Assembly: GCF_002043005.1 (NCBI RefSeq)
Contig: NZ_CP020330.1
Coordinates: forward strand, 1,754,001-1,818,000
Direction of reading: 5' to 3'
DNA: 64,000 nucleotides
From: Martelella mediterranea DSM 17316
GTDB lineage: Bacteria > Pseudomonadota > Alphaproteobacteria > Rhizobiales > Rhizobiaceae
The stretch's first letter is position 1. Each line of letters starts with the position of its first letter. The position numbers were made by a program, and so were the translations under genes. The notes under the pieces are model-generated. The model saw only the letters and a list, made by a program, of their open reading frames with translations. It was not told where the DNA came from and ran no database searches. Of the stretch, positions 1-64,000 are shown piece after piece.

Positions 1-312
1 GGCATTGTCGAACTGCCGGTCGAGTGGATCCGCGACGATGCGGTCTATTTCATGATGAACCGCTTCGGCGCGCAGCGCCCCTATACGCCGCCCACCGATG
101 TGCTCGACATCTTCCGGCGCGAATTCGATGGCGCCCATGAAGAGCGCGGGCTGTTTCTCTTGACCATGCATCCGCATATCACCGGCTATCGCTCACGCAT
201 CTTCATTCTCGAGACGCTGCTGGAGCATATCGCCGAAAAGGGCGATTGCTGGATTGCGACCCACGCCGAGATCGCTCGGTATTGCGCCGAACAGGCCGGG
301 CTGAAAGGATAA
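1..312 (+). CDS. Polysaccharide deacetylase family protein (C-terminal part)
   Basis: This is the last 103 codons of a gene that begins before the window; the frame is open from base 1. The visible part carries MHPHITGYRSRI and, near the end, WIATHAEIARYC. Both fit the C-terminal end of NodB-fold polysaccharide deacetylases of the PuuE/peptidoglycan-deacetylase-like group, which are often amide or cyclic-imide hydrolases rather than true chitin deacetylases. The metal-binding motifs lie outside the window, so activity cannot be judged. It ends 3 bases before the isoaspartyl peptidase start, so the two are probably cotranscribed and may share a role in amide-bond turnover (inference). Confidence 0.82.
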   Translation, partial: GIVELPVEWIRDDAVYFMMNRFGAQRPYTPPTDVLDIFRREFDGAHEERGLFLLTMHPHITGYRSRIFILETLLEHIAEKGDCWIATHAEIARYCAEQAGLKG

Positions 313-315
313 GAA

Positions 316-1239
316 ATGCGATATTCCCTGGCCGTGCACGGTGGTGCCGGAACGATCCTCAAATCGAACATGACGCCTGAGAAGGAAGCCGCCTATCACG
401 CAGGTCTTCGCCGCGCGCTGGACGCCGGCGAAACGGTGTTGCGTGACGGCGGCTCCGCGCTTGATGCCGTGACAGCTTCAGTCTGCGCGCTGGAAGACGA
501 GCCTCTCTTCAATGCCGGCCGCGGCGCGGTGTTCACCGATCAGGGCGAGCAGGAAATGGATGCCGCCGTCATGGATGGCAGGGATCGCCGGGCGGGGACC
601 GTTGCCAGCATTTTCGGACCGAAAAACCCTGTTCTCGCCGCACGCGCCGTCATGGAGCACACCGTCCATGTGACCATGACCGGCCCGAATGCGCTTGCGG
701 TCGCCCGCAAGGCCGGTCTCGAATTCGCCGGCAAGGACTATTTCTTTACCCAGGCGCGCTGGGATGCGTTGCAGGAAACGCTGCGGCTCAAGAAGGCCGG
801 CGAGGATGATGGCGATCCGTCCCGACGTCATGGCACGGTCGGCGCCGTGGCGCGCGACCAGGACGGCAATCTGGCGGCAGCGACCTCAACCGGCGGCTGG
901 ACCGGCAAAGCCGCCGGCCGGATCGGCGATACGCCGGTGATCGGCGCCGGCACCTTTGCCGACAACGCGACCTGCGCCGTTTCCGGTACTGGCCATGGCG
1001 AAATCTTCATGCGCTGGACGGCAGCATCCGAGATCGCCGCCCGCATGCGTCATGCCGGCGAAAGCCTCGAACAGGCGGCTCGCCACGTGGTGATGGTCGA
1101 CCTCAAGGAAAATGACGGCTCCGGCGGCGTGATTGCCATCGACCGCGACGGTAACATCACGCTGCCCTTCAACTCCGAAGGCATGTATCGCGGTTTCGTG
1201 CGCTCAGGCGAACAGCCGCAGACGGCAATCTACCGCTAG
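316..1239 (+). CDS. Isoaspartyl peptidase / type III L-asparaginase (Ntn hydrolase)
   Basis: A 307-residue plant-type asparaginase precursor. It opens with LAVHGGAGT, has the glycine-rich FNAGRGAVFT stretch near residue 65, and has the autoprocessing site HGTVGAVA, where Thr174 should become the N-terminal nucleophile of the beta subunit. Later GGWTGKAAGRIGDTPVIGAG matches the substrate pocket of the family. Such enzymes remove isoaspartyl residues from peptides and hydrolyse L-asparagine in the cytosol. The gene follows the deacetylase by 3 bases. Its TAG stop (1237-1239) spans the left edge of an IS630 element: TA is the target duplication and G is the first transposon base. Confidence 0.93.
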   Translation: MRYSLAVHGGAGTILKSNMTPEKEAAYHAGLRRALDAGETVLRDGGSALDAVTASVCALEDEPLFNAGRGAVFTDQGEQEMDAAVMDGRDRRAGTVASIFGPKNPVLAARAVMEHTVHVTMTGPNALAVARKAGLEFAGKDYFFTQARWDALQETLRLKKAGEDDGDPSRRHGTVGAVARDQDGNLAAATSTGGWTGKAAGRIGDTPVIGAGTFADNATCAVSGTGHGEIFMRWTAASEIAARMRHAGESLEQAARHVVMVDLKENDGSGGVIAIDRDGNITLPFNSEGMYRGFVRSGEQPQTAIYR

Positions 1240-1328
1240 AGCGGTTCTGTGTTTGACGGAATCAAAGGGATTCCCCTTTTGCTGGTTTTGTGATTCAAGA
1301 TGCTGGCTGGGCAGGAGGCCAGCATCTG

Positions 1329-1688
1329 ATGACGGCACCTCTTTCCAATGATCTTCGTAAGCGTGTGGTTCTTGCCATTGAGGCTGGCGAGAGCTGCCGC
1401 TCGGTCGCTTCCCGCTTTGGGGTTTCCGTGTCTGCTGCAGTGAAGTGGTCGCAGCGCTACCGGGCGACAGGTTCGGTCGCGCCCGGCAAGATGGGTGGCC
1501 ATCGCAAGCGCATACTGGAACCGCACCGGGCCTTCATCATCGAGCGCATCAACCAGACCTCGCATCTGACGCTGCACGGGCTGAAGGATGAACTGGCTGC
1601 GCGTGGCGTAAAGGTCTCGCACGATACGGTCTGGAAGTTCCTGCGGCGCGAGGGTCTCAGCTTCAAAAAAAACACTGTTCGCCCTTGA
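1329..1688 (+). CDS. IS630 transposase, N-terminal frame (OrfA, helix-turn-helix)
   Basis: 119 residues from the ATG at 1329 (MTAPLSND). The segment [21 protein letters not shown] is the helix-turn-helix that binds the terminal repeats, and [20 protein letters not shown] is the second winged-helix segment typical of IS630 OrfA. The frame ends in KKNTVRP at TGA 1686-1688, just after an A8 tract. The OrfB frame continues from the same tract, shifted +1 (or -2), so a fusion transposase would need ribosomal slippage or a single indel. Confidence 0.88.
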
Positions 1689-2277
1689 GCAGGCGCGCGC
1701 CGACATCGCCAGACGGCGTCAACGCTGGCAGACTTTGCAGGCCGGCCTCGACCCCAGCAGGCTGGTGTTCATCGATGAAACCTGGATCAAGACCAATATG
1801 GCCCCGCTTCGGGGATGGGGCAAACGCGGCAAACGCCTTCGCGGCTTTGCGCCGCATGGGCATTGGCGAACCCTGACCTTTCTCGGCGCGCTGCGCTGCG
1901 ACCGGCTGACGGCCCCTTGCGTCTTCGACGGGCCGATCAACGGCCAGTGCTTCCAAGCCTATGTCGAGCAGATCCTCGTGCCCACTCTCAAGCCCGGTGA
2001 TATCGTCGTCATGGACAATCTCGGCAGCCACAAGTCAGCCGCGATCCGCAAGGCGATCAAAGCGGCAGGCGCAAGGCTATGGTTCCTGCCGCCCTATTCG
2101 CCCGATCTCAATCCGATCGAACAGGCGTTCGCCAAGATCAAACACTGGATGCGTATGGGGCAGAAGCGAACCGTCGAGGAAACATGGCGGGCCATCGGCC
2201 GCCTCGTCACCACCATCAAACCGCAAGAGTGCGCAAGTTACCTTGCAAATGCTGGATACGCTTCCATTAAAAACTGA
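1666..2277 (+). CDS. IS630 transposase, catalytic frame (OrfB, DDE domain)
   Basis: The open frame starts inside the A8 run and reads [13 protein letters not shown]; the first ATG in frame is at 1798, so expression probably depends on frameshifting from OrfA. All three catalytic acidic residues are present in order: [16 protein letters not shown] and [11 protein letters not shown]. That makes this copy potentially active, unlike the second IS630 copy at the right end of the window. The protein cuts and joins DNA at TA dinucleotides. The end coordinate is the TGA just inside the right terminal repeat. Confidence 0.85.
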
Positions 2278-2338
2278 AACGCTCTAGAATCGCAAACCCC
2301 CGCCGAAATTGCCTTATTCGGTCAGTTCCATCATGGGC

Positions 2339-2375
2339 TAGAGCGCCGATCTGACCGGATCAGATCGGCGCTCTA
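2339..2375. repeat. TA-bounded perfect palindrome (MITE-like or terminator hairpin)
   Basis: Arms TAGAGCGCCGATCTGA and TCAGATCGGCGCTCTA pair perfectly over 16 bp around the 5-base loop CCGGA. The outermost bases (TA then GAGCG) match the ends of the neighbouring IS630 element, so it may be a non-autonomous IS630-type miniature element. It could equally act as a rho-independent-like terminator, since it is followed by a T-rich stretch (CTATTTGTTTTAG). Confidence 0.7.
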
Positions 2376-2407
2376 TCTATTTGTTTTAGATTCATAATAT
2401 TGTCGAT

Positions 2408-2447
2408 CTTCGCTTCGCTTCGCTTCGCTTCGCTTCGCTTCGCTTCG
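2408..2447. repeat. Pentanucleotide tandem repeat (CTTCG) x 8
   Basis: Eight perfect back-to-back copies of CTTCG, followed by CTCCGG. It lies in a non-coding gap and no credible gene crosses it, so it is unlikely to be a phase-variation switch of a coding frame. Copy number in such arrays can change by slippage. Confidence 0.9.
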
Positions 2448-2969
2448 CTCCGGTCGGATTATGCTCTGAGGGAAATTGTTGGGAAACTTGTCGCGGACAT
2501 TATCATCGTTCAGACACAGACGTTTCCCCGCAACCTGGTTTTCAATAAGGTGGAGCAAACGGATGCCCTCGAGAATTAAGACGCTTGAACAGAGCGACCT
2601 GACTATCCGGCTTTAGCGACGCGACCAACGCATGGCAATTCTCTCAGAGGATCAACCGAAACCGGCCTTCAGGCTTCGGCCCATTCGTGTCATCTCACCC
2701 AGGCTCAGTTCTTGTTCGGGTATTAGAATTTTACGCAGATGAGTATCATAACGACGGGATCGCCGGTTCATATCCTTTCAAGGCCCTTACGGTTGCTCCC
2801 TTGCTCGACACAAACGAACATGTCGGCGCCCACCTGATTGAGTGATCGACGGACTTTCTTTTGGTCCCTTGTAGCAACCAAGGAAAAGAAGAAGAGCTCG
2901 GTCGCCGCACTATCCCCGCAGCCGCTCGGCCTGCTCATGGAACGGTACTTTCCACTTCACTGTCCATGT

Positions 2970-3491
2970 TCACGCAGCCGTGCCCCCAGACGACCACGCA
3001 GCATATTGGGCGTTTTGCTTCTCCATATCGCTGTAGAGCCAGGCCATGCGGTCGAGGAACCAGAGCTTCAGCAGCATGGTCAGCGCCATGCCGGACAGCG
3101 TCGCCCACGGATCGAGCCAGACCAGACCGGCAATGAAGACGAGACCGGAGAGGGCCGAAAGGGCGTTCAGCACGTTGCCGGCGCGCACGTGATGGGCGGG
3201 AATGGGCACGCTTTTGCGCCTGAGCCAGACCCGTTCGCCGAAAATCCCGCGCGTCATCCAGTTGTCCTTGCGGGCGGGCGGCGAAAAAAGCCGCGGGTTC
3301 AGCCAGACCCAGGCAAGGGCTGCAAGCGCCGGCAGGATGGCCCAGGGGCCTATCAGCACCCGGCTCCAGGCGGCAAGCGCGAGGGCGGGCAGGACGGTCA
3401 GCCGGCTCCAGCCGCTCCACGGATTGGCGTGGCGCTGCCAGGTGCTGTCGTCCATCCCCATCAGCTTTTCCGCATATTCTGCAAATCTCAT
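2970..3491 (-). CDS. DUF6653 family small membrane protein
   Basis: 173 residues starting MRFAEYAEK. The N-terminal part has the pattern DDSTWQRHANPWSGWSR, followed by two hydrophobic stretches (about residues 33-65), the NPRLFSPP and RGIFGERVWL motifs, and further membrane segments near 108-145. This arrangement matches the uncharacterised DUF6653 family as I recall it; no function is known. The start overlaps the stop of the PAP2 gene by 4 bases (ATGA), so the two are translationally coupled and probably act on the same membrane process. Confidence 0.78.
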   Translation of the reverse strand: MRFAEYAEKLMGMDDSTWQRHANPWSGWSRLTVLPALALAAWSRVLIGPWAILPALAALAWVWLNPRLFSPPARKDNWMTRGIFGERVWLRRKSVPIPAHHVRAGNVLNALSALSGLVFIAGLVWLDPWATLSGMALTMLLKLWFLDRMAWLYSDMEKQNAQYAAWSSGGTAA

Positions 3492-4048
3492 CGGCTGATG
3501 TTCTCCGTGTTTGTGCCTGCGGCCATCCTGTCGGTCTTTCGTTTGCGCGCCAGTCGCCGGATCCGGCCGGTGGCTTTCCTGAAGCCGCGCTCGAACAGCA
3601 GCGCCCAGAGCGCCCCGGCCAGAACCTGCCACAGAGTATGCGAATCCGATTCGATGCGCGAGCCGCCGACAAAGAATGCCGCCAGGATGACGACGGTTTT
3701 CACCGCCGGCGACTTTTCGATACAGGCATTGACAAGGCTGCTCGCCCCGAAGCTGGCCGCCGCCATGTGGCCGGAGGGAAAACCGTGAAGGCTGCCCGAG
3801 GGGCGGATGTTGATCCGGGCGTCGCCAAGCCCCCATTTCGTGAGGTGAACCGTGCTGAGCATCGCCAGAAACCGCACCGCATAGTCTCCGCCGCCGCCGG
3901 TGGCGATCCGGCAGCCGAACGCGGCGACCGGCAGCGCGATCTGCAGGTTGTCGCCGTAGCTTTCGACCGTTCTTTGAGAGAGGCACAGCGCCAGCGCCAG
4001 CACGGCGACGATGAGGATATTTCTGTGGTGGAGGAGCGTTTGCTTCAA
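3488..4048 (-). CDS. PAP2-superfamily membrane phosphatase
   Basis: 186 residues with an N-terminal membrane helix (NILIVAVLALAL). The PAP2 acid-phosphatase motifs are visible: the phosphate-binding GFPSGHMAAA (PSGH) near residue 93, and GGSRIESDSHTLWQVLAG, which corresponds to the SR-x5-H-x3-D type third motif with the last Asp apparently replaced. Upstream KWGLGDARINIRPSG stands where motif 1 is expected. These enzymes dephosphorylate lipid phosphates such as undecaprenyl pyrophosphate or phosphatidic acid at the periplasmic face. The best start is a TTG, so the exact N-terminus is uncertain. Confidence 0.83.
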   Translation of the reverse strand: MKQTLLHHRNILIVAVLALALCLSQRTVESYGDNLQIALPVAAFGCRIATGGGGDYAVRFLAMLSTVHLTKWGLGDARINIRPSGSLHGFPSGHMAAASFGASSLVNACIEKSPAVKTVVILAAFFVGGSRIESDSHTLWQVLAGALWALLFERGFRKATGRIRRLARKRKTDRMAAGTNTENISR

Positions 4049-4205
4049 ATGTCCAAGTCCGTGATCGCTTCAATCACGGGTGCGCTACGGCGAAGACGCC
4101 GTTGCGTCGTCCTGACCGGCAGGCGAGGACATCGGACAGGCTTGAAATCGCCTTTCTCGCCGGGCGTTTTCCCGAAAAGGCCGGAATTTGCGGTTACCGG
4201 AAGGG

Positions 4206-4285
4206 CGCTCTAACCCGTTGAATCTACGCATCGTGCTTCCCGAAAATCGATTCCGATTTGCGGGCCGATGCTGTAGAAAGTTCCC
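4206..4285. repeat. Rhizobial-type dispersed intergenic repeat
   Basis: The segment contains an imperfect inverted repeat, CCCGAAAATCG (4239-4249) against CGATTTGCGGG (4254-4264), with 10 of 11 positions paired around ATTC. It is bounded by GAATCTACGCATCG and CCGATGCTGTAG. From general knowledge this layout (pairing GAAAATCG arms next to ATCTACGCATCG) is a very common interspersed element in Rhizobiales. It overlaps the upstream extension of the AraC frame, which argues for the later start of that gene. Confidence 0.6.
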
Positions 4286-4316
4286 TCAACGCCCGACAGA
4301 AACGCCGACACCGCCC

Positions 4317-5504
4317 TTGATCGACCAGTTCAAAACCATTGCCGACACGGCCCTGCCGGTGGTCGCTTTCTATTCGGCGGTGCTGGCCTTCGGGCAGACC
4401 CGGTTTCACGCCAGCGCCCGGCTGCTCGGTGGCCTGTTCCTGCTGGTCTTCATCATTTCGCCGCTGCCCTTGCGCTTTGACGAGACCACGCTTGCCGGGC
4501 ATCTCTATTCCTCGTTGGTGTGGGGGCTGTTCGCCCCGGCCAGCACATTGCTGGCGCCGCTCTTTTATTTCTACGTGCTGGCGCTGACTGAGGAAGGGCC
4601 GTTTCCAAGGCCATCGCGCAGGCATTTCATTCTGCCTGCGATTGCCGTCGCCGCCGGCCTCGCCATGGCCCTGCTGCCGGTTGCCACACGCAACGGCCTG
4701 TTTGCCGCCGCGGAAACCGGAGCGCCGCTGCCGCCAGCCCTTTCCGCTCTTGTCGTCATCTGGCGATTGCTCGGCCCGGCGACGTTCGCCCTGTGGCTGG
4801 TCTATGTCGTGCTGATGTACCGGCGACTGACCGCCTATCGCAAGCGGCTCTGCGATCTCTATGCCAGCACCGAGCGGCTGGAACTGTACTGGATCAACTG
4901 GCTGATGGGCATGGTGGCCGTTTACGCCCTGCTCAACCTCGTCGATGCCGCCGTGTTCGATCCGCTCGGCTGGGCCGTCGTGCCGGTGATTGTCGACCGT
5001 CTTTGGTCTCTGCTGATCGTGATGGTTCTGGGCTTTTGGGGTCTGCGCCAGCGACCGGGGCTGCTGCCGCCGGATGCGGCCCCGGCGGAGGCCGTCGAAA
5101 ACGGCAAATATGAAAAAAGCGCGCTGTCGCCCGAGATGCAGCGACGGATCGCGGACAAGCTCGTTGCCGCCATGGCGGATGAACGGCTTTACCGGGACGC
5201 CAGTCTTTCGCTCTGGTCGCTGTCACAGCATATCGGCGTCGCGCCCAATTATATCTCGCAGACGCTGAGCGAAACGCTCGACCAGTCCTTCTACGCCTTC
5301 GTCAACGGCCACCGCATCGGCGAGGCAAAGGACCTGCTGGTTTCGCAGGCACGCTCGGTTCTCGAGATCGCCTATGATGTCGGCTTCAACTCCAAATCCG
5401 CCTTCTACACCGCGTTCCGGCGCGAAACGGGCAAAACCCCGGCGGCCTTCCGCAAGGCGCAACAGGCGGACTGTGGCATAGACCCGGACAACACCACGGG
5501 CTAG
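4317..5504 (+). CDS. Membrane-anchored AraC-family transcriptional regulator
   Basis: About 395 residues from the TTG at 4317 (IDQFKTIADTALPVVAFYSAVLAFGQ). The frame stays open upstream to a TTG at 4188, but that part overlaps an intergenic repeat and looks non-coding. The N-terminal ~240 residues form about seven hydrophobic segments. The C-terminal ~100 residues hold two helix-turn-helix motifs: SLSLWSLSQHIGVAPNYISQ, and VLEIAYDVGFNSKSAFYTAF followed by RRETGKTPAAFRK. This architecture suggests a sensor that responds to a membrane or periplasmic signal and binds DNA directly. No obvious target lies beside it except the divergent PAP2/DUF6653 pair. Confidence 0.85.
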   Translation: MIDQFKTIADTALPVVAFYSAVLAFGQTRFHASARLLGGLFLLVFIISPLPLRFDETTLAGHLYSSLVWGLFAPASTLLAPLFYFYVLALTEEGPFPRPSRRHFILPAIAVAAGLAMALLPVATRNGLFAAAETGAPLPPALSALVVIWRLLGPATFALWLVYVVLMYRRLTAYRKRLCDLYASTERLELYWINWLMGMVAVYALLNLVDAAVFDPLGWAVVPVIVDRLWSLLIVMVLGFWGLRQRPGLLPPDAAPAEAVENGKYEKSALSPEMQRRIADKLVAAMADERLYRDASLSLWSLSQHIGVAPNYISQTLSETLDQSFYAFVNGHRIGEAKDLLVSQARSVLEIAYDVGFNSKSAFYTAFRRETGKTPAAFRKAQQADCGIDPDNTTG

Positions 5505-5519
5505 GCCGTAGACTCGTAA

Positions 5520-6233
5520 CGCTTTAGCCATATTCGCACAGAGAAGAGCTTGATTGCTGCAAGATAGTTGTCGGCTCGCTTGTCGTAACGCGTTGCAATT
5601 CCACGCGCTTCTTTGATGCGGTTGAAGAACCGCTCGACGAGGTTTCGATAGCGATAGAGGAACGGACTGAAAGCGCAGGTCCTTTTCCGGTTTCGTTTCG
5701 CCGGGATGTTGGCGAGTGCCTTCGCCTGGTTTGCCGTGACGCGGATGGCGTCGGTGTCATAGCCACGGCCAAAAGCGTCGCCCCGGCATGAAGTCTGGCG
5801 AGCAGGTCTTCGGCGTAGCGACAGTCAGCATGCTGCCCTTCCGAGAGGCGAAGATCAATCGGCAGCCCGTCGGCATCAAAGAGAGCGTGGATCTTCGTTG
5901 TCAGGCCACCTCTGGAACGTCCCATGCTTCGATTGGCGCCCCCTTTTTACCGGTGGCGCCATGCTGATGCACGCGAACACACAACGAATCGATCATCTGA
6001 ATATCGCCGACGAAGGCGGAAGAAATCGCTTTGAGAAGGCGATCCCAGACACCAGCCCGCCGCCAGCGGACAAAGCGATTATAACAGGTGGTGTGAGGAC
6101 CATAGCGTTCCGGAACATCAGCCCACGGGCTGCCGGTGTGAAAGCGCCAGAGTATGCCGAGGCAAAGCCGAGGGGCAACATCAGGGACCCGGAAGCAAGG
6201 GTCTGGTATTTTTCGGGATCGGGTTCAGTTTAG
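5520..6233 (-). pseudogene. IS5-family transposase remnant, truncated and frameshifted
   Basis: Reading the minus strand gives PERYGPHTTCYNRFVRWRRAG, then VWDRLLKAIS, SMGRSRGGLTTKIHALFDADG and RLSEGQHAD, the classic IS5 (IS427 group) transposase pattern. The N-terminal ~50 residues are missing at the vapC side. After GATLLA (near 5780) the frame shifts; the continuation YDTDAIRVTANQAKALANIP and NLVERFFNRIKEARGIATRY is found in another frame down to about 5520. It is therefore a dead element. Its truncated end abuts the vapBC operon, so a later rearrangement joined the two. Confidence 0.85.
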
Positions 6234-6629
6234 CCAGTTTTCAACCTGGAGGCCGGGCACCCGCAGGAATTCGCGCGTATTGGCTGTCACCAGCATGGCA
6301 TCGACAGCCAAGGCATGGGCCGCAATCAGCAGTTCATTTGGACCGATCGGCGTGCCGGCAGCTTCGAGCTCTGCTCTGATGCGGCCGTAACGGGCATGTG
6401 CCGGGGCATCCAATGCGAGTATTTGCATGCCGCCAAGAATGGCCTCGATCTGGGTCGTCAGCCTGGCAGATCCCTTGTGTTCACAACCATAGCTTAGTTC
6501 AGCCGCGGTGATGATGCTGACGCAGATCGTATCCTGTCCGACATCAACGATATGGCCGACGACGGCGCCGGCCGGATTACGCGCGAGATCCGACACGATA
6601 TTCGTGTCGAGCATGTAAAGACGGCTCAA
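6225..6629 (-). CDS. vapC: VapC-type PIN-domain ribonuclease toxin
   Basis: 134 residues with a PIN domain: MLDTNIVSDL (Asp8), ITAAELSYG (Glu44) and IGPNELLIAAHALA. In most VapC proteins the third acidic site reads NDLxIAA with Asp; here it is Glu99, a conservative change that may still bind metal. VapC toxins cleave specific tRNA or rRNA sites and arrest growth until neutralised. The ATG overlaps the end of vapB by 4 bases, so the toxin is made coupled to its antitoxin. Confidence 0.92.
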   Translation of the reverse strand: MSRLYMLDTNIVSDLARNPAGAVVGHIVDVGQDTICVSIITAAELSYGCEHKGSARLTTQIEAILGGMQILALDAPAHARYGRIRAELEAAGTPIGPNELLIAAHALAVDAMLVTANTREFLRVPGLQVENWLN

Positions 6630-6880
6630 AGGTCGATTTCCCTTGCTGGCAGCAAGGTCTCATCGACATCGGGGAACTGGTCATCCGGGCCGAGCGGTTT
6701 CAGCCGCGCCAGAATGTCCAGAAGCTTGTTTTTGGGGGCGGGCTCGATTACCAGTCGGTTTCCCTCACGATGAATCATCACACGGTCGCCCGGCAGTTCG
6801 AAATCGGCCGGGATACGGACCGCCTGACTTTTGTTGTTGCGAAACAGTTTGGCTTCACGTGCTTCAGATGCCTGGGGCAT
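6626..6880 (-). CDS. vapB: VapB-type antitoxin (AbrB/SpoVT fold)
   Basis: 84 residues. The N-terminal AKLFRNNKSQAVRIPADFELPG is the swapped-hairpin AbrB DNA-binding fold seen in VapB/MazE antitoxins, and the acidic tail (PDVDETLLPAREIDL) is the usual toxin-wrapping part. It should bind VapC and repress the operon. The gene is preceded by AGGAGG at about 6886-6891 and by a palindromic operator at 6905-6920. The pair sits directly against a broken IS5 element, consistent with gain by transfer. Confidence 0.92.
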   Translation of the reverse strand: MPQASEAREAKLFRNNKSQAVRIPADFELPGDRVMIHREGNRLVIEPAPKNKLLDILARLKPLGPDDQFPDVDETLLPAREIDL

Positions 6881-6904
6881 GAAAACCTCCTGTTAAAATA
6901 ATGC

Positions 6905-6920
6905 ATATACAGATGTATAT
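6905..6920. promoter_or_regulatory. Probable vapBC operator
   Basis: ATATACA and TGTATAT form a perfect inverted repeat with 7-bp arms and a GA spacer, 25 bases upstream of the vapB start. VapBC complexes typically autorepress through short palindromes over the promoter, and its AT-rich context (TTAAAATAATGCATATAC) would also suit a -10 region. Confidence 0.65.
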
Positions 6921-6921
6921 A

Positions 6922-7185
6922 CTAGCTCGCATATGAGATTTCAATCTTAATGCGAAGCGTAGCCCGGCTTTCTATCCCCCAGACTGGCACGGGAAACTGC
7001 AAGGGGTTCTCTCTGCCCTCCTTGATCAGAACGACCGTCTCCCTGGGCGGGCAGCCGGGAAGGTGGCACGCCAGTTCGTTTGCCGAAACGACAGTGGTTT
7101 CCTCCAGCTCCAGAAGCCCGCGTGCCCAGCTCTTGATCCTCCGTGCCGCCTCGATGACACCCGGCTTCTTGGAAAGCGAGCGGGT
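6922..7185 (-). pseudogene. Remnant of a small CxxPGCPPxET-motif protein
   Basis: On the minus strand the frame reads SKKPGVIEAARRIKSWARG, LELEETTVVSANELACHLPGC, then PPRETVVLIKEGRENPLQF. The strongly structured middle part, including the ACHLPGCPPRET motif, looks like real protein, but no ATG or convincing start is present and the last ~20 codons fit better in a shifted frame (SLGDRKPGYASH). Similar short proteins with CxxPGCPPxET exist in cyanobacteria and rhizobia as far as I recall, without known function. I treat this as a decayed gene; an unusual start codon is the alternative. Confidence 0.4.
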
Positions 7186-7306
7186 TTACGAGTGCATTGC
7201 TCAAGCGGATTTCCCCTTGTTCTTCCGCGATCGAGCGCAACGAGTACCGAGAATAGCTCGCGAATGGGTTCCCTGCGAGGTCAATGAAGGGGTGATTTAG
7301 AGGTTC

Positions 7307-7921
7307 TTACGCCAGCCGTTTCAGGAAGAGGATATTGTCAGCCACCGTGGCGCTCTGTCCCTCCGGCCCGGAGGCGATGCGGGCTATGGGGCAGAGACAG
7401 CGATGTGCCCATGCCTCCGGGTCGAGCTGCATCGAGGCGAGCGTATCTTCGGCGGTGGGAAAGCGGGTGTTTTCAGGCGACCATGACCAGGGCGCCCGCG
7501 AGGCATGCTCGACGATCAGAAGATGACCGCCCGGGGCCACTGCCGCGGCGGCCCGGGCCAGCACTTCGCCACGCGGCCAGTCCTGCGGCGAATGCAGGAA
7601 GCTGGCGGTAACCAGATCAAAGCGCCCCTCCAGAAAGGACAGGGCAAGATCGCGCGCCTCGAATCTGATGCGGTCCGCAACGCCGGCGGCTTCAGCGTTT
7701 CGGGCAGCGATGCCGAGCGCCACGGAAGAGACGTCGATTGCCGTAACGTCCCAACCCTGCCGGGCCAGCCAGACGGCATCGTCGCCCCTGGCGCAACCAA
7801 GTTCCAGCGCCGTGCCGGGGCGAAGCGGCCCCGCGAACTGGGACAGGGCCAAACCGGGCTTGCCCGACGAGGTCTGCGGACCCTTGGCATATATATCGTT
7901 CCAGATGGTTTCGGTCTGCAT
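7307..7921 (-). CDS. Class I SAM-dependent methyltransferase (TehB-like)
   Basis: 204 residues with the Rossmann-fold motifs of small-molecule methyltransferases: motif I LELGCARGDDAVWLA, the acidic end of strand 2 (VTAIDVS), motif II/III FDLVTASFLHSPQDWPRG, and post-motif PGGHLLIVEHAS. The opening WNDIYAKGPQTSSGKPGLAL is typical of TehB/thiopurine-methyltransferase relatives that modify toxic oxyanions or thiols. It lies 12 bases downstream of a thioredoxin-reductase-like gene on the same strand and is likely cotranscribed with it. The substrate is unknown. Confidence 0.87.
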   Translation of the reverse strand: MQTETIWNDIYAKGPQTSSGKPGLALSQFAGPLRPGTALELGCARGDDAVWLARQGWDVTAIDVSSVALGIAARNAEAAGVADRIRFEARDLALSFLEGRFDLVTASFLHSPQDWPRGEVLARAAAAVAPGGHLLIVEHASRAPWSWSPENTRFPTAEDTLASMQLDPEAWAHRCLCPIARIASGPEGQSATVADNILFLKRLA

Positions 7922-7933
7922 CTTTGGTCTCCT

Positions 7934-8851
7934 TCAGGCCGTTTCGGCGAGATCGGGATCGAAGATCAGCGAGCGATGGGCAGCGCCTCCGGCCATGACC
8001 CCGGCCGCTGCCGCCAGCGTTGCGTTCGGCATCGGACTGGCCAGATCGCCGGCGGCAAAGACGCCGGCAACCGTCGTCGCCTGCATCTGGTCGACGGCAA
8101 CATAGGGCCCGGTCGGCCCCTCCCGCATTTCGCAGCCCAGCTGCGCCGCGATATCGCTGGAAGGCGCGGTAACAGGCGCGAGAAACAGACCCGCGAGCGC
8201 GACCATGCGGCCGTCTTCAAGCCGCACCGCTTCAAGCGTCGAACCGGACCCGATCAGCTCCGCCACGGGCGTGTCCTCGATCCGCACGGCGCGGCTCTTC
8301 AGCGCTTGCATCTGATCCGGCGAGAGCTGCAGCAAGCCTTGCATAAACAGTGTCGTCGGCCCCCAGTCGGGCAGCAGCATCGCCTGATGCAGGGCCATCT
8401 CATTGCGCGCCAGCACGCCGACGGGCTGCCGGTCGAGTTCATAGCCATGGCAATAGGGGCAATGCAGCACGCTCGCGCCCCAGCGCTCGGCAAGGCCGGG
8501 CAGATCCGGCAGGCTGTCGCGCACGCCATAGGCAAGGACGATCCGCCGCGCGGTCACGTTGCTGCCGTCGGCCAGAGAAACACGGAAACCATTGCCTTCA
8601 CGCCTTGCTGAAACGGCTGCTTCATCGTGAAAGCGAATGGTCGGATAGGCGCTCAGCTCTTCGCGCAACCGTGTCGTGATATCGGCCGGGCTTCGCCCGT
8701 CCTGTCCCGGAAACCCGTGTGATGCTTCAGCAAAGCGGTTTCTGGGTATGCCGGTATCCAGCACCAGCACCGCCTTTCGCGCCCGCGCCAGCTGCATGGC
8801 CGCCGACAGTCCGGCAAAGCTGCCGCCGATAATGAGGACATCATGATCCAT
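7934..8851 (-). CDS. FAD/NAD(P)-dependent thioredoxin-reductase-like oxidoreductase
   Basis: 305 residues: N-terminal FAD-binding VLIIGGSFAGLSAAMQLARA, a CPYCHGYE pair (Cys131 and Cys134) at the position of the redox-active cysteines of thioredoxin reductase, and a C-terminal GVFAAGDLASPMPNATLAAAAG FAD site. The NAD(P)-binding domain lacks a clear GxGxxG and reads VGVLARNEMALHQAML. This subclass of small pyridine nucleotide disulphide oxidoreductases is usually found next to an Rrf2 or ArsR regulator and a methyltransferase. A role in thiol or oxidative-stress chemistry is inferred. Confidence 0.88.
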   Translation of the reverse strand: MDHDVLIIGGSFAGLSAAMQLARARKAVLVLDTGIPRNRFAEASHGFPGQDGRSPADITTRLREELSAYPTIRFHDEAAVSARREGNGFRVSLADGSNVTARRIVLAYGVRDSLPDLPGLAERWGASVLHCPYCHGYELDRQPVGVLARNEMALHQAMLLPDWGPTTLFMQGLLQLSPDQMQALKSRAVRIEDTPVAELIGSGSTLEAVRLEDGRMVALAGLFLAPVTAPSSDIAAQLGCEMREGPTGPYVAVDQMQATTVAGVFAAGDLASPMPNATLAAAAGVMAGGAAHRSLIFDPDLAETA

Positions 8852-8869
8852 AGCCTGATCCTGTGTTTA

Positions 8870-8904
8870 TGATTTAATGTATTTTTATGAGTTACATGAA
8901 ATCA
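8870..8904. promoter_or_regulatory. Inverted-repeat operator between FAD-reductase and Rrf2 genes
   Basis: TGATTTAATGTA (8870-8881) and TACATGAAATCA (8893-8904) form an inverted repeat with 11 of 12 positions paired across an 11-base spacer. It lies 18 bases in front of the reductase start in the divergent promoter region, where an Rrf2 dimer would be expected to bind. Confidence 0.65.
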
Positions 8905-8985
8905 CAGATGGAGGCAAGACATGAAACTTTCATTGTTGCGTGATCGCTGCTAGACAGAGTTCAGCTGGAAACAAGGAGCCATGTC

Positions 8986-9474
8986 ATGCCGCGCGATCTT
9001 CGCCTGTCCCGTATGCTGCATGTGCTGATCCATCTCGACCGGCATGTCGAGCGCGCGACGTCGGATCAGATCGCCGGGATGATTTCGACCAACCCTGTCG
9101 TGGTGCGGCGGATGATGGCCGGCCTCAGGGACAAGGCGATCCTGATCTCGGAAAAGGGCCACGGCGGCGGCTGGGAACTGGCCCGCCCCTTGAGCGCGAT
9201 ATCGCTGCTTGATGTCTACGAAGCGATCGGCAGCCCACCGCTCTTCAACATCGGCCCCGGCGCGGAACCCGCCGACTGTCTGGTGGAAAAGGCCGTCGAC
9301 GCCCGGCTCGACCTTGCGATGAAGGAGGCCGAACGCAAATTGCTGCAGCAATTCTCGGAGATCTCGGTGGAAGACCTGGCGCAGGATTTCGAGCAGCGCT
9401 TCGCCGCGCTTCAGGTCGAGGCGGGCGAAGACCGCGCCAATGCAGCCTCGAAGCACTTCGGCACCGATGGATAA
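8986..9474 (+). CDS. Rrf2-family transcriptional regulator
   Basis: 162 residues. The N-terminus RLSRMLHVLIHLDRH, TSDQIAGMISTNPVVVRRMMAGL (helix-turn-helix) and GHGGGWELARPLSAISLLDVYEAIG follow the Rrf2 pattern. A single cysteine (DCLVEK, near residue 102) is present instead of the three that bind an Fe-S cluster in IscR/NsrR, so any sensing is likely through one thiol or a different ligand. AAGGAG at 8973-8978 is well placed for the ATG at 8986 rather than the one at 8981. It is divergent from the reductase/methyltransferase pair and probably represses it. Confidence 0.9.
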   Translation: MPRDLRLSRMLHVLIHLDRHVERATSDQIAGMISTNPVVVRRMMAGLRDKAILISEKGHGGGWELARPLSAISLLDVYEAIGSPPLFNIGPGAEPADCLVEKAVDARLDLAMKEAERKLLQQFSEISVEDLAQDFEQRFAALQVEAGEDRANAASKHFGTDG

Positions 9475-9528
9475 TCAGCGGCATGGCGTCCTGAACGCCA
9501 TGCCGCATCGATATCTGCTGTCGGGTCG

Positions 9529-11421
9529 TCAGCCAACGAGGCCGTTGTCGTCGCGCTTGATCGCCATGATCGACGAGCGCGGCAGGCCTTCTTCCGCCGG
9601 CCAGGAGCCGCCCGGATGCTGGACGCCGACGAACATGGTGCGCCGGTCGGCGGACCAGCACAGGCCGGTGATTTCGCCGCCGCGCGGGCCTGTCAGGAAG
9701 CGGACGATCTCGCCCGTTGCCGGATCGCCTGCGAGCTGCTGGTTGTTGCCCATGCCGGCAAAATCGCCCTCATTGCTGTCCTCGCCGTCGGTCTGGATCC
9801 AGACGAGACCGCTCGAATCGAAGGCCATGCCGTCGGGCGAGTTGAACAGGTTGCCGCTGTTGATGTTGGACGAACCGGCATAGGCGTCCGAATGGACCTC
9901 CAGATTGCCGGCCATGACGAACAGGTCCCAGCGGAACGTGTCGGAGGCGTGGTCGTCGCCATCGGGGTACCAGCGCACGATCTGGCCGTATTCATTGGCC
10001 TCGCGCGGGTTGGGCCCGCCGACCGGGGTGGCGTCGCCGCCGGCATTGGCCTTGACGCCGCGGTTCTTGTTGTTGGTGAGACAGCAATAGGCCTCGACGG
10101 CGTAGGGATTGACGGCGACCCATTCGGGGCGGTCCATCGTCGTGGCGCCGACCTTTGACCCGGCCATGCGGGCGAAGATCAGGATGTCGGCTTCGTCCAT
10201 ACCGGTGGTTTCCGGCGTCAGCGCCAGCCATTCGCCGGTCTGGTCGTCGTTGAATTTGGCGACATAAAGCGTGCCGTCATCGAGCAGACCATCGGTATCG
10301 CCGCCGGCGACATAGGGATTGGTCGAGACGAAGCGGTACAGGAACTCGCCGCGCTCGTCATCGCCGAGATAGACCACGACGCGGCCATCCGGGGCGAGCG
10401 TCACTTCGGCGTTTTCATGCTTGAAACGGCCGAGCCCGGTGCGCTTGACCGGCGTGCTGTCGGGATCGGTCGGATCGATCTCGACCACCCAGCCGAAGCG
10501 GTGCGGCTCGTTGGGGTTTTTCGACGTATCGAAGCGCGGATCGAACTTTTCGTAGCCGTACTGGCTTTCGGCGGCCATGCCATAGCGCTTGTAGCCGGCG
10601 GCGACCTCATCGCTGTAGCTCGTCTCTTCGGTGGCGCCGAAATAGCCGTTGAAGTTTTCCTCACAGGTCAGATAGGTGCCCCACGGCGTCTTGCCGGCGC
10701 CGCAATTGCCCATGGTGCCGAGCACGGCGCGGCCATCCGGGTCCGCTTCGGTCTGCAGCAGGGGGTGGCCGGCGGCCGGACCCGAAATCGCCATCGGCGC
10801 ATTGTGGTGCAGGCGGCGGTTGAAGGGGCTGGAACGCACCACGGACCAGCCGTCAGCACCTTCCTTGATTTCCACAACGGTCACGCCCTGCAGGTTCTGC
10901 AGCTTCAGCACATCGGCCGCACTCTGCGGCACGCCGTCTTCGGTATGCGGCAGGTTGATGTCGCTGTTCACATATTCGTTGTTGACCGCGAGAATCTGGT
11001 GACCCCCGATCTCGAAGGTTTCCATGCCATCGGTGTTTTCACCGAAGACCTTGTCGGATTCCTCAACGGAGCCGCCGGTCTCGTGGTTGAATTCGGCCAC
11101 GCCGTCATAAAGCGGATCGCCCCAGCTCACCAGGACCCTGGCATTGTAGTTCTCCGGCACATGGAAGGCGTAATCGGTCTGGGCCGCGATCGGCGTGAAC
11201 GGGAAGCGCGATTGCGGCGTTGCCGCTTCAGCCGTGCCGCTCGGCATCAGCCCCGCGCTCATGGCAACGGCGCCCGAGCCGAAAGCGACGACGCCGCCGA
11301 GAAATCCGCGCCGCGAGATCGCGCGTTCGACAACGCGGTCGAAATCGTTTTCTTCGGGCCGGGGAAAGTTGAGTTCGTCCCACGCGTCGGCGGGCATCTT
11401 GATTGGCGGTACCTTGGTCAT
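9529..11421 (-). CDS. phoX: PhoX-family alkaline phosphatase (Tat-exported)
   Basis: 630 residues from ATG 11421 (MTKVPPIKMP), with GAGGGA upstream. A twin-arginine signal (ISRRGFLGGVVAFGSGAV, near residue 35) precedes the mature enzyme. TMGNCGAGKTPWGTYLTCEEN contains the cysteine and glutamates that bind the Fe/Ca cluster of PhoX, and later segments such as DRPEWVAVNP and FNSPDGMAFD match the family beta-propeller. PhoX hydrolyses phosphomonoesters in the periplasm during phosphate starvation. A possible Pho box lies at 11488-11505. The gene stands alone in its transcription unit. Confidence 0.93.
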   Translation of the reverse strand: MTKVPPIKMPADAWDELNFPRPEENDFDRVVERAISRRGFLGGVVAFGSGAVAMSAGLMPSGTAEAATPQSRFPFTPIAAQTDYAFHVPENYNARVLVSWGDPLYDGVAEFNHETGGSVEESDKVFGENTDGMETFEIGGHQILAVNNEYVNSDINLPHTEDGVPQSAADVLKLQNLQGVTVVEIKEGADGWSVVRSSPFNRRLHHNAPMAISGPAAGHPLLQTEADPDGRAVLGTMGNCGAGKTPWGTYLTCEENFNGYFGATEETSYSDEVAAGYKRYGMAAESQYGYEKFDPRFDTSKNPNEPHRFGWVVEIDPTDPDSTPVKRTGLGRFKHENAEVTLAPDGRVVVYLGDDERGEFLYRFVSTNPYVAGGDTDGLLDDGTLYVAKFNDDQTGEWLALTPETTGMDEADILIFARMAGSKVGATTMDRPEWVAVNPYAVEAYCCLTNNKNRGVKANAGGDATPVGGPNPREANEYGQIVRWYPDGDDHASDTFRWDLFVMAGNLEVHSDAYAGSSNINSGNLFNSPDGMAFDSSGLVWIQTDGEDSNEGDFAGMGNNQQLAGDPATGEIVRFLTGPRGGEITGLCWSADRRTMFVGVQHPGGSWPAEEGLPRSSIMAIKRDDNGLVG

Positions 11422-11833
11422 GGTTGTCCCTCGTGATTTAATACCATTACGAGGGGACCGTATCTGGCTTTCTTGACGGTGGAATGAATGTCCCGTCGAT
11501 GACAGCCTCAAAAAGGCAACCGCCATTCCCACAGGAATCGCCGCGGTTCAACTGATGGCGGCAAAGCTCCCGACATCGCGCGCGCATCACCCGAAGGAGG
11601 CCGAAAGCGCCGCCCCGATGGCGCGATACCTCACCTGACTCGAATAGGAAGCGGGGTCATGCCGATGGCCGATTGGCGATCCCATGTCGCCGGATTTCCG
11701 GCTTTGCTGCGCGCCGACCGAGCCTAGGCAACCCTGTTGCGTAAACCTGCCCGAAAAAGGCCTATCAGGCCGCCTCTCATCCCCCGCCTGCCAAAGGCGA
11801 ACAGAAACGGCCCGCTGCCCTGCTCTGGGAATT
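11422..11833. other. Gap upstream of phoX and downstream of the YkuD_2 gene
   Basis: About 410 bases. The first part is the phoX leader and the candidate Pho box. The remainder (11530-11830) shows no reading frame with a recognisable protein pattern. I see no further gene. Confidence 0.5.
11488..11505 (-). promoter_or_regulatory. Candidate Pho box of phoX
   Basis: On the minus strand CTGTCAT is followed, 11 bases start to start, by GGGACAT. The first half is the perfect PhoB half-site; the second matches in 4 of 7 positions. The 11-bp direct-repeat spacing is that of PhoB sites, and PhoX is a classic PhoB-controlled enzyme. It lies about 67 bases upstream of the start codon. Confidence 0.5.
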
Positions 11834-12829
11834 TCAGGGATCGTTGCAGATCGGCAGCGGCTTTGGAACCGCAGGCGGGTGCGCCGCATCATAGCGGGCG
11901 ATGACCGGTTCGAGGCTTTCCCTCGGCCAGAACTTCGGCGTACCGATTTCATTCAGGCACATATCGTTCCAGTAAAGGCCGTTTTGCGACGCCGACCCTC
12001 CTGCCGCGACCATGCGGGCAACGGCATCGATGTCACGCGATTCGGGATAGATGTAGACGGTCGTGCGATTGCCGGAAACCATCGGCATGAGCTGGCGGGC
12101 ATCGGCCAGAGGCCAGGTCGTGCAGCCATTGCTTCGGCCGCCGGTGTAGTCGATGAGCGTCCCGACCGGGACATAGCCGCCCTTGTCGGCATAAGGGCTC
12201 GATGGATCCTTGCGGCGGCACGTGGCCCTGAGCAGCATGCCGGCATGTCCGCCAATCTCGCGTTTCCGGGCGTTCGCCGTCTCCCCCTCGCCATCAAACT
12301 GAACAAATGATCGCGTAAAAGGCGTGTAATTCCGGGCCGACGAGCGGTAATAACCCTTGAATGACGTGATGATTTCGCTGGTAAGGTACCCGCCGCCGGT
12401 GGTCAGACTCGACTCCAGTGCATTGCCGAAATTCTTGGCACAGCGCCGTTCGTTCTTGAAATCCGCAACGCCCGGCAGCGTCCGGCCACCGCCGTGGCCC
12501 GCCGGCATCGCCGCAAAGGAGCGGCTTGCCTCGCAGATCATGTAAAACCGCTTTCCCGGTTTACCGCTGGGCAGATTGTTGGGTCGCGTCGGATCCATGG
12601 CGAAGTAACAGGGATTTCTGACCGCGCCGGCATCACGTTTCTCCATGTAGAGGGCACGGGCGCGCAACAGAACCGGAGGCGCGATCTGGCCTTCCTTCAT
12701 ACCGACATGCGGCTTGAGCCATTCAGGGATTGTGTCCGTTTGCGCCGCGGCAAGAGCAGGCCACGGGAACGTGAAGACCAGCAGGATGACAAGGCCCGCC
12801 GCGCGCAGAATATTCACATGCCGCCTCAT
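11834..12829 (-). CDS. Exported L,D-transpeptidase-like protein (YkuD_2 family)
   Basis: 331 residues with an N-terminal signal peptide (LVILLVFTFPWPALAAAQ). The catalytic-type motif GGRSNGCTTW stands where L,D-transpeptidases carry SHGCxR or, in the YkuD_2 branch, SxGCxxW/F; the cysteine would be the nucleophile. KGYYRSSARNYTPF and the following loop also fit. L,D-transpeptidases cross-link or trim peptidoglycan in the periplasm; the YkuD_2 branch is less well characterised. It is isolated from genes of cell-wall synthesis here. Confidence 0.75.
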   Translation of the reverse strand: MRRHVNILRAAGLVILLVFTFPWPALAAAQTDTIPEWLKPHVGMKEGQIAPPVLLRARALYMEKRDAGAVRNPCYFAMDPTRPNNLPSGKPGKRFYMICEASRSFAAMPAGHGGGRTLPGVADFKNERRCAKNFGNALESSLTTGGGYLTSEIITSFKGYYRSSARNYTPFTRSFVQFDGEGETANARKREIGGHAGMLLRATCRRKDPSSPYADKGGYVPVGTLIDYTGGRSNGCTTWPLADARQLMPMVSGNRTTVYIYPESRDIDAVARMVAAGGSASQNGLYWNDMCLNEIGTPKFWPRESLEPVIARYDAAHPPAVPKPLPICNDP

Positions 12830-13233
12830 TGTCTTCTCATCTCATTATCCCCTGGAATGACCCGCTCCATCCGCCCCATACCGAAGTCAATCATGTAACA
12901 ACTCTACCTCCGCCTACGCGAACCCCGCAATAGCCGGGTGCCGATGACGTGACGAGAATAGGTTGGTTTCCGGCAGCATCGTTGTGTAGGGCGCCTGCTC
13001 AAAGAGACTGGAACAAATCTCTCGCCCGATGCTCTAACTGCCAGTCTCCTGCAAACGGTGACCGGCCGAGTGGAATGGCTGTCACGTTACGCTTTTGCAT
13101 TTTGCACAAAGGGTAACATCAAATACTATCGGCAATCGCGAGAAATGTTTTGCTCCGAAGAAGAACGATATGGAGGACGCTTTGAAATACGGCGGAATCT
13201 GGCAGTGACGAGAAATACGAGAGCGAGCGCGCC
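12830..13233. other. Intergenic region between YkuD_2 gene and LysR regulator
   Basis: About 400 bases between two divergently oriented genes. It should hold both promoters. I see no credible small gene or RNA; the stretch becomes AT-richer at 13080-13180 toward the LysR start. Confidence 0.5.
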
Positions 13234-14154
13234 ATGACCGAAACACTGCGATTATCCGTGCCACTGAACGCCCTGCGCGCTTTCGAAGTAGCCGCGCGCC
13301 ACATGTCGATCAAAGATGCGGCCGAGGAAATCGGCGTGACGCCCTCCGCCGTCAGTCATCAACTCAGGATCCTCGAGGATCTGCTCGGGGTGGAACTGAT
13401 GCGCCGCGTCGGGCCGCGCCTGGAGCTGACGGAGACCGGACGGCAACTGTCTCCGGATCTCACCATCGGCTTCACGCGGATCATCCAGGCCGTCGGGGCG
13501 GTGAAGCAGGAGCGCAAGCTCGGTCCCTTGCGCCTTTCCATGCTGCCGACATTCGCGGTCCATTGGCTGTCGCCGCGGATGGCGTCCTATCCATTTGCGC
13601 GATCCGGTTTCGAACTCTTGATCTCTACGACCCAAACGGCCGTCGATCTCGGCGCCGGCGTCGCGGATGCCTCGGTGCGCCATGGTTCCGGGCAATGGGC
13701 TGGGGTTCTCTCCGAGCGCCTGTTCGATGAAAACGTCACGCTGCTGGGCCGCCCCGCCGACTGGCAAACGCATGACGAAATCGATATTCGCAAGGCCATC
13801 TCGCGGACCAACCTGTTTCTGTCCCAGCACCGGCGCAAGGACTTCGAGCGGTGGAACGAGACGCTGCCGGGCGGCCCGGCCCGACCTGCGGCAATCACAA
13901 TCGTCGACTCTTCGGGCCTCGGCCTCAAGGCCGCGATTGACGGCGCGGGAATAACCTTCGCGGGCATCGAAATTGCCGCCTGCGACATAGCCGCCGAGAG
14001 GCTCTGCCCGATCATGCCGCACCAGGTTCCGGTGAACGCCGGCTATTATCTCTGCTATCCGCCGGCCCTTGAGCGCGACCGCCGCATCAGGAATGTCAGG
14101 ACCTGGATGCTGGCGGAGGCCGCGAAGACAGCTCAGCCCTTGCCCAGCCCCTGA
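13234..14154 (+). CDS. LysR-family transcriptional regulator (GcvA-like)
   Basis: 306 residues. The N-terminal PLNALRAFEVAARHMSIKDAA, EIGVTPSAVSHQLRILEDLLG and ELTETGRQL form the winged helix-turn-helix of the GcvA/AmpR branch of LysR regulators. The C-terminal effector domain contains LSMLPTFAVHWLSPRM and VDLGAGVADASVRHGSGQW, again as in GcvA-like proteins. The likely target is not clear; it converges on the PEBP gene and is divergent from the YkuD_2 gene 400 bases away. Confidence 0.9.
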   Translation: MTETLRLSVPLNALRAFEVAARHMSIKDAAEEIGVTPSAVSHQLRILEDLLGVELMRRVGPRLELTETGRQLSPDLTIGFTRIIQAVGAVKQERKLGPLRLSMLPTFAVHWLSPRMASYPFARSGFELLISTTQTAVDLGAGVADASVRHGSGQWAGVLSERLFDENVTLLGRPADWQTHDEIDIRKAISRTNLFLSQHRRKDFERWNETLPGGPARPAAITIVDSSGLGLKAAIDGAGITFAGIEIAACDIAAERLCPIMPHQVPVNAGYYLCYPPALERDRRIRNVRTWMLAEAAKTAQPLPSP

Positions 14155-14209
14155 CCGAACCGGACGAGCGCGGCGGAGCGGCCTTCCTTGCGGCGTCTTA
14201 GCAGTGCTT

Positions 14210-14779
14210 TCAGCGCCCGAAATACCCCGTGATACTTGCCTTATCGAGCAAATGGCTATTGATCATGAAGCTTGCCATCGCGCCCGAGGACAGGCTGTCC
14301 AGCGGCAGGTTGTCGACGTCGAGCGCGTAGACGGTGATGACGTAGCGATGCGGTTCAGCGCCGACCGGCGGGCAGGGGCCGCCATAACCGGCCATGCCGA
14401 AATCCGTCCTCGTGGCGATCGCCGTTCCCGGCCGCGCCCCTTCGGCCAGACCGGTCGCATCGGCGGGAATGTTGACCAGCACCCAGTGCCACCAGCCGCT
14501 TCCGGTCGGCGCGTCGGGATCGAACATGGTCACGGCAAAGCTCTTCGTCGCCTCCGGCGCGTCCCTCCAGTCGAGGGCGGGCGAGACGTTCTGGCCAAGG
14601 CATCCCAGTCCGCGCAATGCATGACGGTCCGGAATCCTGCCGCCATCATCAAAGGATGGACTGGTCAGCTCCATCGCAAGCGCTGATGTGGGCAGCAGGG
14701 CAGCGAAGGCGAGAAGCGTCAGCGCCCGGCAAGCAGGGTTGGAGGCAAGCGCATGTCCCTTGTTTGGTCGCAGCTTCAT
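14210..14779 (-). CDS. Exported YbhB/YbcL (PEBP, Raf-kinase-inhibitor-like) protein
   Basis: 189 residues with a signal peptide (LTLLAFAALLPTSALAMELT). The phosphatidylethanolamine-binding-protein signatures are clear: FDPDAPTGSGWWHWVLVNIP, then GMAGYGGPCPPVGAEPHRYVITVYALD. These small beta-fold proteins bind anionic ligands in a shallow pocket; the bacterial role is poorly known. The start overlaps the stop of the cupin gene by 4 bases, so the two form a coupled operon. Confidence 0.9.
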   Translation of the reverse strand: MKLRPNKGHALASNPACRALTLLAFAALLPTSALAMELTSPSFDDGGRIPDRHALRGLGCLGQNVSPALDWRDAPEATKSFAVTMFDPDAPTGSGWWHWVLVNIPADATGLAEGARPGTAIATRTDFGMAGYGGPCPPVGAEPHRYVITVYALDVDNLPLDSLSSGAMASFMINSHLLDKASITGYFGR

Positions 14780-15270
14780 TCTTCCCCCTCCCAGTAGCCG
14801 ATTGCGGCATTTTTCCTCACGGTCAGTTCCAGGCGTCGGGCCGCTTTCTCACCACCCGGTGCGGAGCCAGCAAAAACCGCCACCTTGCCGCTATCGGGAT
14901 ATTCCAGGACGTCGGGCTCATTCATCGTGCTGATCGCCAGATAGCAAAGCGGTTCGGAGCCTCCCGCCCGCAATTGATGCGCTGTTTCAACGCCGCCGGC
15001 GGGGCAAACGACGACATCACCAGCGCTCACCCCATGTTCTTCCTCGCCATATCGCAACACACCGGTCCCCGCCAGAATGACAAAGAGCTCGTCATTTGCG
15101 TGGTGGCAATGAAAGGGCCAGGCCTTCTTGCCCGGAGAAATCTCGACATAGCGAGCGCCGAGATGTTTCGCGCCGAGCGGGCCCGCCACAGCCGCCAGCC
15201 GGGCTTCATAGGCCTCGCCATGGGATTGTGTCTGGAGCGCCAGCGCCCGAAGGGTTACGAGTGGAAGCAT
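14776..15270 (-). CDS. Cupin-domain protein
   Basis: 164 residues. The double-stranded beta-helix cupin motifs are PFHCHHANDELFVILAGTGVLRYGEEEH and VSAGDVVVCPAGGVETAHQL, giving the metal-binding His-His-Glu set from motif 1 and a final His from motif 2. Similar small cupins act as isomerases, dioxygenases or sugar-binding proteins, and the sequence does not decide which. Coupled by ATGA to the PEBP gene downstream. Confidence 0.85.
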   Translation of the reverse strand: MLPLVTLRALALQTQSHGEAYEARLAAVAGPLGAKHLGARYVEISPGKKAWPFHCHHANDELFVILAGTGVLRYGEEEHGVSAGDVVVCPAGGVETAHQLRAGGSEPLCYLAISTMNEPDVLEYPDSGKVAVFAGSAPGGEKAARRLELTVRKNAAIGYWEGEE

Positions 15271-15445
15271 TGCTATGGCCTGACTGGTTTCGATCTTTCA
15301 GCGAAAAGGCCAGCAAACGTAGACGAGCACAAATGAGCGCTTCTCATGCCATGTGGAGGGATGCTCATTCGACATGCCTGATCATCGCCGGGCTGTGACA
15401 GCGCGTTGTCGATCCCTCCTCACCGAGGCATGCCTGGCTCGCGTT

Positions 15446-16870
15446 TCAGGCTGGGGAACCGGGCAGGCTTCGGGCGAGGATTTCCACTGCGCGGGCGATC
15501 TGAGCCTCGTCCAGCGCCGCATAGCCGAGCCGAAAGGCTTGCGGGGCTGGGCGCTCCAGCGCGAAACGGGTTCCGGGCAGAAGCGCAAGTCCGGCCGCGC
15601 CGGCGCGCTCCGTCCAGGTTTCGGCTGAAACGTCCGCGCACCGCAGCCACAGGGCCAACCCGCCAGCGGGGCTGTCGAAGGCGACCCGCTCGCCAAGATG
15701 CGCAGACAGCGCCGTTGCCAGGACATCGCGACGGGCGCGATAAATGCGGCGCGCCTTGCGCGCGTGACGACCGAGATCGCCGTCGCGGATCAGATCCGCC
15801 AGCGCGGCCTCGAGCGGCGCATCGCCCTGCCGGTCGATCGCCGCGCGCGCGGTCGCCATGCGGCAAAGCAGAGGCTCCGAGGCCACCGCATAGCCGAGAC
15901 GAATGCCGGGCGAGAGCAGTTTGGAGAGCGACCCCACATAGATCAGAGGCAGGCCCGCGGGAGCACGGGCCGCAAGCGGCAGGACCGGACGTCCCTCGAA
16001 CCGGTATTCGTGGTCGTAGTCGTCCTCGATCAGCGTGATGCCGTGACGCTCGACCAGATCCAGTAGCTGTAGCCGCCGCGCCGCGCCCATGGTCACCGTC
16101 GTCGGATACTGATGATGGGGCGTGACATAGACGGCAGCGATGCGCGGATCGTTTTCAATTGCCGCCTCGAGGGCCGCGACCGACAGCCCGCCCGCATCGA
16201 CAGGAATGCCGCGCACGGAAGCGCCCGAAGCCCTGAAGGCCTCCCAGGCCAACGGATAGCCGGGATCTTCCACGGCAATCGCTTGACCGGGCTTCACCAC
16301 CGCCCTTGCCGCCAGAAACAGCGCCATCTGGCTGCCGCGCGTGATCAGCAACCGCGCCGGATCGGCCACCACGCCGCGATCCAGGGCGAGGTAGGAGGAA
16401 AGCGCGTGACGCAGAACCGAGGTGCCGCGGGCATCGCCATAATCCGCGCCGGTGCGAAAGGCCGGCGACAGCAAGGCGCGGCGGAAGGCGCGCGCCAATG
16501 CCTTGTCCGGCACGAGATTGGGATCGGGCGCGCCATCGCTGAAGGCAAGCGCCGGACGAACGGCCGAAGGTTGCGGGGGAACGGATACCGAAACCGGCTC
16601 CGCCATGCTGTCGGGAAGGTCCTCGGCGACAAATGTTCCCCGCGCTGGCTCGGCATGCAGCCAGCCCTGCGTCGTGAGTTCCTGATAGGCGGCATCGACC
16701 GTATTGCGGTGAACGCCGATCTCGCGCGCCAGTGCCCGCGTACCCGGCAGGCGCGCGCCCGGCTTCAGGCGGCCGCGCACGATATCGCGGATAATCGCCC
16801 CGGCGATCGCCAGGAACAGCGGCCCGGGCGCGTCTTTTCCGATATCCAGGGCAAGCGGCTTGGGCGCCAT
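15446..16870 (-). CDS. MocR/PdxR-type GntR regulator with aminotransferase-like domain
   Basis: 474 residues from ATG 16870 (MAPKPLALDIG). Residues ~10-80 are the GntR winged helix (GRLKPGARLPGTRALAREIG, HRNTVDAAYQELTTQGWL). The rest is a fold-type I PLP domain with VTPHHQYPTTVTM, LIEDDYDHEYRFEG and YVGSLSKLLSPGIRLGY, where the SLSK lysine would bind PLP. MocR regulators of the PdxR type sense pyridoxal phosphate. The gene is divergent from an operon ending in a pyridoxal kinase, which fits control of vitamin B6 salvage (inference). Confidence 0.93.
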   Translation of the reverse strand: MAPKPLALDIGKDAPGPLFLAIAGAIIRDIVRGRLKPGARLPGTRALAREIGVHRNTVDAAYQELTTQGWLHAEPARGTFVAEDLPDSMAEPVSVSVPPQPSAVRPALAFSDGAPDPNLVPDKALARAFRRALLSPAFRTGADYGDARGTSVLRHALSSYLALDRGVVADPARLLITRGSQMALFLAARAVVKPGQAIAVEDPGYPLAWEAFRASGASVRGIPVDAGGLSVAALEAAIENDPRIAAVYVTPHHQYPTTVTMGAARRLQLLDLVERHGITLIEDDYDHEYRFEGRPVLPLAARAPAGLPLIYVGSLSKLLSPGIRLGYAVASEPLLCRMATARAAIDRQGDAPLEAALADLIRDGDLGRHARKARRIYRARRDVLATALSAHLGERVAFDSPAGGLALWLRCADVSAETWTERAGAAGLALLPGTRFALERPAPQAFRLGYAALDEAQIARAVEILARSLPGSPA

Positions 16871-16874
16871 CACA

Positions 16875-16921
16875 ACCGGCCTATTCAAATTTCGATAACT
16901 GGCTCTTTTATATAGGCCGAT
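16875..16921. promoter_or_regulatory. Inverted repeat in the MocR / amidotransferase divergent promoter
   Basis: ACCGGCCTAT (16875-16884) pairs with ATAGGCCGAT (16912-16921) in 9 of 10 positions over a 27-base spacer. It fills the 88-base gap between the MocR start and the divergent operon and is a natural site for MocR binding. The intervening ACTGGCTCTTTTATATAGG also resembles the AT-rich MocR promoter elements. Confidence 0.5.
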
Positions 16922-16958
16922 TTTTCGGGAGAGAAATGAAAAAACGCAAGAGGCCCGC

Positions 16959-17657
16959 ATGTCGAAGTCAGCCCTGATCCTGCGCCATCTCGCCTTCGAG
17001 GACCTTGGCAGCTTCGGCCCGGTGATCGAGGAAGACGGCTACCGGCTCATCCATGCCGAAGCTGGCATCGATGCCTTGCCGGATCCGCTCAACCCCGATC
17101 TCGTGGTGGTGCTCGGCGGTCCGATCGGGGTGAATGATGGCGATGCCTATCCCACCATGACGGCGGAGCGCGATTGGCTGGTCCCGCGCCTTGCCGCCCG
17201 TCGCCCGACACTCGGCATCTGCCTTGGCGCGCAGCTCATGGCGGCGGCGCTCGGTGCAAGGGTTGCCGCGATGCCGCGCAAGGAAATCGGCTTTTCCACC
17301 CTGTCGCTGACGGAGCCCGGCATCCACAGCCCGCTCCGCCATCTCAGCGATGTGCCCGTTATTCACTGGCACGGCGAAGCCTTCGACATCCCGGATGGTG
17401 CGGATAATCTCGCCAGCACGGCGGCCTGCGCGACCCAGGCCTTCGCCATGGGACCAACCATTCTGGGGCTGCAATTCCATCCCGAGGCCGGCGAACTGCC
17501 CGCCTTCGAGCGCTGGCTCATCGGCCACAGCGTGGAACTTGCCGGGGCTGACGTCGACCCGACCGGCCTGCGCCGCGAGGCCGAAACCCATGGCCCGTCT
17601 CTGAAGCGCGCCGGCCAATCCATGCTGCGGGCATGGCTGCGGGGCTTGCCGGCATGA
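16959..17657 (+). CDS. Class I glutamine amidotransferase domain protein
   Basis: 232 residues forming a stand-alone class I glutaminase domain. The nucleophile elbow is GICLGAQLMA (Cys88), and LGLQFHPEAGELP supplies the catalytic His and Glu; VIHWHGEAFDIP is a further family motif. Such proteins, often labelled GMP-synthase-like, transfer ammonia from glutamine or cleave gamma-glutamyl bonds; the acceptor here is unknown. First gene of a three-gene coupled operon, with a 4-base overlap to the MOSC gene. Confidence 0.88.
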   Translation: MSKSALILRHLAFEDLGSFGPVIEEDGYRLIHAEAGIDALPDPLNPDLVVVLGGPIGVNDGDAYPTMTAERDWLVPRLAARRPTLGICLGAQLMAAALGARVAAMPRKEIGFSTLSLTEPGIHSPLRHLSDVPVIHWHGEAFDIPDGADNLASTAACATQAFAMGPTILGLQFHPEAGELPAFERWLIGHSVELAGADVDPTGLRREAETHGPSLKRAGQSMLRAWLRGLPA

Positions 17658-18334
17658 GCGCGGTTACCCTCCTGACCGGCCGCGCCACGTCGTTGCCGGG
17701 AAGCGAAGCGCTGAGCGGCATTTTCAAGACACCGGCGGACAGGCCGCTTCGTCTCGGCCCCGAGGGGATCGAAGGCGACGAACAGGCCGACCGTCGGGTC
17801 CATGGCGGCGTCGAAAAGGCGGTGCATCATTATCCGCTGGATCATTACCCGCTCTGGCGCGAAGAGCTCGGCCACCTGCCGGCGCTGGGCGCACCCGGCG
17901 GGTTCGGCGAGAATATCTCGGCATCCGGCCTGACCGAGAATACCGTCGCCGTCGGCGACATCTTCCGGCTGGGCACGGCGCTGGTGCAGGTCTCCCAGGG
18001 GCGGCAGCCCTGCTGGAAGCTCAATCATCGTTTTGAGGTGCCCGACATGGCCCGCCGCGTGCAACAGACCGGCCGCACCGGCTGGTATTACCGTGTGCTG
18101 GAACAGGGCGTCGTCGCGACGGGGGACCGGCTCGCGCTCGTCGACCGCGTTGCGCCGGAATGGACCTTGCACCGGCTCTGGCGCGCGCTCTATGTTGACC
18201 GGCTGAACCTCGACGAGCTCAAGGGCATGGCAGCGCTCGACGTACTGGCTGAAGGCTGGCGGAAATACGCGGTCCGGAGGCTTTCAAGCGGCCGGGTGGA
18301 AGACTGGCGCAACAGACTGGACGGCACAGTATGA
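17654..18334 (+). CDS. MOSC-domain protein (YiiM-like)
   Basis: 226 residues from the ATG that overlaps the previous stop (ATGA). RVHGGVEKAVHHYPLDHYPLW and GFGENISASGLTE are the start of the MOSC beta-barrel, and VSQGRQPCWKLNHRF contains the conserved cysteine that binds sulphur or Mo. Then comes GWYYRVLEQGVVATGD. YiiM-like MOSC proteins reduce N-hydroxylated compounds with a molybdenum cofactor. Its place between an amidotransferase and pyridoxal kinase is not explained by known pathways. The in-frame ATG at 17633 is a less likely start. Confidence 0.9.
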   Translation: MSAVTLLTGRATSLPGSEALSGIFKTPADRPLRLGPEGIEGDEQADRRVHGGVEKAVHHYPLDHYPLWREELGHLPALGAPGGFGENISASGLTENTVAVGDIFRLGTALVQVSQGRQPCWKLNHRFEVPDMARRVQQTGRTGWYYRVLEQGVVATGDRLALVDRVAPEWTLHRLWRALYVDRLNLDELKGMAALDVLAEGWRKYAVRRLSSGRVEDWRNRLDGTV

Positions 18335-19176
18335 ACCCACCGCCTTTCGTGATTTCGATCCAGAGCCAGGTTGTCTTCGGTCATGTCGGCAATTCCGCGG
18401 CCCTGTTTCCGATGCAGGCGGCGGGGCTGGAAGTGGCGGCGATCCCGACCGTGATCTTTTCAAACACGCCCGACTATCCGACGCTGCGCGGTCGGGCGCT
18501 GCCGCCGGAATTCTTCTCCGACCTGCTGCAGGGCGCGCGCGAACGCGGCCTGCCGGAGCGGGCGGATTTCATCCTGACCGGCTATATCGGCTCGCTCGAC
18601 GTGGCGCTGATGGTCGCCGATTTCGTGGCCGAGGCCAAGGCCGTCAATCCGCGCCTCATCTATGTCTGCGACCCGGTGATGGGCGATGCCGGCCCCGGCC
18701 TCTATGTGCCCGAAGCCATTGCCGACGTCATGCGCGACCGCCTGCTGCCGATGGCCGACATCGCAACGCCGAACCCGTTCGAACTGAGCTGGCTGACCGG
18801 TCGGGAAATCGCGACAAAGACAGACCTTGAGCAAGCCAGGGCCTTTCTCCGTATTGCGCCCGGCGCCCATCTGATCGCGACGGGCTGTTTACTGGAAGAT
18901 ACGCCCGCCGACCACATCGAAAGCGTCATTCTCGGCGCTGACGGCGCAAGCCGACACCCAGTGGAACACCTGCCGGTGGCGCTGCCGGGAACGGGCGATC
19001 TGTTCGCCGGGCTGATCGTCGCTGGGCTCGCGCGCGGATTGCCGCTGCCCCAAAGCGTGGAGGCCGGGCAGCGCCTCACGTCGCGCGCGCTGGCCCACGC
19101 CCGCGGCCTCGGCGCCGGGGAAGTGGTGCTCAGCGAACCGGGATTCCGAAGCGAACTTCTGAAACTCGGTCTTTGA
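18331..19176 (+). CDS. pdxY: Pyridoxal kinase (PdxY-type)
   Basis: 281 residues of the ribokinase-like superfamily. VISIQSQVVFGHVGNSAALFPMQ is the typical N-terminus of PdxY/PdxK, FILTGYIGS and YVCDPVMGDAGPGLYVPE are substrate and Mg-ATP motifs, and LPGTGDLFAGLIVAGLARG carries the GTGD anion hole with the catalytic Asp. It phosphorylates pyridoxal to PLP in the cytosol. Coupled by a 4-base overlap to the MOSC gene. The divergent MocR regulator probably adjusts its expression to the PLP level. Confidence 0.94.
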   Translation: MNPPPFVISIQSQVVFGHVGNSAALFPMQAAGLEVAAIPTVIFSNTPDYPTLRGRALPPEFFSDLLQGARERGLPERADFILTGYIGSLDVALMVADFVAEAKAVNPRLIYVCDPVMGDAGPGLYVPEAIADVMRDRLLPMADIATPNPFELSWLTGREIATKTDLEQARAFLRIAPGAHLIATGCLLEDTPADHIESVILGADGASRHPVEHLPVALPGTGDLFAGLIVAGLARGLPLPQSVEAGQRLTSRALAHARGLGAGEVVLSEPGFRSELLKLGL

Positions 19177-19403
19177 ATGGGGATGTCTTCATCCGAACCG
19201 AGAAGGTTTCAATGTTCGATGCGCTGAATATCGAACAGAGGAGTCCTTGAAGGTGGATGCTCATGCTCGGATCGTGTCCCGCGGCTTGCCGTCGCCGAGA
19301 AGGTGGTTGCCGGTGTTTTCCGGTAGGGCCGGGTTGACGAAGACCAGGCTGATGGGAAGGCCACCGATTGCGGCGAGATAATGAAGCTGCGCTTGGCTGT
19401 TGA

Positions 19404-19505
19404 GGAGAGCGCCGTCAAGTCGTGTTCGAGGTGACCGGCGAGATCGAAGACGAGGAAAAACCCGCCTTTGTCGCCGAGTGGTTGGTCGTTGCGATGGCTG
19501 GTTAG
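19404..19505 (+). pseudogene. Possible relic of a MaoC-like acyl dehydratase C-terminus
   Basis: One plus-strand frame reads VVFEVTGEIEDEEKPAFVAE and ends WLVVAMAG at TAG 19503-19505. The EIE-x3-KPA-x-VAEW pattern resembles the final strand of MaoC/hot-dog enoyl-CoA hydratases. Only about 33 codons are open, with no start codon. The assignment rests on a short stretch and the opposite strand is also open here, so this is a weak call. Confidence 0.25.
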
Positions 19506-19549
19506 CTCCGGCGCCCGCTCTCGGAACGTCAGGCTTCGGCTTTTGCCTA

Positions 19550-19743
19550 TGGGGACGTTGTTGCCTTTGGTCCGGTTTTGAGGTCCTCGACCGTTGCCCG
19601 CTTACGCCACTTGAGAACTGTTTTCGGATTGATCCCGTAGGTCCGGCTCAATTCCGCGGCCGAAGCTTGCGATCGCTGTATTGCAGCTCGGACTGCGTGC
19701 GTGGTCGTGGCGCTGCCGTGACGTATCTGCCCATAGTGCTTCC
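19550..19743 (-). pseudogene. IS481-type transposase, N-terminal remnant
   Basis: The minus strand reads YGQIRHGSATTTHAVRAAIQ then ELSRTYGINPKTVLKWRKRA and TVEDLKTGPKATTSP, with a stop at 19547. This is the well-known N-terminal helix-turn-helix of alphaproteobacterial IS481 transposases. The DDE catalytic domain is absent and the start codon appears lost, so the copy is dead. Confidence 0.75.
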
Positions 19744-19872
19744 TTCCATTCCATGGAAAACATCGCACCGTCAAACTCTGGGATCAAACACCTAGCGCAG
19801 GATTTTGAACTGCTCTTGTTCTGGACCCATCTGGAGAGCGCCATATGCTGCATTGCGCTTTGGCGCCGCCCG

Positions 19873-20751
19873 TCAACCGCCGAAGCGTGGTTCGGGAAGT
19901 CCCTTTATCCCCAGCCCCGTGATTGCGAACAGACTTCCGCGCAGAACGCCGTCGCCGGGAAAGCGCGGCAGCGGGGGCTTGGCCATCGAGGTGACATAGA
20001 GCACATCGAGGTTCGGCCCGCCGAACTGTACACTGGTTACCTTCTTCACCGGCATTGCGATCTCGCGGTCGAGCGTGCCGTCCGGAGCGTAGCGGCAGAG
20101 CCGTCCGTCGTAGACCAGCGCCAGCCAGTAATAGCCCTCGGCGTCGACGGTTGCCCCATCCGCCGCGCCGCCGGTCGCGGTGTCGACCTTCGCAAAGGTC
20201 CGCCGGTTCGAAACGGCGCCGGTCTCGATATCGTAGTCATAGGCCCAGACCTCGCCGGTCCAGGTGTCGGTGAAATAGAAGGTTCTGTCGTCCGGCGAGA
20301 AACACGGTCCGTTCGAGCAGATGATGCCGTCATCGACCTTGGTGACGCTCAGATCCGGATCGACACGGTAGAGCGCGCCTTTCGGGCCCTCTTCCATCAT
20401 GTCCATGGAGCCGGCGAAGAACCGTCCCCTACGGTCGCATTTGCCGTCATTAAGACGGGTGGTATCCATTCCCGGCTCGGGGTCGTGCAACAACTGGCAG
20501 TCGCCGCTTTCGAAATCCAGCAGATGGAAGCCCTTGTCCAGCGACACGATGGCGCCGGAGCCGTCCTTGCGCAACGCCATGGATCCGATCTTGCCCGGCA
20601 CGTCCCAGGCGCGCAACTCGGTGCCTTCGGCGGTGCAACGGAATACCCGTCCGTCCATCGAGTCGATGAAATAGAGCCGCTGGCTCTCCAGGTCCCAGAC
20701 CGGGCCTTCGCCCAGCGTGGTCTTCACGTCCAGCAGAATGTCGATCTTCAT
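19873..20751 (-). CDS. SMP-30/gluconolactonase family lactone hydrolase
   Basis: 292 residues of the six-bladed SMP-30/regucalcin propeller. LGEGPVWDLESQRLYFIDSM gives the first metal Glu, TRLNDGKCDRRGRFFAGSM the Asn-Asp pair, and ICSNGPCFSPDDRTFYFTDT a further Asn; the last metal Asp is expected in GATVDAEGYYW. These enzymes hydrolyse sugar lactones to aldonic acids with a divalent metal. GGGAGGAAG precedes the start. Last gene of a seven-gene minus-strand catabolic unit (19.9-28.2 kb), 17 bases after the BKACE gene. Confidence 0.92.
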   Translation of the reverse strand: MKIDILLDVKTTLGEGPVWDLESQRLYFIDSMDGRVFRCTAEGTELRAWDVPGKIGSMALRKDGSGAIVSLDKGFHLLDFESGDCQLLHDPEPGMDTTRLNDGKCDRRGRFFAGSMDMMEEGPKGALYRVDPDLSVTKVDDGIICSNGPCFSPDDRTFYFTDTWTGEVWAYDYDIETGAVSNRRTFAKVDTATGGAADGATVDAEGYYWLALVYDGRLCRYAPDGTLDREIAMPVKKVTSVQFGGPNLDVLYVTSMAKPPLPRFPGDGVLRGSLFAITGLGIKGLPEPRFGG

Positions 20752-20768
20752 AACCGTCTTCCTCCCTG

Positions 20769-21695
20769 TCAGAAATTCACCGCGTCGCCGCCCTTGAGCG
20801 CGAGCATCGCGCGGGCCTCGTCGGGCGTGGCGATCTCGAGCCCCAACCCCTCGACGAGGGCGCGCGCCTTGACGACCTGCTGGGCGTTGCTCTCCGCGAG
20901 CTTGCCGCGCGCAATCCAGATGCTGTCCTCAAGCCCGACGCGGATATTGCCGCCCATGCTGATCGCCTGCGCGGCGATGCGGAACTGGTCCTTGCCCGCG
21001 CCCAGCACCGACCAGCGGAAATCGCTGCCGAACAGCCGGTCGGCGGTCCGTTTCATGTGCATCACGTCCTCCGGGTGGGTGCCGATGCCGCCCAGAAGCC
21101 CGAACACCGACTGCACGAAGAATGGCGGCTTCACCAGCCCGCGATCGGCGAAATGGGCGAGGTTGTAGAGATGCGAGATGTCGTAGCATTCAAACTCGAA
21201 GCGGGTGCCGTTGCCATAGCAGGTCTCCAGCACATATTCGATATCCTTGAACGAGTTGCGGAACACCAGGTCGCGCGAGCCTTCCAGATGCTCGCGCTCC
21301 CATTCGTGCTTGAACTCCTTGTATTTCGCCAAAAGCGGAAAGAAGCCGAAATTCATCGACCCCATGTTGAGCGAGGCGACCTCGGGCGACCACCGTGCGG
21401 CCGGTTTGGTGCGCTCGTCCACGGTCATGTAGGGCGAACCGCCGGTGGTGATATTCACGACCGCGTTGGTCGACTGCTTGATGCGGCCGAGAAAGGGCGT
21501 GAAGGCTTCCGGCGACTGATCGGGCTTGCCGGTCTTCGGATCGCGCGCATGCAGGTGCAGGATCGCGGCCCCCGCCTCGGCAGCCCCGATGGCGGCCTCG
21601 GCAATCTCGTCGGGGGTGATCGGCAGGTATTGCGACATGGTCGGGGTGTGGATGGCGCCGGTCACGGCGCAGGTAATGATCACTTTGTCAGGCAT
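20769..21695 (-). CDS. Beta-keto acid cleavage enzyme (BKACE, former DUF849)
   Basis: 308 residues from ATG 21695. IITCAVTGAIHTPTMSQYLP, AAILHLHARDPKTGKPDQSPE and VVNITTGGSPYMTVDER carry the zinc-binding HLHAR and the N-terminal catalytic features of the Kce/BKACE family; GSDFRWSVLGAGKDQFRIAAQA and GNIRVGLEDS are the C-terminal signatures. BKACEs exchange the acetyl part of a 3-keto acid with acetyl-CoA, giving acetoacetate and a new acyl-CoA. The neighbours suggest that a 3-keto sugar acid or similar compound is the substrate (inference). Confidence 0.93.
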   Translation of the reverse strand: MPDKVIITCAVTGAIHTPTMSQYLPITPDEIAEAAIGAAEAGAAILHLHARDPKTGKPDQSPEAFTPFLGRIKQSTNAVVNITTGGSPYMTVDERTKPAARWSPEVASLNMGSMNFGFFPLLAKYKEFKHEWEREHLEGSRDLVFRNSFKDIEYVLETCYGNGTRFEFECYDISHLYNLAHFADRGLVKPPFFVQSVFGLLGGIGTHPEDVMHMKRTADRLFGSDFRWSVLGAGKDQFRIAAQAISMGGNIRVGLEDSIWIARGKLAESNAQQVVKARALVEGLGLEIATPDEARAMLALKGGDAVNF

Positions 21696-21699
21696 GGTC

Positions 21700-22641
21700 T
21701 CAGTCTCCGATTTCGTCTGCGGCGCGCCGTTTGTGGGCGGCAAGTGCCATGAGCCGCCGGTCACGCCAGGCTTGCCGGTCGGCGATGTTTTCTGCTGGGA
21801 GCGCGGCGCGGCGCTCTGCCTCGATGCGGTCCAGCACCGCCCCGCGCCAGTCGGCGGGACGCTGCTCGGAAAGGCCGTCATAAATGCCGGCATAGCGTTC
21901 GACATATTGCCGCACGCCCTTAGGGGCGTTGAGGTCGATCGTCTCGAACGGGCCGATGAACGACCAGCGCAGGGCAAGTCCCTCGCTGAGGCCGATGTCG
22001 ATGTCCTCCGCGCTGGCATAGCCGTCGGCAACCAGCCGGAAGGCCTCATGCAACAGCGCACCCTGCATCCGGTTCATGACGAAGCCATCGATCTCCTTTT
22101 GCATGACGATGGGGCGCATCCCGGCGTCGCGCAGCATGGTCGCCGTGCGCTCGACCAGCGCCGGATCGGTCCATGGCGCGGGCACCAGCTCCGCCGCCGG
22201 GACAAGATAGGCGGGATTGATCGGGTGGTTGACCATGACCCGGTGACGCCCCGCAAGCCCCTCGGAGATCGCCGAGGGCAGCAGGGCGGATGACGACGAG
22301 GCGAGTACGGTTTCCGGCCCCGCGATCGCGTCAAGCAGCGCGAAGATGGCGCGCTTCACGCCGATTTCCTCGAATGTGCTCTCCTGCACGTGTTCCGCTC
22401 CGTCCAGCGCTTCTTCGAGCGTGGCGGCGGGGCGGATGCGCGCAAGCGCGTCCTCGGGATCACAATCGATAAGACCAAGCCGGCCCAGCTCAGGCAACAT
22501 CTTTGCGGCAAAGGCGCGGGCGGCATGGGGCGCTTCGGCGTTCTCGTCCCAGAGCCGCACCTCGTGGCCGGCGCGGGCGAAGACGATGGACCAGGCGCGG
22601 CCGATCAGGCCGGCGCCGATGCAGGCGACGGGGGCGGGCAT
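21700..22641 (-). CDS. 3-hydroxyacyl-CoA dehydrogenase-like NAD enzyme (carnitine/gulonate dehydrogenase type)
   Basis: 313 residues. The NAD site is ACIGAGLIGRAWSIVFARAGHEV, then ESTFEEIGVKRAIFALLD, SSSSALLPSAISEGLAGRHRVMVNHP (catalytic Ser and His) and KEIDGFVMNRMQGALLHEAFRLV. This is the branch that holds L-carnitine dehydrogenase and lambda-crystallin/L-gulonate 3-dehydrogenase, which oxidise free 3-hydroxy acids to 3-keto acids rather than CoA esters. It would supply the substrate of the BKACE enzyme encoded just downstream. No thioesterase domain is fused, unlike some carnitine dehydrogenases. The start overlaps the SDR stop by one base. Confidence 0.9.
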   Translation of the reverse strand: MPAPVACIGAGLIGRAWSIVFARAGHEVRLWDENAEAPHAARAFAAKMLPELGRLGLIDCDPEDALARIRPAATLEEALDGAEHVQESTFEEIGVKRAIFALLDAIAGPETVLASSSSALLPSAISEGLAGRHRVMVNHPINPAYLVPAAELVPAPWTDPALVERTATMLRDAGMRPIVMQKEIDGFVMNRMQGALLHEAFRLVADGYASAEDIDIGLSEGLALRWSFIGPFETIDLNAPKGVRQYVERYAGIYDGLSEQRPADWRGAVLDRIEAERRAALPAENIADRQAWRDRRLMALAAHKRRAADEIGD

Positions 22642-23435
22642 CACAGCGTCTCCACATTGCCGTCGACGGGGAAGCTCTGCCCCGACAGGTTGCGTCCGGT
22701 ATCGGCGATCAGGAAGGCGGCCATATCGGCGACATCCTCCGGCGGGGTCATGCGCCGCAGCGAGACGTTGGACAGGTAGCGCTCGGTCATCGCCTCGTGG
22801 CTGACGCCGGTCTGCTCGGCGCGGGCGGCGATCACCTTTTCGATGCGCGGCCCGGCGACGATGCCGGGCAGGATGGCATTGGCCCGGATATTGTCGGGAC
22901 CCAGCTCCTTGGCAAGGCTCTGGGTGAAGCCCACGACGCCCCACTTGGCCGAGGCGTAGGGCGTGCGAAAGGCGTAGCCGAACCTGCCTGCGGAGGAGGA
23001 CATATTGACGATGGCCCCACCGCCCGCCGCGCGCAGCATCGGCACGGCATAATGGGTGCAGAGGAACTGCCCGGTCAGGCAGATATCGATGCAGCGTCGC
23101 CAGTCGGCGGTTGATATCGTATCGACGCCGCCGGTCGGGCCGGCGATCCCGGCATTGTTGACCAGCGCATCGAGCCCGCTCATGCCGGTCTCGATGGCCT
23201 TGAAGAATGCCGCGACCTCGGCCTCGGCCGAGACGTCGGCCAGCATCGCGACCTCGGCGCCAAGTTCGGCGGCGGCAGCCTCCAGCGCTGCTGGATCCAC
23301 GTCACAGATCGCCAGCCGGGCGCCCTGGCGGGCGAGCTCGCGGGCGATGCAGAGGCCGATTCCGCCTGCGCCTGCGCTGATCGCGATGCGTTTTCCGGAA
23401 AGGCCGGGCAAAATCATGCGGGGGGTGTCGTTCAT
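22641..23435 (-). CDS. Short-chain dehydrogenase/reductase (SDR)
   Basis: 264 residues with a classical SDR layout: GKRIAISAGAGGIGLCIARE (nucleotide site), DALVNNAGIAGPTG (NNAG), IVNMSSSAGRFGYAFRTPYASAKWGV (Ser, Tyr, Lys catalytic set) and ANAILPGIVAGPRIEKV. Asp near the end of strand 2 (LAICDVD) predicts NAD rather than NADP. In this operon with a lactonase it may oxidise a sugar to its lactone (inference). Spaced 11 bases after the permease gene. Confidence 0.91.
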   Translation of the reverse strand: MNDTPRMILPGLSGKRIAISAGAGGIGLCIARELARQGARLAICDVDPAALEAAAAELGAEVAMLADVSAEAEVAAFFKAIETGMSGLDALVNNAGIAGPTGGVDTISTADWRRCIDICLTGQFLCTHYAVPMLRAAGGGAIVNMSSSAGRFGYAFRTPYASAKWGVVGFTQSLAKELGPDNIRANAILPGIVAGPRIEKVIAARAEQTGVSHEAMTERYLSNVSLRRMTPPEDVADMAAFLIADTGRNLSGQSFPVDGNVETL

Positions 23436-23446
23436 GGCAATCTCCT

Positions 23447-25504
23447 TCATTCGCGCAGGGCGATAACGGCCATCAGGATGACGAGACCGAAGAATACGGA
23501 TCGGAAGGCAAAGGGCAGTGCGGTGCCCGCAAGCAGCGTCTGCATCGCTGTGAGCAGCAGCGCGCCGCCCAGCATGCCGGCGTAATGCCCGCGTCCTCCG
23601 GTGATCAGCGCGCCGCCGACCACCACGACGGCGATCGAGGGCAGCAGATAGTCGTCGCCCATGCCCAGGCTCGCCTGTCCGGAAAAGCCTGCAAGCAATA
23701 TGCCCACCAGCGCGGCGCAAAGCGCCGACAGTATGTAGACCGAGACGATCACCCGCCCGCTTCGCACGCCCGACAGACGCGCGGCGAGCGCACTATTGCC
23801 GACGGCATAAACGTGGCGACCGAAGACGGTACGTCCCAGAAGCATGATCGCCAGCGCAGCGAAGGCGATCATGAACAGGATAACCGGGGTCACGCCAAGG
23901 ACCTTCCCGGTCATCAGCCAGCGCAGCGCGGGCGGGGCAAAGCCCGCCGGCGTGCCGCCGGACCAGATCAGCGCCGCGCCCTGCAGGATGCCGTTCATCG
24001 CCAGCGTGACCACGATCGGCGAAAGCCCCAGCGCCACCACGCCGAGCCCGTTCGCCAGCCCGATCAGCGCCGCCACCGCGAACACCACCGGCAGTGCGAC
24101 CAGAAGACCTGCGTCCTGGCCGCCGACCAACCCCGTCATCAGCACACCCGACAGCGCGATGCACCATGGCAGCGACAGATCGAGACCACCGGTCAGGATC
24201 ACCGCGCCCTGTCCCAGCGCCAGGATGGCGAGGAAGCTGGACAGAACCAGGAGTGCGTCCCAGTAGCGCCAACCTGTGAACACGCCTCCGAGCATCAGTT
24301 GCGTCGCGATCAGCACCAGCGCGAGGCATATCCAGGCTGGAAGCGCATGGCGCAGCGTCGCGCCATACCGTTGCATGAAGGTGAGTTTCGGCGCGGTTGC
24401 GGAAGGTTGCGTGAAAGCAAGTCTGTGGTCCGCCGTAGCACGCTGCGATACCAGCCAGCCCTTGCGGCGGGCGGCGAGCGCGTCCTTCAGCTCGCCAAGG
24501 CGGTGCGAAAGGGGGCTGTCCTTGCTCAGCGAGCCCGCCAGCACAGCAACCAGCAACACAGCGCTTTCGGCAATGGTCGCGTAATAGGCAGAAACGTTGA
24601 GCGACAGCAGCAGGTTAACAACGATCATCAGGATATAGGCTCCGAGGATCGTGCCGGGAATACCGCCCTTGCCACCACCGAGCCGGGTACCGCCAATAAC
24701 AACGGCGGCAAAGGTTGGCAGCAGCAGCGCGTTGCCGACCAGCGGGTCGCCGCTGCCCGTCTGGGCGCTGACGAACACTCCGGCCAGACCGTAGAGCCCG
24801 CCTGCAAGTATGTATGTGAAGAACGTGACGGTGCGGGTTCTGAGCCCCGTCGCCCGCGCCGCCTCGGGATCGCTGCCCACAGCAAACAGCGCCACGCCGA
24901 ATGCCGTGCGCTTGAGCCAGAGCCACGCCAGGATCAGAACGCCAAGCAGGGTCAGCGGCGCAGGCAACAGGCCGGGCAGGGTGTCGCCGAGATAGACCGC
25001 TGCCATCGACGGCGCGACGAAACCGCCGGGTGTCGCCATGATCAGCAGGGTCAGCCCCTGGACGATGAACATGACTGCCAGCGTCACCACGATCGGCTGA
25101 AGGCGCATGAAGGCGACGAAAAACCCGTTCACCGCACCGACGCCCATGCCGACGGTGATGCCAATCGCGGTCCAGAGCGGAACGGAAGCCTCCATGTTCA
25201 CCGGGTCCATCGCGGTTGCCAGTACCGCGTTGACCAGCGACACCACGGCGCCCGCCGAAAGGTCGAACCCGCCGGAAAGGATCACCAGCGTCTGCCCGGC
25301 AGCGGCGATGGCGGTCGTGGCGCCGCCGCTGGCGAGAAAGGAAATATCGAAATAGCTCAGAGGGTACGGGCTGAGAAAGCTGTTCAGCAGCATCAGGCCG
25401 GCAAACACAAGGGCGGCAACAATGACGGCCTGGCTGCGTTTCAGGCTGCGCAGGGCTGTCAGGCCGCCGGCACGCGATGTGGAGGCAAGAGTCTGGTCGG
25501 TCAT
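23447..25504 (-). CDS. Double-length RbsC-type sugar ABC permease (two fused permease units)
   Basis: 685 residues, about twice the usual 320-340 of a ribose-type permease. Two homologous halves are joined head to tail. Each half carries the family signature: GQTLVILSGGFDLSAGAVVSL near residue 70 and LGQGAVILTGGLDLSLPWCIAL near residue 430. A hydrophilic linker of about 60 residues (KDSPLSHRLGELKDALAARR onward) separates them. One polypeptide would thus form the whole pore that is normally made of two subunits. The start overlaps the ATPase stop (ATGA), so stoichiometry with the single double-domain ATPase is set by coupling. Confidence 0.92.
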   Translation of the reverse strand: MTDQTLASTSRAGGLTALRSLKRSQAVIVAALVFAGLMLLNSFLSPYPLSYFDISFLASGGATTAIAAAGQTLVILSGGFDLSAGAVVSLVNAVLATAMDPVNMEASVPLWTAIGITVGMGVGAVNGFFVAFMRLQPIVVTLAVMFIVQGLTLLIMATPGGFVAPSMAAVYLGDTLPGLLPAPLTLLGVLILAWLWLKRTAFGVALFAVGSDPEAARATGLRTRTVTFFTYILAGGLYGLAGVFVSAQTGSGDPLVGNALLLPTFAAVVIGGTRLGGGKGGIPGTILGAYILMIVVNLLLSLNVSAYYATIAESAVLLVAVLAGSLSKDSPLSHRLGELKDALAARRKGWLVSQRATADHRLAFTQPSATAPKLTFMQRYGATLRHALPAWICLALVLIATQLMLGGVFTGWRYWDALLVLSSFLAILALGQGAVILTGGLDLSLPWCIALSGVLMTGLVGGQDAGLLVALPVVFAVAALIGLANGLGVVALGLSPIVVTLAMNGILQGAALIWSGGTPAGFAPPALRWLMTGKVLGVTPVILFMIAFAALAIMLLGRTVFGRHVYAVGNSALAARLSGVRSGRVIVSVYILSALCAALVGILLAGFSGQASLGMGDDYLLPSIAVVVVGGALITGGRGHYAGMLGGALLLTAMQTLLAGTALPFAFRSVFFGLVILMAVIALRE

Positions 25505-27060
25505 GCCGGTATCTCCTGCCGGTCGCGGGGCGTTGAAATGTGGAGTGGATCGCTGCCCCCGAGCGTCGCTTCCAGGATGGCGTTCTCGGTCAGGCTGTCG
25601 CCTTCAAGCCAGCGGCTCACGCGGCCCTCGTAGAGCACACCGACCCTGTCGCACAGATGCACCAGTTCGGGGATTTCGGTTGAATGCAGCAGGACGGAGC
25701 CGCCCGCATCGGTATAGGCACGCAACAGCGCGTAGAGTTGTTCCTTGGTGCCAACATCGATGCCGCGCGTGGGATCGAAGAGCAGCAGGATGCGGCTTTG
25801 CGCCACCAGCCATTTCGCCAGCACGATCTTCTGCTGGTTGCCGCCCGAAAATGCGCCGGCAGACAGATAATGCGCACGTCCGTCGACCTCGACGGCGGCA
25901 AAGGCGCCTGCGGCGGCGCGCGCCTCGGCGGCATCATCCAGCAGCGGGCCGCGACGGAAACGGTCCACAACCGGCAGGCTGGCGTTCTGCCGCCCGGAAA
26001 GCTTGAGAAACAGTCCCTGCGTCTTGCGTTCCTCGGGCACAAGGCCAATGGCGACGGATGGATGCAGCGCATCGGCGGGCGAGCGCAGGTGCAGGGGAGC
26101 GCCATCCAGTTCGATATGGCCTGCATGCAGGTGTTCCTGCCCGAACAGCGCCGAGAACAGCGCTTCCTGCCCCATGCCCTGAAGGCCGGCAATGCCCAGG
26201 ATCTCGCCCCGGTGCAACGCGATGTCGGCGTCCTTGAGCTTCGGCCCGGCCGAAAGGGCGCGCGTGGCCAGCGCCGGCGTTTCGCCATTCCTGTCGCGCG
26301 GGGGGCGCGGTGGCGGAAAAGCGCTTTCGACCGAACGCCCGATGATCATTTCGACCACCTCGCTATCGGTGACCTCGTCGACCTTCGCCGAATGCACCGA
26401 GCGGCCATTGCGCAGGATGGTGAGCGTGTCGCAAAAAGCCCGAACCTCGGGCAGGCGGTGCGAGATGAACAGCACCGTGATCTCCTGCGCCGCGGCATCT
26501 GCAATGATGCGCCCGAGCCAGTCGACGTCGCTGCCCGACAGGGCCGAGGTCGGTTCGTCCAGCAACAGGATCCGCGGCTTGCGATAGAGCGTGCGGGCGA
26601 TCTCGATTTTCTGGCGCACAGCGAGGGTCAGTTCGCTGGCATGCGCATCAAGGTCAACGGCGAGATCCAGCGCTTCGAAATGGGCGGATACGGCGCGGCG
26701 GGTGCGGCCGCGGTTCAGCGTGCCGAGCGGCGTCCAGGGCGCGCGCGGCAAAAGCATGTTGTCGAGCACCGTCAGGTCGGGCACCAGGGTCAGTTCCTGA
26801 AAGGCGGTCTGCACGCCCGCCGCATGGGCGTCGCGCGGCGAGCGCAACGCGACCTCCCGCCCGTCGATGCGGATGCTGCCGGCGTCCGGCCGCACGAGGC
26901 CCGACAGCAGCTTCATCGTGGTCGACTTTCCTGCGCCGTTTTCGCCCAGCAACGCATGAACGCGGCCTTTGGCAACGGAAAATTCGACTTGGTCATTGGC
27001 CACGGTTGGCCCGTAGGCCTTGGTCAGGCCGGAGACCGCGACAGCGGGTGCGGATGACAT
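25501..27060 (-). CDS. Sugar ABC transporter ATP-binding protein (RbsA/MglA type)
   Basis: 519 residues with two ABC domains, as in ribose and galactose importers. Domain 1 has GENGAGKSTTMKLLSG and a Walker B ILLLDEPTSALSG. Domain 2 keeps a degenerate Walker A (GLQGMGQEALFSALFG), the signature SGGNQQKIVLAKWL and RILLLFDPTRGIDVG. The first domain's signature, ELTLAVRQKIEIART, lacks the usual LSxGxxQ, and Walker B of domain 2 has FDPTRG, both common in this class. It powers import together with the fused permease and the binding protein. Confidence 0.93.
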   Translation of the reverse strand: MSSAPAVAVSGLTKAYGPTVANDQVEFSVAKGRVHALLGENGAGKSTTMKLLSGLVRPDAGSIRIDGREVALRSPRDAHAAGVQTAFQELTLVPDLTVLDNMLLPRAPWTPLGTLNRGRTRRAVSAHFEALDLAVDLDAHASELTLAVRQKIEIARTLYRKPRILLLDEPTSALSGSDVDWLGRIIADAAAQEITVLFISHRLPEVRAFCDTLTILRNGRSVHSAKVDEVTDSEVVEMIIGRSVESAFPPPRPPRDRNGETPALATRALSAGPKLKDADIALHRGEILGIAGLQGMGQEALFSALFGQEHLHAGHIELDGAPLHLRSPADALHPSVAIGLVPEERKTQGLFLKLSGRQNASLPVVDRFRRGPLLDDAAEARAAAGAFAAVEVDGRAHYLSAGAFSGGNQQKIVLAKWLVAQSRILLLFDPTRGIDVGTKEQLYALLRAYTDAGGSVLLHSTEIPELVHLCDRVGVLYEGRVSRWLEGDSLTENAILEATLGGSDPLHISTPRDRQEIPA

Positions 27061-27123
27061 GGCGTCCTCGAGAATGCTGTGAAGGGGTCCGGCGGCAACC
27101 TGCCGCCGGATCGGGGCGCGGGA

Positions 27124-28236
27124 TCACCGCTCGGGCTGGCCCACAAGCGCGGCATTCAACCCGAGCTGCGGCAGCTCTTCCGAGAAGATCGAGGCGAACC
27201 AGCCCGGGTTTGAAACCAGACTTGGCTGGAAGGCGTTGCAGCCGGCCTTCTGTTCTTCCCAGCTACCGGTTTCGCACAATTCGACCGTGTCGTTGGTGAC
27301 CAGCGGCAGCGGCAGGGTGGTGTGCTGCGTGATATCGGTCCCGTCGAGCTTGTCGACCGCCAGCTTAAGCGCCAGCGCGCCGGAATAGGGCGGCGAGGCA
27401 TAGGAAATCCGCGCCGCGCCCATAGGTGCATAAGGCGTTGCGGCGCCGTCAACTTCGGCGTTGGCCGGCAGCATCTGGATGCGCCCGCCGTTCGAGCCCT
27501 CGCCCGCGCAAGGCAGAAGGTCTTCGGGCGCCTGGCCCGCCTCGAGCTGCATGGCGTTGGCGGTGTAGCAGCCAACCTGCATCCACAGCCCGTCGATATC
27601 GGACCAGTCGCGGGTCGCCATCAGCTTGTTGAGCTCGGTCCGCGCCACCGCCTGGCTCCACATGCCCACGGCCTCGCCGACGATATTGATGCCTGCGTGT
27701 TCAGCGAAGACTTCCTTGGCTGCCGAGGTGCGGGCGGTGTCGACCGATGTTCCGGGAACACCGGTTACCATCACCACGTCGCCTTCGCCGCCCATCTCGT
27801 CGACCAGCCACTCGGCGGTCTTGCGACCCGCTTCGGCCTGATCGATGGTGACGTTATAGGCGCAGGGCTCGGTGATCTCGGCATCGTAGGCGATGATCGT
27901 CACACCGCGCGAGCAGGCGCTGCGCACCACGCTGTTCAACGCCGTGGGCGAGATCGGGTAGACCACGATTGCATCGGCGCCGGCTTGCACCATGGCATTG
28001 ATCTGCTGGATCTGGCGCTGGGCATTGGGGCCGGCAACCTGCACCTCAAGGTCGACGCGGTCCTTGTAATCCTCGGATGCGGCCAGCGCCTTGATCATGT
28101 TCGAGGCTTCGGCCTGCCAGTCATTGCCGATGTAGCTCATCGACAGAAATATCTTATAGGGCTCGGCGTCCTGCGCCTGCACTGCCCCCGCAAGACCGAT
28201 GGCGCAGGCTGCGCCGGCTAATAAACGTCCAATCAT
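27124..28236 (-). CDS. Periplasmic sugar-type ABC substrate-binding protein
   Basis: 370 residues from ATG 28236, preceded by GGGAGGAAG. A signal peptide (LLAGAACAIGLAGAVQAQ) is followed by FLSMSYIGNDWQAEASNMIKA, MVQAGADAIVVYPISPTALN and VVMVTGVPGTSVDTARTSAA, the periplasmic-binding-protein type 1 pattern. Four further cysteines (SACSRG, PCAYN, VGCYTAN, LPCAGEG) could form disulphides. First gene of the catabolic unit; the substrate is not shown by sequence, but the enzymes downstream point to a sugar, polyol or sugar-acid-like compound. Confidence 0.9.
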   Translation of the reverse strand: MIGRLLAGAACAIGLAGAVQAQDAEPYKIFLSMSYIGNDWQAEASNMIKALAASEDYKDRVDLEVQVAGPNAQRQIQQINAMVQAGADAIVVYPISPTALNSVVRSACSRGVTIIAYDAEITEPCAYNVTIDQAEAGRKTAEWLVDEMGGEGDVVMVTGVPGTSVDTARTSAAKEVFAEHAGINIVGEAVGMWSQAVARTELNKLMATRDWSDIDGLWMQVGCYTANAMQLEAGQAPEDLLPCAGEGSNGGRIQMLPANAEVDGAATPYAPMGAARISYASPPYSGALALKLAVDKLDGTDITQHTTLPLPLVTNDTVELCETGSWEEQKAGCNAFQPSLVSNPGWFASIFSEELPQLGLNAALVGQPER

Positions 28237-28295
28237 GGCTTCCTCCCTTGGTAGGCGACTCTCCAAGTCGCCCCACAGGAGTTAAGATTAAATAT

Positions 28296-28308
28296 CTTTG
28301 ATCAAAAG
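28296..28308. promoter_or_regulatory. Palindromic candidate GntR operator
   Basis: CTTTGATCAAAAG contains the perfect 10-bp palindrome TTTGATCAAA in the divergent promoter region between the binding-protein gene and the GntR/FCD regulator. It lies in an AT-rich stretch that suits promoter elements for both directions. Confidence 0.5.
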
Positions 28309-28372
28309 TCAAAACCTCTTTCTCTTTGACGGGAAATTTCGTAGCTTTGCATGTGGAACAAGAGGATTCACC

Positions 28373-29065
28373 ATGCTCGAAAACGTGACGCCGTTGAAAA
28401 AGGAGACGCTTCAGGCGCTGGTGCACCAGCGCCTGTGCGACCTGATCCTCCAGGGCGAGATCGCTCCGGGAGAATCGGTCACCGTGGCGAGCATCGCCAA
28501 GGCGCTGAATGTCAGTCCGATGCCGGTGCGCGAGGCGATTTCCCGGCTAATGGCGCTCGGAGCGCTGACGGTCGTGTCCGGTCGGTCGATCGGCGTGCCG
28601 CTGCTCGGCGTGCGACAGCTTGAGGACCTGCGTAAAGTCCGCTCCGAGATCGAGGCCTCGGCCGTCACCTGGGCTGTCGCGAACCGGACGCCGGCGTTCG
28701 AGGCGAAACTCGAGGCCTTGCTGGAACGCATGGAAGATGCTGAAGCCAAGGGGCAGGTGCGCGACTTCATCCACCGCAATTACGAATTCCACTTCGCGAT
28801 CTACACGCAGGCGGGCTCCGCGCTCATGCTTGAGATCATTGGCACGCTCTGGCTCCGGATCAATCCGCAGTTCCACCTGCTGCAACGCCATGGTCACTAC
28901 AAGGCGTCGAACCGCCAACATCGCGCTCTGTATGAGCGAATCTGCTCGGGCGATGCCGGGGGCGCGGTCTCCGCCCTGCGGGAGGACATTGACAGCGCGT
29001 ATGAAGTGCTCCTCAAAACGCTGCAAGAAAGCGGGCCCCGATCTGATCACACTCTGGCGCAGTAG
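28373..29065 (+). CDS. GntR-family regulator with FCD domain
   Basis: 230 residues from ATG 28373, with AGAGGA just upstream. The winged helix is LVHQRLCDLILQGEIAPGES, VASIAKALNVSPMPVREAIS and RLMALGALTV. The all-helical FCD ligand domain follows, with the metal-type residues in DFIHRNYEFHFAIYTQAG and SNRQHRALYERICSGD. FCD regulators bind organic acids. It is divergent from the seven-gene unit and is probably its repressor, with a sugar acid or keto acid as inducer (inference). Confidence 0.92.
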   Translation: MLENVTPLKKETLQALVHQRLCDLILQGEIAPGESVTVASIAKALNVSPMPVREAISRLMALGALTVVSGRSIGVPLLGVRQLEDLRKVRSEIEASAVTWAVANRTPAFEAKLEALLERMEDAEAKGQVRDFIHRNYEFHFAIYTQAGSALMLEIIGTLWLRINPQFHLLQRHGHYKASNRQHRALYERICSGDAGGAVSALREDIDSAYEVLLKTLQESGPRSDHTLAQ

Positions 29066-29195
29066 GTCCGGGCACATGTAGCTTGGCCCGAAAGCGGCCA
29101 AGAAGAGGCTTGCGCAAAGGCGATCGGCGCGCCGCTTGAGAATACTGAAAAGCAGGTCGACCGGTTTCCGGAACGTATCGGGGACGACCGGTCTC

Positions 29196-30089
29196 TCACG
29201 CGCTCGCTGAAAGTTCGATGTTCGATGCAGCCAGGAGACGTTTGCGCCATTCGAGGAATGCTGGCGTGGCGAACCCCGGCCGGCAGGCCAGATGGGTGTC
29301 GACGGCCATCAGTTCATGCTCTTCCACGGAGCCGAGATGGGACAGCGTGTCGGCGACGCTTTTCGGCATGACGCTGACGCAGGCCCCCGCCGCAGTGCAG
29401 GCGAACATGGCGTGGTAGGAGCCGACCTCCTGGATCTTCAGGCGCGAGCGGGCGGGCGCTCCGCCCATCAGCCATTCCTCCGCCAGCATGCGGTAGGTGC
29501 AGCCGGGCGCGAAGGCTGCCAGCGCCATCGGCTCCACGTCCGCTGGCGCGCGAACCGGGCGGTGCCCCTTTGGCACGAGCAGGACGAGTTCCTCGCGAAA
29601 GAGGGGGATTGTTTCCAGCGCGTCGAGTGCGCTCCAGCCATCGTCCGCCGCAATGGCGATGAGGGCGCAGTCGATACGGTGGGCCTGAACCGCATCGACA
29701 AGCTGGCGTGTCGGCGCCGTCGAGAGCTCGATCGTCACGTCCGGCCAGTCGCGGTTGAAGGCGGCAAGCAATGCGGGCAGGCGGCTTGCGACGGTGCTTT
29801 CCATCGAGCCTATGCGCAGCGTTCCGCCGGGGTCTTCGGGATTGATCTGCTGGCGCGCCTCTTCGGCGAGATTGAGGATGCGTTCGGCATAGTCGAGATA
29901 GGTTTTACCCTCGCTGGTCAGCACCATGCGTCTCGTTTCGCGAGCAAACAGCGCCACGCCGACCTCCGCCTCCAACTGCTGGATCCGGGTGGTGACGTTC
30001 GATGGCACGCGACCCAGGAGCTCGGCGGCCCGGGTGATGCTCTCCTCTCTGGCGACGGCCCTGAAGACGGCGAGTGTGGCGAGGTCCAT
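29196..30089 (-). CDS. LysR-family transcriptional regulator
   Basis: 297 residues from ATG 30089. DLATLAVFRAVAREESITRAAELLGR and VPSNVTTRIQQLEAEVGVALFARET form the DNA-binding domain. The effector domain includes TLRIGSMESTVASRLPALLAAF and a cysteine-bearing segment, YHAMFACTAAGACVSVMP. It is divergent from the nitronate monooxygenase gene, a very common pairing. A perfect 8-bp-arm inverted repeat lies 9 bases upstream of its start. Confidence 0.92.
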   Translation of the reverse strand: MDLATLAVFRAVAREESITRAAELLGRVPSNVTTRIQQLEAEVGVALFARETRRMVLTSEGKTYLDYAERILNLAEEARQQINPEDPGGTLRIGSMESTVASRLPALLAAFNRDWPDVTIELSTAPTRQLVDAVQAHRIDCALIAIAADDGWSALDALETIPLFREELVLLVPKGHRPVRAPADVEPMALAAFAPGCTYRMLAEEWLMGGAPARSRLKIQEVGSYHAMFACTAAGACVSVMPKSVADTLSHLGSVEEHELMAVDTHLACRPGFATPAFLEWRKRLLAASNIELSASA

Positions 30090-30097
30090 CGAAATTC

Positions 30098-30117
30098 TCC
30101 ATTGCAGAAGCAATGGA
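30098..30117. promoter_or_regulatory. Inverted repeat in front of the LysR gene
   Basis: TCCATTGC and GCAATGGA pair perfectly around AGAA, immediately upstream of the LysR start and within the divergent promoter with the nitronate monooxygenase gene. It is a likely autoregulatory LysR site. Confidence 0.55.
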
Positions 30118-30223
30118 AATATATATTCTTTAAATGGGAATTAAGGTCAAGGCCCGTTCTCTTTTAGGGAATTTGTGCCGACCCGATCGATATGTGTGCG
30201 GAACGGTGAAAGGAGATGGCGAA

Positions 30224-31300
30224 ATGCTTGAAGGGCTCGGAATGACGCTGCCAATCATTCAGGCGCCGATGGCTGGCGTCTCGACCCCGGCGCTGGCGGC
30301 GGCGGTCTCAAACGCCGGCGGGCTCGGCTCGATCGGCATTGGCGCAAGCGATGTCGCCGGCGCCCGCGCGATGGTCGACGAAACCTTCACCCAAACGGAC
30401 CGGCCCTTCAACGTCAACGTCTTCGTGCATGGCCCTGCCGTGCAGGACCCTGAACGGGAGGCGGCATGGCTGGCGGCACTCAGACCGTCCTTCGCCGAAT
30501 TCGGCGCCGCGCCGCCGTTCGATCTGCGCGTTATCTACAAGAGCTTTTCCGATGATCCGGAGATGCTGTCTCTTCTGGTCGAGAAAAGGCCGGCAGTCGT
30601 CAGCTTTCATTTTGGCCTGCCGCCTGCTGAAACGATTGCTGCCCTGAAGGACACCGGCATCCGACTTTTCGCGACGGCGACGAGCCTTGCCGAGGCCGAA
30701 GCCGTCGAGGCCGCCGGGCTCGATGCCGTCATCGCACAGGGGATCGAGGCCGGCGGGCATCGTGGCGTGTTCGATCCGCTGGCCGCCGATGATGGTCTGG
30801 GCACATTTGCGCTGACGCGGCTTCTGGCAAGGAAGACCGGCATTCCCGTCATTGCGGCGGGCGGGATCATGGATGGCGCGGGCATTGCGGCTGCCTGCGA
30901 TCTCGGCGCGATCGCCGCACAGCTCGGCACAGCCTTCATCGCCTGCCCAGAGTCTGCCGCCGATGATGCCTATCGCGCGGCGTTGAAGTGGCAGGGCGCC
31001 TTCCACACGCGGCTGACGACCGCGATTTCCGGCCGGCCGGCGCGCGCACTTGCCAACCGGTTCACGGAGCTGGCGGAAACATCGCTTCGCGGAACCACAC
31101 CGCCCGACTATCCCATTGCCTACGACGCCGGAAAGGCCCTTCACGCCGCCGCCAAAGCCCGCGGCGAGGCCGGTTACGGTGCGCAATGGGCGGGGCAAGG
31201 TGCGCCGCTCGCGCGTGCCATGCCCGCGGCAGAGCTTATGGCAACACTCGCGCGTGAAATGCGGTTCGGTGAAATGTCGTGTATCGACGGTCGCTGTTAA
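30224..31300 (+). CDS. Nitronate monooxygenase (2-nitropropane dioxygenase family)
   Basis: 358 residues from ATG 30224, preceded by AAAGGAGA. The FMN-dependent TIM barrel shows [54 protein letters not shown] (catalytic His) and [22 protein letters not shown] followed by [12 protein letters not shown]. These enzymes oxidise alkyl nitronates to carbonyl compounds and nitrite and detoxify propionate-3-nitronate. The gene is controlled by the divergent LysR regulator, judging by position. Confidence 0.93.
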
Positions 31301-31441
31301 AAATTACGGTGCTGTCTTGCCTTCGTTTTCCCTCTGGTTCCGCTCAAGGGAGCGGCGTTGCGTGATGTCGTGATCCCGCGTCGCACGCTGCGTCGCATTT
31401 CGCCGTGGAGACTCCTGCCATTGATCGATGAGGCGTCATTG

Positions 31442-31465
31442 TCTATATAATAGCGATTATATAGA
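31442..31465. promoter_or_regulatory. Perfect palindromic operator of the AbrB-Doc operon
   Basis: TCTATATAAT and ATTATATAGA form a perfect inverted repeat with 10-bp arms around AGCG, 12 bases upstream of the antitoxin start. Its position over the ribosome-binding and promoter region fits an antitoxin-bound operator. Confidence 0.75.
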
Positions 31466-31477
31466 GAGGCAGAAGCT

Positions 31478-31705
31478 ATGCACAGCGTGAAGATTACAAC
31501 GGTTGGCGCATCGTCCGGCGTCATCCTCACCAAGGAAATAATGGCCCATCTGAAGGTCAAGAAGGGCGATACCCTCTATCTGACGGAAACAGCGGATGGC
31601 GGCTATCGCCTTACGCCCTATAATCCGGAGTTCGTCCGCCAGATGGAACTCGCCGATGAAATCATGCATGACGACCGCGAGGTATTGCGCGCGCTCGCCA
31701 AATGA
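31478..31705 (+). CDS. AbrB/MazE-fold antitoxin
   Basis: 75 residues. KITTVGASSGVILTKEIMAHLKV followed by KKGDTLYLTETADGGYRLTP is the AbrB swapped-hairpin DNA-binding fold, and the C-terminal helix (FVRQMELADEIMHDDREVLRALAK) is acidic and suited to toxin binding. It overlaps the Doc toxin gene (ATGA). The usual partner of Doc is a Phd-type antitoxin, but AbrB-fold antitoxins paired with Doc also occur. Confidence 0.88.
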   Translation: MHSVKITTVGASSGVILTKEIMAHLKVKKGDTLYLTETADGGYRLTPYNPEFVRQMELADEIMHDDREVLRALAK

Positions 31706-32103
31706 CGGGTGTCGCAATGAAGAACTGGCGATGGGTGGAACCGGCTGTCATATATGCGGTTCACGACAGGCAATTGTCGGAACATGGCGGCTCCGAGGGC
31801 ATCCGAAACGCTGACGGGATAGAAAGAGCCTTGGCCTGCCCGCGGAATCTGGCCGCATCTGGCGCCCCGGACGCGTCAGACCTTGCCGCAGCCTATGCCT
31901 TCGGTCTCGCCAAGAACCACGGTTTCATGGATGGCAACAAACGCACGGCCTGGATCGCGGCGCGTCTTTTCCTTGCCGATAACGGATACCGGCTTCGCTT
32001 CCAGCCTGTCGATGCAATTCAGTTGATGGAAGGCGTGGCTGGCGGCGTGATTGGGGAAGACGAACTCGCACGCTGGTTCAGGGATCGGCTGGTCGAAGCT
32101 TGA
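31702..32103 (+). CDS. Doc/Fic-family toxin
   Basis: 133 residues from the ATG overlapping the antitoxin stop; an internal start at 31717 (MKNWRWVEP) is possible. The Fic motif is HGFMDGNKRTA near residue 73, compared with HxFx(D/E)GNKRxx of active Fic enzymes and HIFNDANKRTA of phage P1 Doc. The active-site His, the acidic residue and NKR are all kept. Doc phosphorylates EF-Tu, while canonical Fic enzymes add AMP; the GN (not AN) form leaves both open. WVEPAVIYAVHDRQLSEHGGSEGIR is the typical Doc N-terminus. Confidence 0.92.
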   Translation: MTGVAMKNWRWVEPAVIYAVHDRQLSEHGGSEGIRNADGIERALACPRNLAASGAPDASDLAAAYAFGLAKNHGFMDGNKRTAWIAARLFLADNGYRLRFQPVDAIQLMEGVAGGVIGEDELARWFRDRLVEA

Positions 32104-32128
32104 CGGGAAATCAGGCTATCGCCGGACT

Positions 32129-32155
32129 TTGGGCGAAGCAATTTGCTTCGCCCAA
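32129..32155. terminator. Strong stem-loop between convergent genes
   Basis: TTGGGCGAAGCA and TGCTTCGCCCAA form a perfect 12-bp stem around the 3-base loop ATT, 26 bases after the Doc stop and ahead of the convergent DUF533 gene stop. It is placed to terminate transcription from both sides. A short T4 run follows on the plus strand (GGGCGTTTTC). Confidence 0.75.
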
Positions 32156-32193
32156 GGGCGTTTTCAGGTTGAATGCAGAGGAGTTCGACGGCG

Positions 32194-32985
32194 CTATCTG
32201 GTCTCGAGGTTCTGCGCGACCTGGGCGTCGAGATGATTGGCAAGAGCAATCGGGAGCCGCAAGGACTGCGACAGTTTTTGCAGGAAGGCTTTTTCGTCCG
32301 GATGATCGGGATCAATCGCGACCCGCGCGGCAAGGTACAGTTCTGCCGCCTGTTCCTGGTCCGCGGCCAGGGCCGCAATCTGGTCGGGTGACAATGGGTT
32401 TTGCATGGCATCGAAGATGAACGCCTTGTCGTCGGCGTCGAGATCAGAGCCGTTGGCCGCCTCGAATATCTGCTTTTGTTCGTCGGCTCCGATATGACCA
32501 TCGGCATTCGCGGCGGCAATCATCGAGCGGATGAGCGCCAGGGCGAAAGGCTTGTTGTCAGCTCCGAGCGAGGGCGCAAAGCGCGAACCCTCCTGCGGCA
32601 CGTCCGTGGCGGTCGCGACCGGCGCCTGGTCGGCCTGCTGTCCAGCCTGCCAGTTCTGGTATGCCCGATGCGCCAGGGCGCCAAGCACGGCCGCACCGCC
32701 ATAACCAAGCGCTCCTCCGGCCATCTTGCGTATCTTCTTGTTGCCAAGCATCACGCCCAACAGCCCGCCGGCCGCGAGGCCACCGAGCGCGCCGCCCGGC
32801 ACGCCGATACCGCCGCCTTTTTGCGACTGCTGCGTGCCGCGACCGCCCAGAGCGCCGCTGATCAACCCGCCAATGCCATTGCCGCCCTGAGCTTGCTGCG
32901 TTCCTTGCGCGCCATGATACCCGCTTCCCAGCTTTGCAGCGGCGTCGGGGCCAAGAAACTGTTCGAGTAGTTTTTGCGGGTTCAT
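32194..32985 (-). CDS. DUF533 family (TerB-like) protein
   Basis: 263 residues from ATG 32985, with AGGAGC upstream. The N-terminal third is rich in Gly and Gln (GAQGTQQAQGGNGIGGLIS, GGRGTQQSQKGGGIG), followed by a hydrophobic glycine segment (GGLAAGGLLGVMLG). The C-terminal domain holds ALIRSMIAAANADGHIGADEQ, SDLDADDKAFIFDAMQ and YLAARVAIDPDHPDEKAFL, the TerB-like acidic helical fold of DUF533. The family is inner-membrane or periplasm linked and its role is unknown. Confidence 0.87.
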   Translation of the reverse strand: MNPQKLLEQFLGPDAAAKLGSGYHGAQGTQQAQGGNGIGGLISGALGGRGTQQSQKGGGIGVPGGALGGLAAGGLLGVMLGNKKIRKMAGGALGYGGAAVLGALAHRAYQNWQAGQQADQAPVATATDVPQEGSRFAPSLGADNKPFALALIRSMIAAANADGHIGADEQKQIFEAANGSDLDADDKAFIFDAMQNPLSPDQIAALAADQEQAAELYLAARVAIDPDHPDEKAFLQKLSQSLRLPIALANHLDAQVAQNLETR

Positions 32986-33169
32986 GAAAAGCTCCTGTTT
33001 CTCAGAGTGGAGGTAAGTGCTAGCAAGTGTCTTCGCAAGATGCGAAGCTGCCGGGCCGGGCTGGCGTGGAATTCGCGGTTTCGCAGCACTGTCTTCGGCA
33101 TGCCCGAAAGCGGCCTTGAATTCATGTTCCAGGATTTCGACTTCGTATCCGCAACAATATCGCGTGGAA

Positions 33170-34603
33170 ATGGCCATTCACATTGCAGCCCCTATCGGTC
33201 CCGTTCTGTACCTTGATGATATCGAGAACGGCCACATGTGCCTTTCGGCCCTGTTCATCACGTCGAAAGACGGCGAGCCGTCGCCGATCAGGCTTGCGAC
33301 GGGGGATGTGCACGCCGTCAGCCTCGCGCATTTCGAAAATGCCACTGTCTGGCGCGCGCGGTTTTCGCTGCCCGCCGACCGGTCGTCGGAATACGACTGG
33401 AACGGCGAAACCTACCGGGTCGCCGGCGACCTGACCGGTGATTTTCGCTTGGCCTATGTCTCCTGCAACGGAGAAGAAGTGGGCGACATGGCGCGCGAAG
33501 GTTCAGAGCGCAACGCCATGTGGAGCCGCCTGCGCGAAGCGCACCGGCGCCAGCCCTTCGCCCTCATGCTTCATGGCGGCGATCAGGTCTATGCCGACGA
33601 AGTCACCGAAGGCCATGCGTTGAGCGCGGACTGGCCCGATACGCTGCCGCGCGACCCCTCGCGCGCCGCGCTTGCCGATCTCGGCCACTATCTGCGCGAA
33701 CGCTTTTTTGCGCGGTATGCCGCGCTCTATGACGCGCCGGAGCTGGCGTGGTTGGCCGCCCGCGTGCCCTCGCTGATGCAATGGGACGATCACGACATCT
33801 GCGATGGCTGGGGATCGTTACGTCGCTCCCGCACCTATTCTCCCGTCGGCCAGACCTTGTTTGCGGCCGCAAGGGAAAGCTTTCTGCTGTTTCAGCAAGC
33901 GGCCACGGAAGATGATTTTCCGGCGCGCTTTGCGGATCGGTCGGGCGCGCATATGGGGTGGAGCATTCACATGCCCGGCCTGCGCATCATCGCGCCAGAT
34001 CTGCGATCGGAGCGTACGCGGCGCGATATCATGGGGCCGGGTGGCTGGGCAATGATGGAGGCGGAAGCGGTGCGGGACCTGCCGGGGCAGACGATCCTTA
34101 TGTCCAGTGTCCCGCTGCTGGGGCCGCGTTTGTCCTTGCTCGAGGCCGGCATGATGGCCGTCCCGCGCATGCAGAAGTATGAAGACGACCTGCGCGACCA
34201 GTGGCAAAGCCGCGCGCATCGCGAGGAATGGCGGCGCATGCTGCTGCTGGTTCGCGATATGGCGCTGAAGGATCAGCACAATGTGGCCGCCATCTCGGGG
34301 GAAATCCACCTTGCCACCCGGGCGGTCATGGATATCGGCAACGGCCTGCATCTGCATCAGCTGGTGGCATCGGGGATCGCGCATCGTGCCCCGCCGAAAG
34401 CATGGGCGCGCGCTCTGGGCGCGTTGTCCTGGCTTGGCGAGAACCCGCTTCCCGACCATCCGATCCGCGTAGCATGCCTGCCCGGGCAGCGCGCACGCTA
34501 TGTGGCCGAGCGCAACTATCTCGTCCTCGAGCGACAAGACAGCACCTGGCGCGCGTGGTGGGAGCTGGAAGTATCCGGAGCGACGCCGGCGCTCCAACTC
34601 TGA
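33170..34603 (+). CDS. PhoD-like alkaline phosphatase D family protein
   Basis: 477 residues from ATG 33170. LAYVSCNGEEVGDMAREGSE, ALMLHGGDQVYADEVTEGHAL (metal ligands), SLMQWDDHDICDGWGS and AAISGEIHLATRAV give the calcineurin-like metallophosphatase core of the PhoD-like branch. No export signal is seen, so the enzyme may act in the cytosol, unlike classical PhoD, which is Tat-exported. The C-terminal part (ARYVAERNYLVLERQDSTWRAWWELE) is typical of the alphaproteobacterial subfamily. It stands alone. Confidence 0.88.
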   Translation: MAIHIAAPIGPVLYLDDIENGHMCLSALFITSKDGEPSPIRLATGDVHAVSLAHFENATVWRARFSLPADRSSEYDWNGETYRVAGDLTGDFRLAYVSCNGEEVGDMAREGSERNAMWSRLREAHRRQPFALMLHGGDQVYADEVTEGHALSADWPDTLPRDPSRAALADLGHYLRERFFARYAALYDAPELAWLAARVPSLMQWDDHDICDGWGSLRRSRTYSPVGQTLFAAARESFLLFQQAATEDDFPARFADRSGAHMGWSIHMPGLRIIAPDLRSERTRRDIMGPGGWAMMEAEAVRDLPGQTILMSSVPLLGPRLSLLEAGMMAVPRMQKYEDDLRDQWQSRAHREEWRRMLLLVRDMALKDQHNVAAISGEIHLATRAVMDIGNGLHLHQLVASGIAHRAPPKAWARALGALSWLGENPLPDHPIRVACLPGQRARYVAERNYLVLERQDSTWRAWWELEVSGATPALQL

Positions 34604-34618
34604 ACAGCACCCATCGGG

Positions 34619-34708
34619 ATCGCGGATCTGTGGGAGGGCAAGGTCACGCAATTCGGACCGACCGCCGAGGTTTACCGCCATCCCGCAGGCTTGGCTTCGC
34701 GTCGATAC
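34619..34708 (+). pseudogene. Relic of a sugar ABC transporter ATPase
   Basis: About 30 codons directly after the PhoD-like gene read IADLWEGKVTQFGPTAEVYR followed by HPAGLASRRY. This matches the segment of MalK/UgpC-type ATPases just after the H-loop (RIAVLREGRVTQFGPTxEVYRxPA). No start or stop belongs to it, so it is a fragment left by a deletion or rearrangement. Confidence 0.5.
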
Positions 34709-34780
34709 TCTATCTATTTGTTTTTACGCGCGTCCAGACGGAAGCCCGGCATCCATTTTTCCTGGAAGCGCTCGCGCTTT
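34704..34780. repeat. Rhizobial-type dispersed repeat fragment
   Basis: The stretch begins TCTATCTATTTGTTTTTACG and continues with GGAAGCCCGGCATCC and TTTTCCTGGAA. This succession is a frequent intergenic repeat in Rhizobiales as I recall it. The first part (CTCTATCTATTTGTTTT) also occurs at 2371-2387 in this window, just after the palindrome, so the two loci share a repeat family. Confidence 0.5.
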
Positions 34781-34825
34781 TTTTGGCCCGCCCCCGGATT
34801 TGCACCGAAGGCGTTGTCTCTTTGC

Positions 34826-35806
34826 TCACGGCTTCAGCATCACCTTGCCGGCCCGGCCGGGCGTCAGGCTTGCTTCCATCGCCTCCTTCACCTGGTCGAG
34901 CGCGAAGATGCCGCCGACATTAAGCGTCAGGACACCTTTTGCCGCGAGCGTGACCAGTTCGGTGATCAGGCGGATACGATTGTCGGGATCCATCTCGGCG
35001 CTGACGCGTGCTCCCCAGAAGCCCTTGACCGTGATCTGCTTCATGATCAGGGCGCCCGATGACAATGGCATCGGCGCGCCTGTGGCGGTTCCGAAAACCA
35101 CCAGTTCGCCGTCGGATGCGAGGAGATCGACCAGATCTGCGGCGATATCGCCGCCGACGGAATCGATCGCTGAAATGGCGCGGCCTTCGCCTATGACCCT
35201 CTGCGCCTCGTCCTTCCAGTCATCGGTCGAAGTGGACACGACATTCTTCATGCCTTCGGCGCGAAGTTCCGCTGCGGCCTCGTCGCGCCGCACGAGGTTC
35301 AGAAGATGAATGCCGCGGGCCTCGGCCAGAATGGCCATGACCCGGCCGACAGCTCCATTGGCAGCCGTCTGGATGATCCAGTCGCCTTTCCCGGCCTTCA
35401 GCATGTCGAGCATCGAAATGGCGGAGAACGGCATGGCGATCAGCTGCGCGCCCATCTCGTCGGAAATCTGCTCGGGCAGCGGCAGCACGCCGGCAGCGGG
35501 CGCGATGAAGTGTTCTGCCCAGGTTCCGTGGACGCCTGCGATGGCGACACGCTTTCCGACAAGCGCCTTGTCGACGCCTTCGCCGACAGCGTCAACGAAA
35601 CCTGCGGCTTCCGATCCGCCGATTGCGCCGGGCAGGGGCGGCTTGTAGCCGTAGTTGCCTCGAATCGTCCATAGATCGTGATTGTGGATCGGCGACAGCA
35701 GGGTGGCGACCCGCACCTCGCCTGCACCCGGTTCCGGCAGGGCAACCTCACGGGTTTCTATAACGTCTTTCGGTTCGCCAAAAACGTCGTGAACTGCAGC
35801 TTTCAT
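34826..35806 (-). CDS. Zinc-binding-type quinone oxidoreductase (MDR family)
   Basis: 326 residues of the medium-chain dehydrogenase/reductase family without structural zinc cysteines. VALPEPGAGEVRVATLLSPIHNHDLWTIRG is the GroES-like domain and WIIQTAANGAVGRVMAILAEARG the NADP Rossmann site (AANGAVG). SVGGDIAADLVDLLASDGELVVFG follows. Such enzymes reduce quinones or enones with NADPH. The start overlaps the stop of the TetR gene by 4 bases, so it forms a coupled regulator-enzyme operon, probably induced by a toxic electrophile (inference). Confidence 0.91.
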   Translation of the reverse strand: MKAAVHDVFGEPKDVIETREVALPEPGAGEVRVATLLSPIHNHDLWTIRGNYGYKPPLPGAIGGSEAAGFVDAVGEGVDKALVGKRVAIAGVHGTWAEHFIAPAAGVLPLPEQISDEMGAQLIAMPFSAISMLDMLKAGKGDWIIQTAANGAVGRVMAILAEARGIHLLNLVRRDEAAAELRAEGMKNVVSTSTDDWKDEAQRVIGEGRAISAIDSVGGDIAADLVDLLASDGELVVFGTATGAPMPLSSGALIMKQITVKGFWGARVSAEMDPDNRIRLITELVTLAAKGVLTLNVGGIFALDQVKEAMEASLTPGRAGKVMLKP

Positions 35807-36417
35807 TGGTTTTCTCCTTTGTGCGCGTCAGCGATCAGACGCGCCTGGGTATTGATTAGTGCCCGCTCCAGCGGGCGTTGATCAGCGGCGAGCTTTGAAA
35901 GGATCGCAGCACCCAGCCATTCGGCGTAGAGCGTTTCAGCCACTGCATCCGGATCGTCCTGCGGCAAAAGGGATCCGTCATGGGCGCCCTCCCACAGCAG
36001 GTCTGCCAGCATCGCAATCAGGACCTTTACGCCATTGTCGAGCACTTTGCGCATGCTCTCCGAGAGGTCGGCAACCTCGGCGCCGAGCTTGACCACGAGA
36101 CAGGTGCTGACCAACCCCGCCTGACGTTCCTGGTCCAACCAGGCCGCGCAGAAGGTCATCAGCTTTTCCGCTGCCGTTCCATCCATCTTCATCAGGGCAT
36201 CGAGGCGCGTCCGGTATTCCGCGACATAGTCCTGCAGCAGTGCCTCTCCGAAAGCCTCCTTTGACGGGAAGTAGTGGTAAAACGAACCCTTGGGGACGCC
36301 GGAGGCGTTGAGGATCAGGGACAGCCCGACAGCATTGAAGCCTCCCTTCGTCACCAACTGACGGCCTGTGGTGAGGATCTTCTGCCGGGTCTGATCAGAC
36401 TTGCTTTGCTTTGTCAT
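35803..36417 (-). CDS. TetR-family transcriptional regulator
   Basis: 204 residues from MTKQSKSDQ (36417); an in-frame ATG at 36426 would add three residues. The helix-turn-helix is GRQLVTKGGFNAVGLSLILNASGVPKGSFYHYFPSKEAFGEAL. The C-terminal domain, with LDQERQAGLVSTCLVVKLGAEV, matches the TetR_C branch found with oxidoreductases. It represses the coupled quinone oxidoreductase in all likelihood; a TAGAC/GTCTA site lies upstream at 36438-36452. Confidence 0.92.
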   Translation of the reverse strand: MTKQSKSDQTRQKILTTGRQLVTKGGFNAVGLSLILNASGVPKGSFYHYFPSKEAFGEALLQDYVAEYRTRLDALMKMDGTAAEKLMTFCAAWLDQERQAGLVSTCLVVKLGAEVADLSESMRKVLDNGVKVLIAMLADLLWEGAHDGSLLPQDDPDAVAETLYAEWLGAAILSKLAADQRPLERALINTQARLIADAHKGENQ

Positions 36418-36437
36418 GAACCGCATATAGGAAATAA

Positions 36438-36452
36438 TAGACCGGTCGTCTA
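36438..36452. promoter_or_regulatory. Candidate TetR operator
   Basis: TAGACCGGTCGTCTA: the arms TAGAC and GTCTA are perfect inverted repeats around CGGTC. This form (TAGAC-N-GTCTA) is common upstream of TetR/quinone-reductase operons in rhizobia as far as I recall, and it lies 21 bases before the TetR start. Confidence 0.65.
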
Positions 36453-36711
36453 GTAACTACGGACAAATATACGCCCTCGGCTTCTCGCATGTGGTCGGTT
36501 TCCAGGAGTTCAAAGTTGAGCGATATCATGACAACCGGGTCGCCGGTTCGTATCCCATCAAGACCTCACGCTGCCCTTCACCATGGACCATGTCCCTCAG
36601 GCTTAGCCGGCCTTTTCAAGGCAGCGTCACGCCTCCAAGCCGGACGTTGGGTCGGTCGCGCGTGGTTCGCGAACGCGGCCATGAAGGCGGGGCTGGGCCG
36701 AAACGCTCCGA

Positions 36712-38514
36712 TCAGGCAGGGCGCTTCGGTTTGCGGCTCTTGTGTTTCGCGGTTTTGCCGCGGTCGGCCGACGGGGCCGGATGTTTGCGGGGCGGCTTGC
36801 CGTCCTGCTTGAATTTCTGTTTCACCTGTCTCGGCTTTTCGCGCATCTCGCCGGCCGGCGCAATCATGATCCCTCTTTCGAGACTGCCTGGCTGCCTGAT
36901 CTGTTTCGCATAACCGGCGGCCTTGTCGGCGGAGATTTCGAAACGGGTTTCGGTGTCGTCGATTTTTATCTTGCCGACATCGCGCTTGGTCACGCCGCCT
37001 GCGTTGCAGATCATCGGCAGCAGGAATTTCGGATCGGCGCGCTGCTTGCGCCCGAGCGAGATGGTGAACCATACGCCGTCCTGCAGGTCCGGGCCGCGCG
37101 GTTCTCGAACCGACGCTTGTTTGTCTGCGGACCGGCGGTCGCGACCCGGCGTCTTGCTGTCGAGCGTTTCCACGGGCAGCGGCACGAGCTCCTCGGGAAC
37201 GGGGTTTGCGGCCAGTTGCTGGCGCAGATATGCGGCCGCGATGCGCTCGGGCCCCACCCGGTCCAGCAATTCGGCCACGAATTCCACTTCCTCTCCGTTG
37301 GGCGGCGCGGCAGAGGCGGCCGCATCGATGATCCGTCGGCGGTAGCGCGCCTCGATATCGGCGATGCCGGGCGCCGCACGGGTGGTTGCCGTCAGCTTCG
37401 CCAATGCAAGCACGCGCCGAACCGCGCCCCGTCTGTTTTCCGGAACGATCAGCACGCAGATGCCCTTTCGGCCGGCGCGGCCGGTCCGGCCGGAGCGATG
37501 CAGCAGCGTCTCCGGATTGCTCGGCACGTCGGCATGGACCACGAGGTCGAGGTTCGGAAGGTCGATGCCGCGCGCCGCGACATCGGTCGCAACGCAAACA
37601 CGCGCGCGCCCGTCGCGCATCGATTGCAGCGCATTCGACCGTTCCGATTGCGCCATCTCACCCGAAAGCGAAACCACCGCGAAGCCGCGATTTGCCAGCC
37701 GCGCCGTCAGATGGCGGACCGCTTCGCGTGTGTGGCAGAACACCAGCGCGCTTGCGCTGTCGGTATCGAGCAACGTGTTGATAATGGCGTGTTCGCGCTC
37801 GTCGCGCCGCACCAGCATCACCTGGTATTCGATGTCGGCATGCTGCGCGGTGGACGCCGTCGTCTCGATGCGCACCGCGTTTTTCTGGACGGTCCTGGCC
37901 AGTTCGGCGATGCCGCGCCGCACGGTCGCCGAAAACAAGAGTGTGCGGCGCTCCTCAGGCGCGGCGCCGAGGATGAATTCCAGGTCGTCGCGGAAACCGA
38001 GATCCAGCATCTCGTCGGCTTCGTCGAGCACCACGGCGCGAATGGCGCCGAGGTCCAGCGCGCCCCGCATGATGTGATCACGCAGCCGTCCGGGCGTGCC
38101 GACGACGATATGGGCGCCACGGTCGAGCGCGCGGCGTTCATTGCGCATGTCCATGCCGCCCACGCAGGTGGCAATCCTGACCTCAGCCGCCGCATAGAGC
38201 CATTCGAGCTCCTTTTGGACCTGAATGGCAAGTTCGCGCGTCGGCGCGATGACCAGACCGAGCGGCGCGGCGGCGGCATCGAACCGCGCGCCGTTTCCAA
38301 GCAGCGTCAACGCGATGGCGATGCCGAAGGCGACCGTCTTTCCCGAACCCGTCTGCGCCGAGACCAGGAGATCGGCGTCACCGTGATCTTCATTCGTCAT
38401 CGCCATTTGAACCGGCGTCAGCGCGCTGTAGCCTTTCGCCGCGATGGCGGAGGCAAGGGCCGGATGGATCGCGGCAAACGGGGATTTGGCGTTGGTATCG
38501 GTATTCGGGGTCAT
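36712..38514 (-). CDS. DEAD-box RNA helicase (DbpA/DeaD-like)
   Basis: 600 residues from ATG 38514. Helicase motifs run in order: GYSALTPVQMAM (Q motif), SAQTGSGKTVAFG, APTRELAIQ, GTPGRLRDH, DEADEMLDLGF, FSATV, VFCHTREAVRHL, ATDVAARGIDLPN and HRSGRTGRAGRKG. A C-terminal DbpA-like RNA-binding domain (about 455-545: WFTISLGRKQRADPKFLLPMICN) and a very basic tail (QKFKQDGKPPRKHPAPSADR) follow. It unwinds RNA duplexes in ribosome assembly or cold adaptation. Monocistronic. Confidence 0.94.
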   Translation of the reverse strand: MTPNTDTNAKSPFAAIHPALASAIAAKGYSALTPVQMAMTNEDHGDADLLVSAQTGSGKTVAFGIAIALTLLGNGARFDAAAAPLGLVIAPTRELAIQVQKELEWLYAAAEVRIATCVGGMDMRNERRALDRGAHIVVGTPGRLRDHIMRGALDLGAIRAVVLDEADEMLDLGFRDDLEFILGAAPEERRTLLFSATVRRGIAELARTVQKNAVRIETTASTAQHADIEYQVMLVRRDEREHAIINTLLDTDSASALVFCHTREAVRHLTARLANRGFAVVSLSGEMAQSERSNALQSMRDGRARVCVATDVAARGIDLPNLDLVVHADVPSNPETLLHRSGRTGRAGRKGICVLIVPENRRGAVRRVLALAKLTATTRAAPGIADIEARYRRRIIDAAASAAPPNGEEVEFVAELLDRVGPERIAAAYLRQQLAANPVPEELVPLPVETLDSKTPGRDRRSADKQASVREPRGPDLQDGVWFTISLGRKQRADPKFLLPMICNAGGVTKRDVGKIKIDDTETRFEISADKAAGYAKQIRQPGSLERGIMIAPAGEMREKPRQVKQKFKQDGKPPRKHPAPSADRGKTAKHKSRKPKRPA

Positions 38515-38620
38515 GGGCACCACCTTTGTGAGCCGCCGAATAACATCATGTGTGCGCTCTGGATAGCAATAGTTTGCCGAATTCCGCGCCCCTTGGAGCG
38601 CTCGCTGATGAAGACATGCT

Positions 38621-39853
38621 TCAGCCGTTGCCAAGCCAGCGCAGATAGCCATCCGTGCCGCCGTTGCGGGCGGAGGCGAGCGCTTCTTCCGGGTCGATCC
38701 CCTCCCACGCGCCGCGCGAGATTTCATCCCTGAGCGCTTCGGCGACGAGTTCGGCGTGGCCCGGCAGAAGATTGCAGGGATCGAGCTGGAAGTATCCGAG
38801 CTCGGCCTCGTGGCCGCGCACGATGATGGCCGGATCGCGTCTGCCGAGGGCGGCCGTTATCACGGGAGCGCCCGCGCCGGCCTTGTCCGGATCGACGTCG
38901 ACCTGCAGCCGTTCCAGCGGATTGCCGGTCGGGTCGGGGACGCGATAGGCGGAAATGCCGGGGAGATCGCTGAGCGCCTCGCGCCAGAGTTCGAGCGCCG
39001 CTGTCTCCCGCGCGCGGATCGCCGCGTGGTCGCGCTTCATCCAGGCCCGCATGGCGGCGATCGCGCCCATGATGCTTTCCTTGCCGATCTTCATGCCGCG
39101 GCCAATGCCGATATTCTGCAGATAGCAGGCCCGCACAAGATCGCGCCGGCCGGCGATGATGCCCGAGGTCGGGCCGCCGAGGAACTTGTGGCCGGAATAA
39201 ATGACCAGGTCCGCGCCCTTCTCGAGAAAGCCACGCAGATCATATTCCGAGGCCGCATCGACGATCACCGGCACGCCCTTTTCATGGGCAAGCCGCGCGA
39301 AGCGTTCGAACGGGATCTGGCCGTAATGCACCACGTGATGCGACACCACGTAAAGCGCGGCCGCGGTGTTCTCGTCGAGAACCGCGGAAAGCTGAAAGTC
39401 CTTGCACAGCGTCGCCGTGCCGGCGATACGGACATTCGCGCCGGCAAGCGCGACCCCGGTCGTGATCGAGGACCCGTATTCGCACAGATGTCCCATCTGC
39501 ACCGCGACCCCCGACTTCGGGCCGGGGTTGAGAGGCAGCGCCTCGACCCGCGCCGGGTCGAGGCCGGTCATGCAGGCCGCCACCGCAAGCGATATGCCGG
39601 CCCCCGCCGAAGCCGTCAGACAGCCCGCCTCGGCGCCGGTCAGTTCCGTAATCGTCCTGCTGGCGAGCGCCTGCAATTCATGCATGTCGACGAAACGCTC
39701 GGTGGCGGCGGCCGTCTCGCGCGAGACCTCCGGGGCGGGCGCAACCGAGGCGCCGAGCCCCGTCATCGTGCCGGCGACGTTGACGACGCGCCGGAAGCCG
39801 TTTTCGTCGTGCCAGCGCCAATCCGGCGTTTTGGAGGGTTGGTCATTGCCCAT
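38621..39853 (-). CDS. SelA-like PLP enzyme (DgaE-type aminotransferase-fold lyase)
   Basis: 410 residues from ATG 39853, with GGAG 10 bases upstream; in-frame ATGs at 39868 and 39892 are less well placed. VVNVAGTMTGLGASVAPAPEV, CLTASAGAGISLAVAACMTGLD and DLVIYSGHKFLGGPTSGIIAG (PLP lysine) are the signatures of the selenocysteine-synthase-like family. That family includes D-glucosaminate-6-phosphate ammonia-lyase (DgaE). Relatives are typically encoded next to a dihydroorotase-like amidohydrolase, which is present here at 43.1-44.3 kb. It probably removes ammonia from a D-amino or amino-sugar acid (inference). Confidence 0.88.
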   Translation of the reverse strand: MGNDQPSKTPDWRWHDENGFRRVVNVAGTMTGLGASVAPAPEVSRETAAATERFVDMHELQALASRTITELTGAEAGCLTASAGAGISLAVAACMTGLDPARVEALPLNPGPKSGVAVQMGHLCEYGSSITTGVALAGANVRIAGTATLCKDFQLSAVLDENTAAALYVVSHHVVHYGQIPFERFARLAHEKGVPVIVDAASEYDLRGFLEKGADLVIYSGHKFLGGPTSGIIAGRRDLVRACYLQNIGIGRGMKIGKESIMGAIAAMRAWMKRDHAAIRARETAALELWREALSDLPGISAYRVPDPTGNPLERLQVDVDPDKAGAGAPVITAALGRRDPAIIVRGHEAELGYFQLDPCNLLPGHAELVAEALRDEISRGAWEGIDPEEALASARNGGTDGYLRWLGNG

Positions 39854-39862
39854 TGAAAAATA

Positions 39863-39880
39863 CTCCATAATTATGAAATA
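39863..39880. promoter_or_regulatory. Shared operator-like site, copy 1 (SelA-like gene / iclR)
   Basis: CTCCATAATTATGAAATA lies between the SelA-like gene and the divergent IclR gene and contains the perfect palindrome CATAATTATG. A site with 16 of 18 identical bases stands at 47751-47768 in front of the peptide-binding protein. Part of it (CTCC) is the ribosome-binding site of the SelA-like gene on the minus strand. Confidence 0.55.
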
Positions 39881-39913
39881 AGATGACGTCAATCAAGGAA
39901 GGTCGGAACTGGA

Positions 39914-40708
39914 ATGCAAGACACCAGCAAAGCGCCGCGCTCGCGCACCAGCGGTATCGACAGGACGCTGCAGATCATGGATATCCTGCTCGACTACAGG
40001 CGTCCCATGACCGCCTACGAACTTGCCAAGAGCGCCGCCGCGCCGGTTTCCACGATCTACCGACTGATCGATGAACTGGTCGAACGCGGCATGTTGAGCC
40101 GGACGTCCGAGAGCCTTGTCTGGTTCGGACCGCGGCTGATGCATTACGGCCTTGCCTACCGCTCGCGCATGAACATGTATGTCGAGGCCGAGAAGGAAAT
40201 GCTCGCGCTCAGCCGGCGAACCGGCGAGATGGTTCAGGTCTGCGCCCGCGACGGCGGCATGATGGTCGTCATCGGCATGGCCGAGGGCGAGGGCCACTTT
40301 CGCGTGACCTCCGATGTCGGCACCCGCGTTCCGCTGAACTGGACCGCCTCGGGCCTGCTTCTGCTCGGCCACCTCGGTCCCGCCGAACGCACCGCCGCCT
40401 TCGCCGAAAGCGCCCGTCCCTCCAACACCGGGCTTGCCGAAACCGATCCGGAAGCTCTTTCCGAGCGCAGCCGCAAGGACTTTCTCGAAGGGCTTTCGGT
40501 GCAGTCGGGCAGTTCCGAGGAGGGCGTGGTCTGCATCGCCGCCCCCATCCGCGACGCTGACGGCGCCTGCCAGCTCACCATGTCCGTGGTCATGCCGCGC
40601 CACCGGCTCGAGGAGAAGTTCGACAGCATTTCCGTGCAGGTGCGCGAGGCCGCAAAACTTGTCGAGCGCGCTGTGGGTCATAGGACGTCCGCCATTGTTC
40701 CGGCTTGA
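39914..40708 (+). CDS. IclR-family transcriptional regulator
   Basis: 264 residues. The N-terminal winged helix is GIDRTLQIMDILLDYRRPMT, AYELAKSAAAPVSTIYRLID and ELVERGMLSRTSESLVWFG. The C-terminal ligand domain holds TGEMVQVCARDGGMMVVIG and LNWTASGLLLLGHL, with EEGVVCIAAPIRDADGACQ. It is divergent from the SelA-like gene, and its 3' end overlaps the ridA 3' end by 31 bases. It is the probable local regulator of the whole SelA/Dpp/amidohydrolase unit. Confidence 0.93.
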   Translation: MQDTSKAPRSRTSGIDRTLQIMDILLDYRRPMTAYELAKSAAAPVSTIYRLIDELVERGMLSRTSESLVWFGPRLMHYGLAYRSRMNMYVEAEKEMLALSRRTGEMVQVCARDGGMMVVIGMAEGEGHFRVTSDVGTRVPLNWTASGLLLLGHLGPAERTAAFAESARPSNTGLAETDPEALSERSRKDFLEGLSVQSGSSEEGVVCIAAPIRDADGACQLTMSVVMPRHRLEEKFDSISVQVREAAKLVERAVGHRTSAIVPA

Positions 40709-41205
40709 AGGCCGTCCGCATCGATTTCGAAGATTGCCTCGATCTCGACCGTGATCTGGTTGGGCAGCGAGCCCACGCCAAACGCGGAGCGCGAGTGAAT
40801 ACCGGCCTGTCCGAAGATGGGGGCGAGCAGATCCGAGGCGCCGTCGATGACATAGGGGTGGCGCGAAAACTCCGGCGTCGCGTTGACGAGGCCAAGCAGC
40901 TTCACCACGCCTCTCACCCGGTCGAGCGAGCCGTCGCAAAACGCGCGCAGGGCGGTCAGGATGTTGATCGCGACGAGTTCGGCATGTTCGCGCGCCTCTT
41001 CCGCCGAAACGGTATCGCCGACCTTTCCGGTCATGAGCGTGCCATCGGCGAGCACGGGCCCCTGACCGGATACGAACAGCAGGTTGCCGGACCGGCGCAC
41101 GTTGCAGAACGAGCCGACCGGCCGGGGCGGATCCGCCGGGAGCGCGAGGCCGGATCGGACGAGCCTCGCCTCGGGCGATTCCCGCAAATTATCAATTTTC
41201 ACCAA
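40678..41205 (-). CDS. RidA-family enamine/imine deaminase-like protein
   Basis: 175 residues, longer than the ~128 of canonical RidA and closer to the YjgH/YoaB-like group. GNLLFVSGQGPVLADGTLM, AEEAREHAELVAINILTAL and GLVNATPEFSRHPYVIDGAS, then SAFGVGSLPNQITVEIEAIFEI, follow the family. The canonical catalytic Arg of RidA (R105 context, xxRxxVxVxxLP) is replaced, since the segment reads SRSAFGVGSLP. RidA proteins hydrolyse reactive enamines released by PLP lyases, which suits the SelA-like enzyme of this unit. Confidence 0.9.
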   Translation of the reverse strand: MVKIDNLRESPEARLVRSGLALPADPPRPVGSFCNVRRSGNLLFVSGQGPVLADGTLMTGKVGDTVSAEEAREHAELVAINILTALRAFCDGSLDRVRGVVKLLGLVNATPEFSRHPYVIDGASDLLAPIFGQAGIHSRSAFGVGSLPNQITVEIEAIFEIDADGLQAGTMADVL

Positions 41206-42150
41206 TTGCCTCTATTCTCTTGCAGTGACTGTAATGACCCGCGGAAACCGCCACGGGCGAGGGAATGCCGGCGGCACAGATCTCGCGGGCGTGCGCGCAT
41301 CGGGTCCGAAAGACGCATCCGGATGGCGGCGACATCGGACTGGGGATATCGCCCTTGAGAACCTCCCGGTTGCGCGCAGCGCCAGGCCGCGGCATCGGAA
41401 TTGCCGAGTTCAGCGCCAGCGTGTAGGGGTGGCGCGGACGTTCGTGGATATCGGCGGCGGGACCGATTTCCATCAGCCGGCCCAGATACATGACCGCGAC
41501 CTGATCGCAGAGATAGTCGACCACCGACAGGTCGTGGGCGATGAACAGCATGGTCAGGTTGCGCCGTTCGCGCAGATCGAGCAGCAGATTGAGCACCTGC
41601 GCCTGGATCGACACATCGAGGGCGGAGACGCTCTCGTCGGCGACGATGAATTCCGGCTCCAGCGCGAGCGCGCGGGCAATGCCGATGCGCTGACGCTGGC
41701 CGCCCGAGAATTCGTGCGGATAGCGCCGCATGTGGTCGGCGCTGAGACCGACCTCCTCCAGAAGCGAAGCCACTTTATCGCGGCGGGTGCGCCGCGAGCC
41801 GATGCCATGTGCGACGAGACCTTCGGCAATGATCGCCTCGACCGAAAGCCTGGGGTTGAGGGAAGAAACCGGGTCCTGAAACACCATCTGCATGCGCCGC
41901 CGCATGGCCCTCAGATCGCCGGCCTTCAGGCTGTTGAGGTCGCAGCCGTCGAAAACCGTGCTGCCCGATGTCGGCTCGATCAGCCTGAGCAGGCTGCGTC
42001 CGAGCGTGGACTTCCCCGAACCGCTTTCTCCGACCAGCCCCGTTATCGACCCCTTCGGGATATCGAAGCTGACGTCGTTGACGGCATAGACCGGGTCGCT
42101 CGCGGGGCCGAACGTCTTGGTCATGTTGCGAATGCTGATAAAGGGTTCAG

Positions 42151-42154
<4 letters not shown>
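41192..42154 (-). CDS. Dpp/Opp-type ABC transporter ATP-binding protein (DppF-like)
   Basis: 320 residues. GLVGESGSGKSTLGRSLLRL (Walker A), MVFQDPVSSLNPRLSV (Q-loop), EFSGGQRQRIGIARALALEP (signature) and FIVADESVSALDVSIQAQVLNL (Walker B region) are complete. The C-terminal oligopeptide/dipeptide extension includes GCVFRTRCAHAREIC with conserved cysteines. Its 3' end overlaps the ridA start by 14 bases. It forms the transporter with the other ATPase, two permeases and the binding protein of the unit. Confidence 0.93.
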
Positions 42155-43142
<988 letters not shown>

Positions 43143-43146
<4 letters not shown>

Positions 43147-44258
43147 GAGGCCCTCCGCGCGGCCGGCTGAACGTCGTTGCCGATCACCGTCATGCGCGGC
43201 TCGAACAGCCGTTCCAGCGTCATGCTGTTGCCCTGGCTGTCGAGGACCGGCAGCGAGGCCTCGGCGAAATCGAAAACCGTGAAATCGGCGCGCGTGCCCG
43301 CGGCAAGGCCGCCGCGCCCGCTGAGGCCGAGCACGCCGCGCGGTCCGGCGCAGACCGCCTCGATACAGTCCTCGAACGACAATCCGACGCCGTAGAGCTT
43401 GGACATGGTGGTCGCGAGATCGCGCACCGGGTCCTCGAGGCTGTGAAGGTGAAGGTCCGTCGAGATCGAGAACGGCTTCAGGCCATCGGCCATCGAGGCG
43501 CGCGCCGTCTCGAAATTGAACGAGGCCGAGCCGTGGCCGATATCCATCAATATGCCCCGTGACGCCATGTCCTGAGCCATCTTGAACAGCGCATCGGTAT
43601 CGCGGATCGAGCCGGCGGCCTTGCCGTTGAAGCAATGGGTCACGATATCGCCCGGCGTCAGAAGTTCGAACACCTCGTCAATCAGCGGCGGCGGTTCGCC
43701 CACATGCACCATCAGCGGCAGCTTGGTCATTTCGGCGACGCGCTTGGCGATCTTGGCGGGCGTGATCCCCCAGGAGCCGACGATCACACCCGAGGCGCGA
43801 ACCTTGATGCCGCTGATGACGTCGCGATTGGCCTCGACCACGGCCAGCGTCTTGTCGATGTCGATCGAGCGCCAGTCGATCAGTTCCGGCACCCGGTTGC
43901 AGGCGACGAGGCCGATCGAGCCGATGTTGAGAAACGCCCGGACGGTTTCGGACTGGCGGTCGATCACGTATTCGCGCAAACCGTGAAAGCTCGCCTCGCC
44001 GGCCGAGCCGGCATCGGCCATGGCGGTGACGCCGGTCGGCCTGCCTGCCTGCGAGGCCCGCACCGAAATGTCCGTGCCGCCATGCCAGACATGGACATGC
44101 AGGTCGCACCAACCGGGCGACAGAAAAGCGCCGTTGCAATCGATGATCCGGGCGTCCGGCGCGGCGTTCTCCGCGACCAGGCCGTCATCGCCGATGTGGA
44201 TTTGATCGGGCGCGTCATCGAACCCGATAATGCGGAAATTGACGAGAGTGAGAGACAT
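43143..44258 (-). CDS. Amidohydrolase/deacetylase family metallohydrolase
   Basis: 371 residues of the dihydroorotase-like amidohydrolase branch. FLSPGWCDLHVHVWHGGTD (HxH), ISGIKVRASGVIVGSW (bridging carbamylated Lys), LPLMVHVGEPPPLI, IVTHCFNGKAAGS and PFSISTDLHLHS (catalytic Asp) give a full binuclear metal site. This subfamily (AHA_3915/EF_0837-like) hydrolyses N-acyl or cyclic amide bonds and is regularly linked to SelA-like PLP enzymes. It lies within the transporter genes, which suggests that it acts on the imported compound. Confidence 0.9.
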
Positions 44259-45152
44259 TCAGGCTTCCTTGGCAAGATGCGGGTCGAGAGCGTCACGCAG
44301 CGCGTCGCCGACGATCTGGAGCGTCAGTACGGACAGCGATATGGCAACGCCCGGAAACAGGATGAGATAGATGGCCGTGTCGAGATACTGGCGGCCTTCA
44401 TTGACCATGATGCCCCAGGTCGGGGTCTCGGGGTCGACGCCGATGCCGAGGAAGGAGAGGCCGGCCTCGGCCAGCATCGCATAGGCGAAGATGAAGGTGG
44501 CCTGCACCAGGATCGGCGAAACGATGTTGCGCAGCGCATGCGTGATCATGATGCGCCAGGTCCGCGTTCCCAGCGCCCGGGCGGCCTCGACATAAGGCAT
44601 TTCGCGGATGACCATGGTCGAGGCGCGGACGATGCGGGCGACGCGCGGCGCATAGACGATCGAGAGCGCGATCACGACATTGGTCAAGGTGCCGCCGAAG
44701 ATCGCCACTAGCGACAACGCCAACAGTATGTCGGGAAACGCCATCATCGCGTCGATCATCCGCGAAAACGGCCAGTCGAGCCGGCTGAAGAAGCCTGCCG
44801 TCAGGCCGATCGCCACGCCGAGCAGCGACGAAAGGATCGCCACCGAAAGCCCGATGCTGAGCGAGGAGCGCCCGGCATAGAGAAGGCGTGACAGCACATC
44901 GCGCCCGAACGCATCCGTGCCGAACCAGTGGGCAGCACTCGGCCCCTGCAGGCGCATGCGCACCGACATCGCATCGGGATTGGCGGGCGCCACCAGCGAC
45001 GCGAACAGACAGAGAATCGCGATCGCCAGGAACACGACCAGCGAGACCTGAACCGAGCGCCGCGCAAGCAGGACACGGAAGAAACCGGGTTCGCCCGTGC
45101 CTTCCGGTTCGGCCGTTTCCGGCGTGCCGGAGGAAAGTGTCGTATCGGCCAT
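44259..45152 (-). CDS. Dpp-type ABC permease (DppC-like)
   Basis: 297 residues from ATG 45152. An N-terminal hydrophobic helix (VSLVVFLAIAILCLFASLVA) precedes HWFGTDAFGRDVLSRLLYAGR, the conserved DppC/OppC periplasmic motif. The permease EAA loop is EAARALGTRTWRIMITHALRNIVSPI. About six membrane segments are visible. It pairs with the DppB-like permease two bases upstream. It directly precedes the amidohydrolase gene. Confidence 0.92.
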   Translation of the reverse strand: MADTTLSSGTPETAEPEGTGEPGFFRVLLARRSVQVSLVVFLAIAILCLFASLVAPANPDAMSVRMRLQGPSAAHWFGTDAFGRDVLSRLLYAGRSSLSIGLSVAILSSLLGVAIGLTAGFFSRLDWPFSRMIDAMMAFPDILLALSLVAIFGGTLTNVVIALSIVYAPRVARIVRASTMVIREMPYVEAARALGTRTWRIMITHALRNIVSPILVQATFIFAYAMLAEAGLSFLGIGVDPETPTWGIMVNEGRQYLDTAIYLILFPGVAISLSVLTLQIVGDALRDALDPHLAKEA

Positions 45153-45154
45153 GG

Positions 45155-46096
45155 TCAGTACCGCACCCGCTTGTCGATGACCAGATAGAGAAGGTCGGTC
45201 AGAAGATTGATGAAGACGTAGAGGATCGCCACCACGATGAGCGTGCCCTGGATCACGGGATAATCCCGCCGCAGCACCGCATTCACCACGAGGCTGCCAA
45301 GCCCCGGCAGATTGAACACCCGCTCCGTGACCACGGCACCCGCCACCAGCAGCGCGAAGGTGAGCCCGACGACGGTGATGATCGGAATGCCGGCGTTCTT
45401 GAGCGCGTGACGCAGCACCACGCGGCGCTCGCTCATGCCTTTGGCGCGGGCGGTGCGCACATAGTCTTCGCTGAGAATGTCCAGCATCGAAGCGCGGGTG
45501 AAACGCAGGATCAGCGCCGAGTTCACGATGCCGAGCGTGATCGAGGGCAGCACAAGATGCCACATCCGATCAAGGAAACCGGCATCGGGTCCGCCATAGC
45601 CGGAGGCGGGAAACCAGCCGAGCTCGGTGGCGAGATAGCGCTGAAAGATCAGGCCGGTCAGGAAGCTCGGAACCGATGCGGCGAGCATGGCGGTCGTCAC
45701 CGCCGACTGATCCAGCGTCGAGCCGCGCCGGTAGGCGGCGTAGATGCCGATCGGCGTGGCGATGACGAGGGCGAAGATCAGCGAGAACAGCGACAGGAAC
45801 ACGGTCGGCTCGGCCCGCGCCGCCAGCACCGAGGTCACGGAATTGTCGAAGAACAGCGAGCGGCCGAGATCGCCCTGTGCGGCATTGGCGACGAAGGTGA
45901 GGTATTGCACGAAGATGGGCTGATCGAGGCCGAGGCTGGCGCGCAGATCCATGACGTCCTGAGGCGTCGCGTCCGGCCCCAGCATCAGGGCCGCCGGATC
46001 TCCCGGTGCGAGCCGCACAAGCACGAAGGCGATCGTCAGCACGAGGAAGGTCACGACCACCATGCCCATAAAGCGCCTGATGAGGTAATGTGTCAT
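45155..46096 (-). CDS. Dpp-type ABC permease (DppB-like)
   Basis: 313 residues, typical length for DppB. The start YLIRRFMGMVVVTFLVLTIAFVLVRLAPGDPA is the family hallmark, and the EAA loop reads DYVRTARAKGMSERRVVLRHALKNAGIPI. LSEDYVRT and NLPGLGSLVVNAVLRRDYPVIQG also match. It lies 134 bases after the binding-protein stop, a wider gap than between the other genes of the unit. Confidence 0.93.
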   Translation of the reverse strand: MTHYLIRRFMGMVVVTFLVLTIAFVLVRLAPGDPAALMLGPDATPQDVMDLRASLGLDQPIFVQYLTFVANAAQGDLGRSLFFDNSVTSVLAARAEPTVFLSLFSLIFALVIATPIGIYAAYRRGSTLDQSAVTTAMLAASVPSFLTGLIFQRYLATELGWFPASGYGGPDAGFLDRMWHLVLPSITLGIVNSALILRFTRASMLDILSEDYVRTARAKGMSERRVVLRHALKNAGIPIITVVGLTFALLVAGAVVTERVFNLPGLGSLVVNAVLRRDYPVIQGTLIVVAILYVFINLLTDLLYLVIDKRVRY

Positions 46097-46230
46097 TCAG
46101 TTCGGTTCCCTGGCATGTCGAACGAAGCATACCGGCCCTGGACGATATCCGCATTCAACGTCCCGTGGCGATGTCGGCCTTTTAACGAGCCGCCGGCGCA
46201 ACGCTCATGACGCCGCGCCGGCAAGTCTCG

Positions 46231-47742
46231 TTATTCGGACGTCGAGGCGTTCCAGAACTTCGGCCAAGGCGAGGCGCTGACGCCTTCGAGCGCTCTCGAT
46301 TTGCCTTGCAGCGAATTGAAGTTGCCGACCTTGATGAAGCCGACATCCTCGTAAAGTTCGGTCTGGAGTTCCTTGAACGCGGCCTTGCGGGCTTCCGGAT
46401 CTGTCTCGGTATTGAACCGGGCAAAGATCTCGTTCTTGACCGGCTCATCCCAGCCTTCCAGCGCCTGGGCCGAGAAGCTGGAGATCAGGGCCGGTTCGGG
46501 CAGGAACGGGGAGTGGGTGATGTAGATATCCCAGAGATCGGGGTTGTTGCGGCGCTCGGCGAGCGTGGCCCAGTCCACGACATCCATCTGCACCTTGAAG
46601 CCGGCAGCCTCGAGCGCGGCCTTTGCGACCAGGGCCATCTGGTAGTGGAACTCGTACTGGCGTGAGGTCAGGATGCGCAGCGGCGTGCCGTCATAGCCGG
46701 CCTTCTCCAGGTGTTCGGCGGCTGCTTCGATATCGTTCTGGTTATAGAGTTCGACGCCGCCGTCATTGTTCCAGACCCAGCCTTCCGGGTACATCGCGCC
46801 GTCGACCTGATAGAATTTCTCGTCGCCGAAGGCGGCATACAGCATGTCGTCGAAAGGCAGGGCGGCCTGCACGGCCTTGCGGATCTCGATATCGGTCATC
46901 ATGCCCTTGTTGCGGTTCATCGCGAACACCGGCCAACCGAATGGCTCCAGCAGCAGCGGCTCGGCGGCGTCGCTCGATTCCAGCCTGTCATAGGATTCCG
47001 TCGACAGGCTGTCGGCGAAGTCGAACTGGCCGGAAAGCAGACCCTCGACCCTCGTATTCGGATCGGCGACGGGAACGAAGCGGATTTCGTCGGGAACCTG
47101 CTTGCGTTCGGCCGCGCCCGTCGGCTGGCTATAGCCATCGAAGCGGACGAGCTGGATGTATTGGTCCGGCACATAGTCGGCGATCTCGTAGGGACCGGTC
47201 CCGACGACGTTATCGATATGGTCGGCGAGGATTTCCTCGGGATAGACCACAGCCGCCGAGTTGGAGAAGGCGAGAAGCGAAAGAAGCGGCGCGTAGGGCT
47301 GGTTGAGCTTGATGGTCACCTCATAGTCGCCGGTCGCCTCGACGCTGTCGACATAGGCGGCGACACTCTTGCCGCGCGAGGCCACTTTGAGCCAACGCTC
47401 CAGCGAGCCGACAACGTCAGCCGAATCCATCGTGGAACCGTCGTGGAAGGTGACACCTTCGCGGATCGGGATGACATAGGTCAGCCCGTCATCGCTGACA
47501 TCGGGCATGGCCGCGGCAAGCAACGGAACCGTCGCCCAATTGTCGTCGAAGGTGAACAGGGTCTCGACGAAGTGCTGGGTCACGATGCTGACCACGTCCT
47601 TGGTGGAGACCATGGGGTCGAACGTATCGGGTTCGCCGATCATGGCGACGTCGATTTCGGTTTGCGCCTGGGCATGGCCGGACACGGCCATCGCGAGCGC
47701 CAGCGCCGAAGCGCATGACAATTGAGAGATAAGACGATTCAT
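46231..47742 (-). CDS. Dpp/Opp-type periplasmic substrate-binding protein
   Basis: 503 residues from ATG 47742. The signal peptide (LSCASALALAMAVSGHAQAQ) is followed by the SBP_bac_5 fold: IDVAMIGEPDTFDPMVSTKD, YVIPIREGVTFHDGSTMDSADVV, NVVGTGPYEIADYVPDQYIQLVRFDGY and DIEIRKAVQAALPFDD. It captures peptide-like ligands for the DppB/C/D/F-like transporter. It is the first gene of the unit, with the second copy of the shared 18-bp site just upstream. Confidence 0.93.
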   Translation of the reverse strand: MNRLISQLSCASALALAMAVSGHAQAQTEIDVAMIGEPDTFDPMVSTKDVVSIVTQHFVETLFTFDDNWATVPLLAAAMPDVSDDGLTYVIPIREGVTFHDGSTMDSADVVGSLERWLKVASRGKSVAAYVDSVEATGDYEVTIKLNQPYAPLLSLLAFSNSAAVVYPEEILADHIDNVVGTGPYEIADYVPDQYIQLVRFDGYSQPTGAAERKQVPDEIRFVPVADPNTRVEGLLSGQFDFADSLSTESYDRLESSDAAEPLLLEPFGWPVFAMNRNKGMMTDIEIRKAVQAALPFDDMLYAAFGDEKFYQVDGAMYPEGWVWNNDGGVELYNQNDIEAAAEHLEKAGYDGTPLRILTSRQYEFHYQMALVAKAALEAAGFKVQMDVVDWATLAERRNNPDLWDIYITHSPFLPEPALISSFSAQALEGWDEPVKNEIFARFNTETDPEARKAAFKELQTELYEDVGFIKVGNFNSLQGKSRALEGVSASPWPKFWNASTSE

Positions 47743-48481
47743 GATTACTGCTCCATTATTATGTAATATAGTCCCATTTAAGAGAATATAAATTGCTCTA
47801 TATGCTGTCAACGGATTTGTTTCCGGGTCCTCGACTGGCCAATCCTCGCCCCGCCACGCCTCATTGCATCATGCTTTGAGCCGGTTATGACCGCCAAATC
47901 CTCGAGATCCACGATCATGCGATCGCGAAAAATGCTCGAGATTCTGGTCGGAGAAGCCGTGCCACTCCACCTCGACAGGCAAGCGGCAGCACATCTTTCC
48001 GAAGCGCCGGGAAATTTGCACCGGCCGAAACAGGTGTCCGCCGCATCATGGCCACGCGGGACGAAAATCATCTTATTGCAATTCGCAAAGGTAGTGACTT
48101 GACCAGCACGCTTGCGCCCGCTCCGCGCGGCTGAAGTCTTGAGACGACGGCCTATGATGCGGAAACCAAAGAAGTCGATGCCGGGGCCGTTTGTCCACAT
48201 CCCTTCAAGACCTTTTGGGTAAGGCATTGGTCCGCCACCGGCTCACGAGAGTGCTCCAGGACAGGTGCAGCGGCCGTCCTGGAAACGAGGCCGTTCATTC
48301 CCCGTGTGCGGCCACCTCTGCTTCCACGGCCGTGGTATCCTTGAATCGGAGATCGCCGATCAGGCGGGCAGAGACGATATGACTTCGATCGTCAATGATC
48401 GGCGGCTGATGAGGTGCAGCTTTTGGTTGTGTCGAAGTTGGCTGCCTCGCCTTCGGAGCCGATAGTTGCAATGTAAGAGAA
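47743..48481. other. Gene-free gap between Dpp unit and GNAT relic
   Basis: About 740 bases. The first ~80 hold the promoter of the peptide-binding protein and the shared operator-like site. One copy of the T-arm-like motif lies at 48201-48213. Frames on both strands are open in places but carry no recognisable protein pattern, and I see no gene to report. Confidence 0.5.
47751..47768. promoter_or_regulatory. Shared operator-like site, copy 2 (peptide-binding protein)
   Basis: CTCCATTATTATGTAATA differs at two positions from the site at 39863-39880. On the minus strand it sits immediately upstream of, and partly overlaps, the GGAG ribosome-binding site of the binding-protein gene, the same geometry as in front of the SelA-like gene. 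Confidence 0.55.
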
Positions 48482-48874
48482 ATGCGACGTCGGGGGACGG
48501 GGATGGTTGTTGGGGCGCCGTTGAGGTTTGCGCCGGAAAGGCGTGAGGCGAGGTGCGCGGGTCTCCGGTTCTCGCTGCTCGGGCCGGGCGCGGATATCCG
48601 GCCTGCGGTGGCGCTGGCGGAGGCGGCGCATGTGGAATGCCGGTTTTCCTGTATTCCCTTCAGTCCCGCAAAGTTGGAAGCTATCATTGCGCGCATTGTC
48701 GCGCGGCCGGCGCAATCGGCCTATATTCTGGCAATGCGGGGCAGCGATGTCGTGGGAATGCTGTGGTGCACCGTCGGCGAGTATCACATCGGCAGCGACG
48801 TACTTTTGACCACCATCCACAATGTCGCAAAGCCCCTACGCGCCATGCTCGCCGTCGGCCATAGGATAATTTAA
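48482..48874 (+). pseudogene. Truncated GNAT-family acetyltransferase
   Basis: The frame encodes DIRPAVALAEAAHVECRFSC, PFSPAKLEAIIARIVARPAQ and then GSDVVGMLWCTVGEYHIGSD, the N-terminal helices and central strands of a GNAT fold. Shortly after HNVA the sequence ends at a stop in AT-rich DNA, so the acetyl-CoA pyrophosphate-binding loop (R/QxxGxG/A) is missing. It is a C-terminally deleted gene and cannot be a working acetyltransferase. The start codon is not clear. Confidence 0.65.
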
Positions 48875-49015
48875 ATCGATGAAAATAGTATTTTCATCCA
48901 TTTTCGAGTCAATAAAAGAAGAGTCTATACTAATATCGTCACTTATTTTTTTGTTTATGTTGTATATGTTATTGAAAATAATTAATTTTCTAGTCTCAGC
49001 TTCAAACAAGATGTG
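48870..49015. other. Strongly AT-rich patch
   Basis: About 145 bases that are mostly A and T (for example TTATTTTTTTGTTTATGTTG and AAAATAATTAATTTTC) inside otherwise GC-rich DNA. On the minus strand it reads KLIIFNNIYNINKKISDDIS with Ile/Asn/Lys-rich codon use foreign to the rest of the window. It starts where the GNAT gene breaks off, so it may be a fragment of imported DNA. Confidence 0.6.
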
Positions 49016-49301
49016 AGACGTTGATCTGTCTCGACCGTTTGGGGCAAGGACATTCCACACGCCAGCCCCGCGACGATCAGCCCGGCGTTCGACGTTGCGG
49101 CGATCGCGTTCGATCATCTCGCGCTCGGCAAGCCGGAAGAGGTATCCGACATGATCCACGCCTTAGGTGGCGCATATGCCGGAGAGAGAAATGTCGCCAG
49201 CGACTGCCGCAATGATGCCGACAGGTGCGCGCAGCTCTTCCAGGTGAACGTCGCCGACCCGCTCCTTGGCCTTGCAGGCCCGTCAGCCCGGTTCTTGCGT
49301 C
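48875..49301. other. Gap between GNAT relic and siderophore ATPase
   Basis: The first 140 bases are the AT-rich patch. The following ~290 bases return to normal GC but show no assignable gene; frames such as the minus-strand one ending REMIERDRRNVERRADRRGAG are Arg-rich and look like shadows. Confidence 0.5.
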
Positions 49302-50057
49302 TCAGGCAATCGACGTTCCATCGACAATCACATGGTCATGGTCCATGGAACATTTCTCGATGCGGGCTTCGATCCGGTAGACGGCGCGCAGCATGTCGAC
49401 GGTGACGACGTCGCGCGGCGTTCCGCAGGCCCGCATGCGACCATTCTCAATCACGATGACCTTGTCGGCAAAGCGCAGAGCCTGATTGAGGTCATGGATC
49501 GCGATCAGGACGATCATGCCTCGCGTCTGCGCCTGCCTGCGCATGAAATCCAGCACCTCGACCTGCCGATGGAGATCAAGCGCGCTTGTCGGTTCGTCCA
49601 TCAGCATGATGTCCGGCTCGCGCGACAGCGCCTGCGCGATCGACACGAGTTGCCGCTGTCCACCCGAAAGCGCGCCGAGATCGCGGAAGGCGATCGACAC
49701 GATGTTGAGCGCCCGCATGATCTCGTCGATCAGCCTTGTGTCCTCGTCGCTCACCGACCAGGACTTGCCCTGCTTGCGGGCAAGGAGGATCGATTCGTAG
49801 ACCGTCAGCACGGCATTCGCCGATGTGTCCTGCGGCATGTAGCTGATGGCATTCTTTGCTCTGGAGCCCTCGACGCGCACTTCGCCCGGGCCCTTCAGAA
49901 TGCCGGTGATGCGTTTGAACAGGGTCGATTTCCCGGCCGCGTTCGGCCCGATGACCGCAACCAGTTCGCCAGCCCTCATCGGCGGCGTTGTTACATCTTC
50001 AACGAAGAGCTTTCGGCCGTGATAGGCGCCGACCGATTGAAGCTGCAGGGCTACCAT
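49302..50057 (-). CDS. Iron-siderophore-type ABC transporter ATP-binding protein
   Basis: 251 residues of the FepC/FhuC group. GPNAAGKSTLFKRITGIL (Walker A), ISYMPQDTSANAVLTVYESI (Q-loop), LGALSGGQRQLVSIAQALSREP (signature) and IMLMDEPTSALDLHRQ (Walker B) are intact. It energises uptake through the FecCD-type permease encoded directly upstream; the two genes overlap by 7 bases. The three genes are in the order binding protein, permease, ATPase. Confidence 0.93.
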   Translation of the reverse strand: MVALQLQSVGAYHGRKLFVEDVTTPPMRAGELVAVIGPNAAGKSTLFKRITGILKGPGEVRVEGSRAKNAISYMPQDTSANAVLTVYESILLARKQGKSWSVSDEDTRLIDEIMRALNIVSIAFRDLGALSGGQRQLVSIAQALSREPDIMLMDEPTSALDLHRQVEVLDFMRRQAQTRGMIVLIAIHDLNQALRFADKVIVIENGRMRACGTPRDVVTVDMLRAVYRIEARIEKCSMDHDHVIVDGTSIA

Positions 50058-51118
50058 GAGCGGCTCCTGTTGGAGATGATGAGCGAGAAGAAGAAGGGAA
50101 CGCCGACCAGGGCGGTGATGATCCCGATCGGAAAGACCACGCCCGGAACGATCGATTTCGAGACGATCGAGGTGACCGAAAGCAGCAATGCGCCCGACAG
50201 GATCGATCCGGGCAGGAAGAACCGCTGATCCTCGCCGAGAATCATGCGGGCGATGTGCGGACCGACCAGCCCGACAAAGCCGATCGTGCCGACGAAGCTG
50301 ACGGGTATGGCCGCCAGCAGCGAGATGATCAGCATGGTTTCAAGCCGGATGCGACGGACATTGATCCCGAAGCTTGCGGCCTTGTCCTCGCCGAGCCTGA
50401 TTGCGGTCAGCGCCCAGGCGTTGCGGGCGAAAAGCGGCACGGCGAGCACCAGAACCGCAAGCGTCACCCAGATCTTCGGCCATGTCGCCTTGGTCAGGCT
50501 GCCCATGGTCCAGAACACGACGGCGGAAAGCGCCTGCTCGGAGGCGAGATATTGCAGGAATGCCAGAAGCGCATTGAACGAAAACACGAGAGCGATGCCG
50601 AGCAGCACCACGGTCTGCACCGTCACGCCGCGCAGTTGCGAGACGAAGTGGATGAAGAGCGTTGCGGCCAGCGCCACGATGAAGGCGTTGACGGGCACAA
50701 GCATGCCGGCGGCGACGGGGACGAGCGAAATACTGGTGACGATGCCAAGCGCCGCGCCAAAGCTTGCGGCGGCGGAAATGCCCAGCGTGAACGGGCTCGC
50801 CAGCGGATTGGCGAGGATGGTCTGCATCTGCGCCCCCGCCAGCGAAAGGGCGGCGCCCACCACAATCGCCATGACGGCGACGGGCATGCGGATATCCCAG
50901 ACCACGGTGCGAACCTGCACGGAGACGGATGACGGGCTGAAGATCGCTGTGAGCACCTCGCCAAGCCCGTAACGCGCCGGCCCCCAGGCGAGGTCGATCG
51001 CGAAGGACAGAAACAGAAGCGCCGAAAGTCCGAAGAGGATCAGCAGCTTGCGGCGTGCAAGGGCGCGATACCGCGCGCCCCCGGCTTCAGCCTCGATCAT
51101 GTCTATCGAAGCGTCCAT
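50051..51118 (-). CDS. FecCD-family iron(-siderophore) ABC permease
   Basis: 355 residues with about nine to ten hydrophobic segments. VAIVVGAALSLAGAQMQTILANPLASPFTLGISAAASFGA and FVGTIGFVGLVGPHIARMILGEDQR are the classic FecCD/BtuC signatures. Two copies form the channel. It lies 9 bases after the binding-protein gene. Siderophore, haem or cobalamin could be the ligand; iron chelate is likeliest from the binding protein. Confidence 0.93.
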   Translation of the reverse strand: MDASIDMIEAEAGGARYRALARRKLLILFGLSALLFLSFAIDLAWGPARYGLGEVLTAIFSPSSVSVQVRTVVWDIRMPVAVMAIVVGAALSLAGAQMQTILANPLASPFTLGISAAASFGAALGIVTSISLVPVAAGMLVPVNAFIVALAATLFIHFVSQLRGVTVQTVVLLGIALVFSFNALLAFLQYLASEQALSAVVFWTMGSLTKATWPKIWVTLAVLVLAVPLFARNAWALTAIRLGEDKAASFGINVRRIRLETMLIISLLAAIPVSFVGTIGFVGLVGPHIARMILGEDQRFFLPGSILSGALLLSVTSIVSKSIVPGVVFPIGIITALVGVPFFFSLIISNRSRSW

Positions 51119-51127
51119 GATTTTGGC

Positions 51128-52264
51128 CTACTGCGCCGGCTTGATGTCAGCCCAGTAGCCCGGCTGGTAATCGATCGGCAGGAATTTCTCGTGGAACTCC
51201 GCAAATGTCGCGTCCGGGTCGAGATCGGCAAAAAGCTCGGGGTGGAACCATTTGGCAAGCTGCTGGACGGCAACGAACTGGTATGGGCTGGTATAAAACT
51301 GATGCCAGATCGCATGAACGTCGTCGTTCGCCACCGCCTTGGACCCGGTAAAGGCCGGATGCTCCATCAGCGTCTGCAACACCGCGCTGTTCTCCTCCGC
51401 GGCGGACGCGGAGCCCGGGCCGACATTGACGAAGCCGCTGGCATCCTCCGTATTGGACCAGTTGGCGCCGGTGATGACGATCACATCGGGATTGGACGCC
51501 AGAACCTGTTCGGCATTGATGGACCCGGTATAGCCCGGCAGGAAATCAGAGCCGATATTGTGGCCGCCGGCCCAGTCCACCATGAGACCGAAATTGTCCG
51601 GGCCGAAGGTTCCGCAGCACTCCACCAGACCGGCGGCGCGGTACATGAAGACGTCAGGCTCCTCCGGTTGCGCCGCTTCCAGTGTGTCCGTGATCCGGGC
51701 CATCTGCGCGTTCCAGTAATCGGCGACGGCCTCGGCGCGCTCCTCATGACCAAAGAGCTTGCCGAGCACTTCGAGGCTCGGTTCGGTATTCTTCAGAATA
51801 TGCTCGCGGAAATCGATATAGACGATCTTCGTGCCGGTTTCCGCCAGTGTCGCCTCAAGCCCGATTTCATCCGCGGCTTCCTTGTCGCCGATCGGCAGAA
51901 GCAGCACGTCGGCATCAAGATCGACAACGGTCTCGATCGAAAGCGTGCCATTGGAAAGACGACCCAGGAAGGGTATGTCGGCAGCCTCGGGAAATTTCGC
52001 GACATAGGCGGAATAGCCGCCCTTGTCGTTCATATACATGTCATTGCGCCATCCGACGACCTTCGCGAAGGGGTTTTCCTTCTCGATCGGCGCCAGCCCG
52101 TAGATCATCCGGCCCTCGCCGAGGATCACGCGCTCGACCGGTGCATCGAAGCTCACCGCACGGCCCGCCACGTCCTCGACCGTGAAGGACTGGGCAGAGA
52201 CAGAAAGCGGCAACAGGGACGCGGCGGCGACCGTTGAGCCTGCAAACAATTTCACCAAATTCAT
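51128..52264 (-). CDS. Periplasmic iron-chelate-type ABC substrate-binding protein
   Basis: 378 residues from ATG 52264, with GGGAG upstream. A signal peptide (LFAGSTVAAASLLPLSVSAQ) is followed by the helical-backbone binding fold of FepB/TroA: TVEDVAGRAVSFDAPVERVI, LSIETVVDLDADVLLLPIGD, NAEQVLASNPDVIVITGANW and the C-terminal FHEKFLPIDYQPGYW. A Cys pair (VECCGTFGPDN) is unusual in this family and may form a vicinal disulphide or bind metal. Confidence 0.9.
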   Translation of the reverse strand: MNLVKLFAGSTVAAASLLPLSVSAQSFTVEDVAGRAVSFDAPVERVILGEGRMIYGLAPIEKENPFAKVVGWRNDMYMNDKGGYSAYVAKFPEAADIPFLGRLSNGTLSIETVVDLDADVLLLPIGDKEAADEIGLEATLAETGTKIVYIDFREHILKNTEPSLEVLGKLFGHEERAEAVADYWNAQMARITDTLEAAQPEEPDVFMYRAAGLVECCGTFGPDNFGLMVDWAGGHNIGSDFLPGYTGSINAEQVLASNPDVIVITGANWSNTEDASGFVNVGPGSASAAEENSAVLQTLMEHPAFTGSKAVANDDVHAIWHQFYTSPYQFVAVQQLAKWFHPELFADLDPDATFAEFHEKFLPIDYQPGYWADIKPAQ

Positions 52265-52314
52265 TCTGGAAAACTCCCTCATCGCAACGAATGAATTGAG
52301 GCATATAAAACATG

Positions 52315-52330
52315 ACTTGTTGAATCAAGT
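52315..52330. promoter_or_regulatory. Inverted repeat in the divergent iron-uptake promoter
   Basis: ACTTG and CAAGT flank TTGAAT between the binding-protein and methyltransferase genes, within an AT-rich stretch (ATAAAACATGACTTG, GTTTTATGTTTTAG). It is a candidate for an iron-responsive or local regulator site; it does not closely match a Fur box as I know it. Confidence 0.4.
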
Positions 52331-52378
52331 TTTATGTTTTAGAGCTTTTCCAAACAGTTGGAGTTTCGCGAGCGCCTG

Positions 52379-53167
52379 ATGAACGAGTTGAAGAGCAATT
52401 ATTCCATCCGCGATGAAATCCGCGACTACTGGTCGGAAAGAGCCGGAACCTTCGATCAGAGCGTCGGCCACGAGATTTTTTCGGATGCCGAAAGACGAGG
52501 CTGGCAGCGACTTATTCGAAAGCATCTCGGCGAAGGCCAGGGACGCCGCGCCCTGGACCTTGCCTGCGGAACGGCGGTGATCTCGCATCTGTTGCATGAG
52601 CTCGGCTTCTCGGTCACCGGCCTGGACTGGTCCGATACCATGCTGGCTTTGGCACGCGCCAAGGCGGAAACCCGCAAGGCCGATATACGGTTCATCACGG
52701 GAGACGCGGAAAACACGCTGGAGCAACCTGGAACCTATGACGTGATCACAAACCGGCATCTGGTCTGGACGCTGGTCGATCCGCCGGCAGCGTTTCGCGA
52801 ATGGTTCTCGCTGCTCAAGCCCGGCGGAAAGGTTCTGATCGTCGACGGGAATATGGGCAAGGTTACCTGGGTGAAGGGCCTGCAGGCGTTCTGGGCCCGC
52901 ATGACCGGCAAGGAGGACTCGGGGCCGATTAGCACAGATATGGCAGAGCGGCTCCGTGATATCAGGACGCGGGTCTATTTCTCCGGCCAAATGCCGGCCA
53001 GCGCGGTGGCCGGATTGCTGGAGGAAGCAGGCTTCGAAAACATCGTCATCGACCGCAAACTTACCGATATCCACTGGGCACAGGCCCGCAAGATGCCTTT
53101 CATGCGCGGTCTCGACCGAATGTTCCAGGAACGCTTCGCCATCTGCGCCGAGAAGCCAAACCGATAG
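52379..53167 (+). CDS. Class I SAM-dependent methyltransferase
   Basis: 262 residues from ATG 52379 (MNELKSNYS); a TTG at 52358 is in frame. RRALDLACGTAVISHLLHEL (motif I), FSVTGLDWSDTML, IRFITGDAENTL and VITNRHLVWTLVDPPAAFREW are the Rossmann methyltransferase motifs, followed by LKPGGKVLIVDGN. The long C-terminal part suggests a ubiquinone-methyltransferase-like enzyme acting on an aromatic substrate. Divergent from the iron-chelate importer, it may process the imported chelator (inference). Confidence 0.9.
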   Translation: MNELKSNYSIRDEIRDYWSERAGTFDQSVGHEIFSDAERRGWQRLIRKHLGEGQGRRALDLACGTAVISHLLHELGFSVTGLDWSDTMLALARAKAETRKADIRFITGDAENTLEQPGTYDVITNRHLVWTLVDPPAAFREWFSLLKPGGKVLIVDGNMGKVTWVKGLQAFWARMTGKEDSGPISTDMAERLRDIRTRVYFSGQMPASAVAGLLEEAGFENIVIDRKLTDIHWAQARKMPFMRGLDRMFQERFAICAEKPNR

Positions 53168-53576
53168 GAACGAGCCGCTGCCGGCTCTGGCCGCGCTGAT
53201 CGGAAAAAGAGGCAGAGAGCTGCGGCCAACGCGCTCGTCAAAAGAATTCCCGCGGCAAACGGTCGGAGCGCAGCGACCTTGTTGCATGCACTCGACTCGA
53301 ACCCGTTGGGGCCAGCGAAACGAGAACGATGTGACGCCCAAGTCAAATTCCCTTCAAGACCTTTGTTGGCGTCCATTCACGAGGGCTACCCCGCGCCAAT
53401 AGCAAGGCGAAGGTTCGAACGGTAGTTTGCTACCCGTTCCAGAGACACAAATCGAAGACCCTGTAGCTTGCACGCTGTCCTCAGGATGCTTTTGGAGGGC
53501 AATCTCCAGCAACCGGAGGTTTTGGCCGATTAGAGAGGCCGCTAAAAAATCACCCAGACAGCTTCGGTTATCCATC
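53168..53576. other. Gene-free gap with a T-arm-like motif copy
   Basis: About 400 bases between the methyltransferase and TIGR03032 genes. A copy of the dispersed motif (CCCTTCAAGACCT) lies at 53350-53362. Open frames here have no recognisable protein pattern; I see nothing else. Confidence 0.5.
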
Positions 53577-54752
53577 TCACTGCCACCCGCGCTCGCTGAG
53601 CGGCCGGTCGGGTTCTTCTATGGTGATGAAGCTGGCGAGTTCAGGACCGAAGGTCGGCAGTGCCATCGGGCATTTCACGCCAGGCAGAACCCGGACGTCG
53701 AACAGTTCCTTGATCCCGCCTTCGAGCCGCAGCCATTCCACGATATCGCCATTGGCGGTGTTTACGATCTGGAGCCCGCACCATGCTTCGGCCTTTTTGC
53801 TATCGAGTTCGTCCTGAAGGTTGAGGCCCGCAAAGACGCCCTCGCGACGCGGAAGCGAGAGGCCGACAAAGGCATGACCGTCATGGAAGGACAGTCCGCG
53901 CAGAAAACCCGGGCAGAAGGCCACGCGTTCGCGCGTCCCGGCTTGCAGGTCTAGGCGCGTCAGATAGCCGTTGCCGGAATCGAGGAACCACAGCGCGCCA
54001 TTGTGGAGCCGCGGCGAGTGCGGCATGGAGAGCCCTTCCGCGACGACCTCGTCGGTCTGGACATCGACGACAACGCCGCCATCGCGACGATGGTCGCGCC
54101 AGCCATCGACAATATCGGTGGTCGAGACCGAGGTGACAAAGCGTGGCACGCCGTTTTCCATCGCAAGACCGTTCAGGTGGCAGCGATCTTCCGGCGCCAG
54201 CCGAGAAATATAGGGCGGCCGCCAGACCGGCTTGAACGAATGCGCCACGCTGTCGGTCGCCAGGCACGAATATTTCGTGTTGACGAAGATCAGACGCCCT
54301 GCAGCGTCGATGCCGAGTTCGTGCACGTCTAGATCCGACACGGTCTGACCGCGGCGCGGCACGTAGAGTTTGTCAAAATGACCGTTGGCCCGTTCGTGCG
54401 GCGCAAGCACATTCTCGAACCGCCAGATCTGTGCAAGTCCGGAAAGAAGCAGGCGCTGGCTATCGCCGATGAGCCCCATGGCACGGTCGAAATTGCGCTG
54501 GTGGAGGGACATCGAGCCGTTCGGCAGGGTGCCGACCAGGAAAAGCTGTCCCGTCTGGTAGGATGTGAAGGCGAGCGAGCAGTTGTGCATGGCGAGCCAC
54601 TGCGGAAAGCCTCGGGAACAGGTAACGCTCGTCTCAAGCGGTTCGGAGGGGACGACTGGCGCGTCGGCGCGCGTCGGCTGTCCCGGATTGGCCTCTGCGC
54701 CCTCGCTGATATTGCTTGCGGAAGGATCGGCTTCGTTGGCATCTGCGGTCAT
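53577..54752 (-). CDS. TIGR03032 family protein
   Basis: 391 residues from ATG 54752. An Ala/Pro-rich leader of ~45 residues precedes CSRGFPQWLAMHNCSLAFTSYQTGQLFLVG, RGQTVSDLDVHELGIDAAGR, PYISRLAPEDRCHLNGLAM and VVDVQTDEVVAEGLSMPHSPRLHNGALWFLDSGNGYL, the marks of this beta-propeller-like family of unknown function. Members are often found near large surface or secreted proteins and glycosylation genes as I recall. It is divergent from the giant autotransporter, 273 bases away, so a link with its modification or assembly is possible. Confidence 0.85.
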   Translation of the reverse strand: MTADANEADPSASNISEGAEANPGQPTRADAPVVPSEPLETSVTCSRGFPQWLAMHNCSLAFTSYQTGQLFLVGTLPNGSMSLHQRNFDRAMGLIGDSQRLLLSGLAQIWRFENVLAPHERANGHFDKLYVPRRGQTVSDLDVHELGIDAAGRLIFVNTKYSCLATDSVAHSFKPVWRPPYISRLAPEDRCHLNGLAMENGVPRFVTSVSTTDIVDGWRDHRRDGGVVVDVQTDEVVAEGLSMPHSPRLHNGALWFLDSGNGYLTRLDLQAGTRERVAFCPGFLRGLSFHDGHAFVGLSLPRREGVFAGLNLQDELDSKKAEAWCGLQIVNTANGDIVEWLRLEGGIKELFDVRVLPGVKCPMALPTFGPELASFITIEEPDRPLSERGWQ

Positions 54753-55025
54753 TGAGCTGTCTCGGCGCACTTTGTTTTCTTTATCGGTTTTTCTGCCGCA
54801 CTCCGGCTTTTCGCAGCAATAGACAGCAGAAGCGCAGACCAGACAAGAACCACACGCATAAGGGATTCTGTTTTCGGAAATGCAATCAAGTCGCGGATAT
54901 TTTTGACAAAAGTTCAAAAAAAGTCTGGCGGATCGAAGCCTGGAAGCTGGATTCCTGGCGCAACTTCAGACATCGCTAATGGGGGTGAAAGATATCGGGC
55001 AGGCAGGCCGGAGAGGGGATTAGCG

Positions 55026-58000
55026 GTGGCAAACATGGCGGGCAGAAAAGAGACCGGGTCGGTTTCCCGTGATATCCACCAGGCGCGGACACTGAAGCGG
55101 AAGCGCGCAAAGTGGATTGCCTCGTCCTTGCTGTTTCAGTCAACGGCGCTTGCCGGCACGTTGGCGGGTGTGCCGATGCCGTTTTATGCGGGCCTCACCT
55201 ATTCGCGCGCCTATGCCCAATCGTCCTGTGATCCAGCGTCGACAAACAATTACATTAACGATCGAAGCACCATCAGCACGACGACCTTTAACTGCACGAT
55301 CTCATCATCTTCGAAAGTGACGACGCCGCAATATGCTTACGGCGGCTCCCTGACCTTTTATCAGGCGCAGTACACCTACTATAACAAGCAAGGCTATTCT
55401 CGTCCCCCGAAGTATGCGCAGCCCGGTTTGAACATTACGGTGAACAACAACGCGACGCTGAATGTTTCCGAAGAAGGGGCATCCCACGGGCTGATTTCAT
55501 TTCCGAAAAGCCTATATTCGACGAACTTTTACCATAAGAAGCAGTCTGATGCGTTGCGGGTTGTTTCAGTGGGAAGCGGCTCCTTCAGCTCGGAGGTAGA
55601 GCCCAAATACTACCAGAAGTATTTTGGCGGAGACGGAGGCACCGTCATTATACAAAATGGCGGAGATATTGAATATGCCGCAAGTCATGGCATCTATGCG
55701 GTTAGCGCCGGCGGTACGGCATATGGAACCTTTGGAGGTAATGCCGGAACCGTGGCAGTCACCTCGACGGCCGACATTACCGCACAAGGCTTTGGTGTCG
55801 TCGCCATCAGTCGCGGCGGGGCTACTTGGGCACTGACCGGCGGTTCGGGGAATAGCGCGACCGTCACGATCACTGGCGATGTCAGCACCATCGCTTCCCT
55901 GGACTCGGGCGGCGGCGTTTTTGTCGCGTCATATGGCGGCAATAGCCCGAACAATATTTCGTGGGGCGACGCAGAAGGCGGCACAGGCGGGCAGGCGGGT
56001 ACCGCCACCTTGAACCTCGGTTCGAGTGGCAGTGCGTTCTCGGGCACGATTTCCACAGTTGCGGCCGGGGAGGTCGGCGACGACTGGACGTTTACCAAGC
56101 GCAGCACCGGCGCGGCGCTTTCAGCCGTCAGCTACGGGGGGCAGGGGCCGGTAAACACCAATGGTTCGGGCGGCGGGTACAATGGTGGCGACGGTGGCAA
56201 GGTATATGTGAATGTCTATGGTGCCTCAGCCACAAGTATCAGCACCTCCGGCGACGAGTCCGCCGGAATTTTCGCTGCCAGCTACGGCGGTTCCAGTCTG
56301 GACTATTACAACGCTTCCAAGCAGGGAGGCGCGGCAGATTCGGTGTCTGTCAGCCTCCAGGGTGGCGGACGCATCTCGACTGTGGGGAGCAACTCAAGCG
56401 GTATTATAGCGACCTCATTGGGTGGGCTTGGCCAGATTGCATCCCAGGCTTCGAGCGCAAACGGCATAGGCGGCTCCGGTGGTAATATTTCGGTCACCAC
56501 TGATTTTTCGATCACGACCAAAGGCGACCGTTCGCAGGGCATTGCCGCTATCTCGTCAGGTGCAGGCGGTGGCGTGTACGTCTGGGATGGCAATGGTGGC
56601 TTCCAGTGGGGCGATAGCAATATCGCGTCCAATTCCAGCGGAGCGGTAACGGTCACAAACACCGGCGAGATCGATGTTCATGGTATCGATTCTCACGGTA
56701 TTGTTGCCCAGTCGATCGGCGGCGGTGGCGGGATGCTGCAATCAACCGCCACTTTGGCCACAATCAGCTATGGCTCGGGCTATGCGATTTCGAGCTCGCA
56801 AAGCCAGCAGACTGTCGGCGGGCAGAGCGCGGCATCCCATTCTAGTGCTGTGACGGTTACCAACCGTGGCGATATTTGGACCCATGGCGGCTATGCTACG
56901 TCCACTACATCAGCGAGCAGTTCCGACAGTACCGAACTTGGCGGGGGCATTGCGATCCTTGCCCAGTCGATCGGCGGCGGTGGCGGCGCCAATGGCGGAA
57001 AGGGGGCTATTGGAAATATTGGAGGCGCTGGTTCGAACACTGGCGGAGGCAGTAACGGCAGTACAGTCTCCGTCTATAATTCCGGTAATCTGACGACGGT
57101 AGGCTCTGAAGCGCACGGCATCGTTGCCCAGTCGATTGGCGGCGGCGGCGGGCAGGGCCGCAACAAAAAAGGGCTTTTCGGTGCTGTCGGCGGTTCTGGT
57201 GGCCCTGGCGGCGATGGCGGATATGCTGTTGTCAACCACGAGGACAGCAGCAACATCACCGTCAGCGGCGACTATGCGGCCGGCATCATCGTGCAATCGG
57301 TTGGCGGCGGTGGCGGCGTTGGCGGTCAGGCGACAGCCTGGGGCATCGGGATTAGCAGTGCGACCGGCGGGGCCGGCGGCAATGGCGGCAATGGCGGAAC
57401 GGCAAAGGTCGTCCAGTTCGGCAATGCAGGGACCATCGCGACGGCTGGCTATCACGGCACGGCGCTGCTCGTGCAGTCGATCGGCGGTGGCGGCGGCGTT
57501 GGCGGCAATGCCAAATCCACCAGCGCCAGCGCTGGTCTCGGCATTTCCATTGCCCATGGCGGTGGCGGCGGTAGCGGCGGAAGCGGCGGCAGCGCGCTCG
57601 CCTATACCAACGGCAAGGTGGTGACGACCGGAACCGATGCGGCAGCGCTGGTGGTGCAATCGATCGGCGGCGGCGGTGGCAATGGCGGACTGGCGACCGC
57701 CAAGGCGCTCACCGAAGGCGTTCCCTTCGATGAGGTCGGCAATACCGTGTCTCTCAGCATCTCGGTCGCCCATGGCGGATCGGGCGGCAATGGCGGCAAT
57801 GGCGGCTCAGCCAGTGCGATTGTCCATGATGGGTCGGCCATCTCGACTTCCGGTGATGGAGCGGTGGGTGTTCTTGTGCAGTCGATCGGCGGCGGCGGCG
57901 GCAGTGGCGGCGATTCCACTGCAACTGCCGCAAGCAAGGCTCTGCCCAAGATTCTTAGCGACGAAAAAGACGATAACAAGCCCGTCGGCAAGGCCTTTAA

Positions 58001-61000
58001 TATTGACATTGATGTCCCGCTGGGCGGCGCAGGCGGTAATGGCGGCTACGGCGGCCATGCCTACGGGCACATTGTTGGCTCAGTCTCCACATCTGGCGCG
58101 CTCGCCGATGGCATGCTGGTCCAGTCTATCGGCGGCGGCGGCGGTGCTGCTGGCGCAGGCAAGGGCACCGCGACGGCTGTTAACGGTTCGGTGTCAGGCA
58201 CACTCACCATCGCTGTCGGCGGCACGAACGGCGGCGGCGGCAACGGCGGAGGAAAAAACGCTCAAGATCCTCTCCTGGTACAGGCCGGGCTCGCCGACGG
58301 CGCCTCGGTCATGACGACCGGGCTCGGCTCACGCGGGGTCGTCGCCCAGTCGATCGGCGGAGGCGGTGGCTCCGGAGGCGGCGGGACCGGCGATGACAGT
58401 GCATCCTGGGCGCTGACCATTGGTCTTGGCAGCACGGGCGGCAGCGGCGGCAATGGCGGCAATGTCTATGCGTGGAATGCCGGCACCATCACGACCGCCG
58501 GCGACGATGCGACCGGGATTGTGGCCCAGTCCATCGCCGGCGGCGGCGGAACGGCGGGCCTCGGCACCTCCTCGCTCACCCATACCAAGGCCAAGCAGAA
58601 TGCAAACAGCGACGACGCTGATACGAGCGACGACACGAGTGACTCCGATAGCAGCAAGACCACGACGACCAATTATCTAAGCGTGGGAACCGGCGCGGGC
58701 GGCGGCGGGGGCACCGCCGGCTTCGTGTCCGTCGGCATCAGCGAGAAGGGCGGCGCCGTCAAATCGGGCAGGATAGTCACCACCGGCGACATCTCCCACG
58801 GCATTCTCGCCCAGTCGATCGGCGGCGGCGGCGGCGCGGGCGCGACCTCCAACTCCTCATCATCCTCCAAGCCGGATGTGAAAATGTCCCTTGGCATGGC
58901 CGGCGGTAAGGGCGGCAGCGCCGAGGATGTGCTTGTCTACGCGAGCGACATCTCGACCTCGGGCTTTGCTTCCAGCGCTGTCGTAGCGCAGTCCCTTGGC
59001 GGCGGAGGCGGTGTTGGAACGTCGTCGGGCTTTGCTGTTTCCAGTGTCGACCTGCGGCTGGGCTCGACCCCAAATCAGAACAGCGGCGGGGGAACGGGGG
59101 CAGAGGTCAACGTCCATGTTCTCGACGGCGCAACCCTCAAGACGGCCGGCGACAGTGCGCACGGCGTCATCGCCCAGTCTGTCGGCGGGGGCGGGGGACT
59201 CGGCATCACCGCGCTTGGCACGGCAACCACCGCCAACGATGATACTGTGTCGGGTGTCATTTCCGTTACCCTCGGGACGGATACCAGTGTGGATGACTCT
59301 GCATCGACCCAATTCGGCAATAGCGTGACGGTTGATCACAAGGGCACGATCACGACGGATGGGACGCGCGCATTGGGCATCGTCGCGCAGTCTATCGGCG
59401 GCAGCGGCGGCTTCCTGTCGGCCTCGACCCAGAGCATCGCTTCGGTGAACTGGGTGGAAGACCAAACGCCCGCTCCGGGCAATAATGTATCGGCGACACT
59501 GACCGGCGGAACCATTGTCACCTCCGGTGACGGCGCGGTCGGTATTCTCGCCCAGTCGATCAGCGGCGGCGGCGGCGCCGTGGGCGATTTTGCCGCCCCC
59601 CTGAAACTCCTCTCTGGCAATTCTTCCAGCAATTACGGTGGCGGCTCCGCCCAAAGCTCCGGATATGCGTCGGTGTCGCTGGATGCCGCATCCTCCATCA
59701 AGACAACCGGTGCGAATGCCCATGGCATCCTCGCCCAGTCGCTCGCCGGCAGCGGCGGCGTTTTCATGAACAATGGCAGCCTCTACGCCGGCTCGCGTGG
59801 GCTGAATGGCGGGGCGCAGAATAACGGCCACGTCACGGTCACGGTGGATGGCAGCGTGTCTTCGGCCCAGGGCTGGGGCGTGTTTGCGCAGACCCAGGAC
59901 GGGACCGTCAATGTCACCGTCGGCTCCGGCGGTTCGATTGCCGGCACTGGCGCTTCCGGCGTTTCCGCAGGCGCGGTTTACGGCGTCGTCACGGCCAGCG
60001 GCAACGCTGTTCTCGACAACGCGGGCACAGTGTCGGGCAATGTCGTCTCGTCGCGCGGCGGCAACGTCACCGCGCCAAACCCGGCGGACGGGACGGTTAC
60101 CCTTGGCGCCGCGCCCGGCCTCAGACTTTTCCTGAACCAGGGCACCGGCACCTTCGTCACCGGCGCGATCGCCGATGTCGACGGGATCGTCAACGCCGGA
60201 ACAATGGATATCGGCGGCGAGTGGAACACGATCGAGACCACGGTCACCGGTGATCTCGTCGGTGTCGGCACAGCCGATGCGGGTAGCCCCTATGATGTCG
60301 CGGACCTCGGCCTTTCGAGCGGGTTCTCGCCGTTCAGCTATTATCACCGCAGCGAAAAGCTGGACTGGCGGACATCGACCGCCAGCAAGGGTGGTCTGCT
60401 GGCCGGCCTGGACGTCGACATGGAAAGCGGGCTCGAAGATAAGCTGGTGATCCAAGGCGACTTTGCAGGTCGCTGGGGCGTCGATGTCAACGGCAATGCG
60501 CTTTTGCCGAATACGCGTACGGAATTCCTGAAGGTCGCAGGCACTGACAGTTCGGAACTATCGATCCTGCCGTCGCTGGTTTTTGACTTCACCGATGTCA
60601 CGACCTCGTCGGCCGGCTGGACCGGGTTCTCGGTCGCAAGCGCCCATTTCGCCGATAACGGCGTTTCGCTTGGCCGCAATGGCAGCCAGGCCTCGTCCGC
60701 AATGCAGCAGGTCTGGAACAGGATCGAGGATGGCTCGGCAACGGAGGTGAAGTTCGGTGCCGACGAGATCTCGCTCGGTCAGGTCTTTGGCGCTTTCCAC
60801 CAGTCGTCGCCGGCAACCTTCTCCGACATGTTGCTGGAAACGGTTTCGCAAACGGCAGCCGCGCCGCTTTCGTCGTCGCCTTCGGCTGCGATCAGCGCCG
60901 CCAACAGCGTGCTGTCCTGCCCGGCCTTCGAGGCATCGGGCGTGATGATGGATGAAGGCTCGTGCGTGTGGAGCCGTGCCCTGGGCGGCGGCGCGACCCA

Positions 61001-61790
61001 GGATAGCCAGGGCGACGCCGCCGGTTACACCCAATCCACCGGCGGGCTGCAGATCGGCGGCCAGAAGGAGCTCAGCGACGGTTGGTTCCTGGGCTCCGGA
61101 TTGACCTATGAGAGCAGCTGGTTCCGCAACGACAGTGGATCGCAAAAGCTGGATCAGGATTCCTTCGTCGGCACCGTCGCGTTGAAGAAGGAAGTCGGTC
61201 CGTGGCTATTCGGCCTTGTCGGCGGCGGCGGCTACAATTGGGGCGAGTCCAAGCGTTATATCAACCTCGACACGCTTTCGGCGACTGCAACCGGCAATCC
61301 GGATTCGGCGATGATCTTCGGCCGTTTCCGGGCGTCCTACGAAATCGCGCTCGGCGATGAGTATTACATCCGCCCCCGGGTCGATCTCGATGTCATCAAT
61401 ATGCAGCAGTATGGCTATAGCGAAAGCGGCGCGGGCGCTCTCAATCTGATGGTCGACGGCAATTCCGACACGGCCTTCGGCATAACGCCGGGGATCGAGT
61501 TCGGCGCCCGGATACCCTTCCTCGAAGACTGGCCGGCCAGGTTTTACGGCGATCTCGGCGTGTCCTTCATCTCGGCGGACGAATGGGAGACGACATCTCG
61601 CTTTGCCGGACTGTCATCGATGGACAGCTTCTCGACCTTCACCCCGATCGCGGACACAGTGGGACATGTGACGCTCGGCCTCGACCTTGCCAAACGGCAG
61701 GGCATGGAGCTGAAACTGCAATATGACGGCTCCTTCGCCGAGGACTATCGCTCCCACACGGGATCGCTCCGCCTCGGCTACAGGTTCTGA
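55026..61790 (+). CDS. Giant glycine-rich autotransporter adhesin
   Basis: 2254 residues from GTG 55026, which has GAGAGGGG 7 bases upstream; ATG 55035 is the alternative. The basic N-terminus plus the long hydrophobic signal (KWIASSLLFQSTALAGTLAG, cleavage near RAYAQSS) resembles an extended signal peptide. The passenger is built of about 16 repeats, each with the core AQSIGGGGG preceded by G-(I/V)-(V/L/A) and a VT-x-x-G-D segment, predicting a long beta-helix. The last ~280 residues (after DEGSCVWSRALGGGA) form the outer-membrane beta-barrel, ending in LRLGYRF. It should be surface displayed, perhaps in adhesion or biofilm formation. Confidence 0.93.
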   Translation: MANMAGRKETGSVSRDIHQARTLKRKRAKWIASSLLFQSTALAGTLAGVPMPFYAGLTYSRAYAQSSCDPASTNNYINDRSTISTTTFNCTISSSSKVTTPQYAYGGSLTFYQAQYTYYNKQGYSRPPKYAQPGLNITVNNNATLNVSEEGASHGLISFPKSLYSTNFYHKKQSDALRVVSVGSGSFSSEVEPKYYQKYFGGDGGTVIIQNGGDIEYAASHGIYAVSAGGTAYGTFGGNAGTVAVTSTADITAQGFGVVAISRGGATWALTGGSGNSATVTITGDVSTIASLDSGGGVFVASYGGNSPNNISWGDAEGGTGGQAGTATLNLGSSGSAFSGTISTVAAGEVGDDWTFTKRSTGAALSAVSYGGQGPVNTNGSGGGYNGGDGGKVYVNVYGASATSISTSGDESAGIFAASYGGSSLDYYNASKQGGAADSVSVSLQGGGRISTVGSNSSGIIATSLGGLGQIASQASSANGIGGSGGNISVTTDFSITTKGDRSQGIAAISSGAGGGVYVWDGNGGFQWGDSNIASNSSGAVTVTNTGEIDVHGIDSHGIVAQSIGGGGGMLQSTATLATISYGSGYAISSSQSQQTVGGQSAASHSSAVTVTNRGDIWTHGGYATSTTSASSSDSTELGGGIAILAQSIGGGGGANGGKGAIGNIGGAGSNTGGGSNGSTVSVYNSGNLTTVGSEAHGIVAQSIGGGGGQGRNKKGLFGAVGGSGGPGGDGGYAVVNHEDSSNITVSGDYAAGIIVQSVGGGGGVGGQATAWGIGISSATGGAGGNGGNGGTAKVVQFGNAGTIATAGYHGTALLVQSIGGGGGVGGNAKSTSASAGLGISIAHGGGGGSGGSGGSALAYTNGKVVTTGTDAAALVVQSIGGGGGNGGLATAKALTEGVPFDEVGNTVSLSISVAHGGSGGNGGNGGSASAIVHDGSAISTSGDGAVGVLVQSIGGGGGSGGDSTATAASKALPKILSDEKDDNKPVGKAFNIDIDVPLGGAGGNGGYGGHAYGHIVGSVSTSGALADGMLVQSIGGGGGAAGAGKGTATAVNGSVSGTLTIAVGGTNGGGGNGGGKNAQDPLLVQAGLADGASVMTTGLGSRGVVAQSIGGGGGSGGGGTGDDSASWALTIGLGSTGGSGGNGGNVYAWNAGTITTAGDDATGIVAQSIAGGGGTAGLGTSSLTHTKAKQNANSDDADTSDDTSDSDSSKTTTTNYLSVGTGAGGGGGTAGFVSVGISEKGGAVKSGRIVTTGDISHGILAQSIGGGGGAGATSNSSSSSKPDVKMSLGMAGGKGGSAEDVLVYASDISTSGFASSAVVAQSLGGGGGVGTSSGFAVSSVDLRLGSTPNQNSGGGTGAEVNVHVLDGATLKTAGDSAHGVIAQSVGGGGGLGITALGTATTANDDTVSGVISVTLGTDTSVDDSASTQFGNSVTVDHKGTITTDGTRALGIVAQSIGGSGGFLSASTQSIASVNWVEDQTPAPGNNVSATLTGGTIVTSGDGAVGILAQSISGGGGAVGDFAAPLKLLSGNSSSNYGGGSAQSSGYASVSLDAASSIKTTGANAHGILAQSLAGSGGVFMNNGSLYAGSRGLNGGAQNNGHVTVTVDGSVSSAQGWGVFAQTQDGTVNVTVGSGGSIAGTGASGVSAGAVYGVVTASGNAVLDNAGTVSGNVVSSRGGNVTAPNPADGTVTLGAAPGLRLFLNQGTGTFVTGAIADVDGIVNAGTMDIGGEWNTIETTVTGDLVGVGTADAGSPYDVADLGLSSGFSPFSYYHRSEKLDWRTSTASKGGLLAGLDVDMESGLEDKLVIQGDFAGRWGVDVNGNALLPNTRTEFLKVAGTDSSELSILPSLVFDFTDVTTSSAGWTGFSVASAHFADNGVSLGRNGSQASSAMQQVWNRIEDGSATEVKFGADEISLGQVFGAFHQSSPATFSDMLLETVSQTAAAPLSSSPSAAISAANSVLSCPAFEASGVMMDEGSCVWSRALGGGATQDSQGDAAGYTQSTGGLQIGGQKELSDGWFLGSGLTYESSWFRNDSGSQKLDQDSFVGTVALKKEVGPWLFGLVGGGGYNWGESKRYINLDTLSATATGNPDSAMIFGRFRASYEIALGDEYYIRPRVDLDVINMQQYGYSESGAGALNLMVDGNSDTAFGITPGIEFGARIPFLEDWPARFYGDLGVSFISADEWETTSRFAGLSSMDSFSTFTPIADTVGHVTLGLDLAKRQGMELKLQYDGSFAEDYRSHTGSLRLGYRF

Positions 61791-62329
61791 GACTTTCTGT
61801 GCGCAGGGCGGGACGGCAGGGTGGTGCGGACGGAATGTTGCACGGCGTGCCAATCGGTGTGGCTTGGGCAATTGGAAAGCGAACGCTGTTGACCGCAAAG
61901 GCGGCTGGGCGAGTTGGATGAGCTGGGGATGCGCGGATAGCCGCTCCACCGGCGGCCAGCCGTTGACATCCTCTGCGTTGCGCTACACGGCTTCGGATAT
62001 GGTCCCGAAAGCCAAACTTGGGCTTGAGTATTGGGATCTCCTGGGCAGCCAAGCCTCATAGCGAAAGGGTCGCAGGTCCTGACCCCTCCAAGACCTGATG
62101 CTGGGAAAGTGTAGGTTCCTGGGGGGCACCTTGTCATTTACTTCAAAAGTAAGGATGCAAAGCTTTACAACCGCTGAAAAGCCGCTGACGAAACGTTGCA
62201 ATGCGCCTGGTTAGCGGAACCGTCCCATAGGAAAAGACGATGTCGCGCTGCAGCAACATCCCTTTGGCGAGACGCAGGCTCAGCCGACATCGGCAATACA
62301 GCCTGATTCAATGGGCGATCATGAACTTA
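61791..62329. other. Gene-free gap between autotransporter and second IS630
   Basis: About 540 bases. One copy of the dispersed T-arm-like motif lies at 62083-62096 (CCCCTCCAAGACCT). A plus-strand frame reads GNWKANAVDRKGGWASWMSW, but no family is recognisable and no start is evident. I see no clear terminator behind the autotransporter gene. Confidence 0.5.
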
Positions 62330-62417
62330 GAGCGGTTCCCTGACTGATTGAATCTTTGGGGTTTTGCAAATCAGGCGCGGTCTGATTCAAGCTATCTGCC
62401 GATAGAGGTCGGCGGAT

Positions 62418-62780
62418 ATGTCGAAAGCCCTTTCTGTCGATCTTCGCGTTCGGGTGCTTGCTGCGGTTTCCGCTGGCGCGACCCATCGGGAAGCTGTCGA
62501 ACGTTTTGGCGTGAGTGCCGTAAGCGTCAGCCGCTGGCGAAATCTGCAACTGCGCCAGGGTAACGTCCTGCCTGACCCGCTCGATGGAAATCGAAACTCT
62601 CGTAAAACCGAAACGCATGGAGCAACGATCATGACGTGGTTCGCCGAGCATCGTGACGGGACCTTCTTCGAGCTCCGCGACGCGCTTTTTGCTCAAGGCA
62701 TCACGATCAGCAAATCGGCTTTGAATCGGTTTCTCGTCCGGCACGGACATACGCGCAAAAAAAGACTGGCCACGCGGTAG
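62418..62780 (+). CDS. IS630 transposase, N-terminal frame (second copy)
   Basis: 120 residues. LSVDLRVRVLAAVSAGATHR then EAVERFGVSAVSVSRWRNLQ is the helix-turn-helix, and FFELRDALFAQGITISKSAL is the second recognition helix of IS630 OrfA. It ends in HTRKKRLATR at TAG 62778-62780 after the A7 tract at 62757-62763, where a -1 slip leads into the OrfB frame (KTGHAVEQNRPDILEQ). Confidence 0.86.
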   Translation: MSKALSVDLRVRVLAAVSAGATHREAVERFGVSAVSVSRWRNLQLRQGNVLPDPLDGNRNSRKTETHGATIMTWFAEHRDGTFFELRDALFAQGITISKSALNRFLVRHGHTRKKRLATR

Positions 62781-63363
62781 AGCAGAACCGTCCCGACATC
62801 CTGGAACAGCGTCAGCAGTGGTTCGATGAACAGCTGGACCTCGATCCAGCTCAACTCGTCTTCATCGACGAGACGTTGACCGCCACCAACATGGCGCGCA
62901 TCCATGGACGATGCGCAAGGGGCGAGCGGCTGCGAATGGGCTTTCCTCACGGCCACCGCAAAACCACGACGCTGGTCGCGGGCCTGCGCTGCACAGGAAT
63001 GGTTGCGCCGCTCGTGATCGACGGACCGACCAACGGGGAATGGTTCGAGGCCTATGTCTCTCAGTTTCTCGTCCCCACCTTGAAGCCTGGCGATGTCGTC
63101 ATTCTCGACGATCTTTCCAGCCACAAGAGACCCGCTGCGCGAGCAATGATCGAGGCTGCCGGTGCGCGCATGCTGTTCCTGCGGCCCTACAGTCCAGACT
63201 TCAATCCCAAGAAAAGACATTCTCAAAACTGAAAGCGCTCCTGAGCAAGGTGGCAGAACGCACCGTGACTGGCCTTTGGGACAGGATCGGAAAACTGATC
63301 GACATCATCGAGCCCCAAGAGGCCCGAAACTTCTTCACATCCTGCGGATACGATCCAATGTGA
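62759..63363 (+). pseudogene. IS630 transposase catalytic frame with internal frameshift (second copy)
   Basis: The frame reads KTGHAVEQNRPDILEQ, VFIDETLTATNMARIHG and LKPGDVVILDDLSSHKR, giving the first two catalytic aspartates. At about 63205 it runs into FNPKKRHSQN and stops at 63232. The expected third catalytic segment, EKTFSKLKALLSKVAERTVTG, is found in another frame down to 63363. A small indel has therefore split the active site from its glutamate and the enzyme is dead. Confidence 0.85.
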
Positions 63364-63376
63364 AAGGGAAACGCTC

Positions 63377-63789
63377 TATACGATACGTCTGAGGAGAGTT
63401 TCGGACCGTTTGAGCGAGATCGCGGACAGCGGACGGGCGCTGCGCGAACAGGACCCGGACCTGCGGCTAAGGGCGCTGACGCTTGTGGTCGCCATGATCC
63501 TCGGCGCGGTTGCGGCGATCTGCACGGGCAGCACGATCCTGAACCTGCTGGCCGGCGCGCGGAATTTCGGGCGACATTGCCCACTTCGGGCTTTCGCTGC
63601 GGTTTTGAGTATCTCCTGCATATGATCCCGATGCCCGGGAAATCACATGCTTTCTTGACAAAACGCATTTGGCGGCTGGCTTGGCCGAAGCAGTTCGATT
63701 AGGGTAAACGAGGGCGCGAATCCTGGGGGACGCGCGGTCGCCTTCGCAAGGCATGGTCCGTGGGATCAAGGGATACAGTGAGGTGGGGA
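63377..63789. other. Gap between IS630 copy 2 and the last partial gene
   Basis: About 410 bases. A plus-strand frame at 63410-63625 reads SEIADSGRALREQDPDLRLR and ALTLVVAMILGAVAAICTGS, with one plausible membrane segment, then ends in unstructured sequence. It may be the N-terminal stump of a membrane protein broken by rearrangement, or chance. I cannot assign it. Confidence 0.4.
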
Positions 63790-64000
63790 ATGGAAACGCA
63801 AGCACCTGAGCAGGTTGGCCACCTGCCGTTCTATATTACAGGGCCGGGCCAGACCGATGTTCTCATGGTCGGGATCATCATTCTGGCGCTTGTCGGGGTT
63901 GTGCTGATCGGTGTGTTCTATCTCTATCTGCATGCTCTGCCTGAACGGATGGCCCACAGCAGCAACGCCTTTCAACTGCAGCTGGTCGGCGTGCTCGCGC
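63790..64000 (+). CDS. Conserved membrane protein, N-terminal part (runs off the window)
   Basis: The first 70 residues of a gene cut by the window end, from ATG 63790, with GAGGTGGGGA upstream. It reads EQVGHLPFYITGPGQTDVLM, then a membrane helix (VGIIILALVGVVLIGVFYLYLH), ALPERMAHSSNAFQLQLVGV and the beginning of a second helix. I recall similar short two- to three-helix proteins in Rhizobiales, without assigned function. Confidence 0.72.
   Translation, partial: METQAPEQVGHLPFYITGPGQTDVLMVGIIILALVGVVLIGVFYLYLHALPERMAHSSNAFQLQLVGVLA

Follow-up and report, generated by a model that had tools for sequence, protein, structure and literature searches.

A BKACE operon with an ABC importer in Martelella mediterranea as a probable variant of the oxidative 2-deoxyribonate pathway

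Pseudomonas simiae WCS417 possesses a 2-deoxyribonate cluster (PS417_07240-07265) that includes genes for a GntR regulator, an SDR, a BKACE enzyme and a lactonase (Price et al. 2019, PMC6365646). The route built on these four components rests on genetics and partial biochemistry: the SDR acts as a deoxyribonate dehydrogenase, with no activity seen on deoxyribose, and the glyceryl-CoA hydrolase was acknowledged as missing (PMC6365646). A locus of Martelella mediterranea DSM 17316 had been proposed to encode an undescribed pathway joining a lactone route to beta-keto acid cleavage, whereas a pathway with the same enzyme types was largely published in 2019 (PMC6365646). We examined this locus within a window of 64,000 nucleotides (contig NZ_CP020330.1, positions 1,754,001 to 1,818,000). 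Sequence comparisons suggest that the unit probably encodes a modified form of the oxidative pathway for 2-deoxyribonate (2-deoxyribonolactone).

Gene content, importer and regulator

The original prediction had combined an SDR, an SMP-30 enzyme, a dehydrogenase of 3-hydroxy-acid type, a BKACE enzyme and a sugar-type importer in one unit, and all eight genes were found at their predicted coordinates (Table 1), with start codons chosen by us among those of each open frame. The main-family Pfam scores of the enzymes (SGL, BKACE, 3HCDH_N, adh_short_C2) are far over cut-off.

Table 1. Features of the unit, in positions of the window
Feature	Position	Strand	Evidence
SMP-30/gluconolactonase-family lactonase	19873..20751	-	Pfam SGL 277.9 bits
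BKACE (DUF849)	20769..21695	-	Pfam BKACE 361.1 bits, cut-off 24.8
3HCDH/lambda-crystallin-type dehydrogenase	21700..22641	-	3HCDH_N 144.8 bits; NCBIfam PRK06129 440.7 vs cut-off 347
SDR	22641..23435	-	adh_short_C2 183.4 bits
Fused double permease, CUT2 ABC importer	23447..25504	-	two BPD_transp_2 stretches in one 685-aa frame
Double-domain ATPase, CUT2 importer	25501..27060	-	ABC_tran, two stretches
Periplasmic binding protein, RbsB-like fold	27124..28236	-	Peripla_BP_4; fold comparison
TTTGATCAAA palindrome, proposed operator, between gntR and importer	28297..28306	none	
GntR/FCD regulator, divergent	28370..29065	+	FCD 84.2 bits, GntR 55 bits

Among the frames on the minus strand, two neighbouring pairs overlap, by 1 and 4 bases, the remaining gaps measure 4-63 bases, and the gap to gntR is 133 bases. 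All eight genes are under purifying selection, with dN/dS of 0.02-0.11 in the comparison with a congener (L171) and of 0.04-0.14 in that with Thioclava (L003). From at least 581 relatives 80 loci were kept, and the 61 named loci with enough flank are a subset of these; in 38 of the 61, among the matches listed, BKACE has GntR, SDR, the second dehydrogenase and SMP-30 in its neighbourhood, together with one or more importer parts. Given this count, the tight packing and the purifying selection, the association of the genes is far beyond chance. The operon was seen in rhizobia, roseobacters, Bordetella, Caballeronia and Vreelandella.

The Peripla_BP_4 binding protein, the tandem ATPase and the BPD_transp_2 permease assign the importer to the CUT2 type by profiles and fold comparison. 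The best NCBIfam matches of the permease are the ribose, YjfF and GguB permeases, all under cut-off, and the ATPase resembles AraG/XylG/AlsA/RbsA, likewise under equivalog cut-offs. The binding protein tracks the unit, since all seven plasmid records with a 60-80% identical binding protein also have BKACE and SMP-30 within about 8 kb. The conserved gene set most likely serves to import the lactone or acid of a 2-deoxy sugar, namely a derivative of deoxyribose like those released by DNA damage.

With one mismatch allowed, TTTGATCAAA has a single site in the window, and that site is an exact match; its occurrence alone is not remarkable because 1.14 matches are expected at that tolerance. TGATCA is present in 50 of the 52 measurable gntR/importer gaps of relatives, where 2.5 are expected. 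The full published GTGATCAC stands in these gaps in two Bordetella loci (L039 and L059), and the window has TTTGATCAAA, with which it shares the TGATCA core. This pattern suggests that the palindrome with its TGATCA core is a putative operator through which GntR would control the unit. The analysis supports the idea that the genes form a single regulated unit for catabolism, in which a CUT2 importer is combined with a lactone step and BKACE cleavage.

Kinship with published deoxyribonate clusters

Locus L126 was used as a stand-in for the P. simiae cluster on the basis of gene order, motif and MFS identity, and L159 (K. pneumoniae) corresponds gene by gene to the deoxyribonate cluster published for K. 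michiganensis; the identities given here refer to the proteins of these two loci. The gene order of L126 (divergent GntR, SDR, BKACE, SMP-30, MFS, MFS) is that of the published locus numbers, and the published motif sits in its GntR/SDR gap. The two MFS proteins of L126 share 66% and 55-56% identity with those of L159; the MFS pairs of the two published species are >50% identical (PMC6365646). SDR, BKACE, lactonase and GntR are present in one unit in the window as they are in L126. An MFS importer pair of P. simiae type was not found in the window unit, in which a CUT2 ABC importer takes its place, and we therefore regard the unit as a variant and not as the same cluster.

The lactonase is related to those of deoxyribonate-type clusters, with 67% identity to the L126 enzyme and 63% to that of L159, and is nested with both in a tree made by a quick method, with 58 of 88 rows kept after thinning and moderate clade support (89 and 85). 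The clade also includes long-branched rows of other surroundings, namely L160 (P. oryzihabitans), L162 and L163. The closest solved chains are 7plb, an Smp-30/Cgr1 family protein, and regucalcin, at about 150 bits. We propose that the enzyme is a 2-deoxyribonolactonase or acts on a related 2-deoxypentonolactone.

The BKACE enzyme passes NCBIfam NF053538 (550.4 against a cut-off of 430), as does that of L126 (548.8). H47, H49 and E256 presumably correspond to the zinc-ligand residues. Over 304 printed pairs it is 67% identical to BKACE15 of Paracoccus denitrificans, and its E169 and R252 correspond to E171, named as catalytic there, and R254, which figures in older proposals (PMC11961710). BKACE enzymes about 72% identical to that of the window occur amid quite different gene sets (L085, L086), so membership of this BKACE subgroup is not diagnostic by itself.

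Assignment of the C3 oxidation

Lambda-crystallin is L-gulonate 3-dehydrogenase, and the closest solved chains to the second dehydrogenase are lambda-crystallin (3ado, 223.5 bits, and 3f3s). The original prediction had the SDR form the lactone and this carnitine/gulonate-type enzyme oxidise C3. In its 2-deoxy form, which we consider unlikely, the SDR would be the C1 dehydrogenase of a 2-deoxy sugar, SMP-30 would open the lactone and the lambda-crystallin-type enzyme would be the sole C3 dehydrogenase before BKACE. Every gene would thereby receive one step, the sugar importer would be explained, and C3 oxidation suits the enzyme type. The second dehydrogenase and BKACE also co-occur without this SDR nearby in L135 and L082 (the latter has a different SDR), and in L088 the SDR lies on the opposite strand from both.

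However, L024 and L062 lack the second dehydrogenase and keep the rest of the operon (SDR, BKACE, SMP-30 and importer), and there are clusters (L084, L090) that comprise nothing but GntR, SDR, BKACE and a gene of the MFS family. Among the matches listed, SDR and BKACE without the second dehydrogenase were found in 5 of 61 full loci, as against 1 of 61 for the reverse. In the SDR tree, enzymes from clusters that have the second dehydrogenase are interspersed with those from clusters that lack it. The window SDR is only 49% identical to that of L126. The substrate preference of the published SDR also argues against a C1 role (PMC6365646). The SDR tree and the clusters that lack the second dehydrogenase thus favour the SDR, not the carnitine-type enzyme, as probably the main C3 dehydrogenase of the 2-deoxy acid; the unit would then encode no C1 dehydrogenase, so that a lactone or acid may be imported. 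The lambda-crystallin-type enzyme is proposed to be a second, L-specific 3-hydroxy-acid dehydrogenase.

A related dehydrogenase also works with a BKACE in the breakdown of carnitine, and the window dehydrogenase gives weak matches to two carnitine models (166.5 against a cut-off of 592 bits, 149.3 against 414). The already disfavoured alternative that the unit acts on L-carnitine or on a different 3-hydroxy acid derived from an amino acid, with SMP-30 and SDR as passengers, is nonetheless very improbable. Neither cut-off is reached, a separate protein of the same genome passes that for carnitine 3-dehydrogenase (711 against 592) beside a second BKACE, the importer is of sugar type, and SMP-30 and SDR are retained in the 38 of 61 loci (among the matches listed), in agreement with the initial view that this is not a carnitine locus.

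Substrate, products and comparison with known systems

BKACE enzymes transfer C1-C2 of the keto acid to acetyl-CoA, so an acid hydroxylated at C2 would yield hydroxyacetoacetate. By this family chemistry acetoacetate would arise only from a 2-deoxy acid, which speaks against the route from a sugar or polyol to an aldonic acid suggested initially. The cluster of R. ruizarguesonis adds larA with cofactor genes, a glycerate kinase, a hydrolase, a CoA-transferase and a thiolase, and that of A. tumefaciens adds a glycerate kinase and a hydrolase that scores above the cut-off of the 3-hydroxyisobutyryl-CoA hydrolase model (425.9 against 274). Kinase, hydrolase, CoA-transferase and thiolase in some relatives fit the products glyceryl-CoA and acetoacetate and hence suggest a 2-deoxy C5 acid as substrate. 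The cluster glycerate-kinase genes score below the NCBIfam equivalog cut-offs and larA of the extended relative below that for lactate racemase (340 against 460).

Glycerate-kinase-family genes, found also in L017 and L082, are in the cluster in only four relatives (L017, L082, L083/L091 and L093), and the family occurs in 217 of 247 genomes of the window's family, so part of the association may be chance. Two of the four are a Rhizobium and an Agrobacterium plasmid, which are close kin. L159 also has a glycerate kinase. The statement that no kinase is present holds for the window unit but not for these relatives, and the window genome encodes a 54% identical glycerate kinase far from the unit (C1:2404855-2406099). 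Elsewhere it also has 3-oxoacid CoA-transferase subunit genes (51% and 44% identical) and a hydrolase candidate (38%), and it contains deoC, so deoxyribose 5-phosphate may go by the usual route.

Another 2-deoxy acid or lactone, such as that of a 2-deoxyhexose or 2,6-dideoxyhexose, would give tri- or dihydroxybutyryl-CoA and not glyceryl-CoA. The occurrence of two lactonase clades in many operons suggests more than one lactone; the glycerate kinases in the four relatives and L159, together with the kinship of the lactonase, make this substrate range improbable for the unit.

In the 2-deoxyribonate route, whose substrate, step order, stereochemistry and regulation we infer, the importer would take up a derivative of a 2-deoxypentose, the lactone more probably than the sugar or acid, and SMP-30 would convert the lactone to 2-deoxypentonate. 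The SDR would oxidise its C3 and the lambda-crystallin-type enzyme that of the opposite C3 epimer, and BKACE would convert 2-deoxy-3-keto-pentonate and acetyl-CoA to acetoacetate and glyceryl-CoA. Glyceryl-CoA would be hydrolysed to glycerate and phosphorylated to 2-phosphoglycerate, acetoacetate would return to acetyl-CoA via CoA-transferase and thiolase, the kinase, hydrolase and CoA-transferase being the candidates encoded elsewhere, and GntR would act through the palindrome.

What is new relative to the 2019 pathway is the presence of an ABC importer and of a second dehydrogenase, together with a candidate for the missing glyceryl-CoA hydrolase. The pathway is thereby extended to an importer-equipped operon, and likely importer genes for deoxyribonolactone or deoxyribonate are named. 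Tentatively, these parts could form a complete, stereochemically broad scavenging of oxidised deoxyribose that has spread horizontally in alpha-, beta- and gammaproteobacteria. It would comprise a high-affinity importer for 2-deoxyribonolactone from oxidatively damaged DNA, two opposite-handed 3-dehydrogenases admitting both C3 epimers and, in extended relatives, the missing hydrolase as a 3-hydroxyisobutyryl-CoA hydrolase paralogue and a LarA-type racemase making both glycerate enantiomers usable.

L-carnitine degradation shares the dehydrogenase fold and a BKACE with the unit, whereas lactonase, SDR and sugar importer would have no role there and its locus lies elsewhere in the genome. BKACE15 (PDB 8RIO, 8RIP, 9HNF) has its catalytic residues in common with the window enzyme, although its genetic context, unlike that of the unit, suggests aromatic-compound degradation (PMC11961710). 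The K. michiganensis M5al cluster (BWI76_RS23695-23730, Price et al. 2019) has a lactonase of the same clade and a proposed route from glyceryl-CoA to glycerate; in contrast, it is CoA-linked, with a CoA synthetase, a hydroxyacyl-CoA dehydrogenase and a thiolase in place of SDR and BKACE, and uses MFS importers. The P. simiae pathway has in common with the unit the four-gene set, the TGATCA-cored palindrome at the regulator and beta-keto acid cleavage by BKACE with glyceryl-CoA and acetoacetate as proposed products, whereas a separate molybdoenzyme serves there as deoxyribose dehydrogenase, no lambda-crystallin-type dehydrogenase is among its named genes, and two MFS importers stand in place of the CUT2 ABC importer.

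Organization, distribution and apparent mobility of the operon

The eight genes of the original prediction were all confirmed at their positions in the window, and by Pfam each is a clear member of its family. A divergent GntR regulator gene, separated by 133 intergenic bases, is followed on the minus strand by the genes for a binding protein, ATPase, double permease, SDR, lambda-crystallin-type dehydrogenase (the second dehydrogenase), BKACE and SMP-30 lactonase. The SDR stop and the neighbouring start share one base, the ATPase and permease frames share four, and the remaining spacings within the minus-strand series are 4-63 bases. All eight genes gave dN/dS values of 0.02-0.11 against a congener (L171) and 0.04-0.14 against Thioclava (L003). 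The operon is real and conserved, and it is probably functional. Promoter and terminator scans gave matches no commoner than in shuffles.

A BKACE scan of named genomes yielded at least 581 relatives, and the best 80 were retained. Neighbourhoods (genes within 9 kb at tblastn thresholds) were counted in the 61 of 80 loci with enough flank, 19 cut loci being excluded. Among these 61 loci from the best 80 of at least 581 relatives, 38 carried GntR, SDR, second dehydrogenase and SMP-30 together with one or more parts of the importer; the SDR was present in 55 and the second dehydrogenase in 51, with five loci having the SDR alone of the two and one having only the second dehydrogenase. The full set occurs in Rhizobiales, Rhodobacterales, Rhodovibrionaceae, Bordetella and Vreelandella, among others. 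A binding protein 60-80% identical to that of the window occurs on seven plasmid records, and in every one of them BKACE and SMP-30 lie no further than about 8 kb away. In Caballeronia grimmiae (L161) and at locus L127 the same genes stand in a different order, with an additional metallo-beta-lactamase-fold gene. The gene set thus survives reshuffling, which argues that the parts of the operon act together in function.

The additional gene lies inside the operon and is annotated as, or resembles, N-acyl homoserine lactonases; the L127 copy scores under the cut-offs for these enzymes, and the gene may encode a second sugar lactonase, not a quorum quencher. Separately, clusters L014, L017, L029, L032 and L178 combine a TRAP transporter, SDR, BKACE and a distant second dehydrogenase, three of them with a 3-oxoacid CoA-transferase, and are perhaps an acid-importing cousin of the window operon.

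The whole unit, with BKACE at 97-98% identity, was found in 4 of 12 other genomes of the genus, and the window's searched flanking genes were not found near it in any of these four over the 3-8 kb of flank covered. Among the best 80 of at least 581 relatives, the nearest outside the genus are Thioclava and Vreelandella (BKACE identity 94% and 92%), not other rhizobia (at most 79%, in Phyllobacterium and Mesorhizobium). When the proteins of window 19873-29065 were compared with those of L003, L004 and L170-L173, all except the regulator (64-76%) were 77-94% identical to Thioclava and Vreelandella and 90-98% identical to the four congeners. These identities, and the congener units without the searched flanking genes nearby, are signs of horizontal transfer and movement, so that the unit looks horizontally mobile.

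Coordinates of features discussed in the text
Feature	Position	Genome or replicon
Second BKACE, carnitine locus (L002)	G000:C1:3478411-3479277	window's own genome, outside the window
Metallo-beta-lactamase-fold gene	L161:5374-6120	Caballeronia grimmiae
Metallo-beta-lactamase-fold gene	L127:10491-11285	
larA, larC, larE-like, larB, glycerate kinase, 3-hydroxyisobutyryl-CoA-hydrolase-type gene	L091:12200-18638	R. ruizarguesonis pRlX3

Proposed substrate and products

BKACE enzymes transfer the two-carbon acid end of a keto acid to acetyl-CoA. This chemistry is also quoted in PMC6365646. A 3-keto aldonate retains its C2 hydroxyl, and the product would therefore be hydroxyacetoacetate; since acetoacetate would form only from a 2-deoxy acid, the original prediction, in which a sugar or polyol is converted to an aldonic acid and then to acetoacetate, would require a 2-deoxy substrate. 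An ordinary aldonic acid would thus be ruled out by the BKACE chemistry. In its active site the window BKACE retains the glutamate and the arginine for which a catalytic role has been discussed in BKACE15, as well as three residues that we take to be zinc ligands. Sequence and fold searches with the binding protein returned only the general RbsB/CUT2 fold at low identity (13-23% in the fold comparisons) and pointed to no particular ligand.

Carnitine was likewise rejected as the operon's substrate, because the window dehydrogenase fails the carnitine models and the genome has a separate locus (L002), in which a second BKACE lies beside a 481-aa protein exceeding the carnitine 3-dehydrogenase model (711 versus 592 bits); L002 is probably the ordinary carnitine locus. 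BKACE homologs also occur in other surroundings. A 72% identical BKACE on a Diaphorobacter sp. HDW4B plasmid (L086) stands amid acyl-CoA dehydrogenase and CoA ester lyase genes, quite different from the window operon. L013, L015 and L020 represent another context, with an 80-81% identical BKACE flanked by a 352-aa gene and an amidase-like gene, whose profile in L013, the locus checked, was under cut-offs.

Downstream of the operon on R. ruizarguesonis pRlX3, and in the same direction, lie genes for a chemoreceptor, for LarA and its cofactor, for glycerate kinase and for an enoyl-CoA hydratase/isomerase-family protein of 354 aa, then an opposite-strand regulator followed by 3-oxoacid CoA-transferase subunits and a thiolase. 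The gene for the 354-aa protein spans L091:12200-13264. This larA scores under the lactate racemase cut-off (340 versus 460) and perhaps encodes a racemase of another hydroxy acid, e.g. glycerate. Genes for a chemoreceptor and a glycerate kinase also occur on an Agrobacterium plasmid, along with the gene for the same hydrolase-type protein, here above the 3-hydroxyisobutyryl-CoA hydrolase model cut-off (425.9 versus 274). This plasmid and pRlX3 are closely related, and most operons lack neighbours of these kinds. Glycerate-kinase-family genes, under NCBIfam cut-offs, are also found in L017 and L082, and CoA-transferase genes in L014, L017, L022 and L029; the window's genome has, outside the unit, a 54% identical kinase, CoA-transferase genes, deoC and a 38% identical hydrolase. 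Because kinase, hydrolase and CoA-transferase fit acetoacetate and glyceryl-CoA as products, these neighbours point to a 2-deoxy five-carbon acid as substrate.

Glycerate kinase was rejected as a constant neighbour. In the window's family, 217 of 247 genomes have a member of the kinase family, and 12 of the 247 carry the lactonase; in the six of these 12 where the kinase was placed among the matches listed (G000, G758, G770, G842, G894 and G909), it is not near the lactonase, lying on a different contig or at distances of about 500 and 630 kb. In one more, G701, a distantly related kinase-family gene sits beside the lactonase (L174). At E up to 1e-115, the plasmid hydrolase has 55-62% identical matches in 8 of the order's 397 genomes, and 52-55% matches beyond its own two records among the 25 plasmid records listed out of 103. 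These matches do not establish a specialised hydrolase family; they may be valine-pathway enzymes, and the hydrolase on the two related plasmids may therefore be a co-opted copy.

Probable roles of the two dehydrogenases

A tree was built from an outgroup and 67 of the 89 SDRs found, after removal of near-duplicates. Presence of the second dehydrogenase switches 10-11 times on this tree, with at least five switches forced by well-supported branches; some clustering of the trait is nevertheless seen, the means after shuffling being 13.8-14.8 changes. The SDRs of the SDR-only clusters L005, L007 and L012 adjoin the window's SDR, and L024 and L062 lack the second dehydrogenase and keep the rest of the operon. 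SDR 3-hydroxybutyrate dehydrogenases act on D-3-hydroxy acids, an arrangement that is presumably that of C3 of 2-deoxy-D-ribonate; lambda-crystallin and carnitine dehydrogenase act on the L arrangement. The simplest role for the second dehydrogenase would be to serve the other C3 epimer. In Pseudomonas simiae, the SDR converts deoxyribonate to a ketodeoxyribonate in vitro, and no activity was seen with deoxyribose (PMC6365646). Based on the tree, the loci without the second enzyme and this published deoxyribonate dehydrogenase, the SDR is most likely the C3 oxidiser, in place of the carnitine/gulonate-type enzyme proposed originally.

Relation to the oxidative deoxyribonate pathway

By mutant fitness, the P. 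simiae GntR, SDR, BKACE, lactonase and two MFS transporters matter for deoxyribose use, and most of these genes for deoxyribonate too, the lactonase mattering more for deoxyribose; cleavage to glyceryl-CoA and acetoacetate was put forward in the same account as a proposal without direct evidence (PMC6365646). A CoA-linked version in K. michiganensis has homologues of the lactonase and of two MFS transporters, together with a glycerate kinase (PMC6365646). The original prediction considered the pathway possibly undescribed; its core, the coupling of a lactone step to cleavage by BKACE, had thus already been described by Price et al. 2019 (PMC6365646).

L126, whose gene order (GntR, SDR, BKACE, SMP-30, MFS, MFS) is that of the published P. 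simiae locus numbers, stood in for that cluster, and window proteins were compared with L126 itself. L159 from K. pneumoniae corresponds gene by gene to the K. michiganensis cluster, and the MFS pairs of L159 and L126 share 66% and 55-56% identity. The window lactonase shares 67% identity with its L126 counterpart and 63% with the one in L159; for the window's SDR and BKACE, identity to the L126 proteins is 49% and 63%. A lactonase tree was built from 58 of the 88 sequences found, near-duplicates removed. In it the L126 and L159 enzymes nest within the clade of the operon's main lactonase, and support is moderate (89 for the clade, 85 for the half holding both); the long-branched lactonases of L160, L162 and L163, from other or unannotated surroundings, also fall in it. 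A second SMP-30, common in relatives, is separate from this clade. Many operons (L028, L036, L055, L092 and others) carry two SMP-30 genes, one from each clade, which perhaps serve 1,4- and 1,5-lactones.

The regulator-importer gap of the window contains TTTGATCAAA, which is weak alone, since a tolerance of one mismatch gives an expectation of 1.14 matches. Of 93 loci scanned, 52 had a measurable divergent gap; TGATCA occurs in 50 of these, where base shuffles would give 2.5, and TTGATCAA in 44, many of the 52 being close relatives and not independent. The regulator-SDR gap of L126 holds the published GTGATCAC, an 8-mer found somewhere in 44 of 200 shuffles of that locus, and in Bordetella operons L039 and L059 it lies inside a longer block near-identical to that of L126. 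The common palindrome core appears to tie the window operon to the published regulator type.

An ABC-importer form was absent from the titles and abstract openings of the deoxyribonate- and BKACE-related papers found in the open-licence PMC literature. A glyceryl-CoA hydrolase of the pathway is noted as missing in PMC9007349. The window operon is probably a new variant of the published pathway, and its main value lies in the ABC importer, the second dehydrogenase and a candidate for that missing hydrolase.
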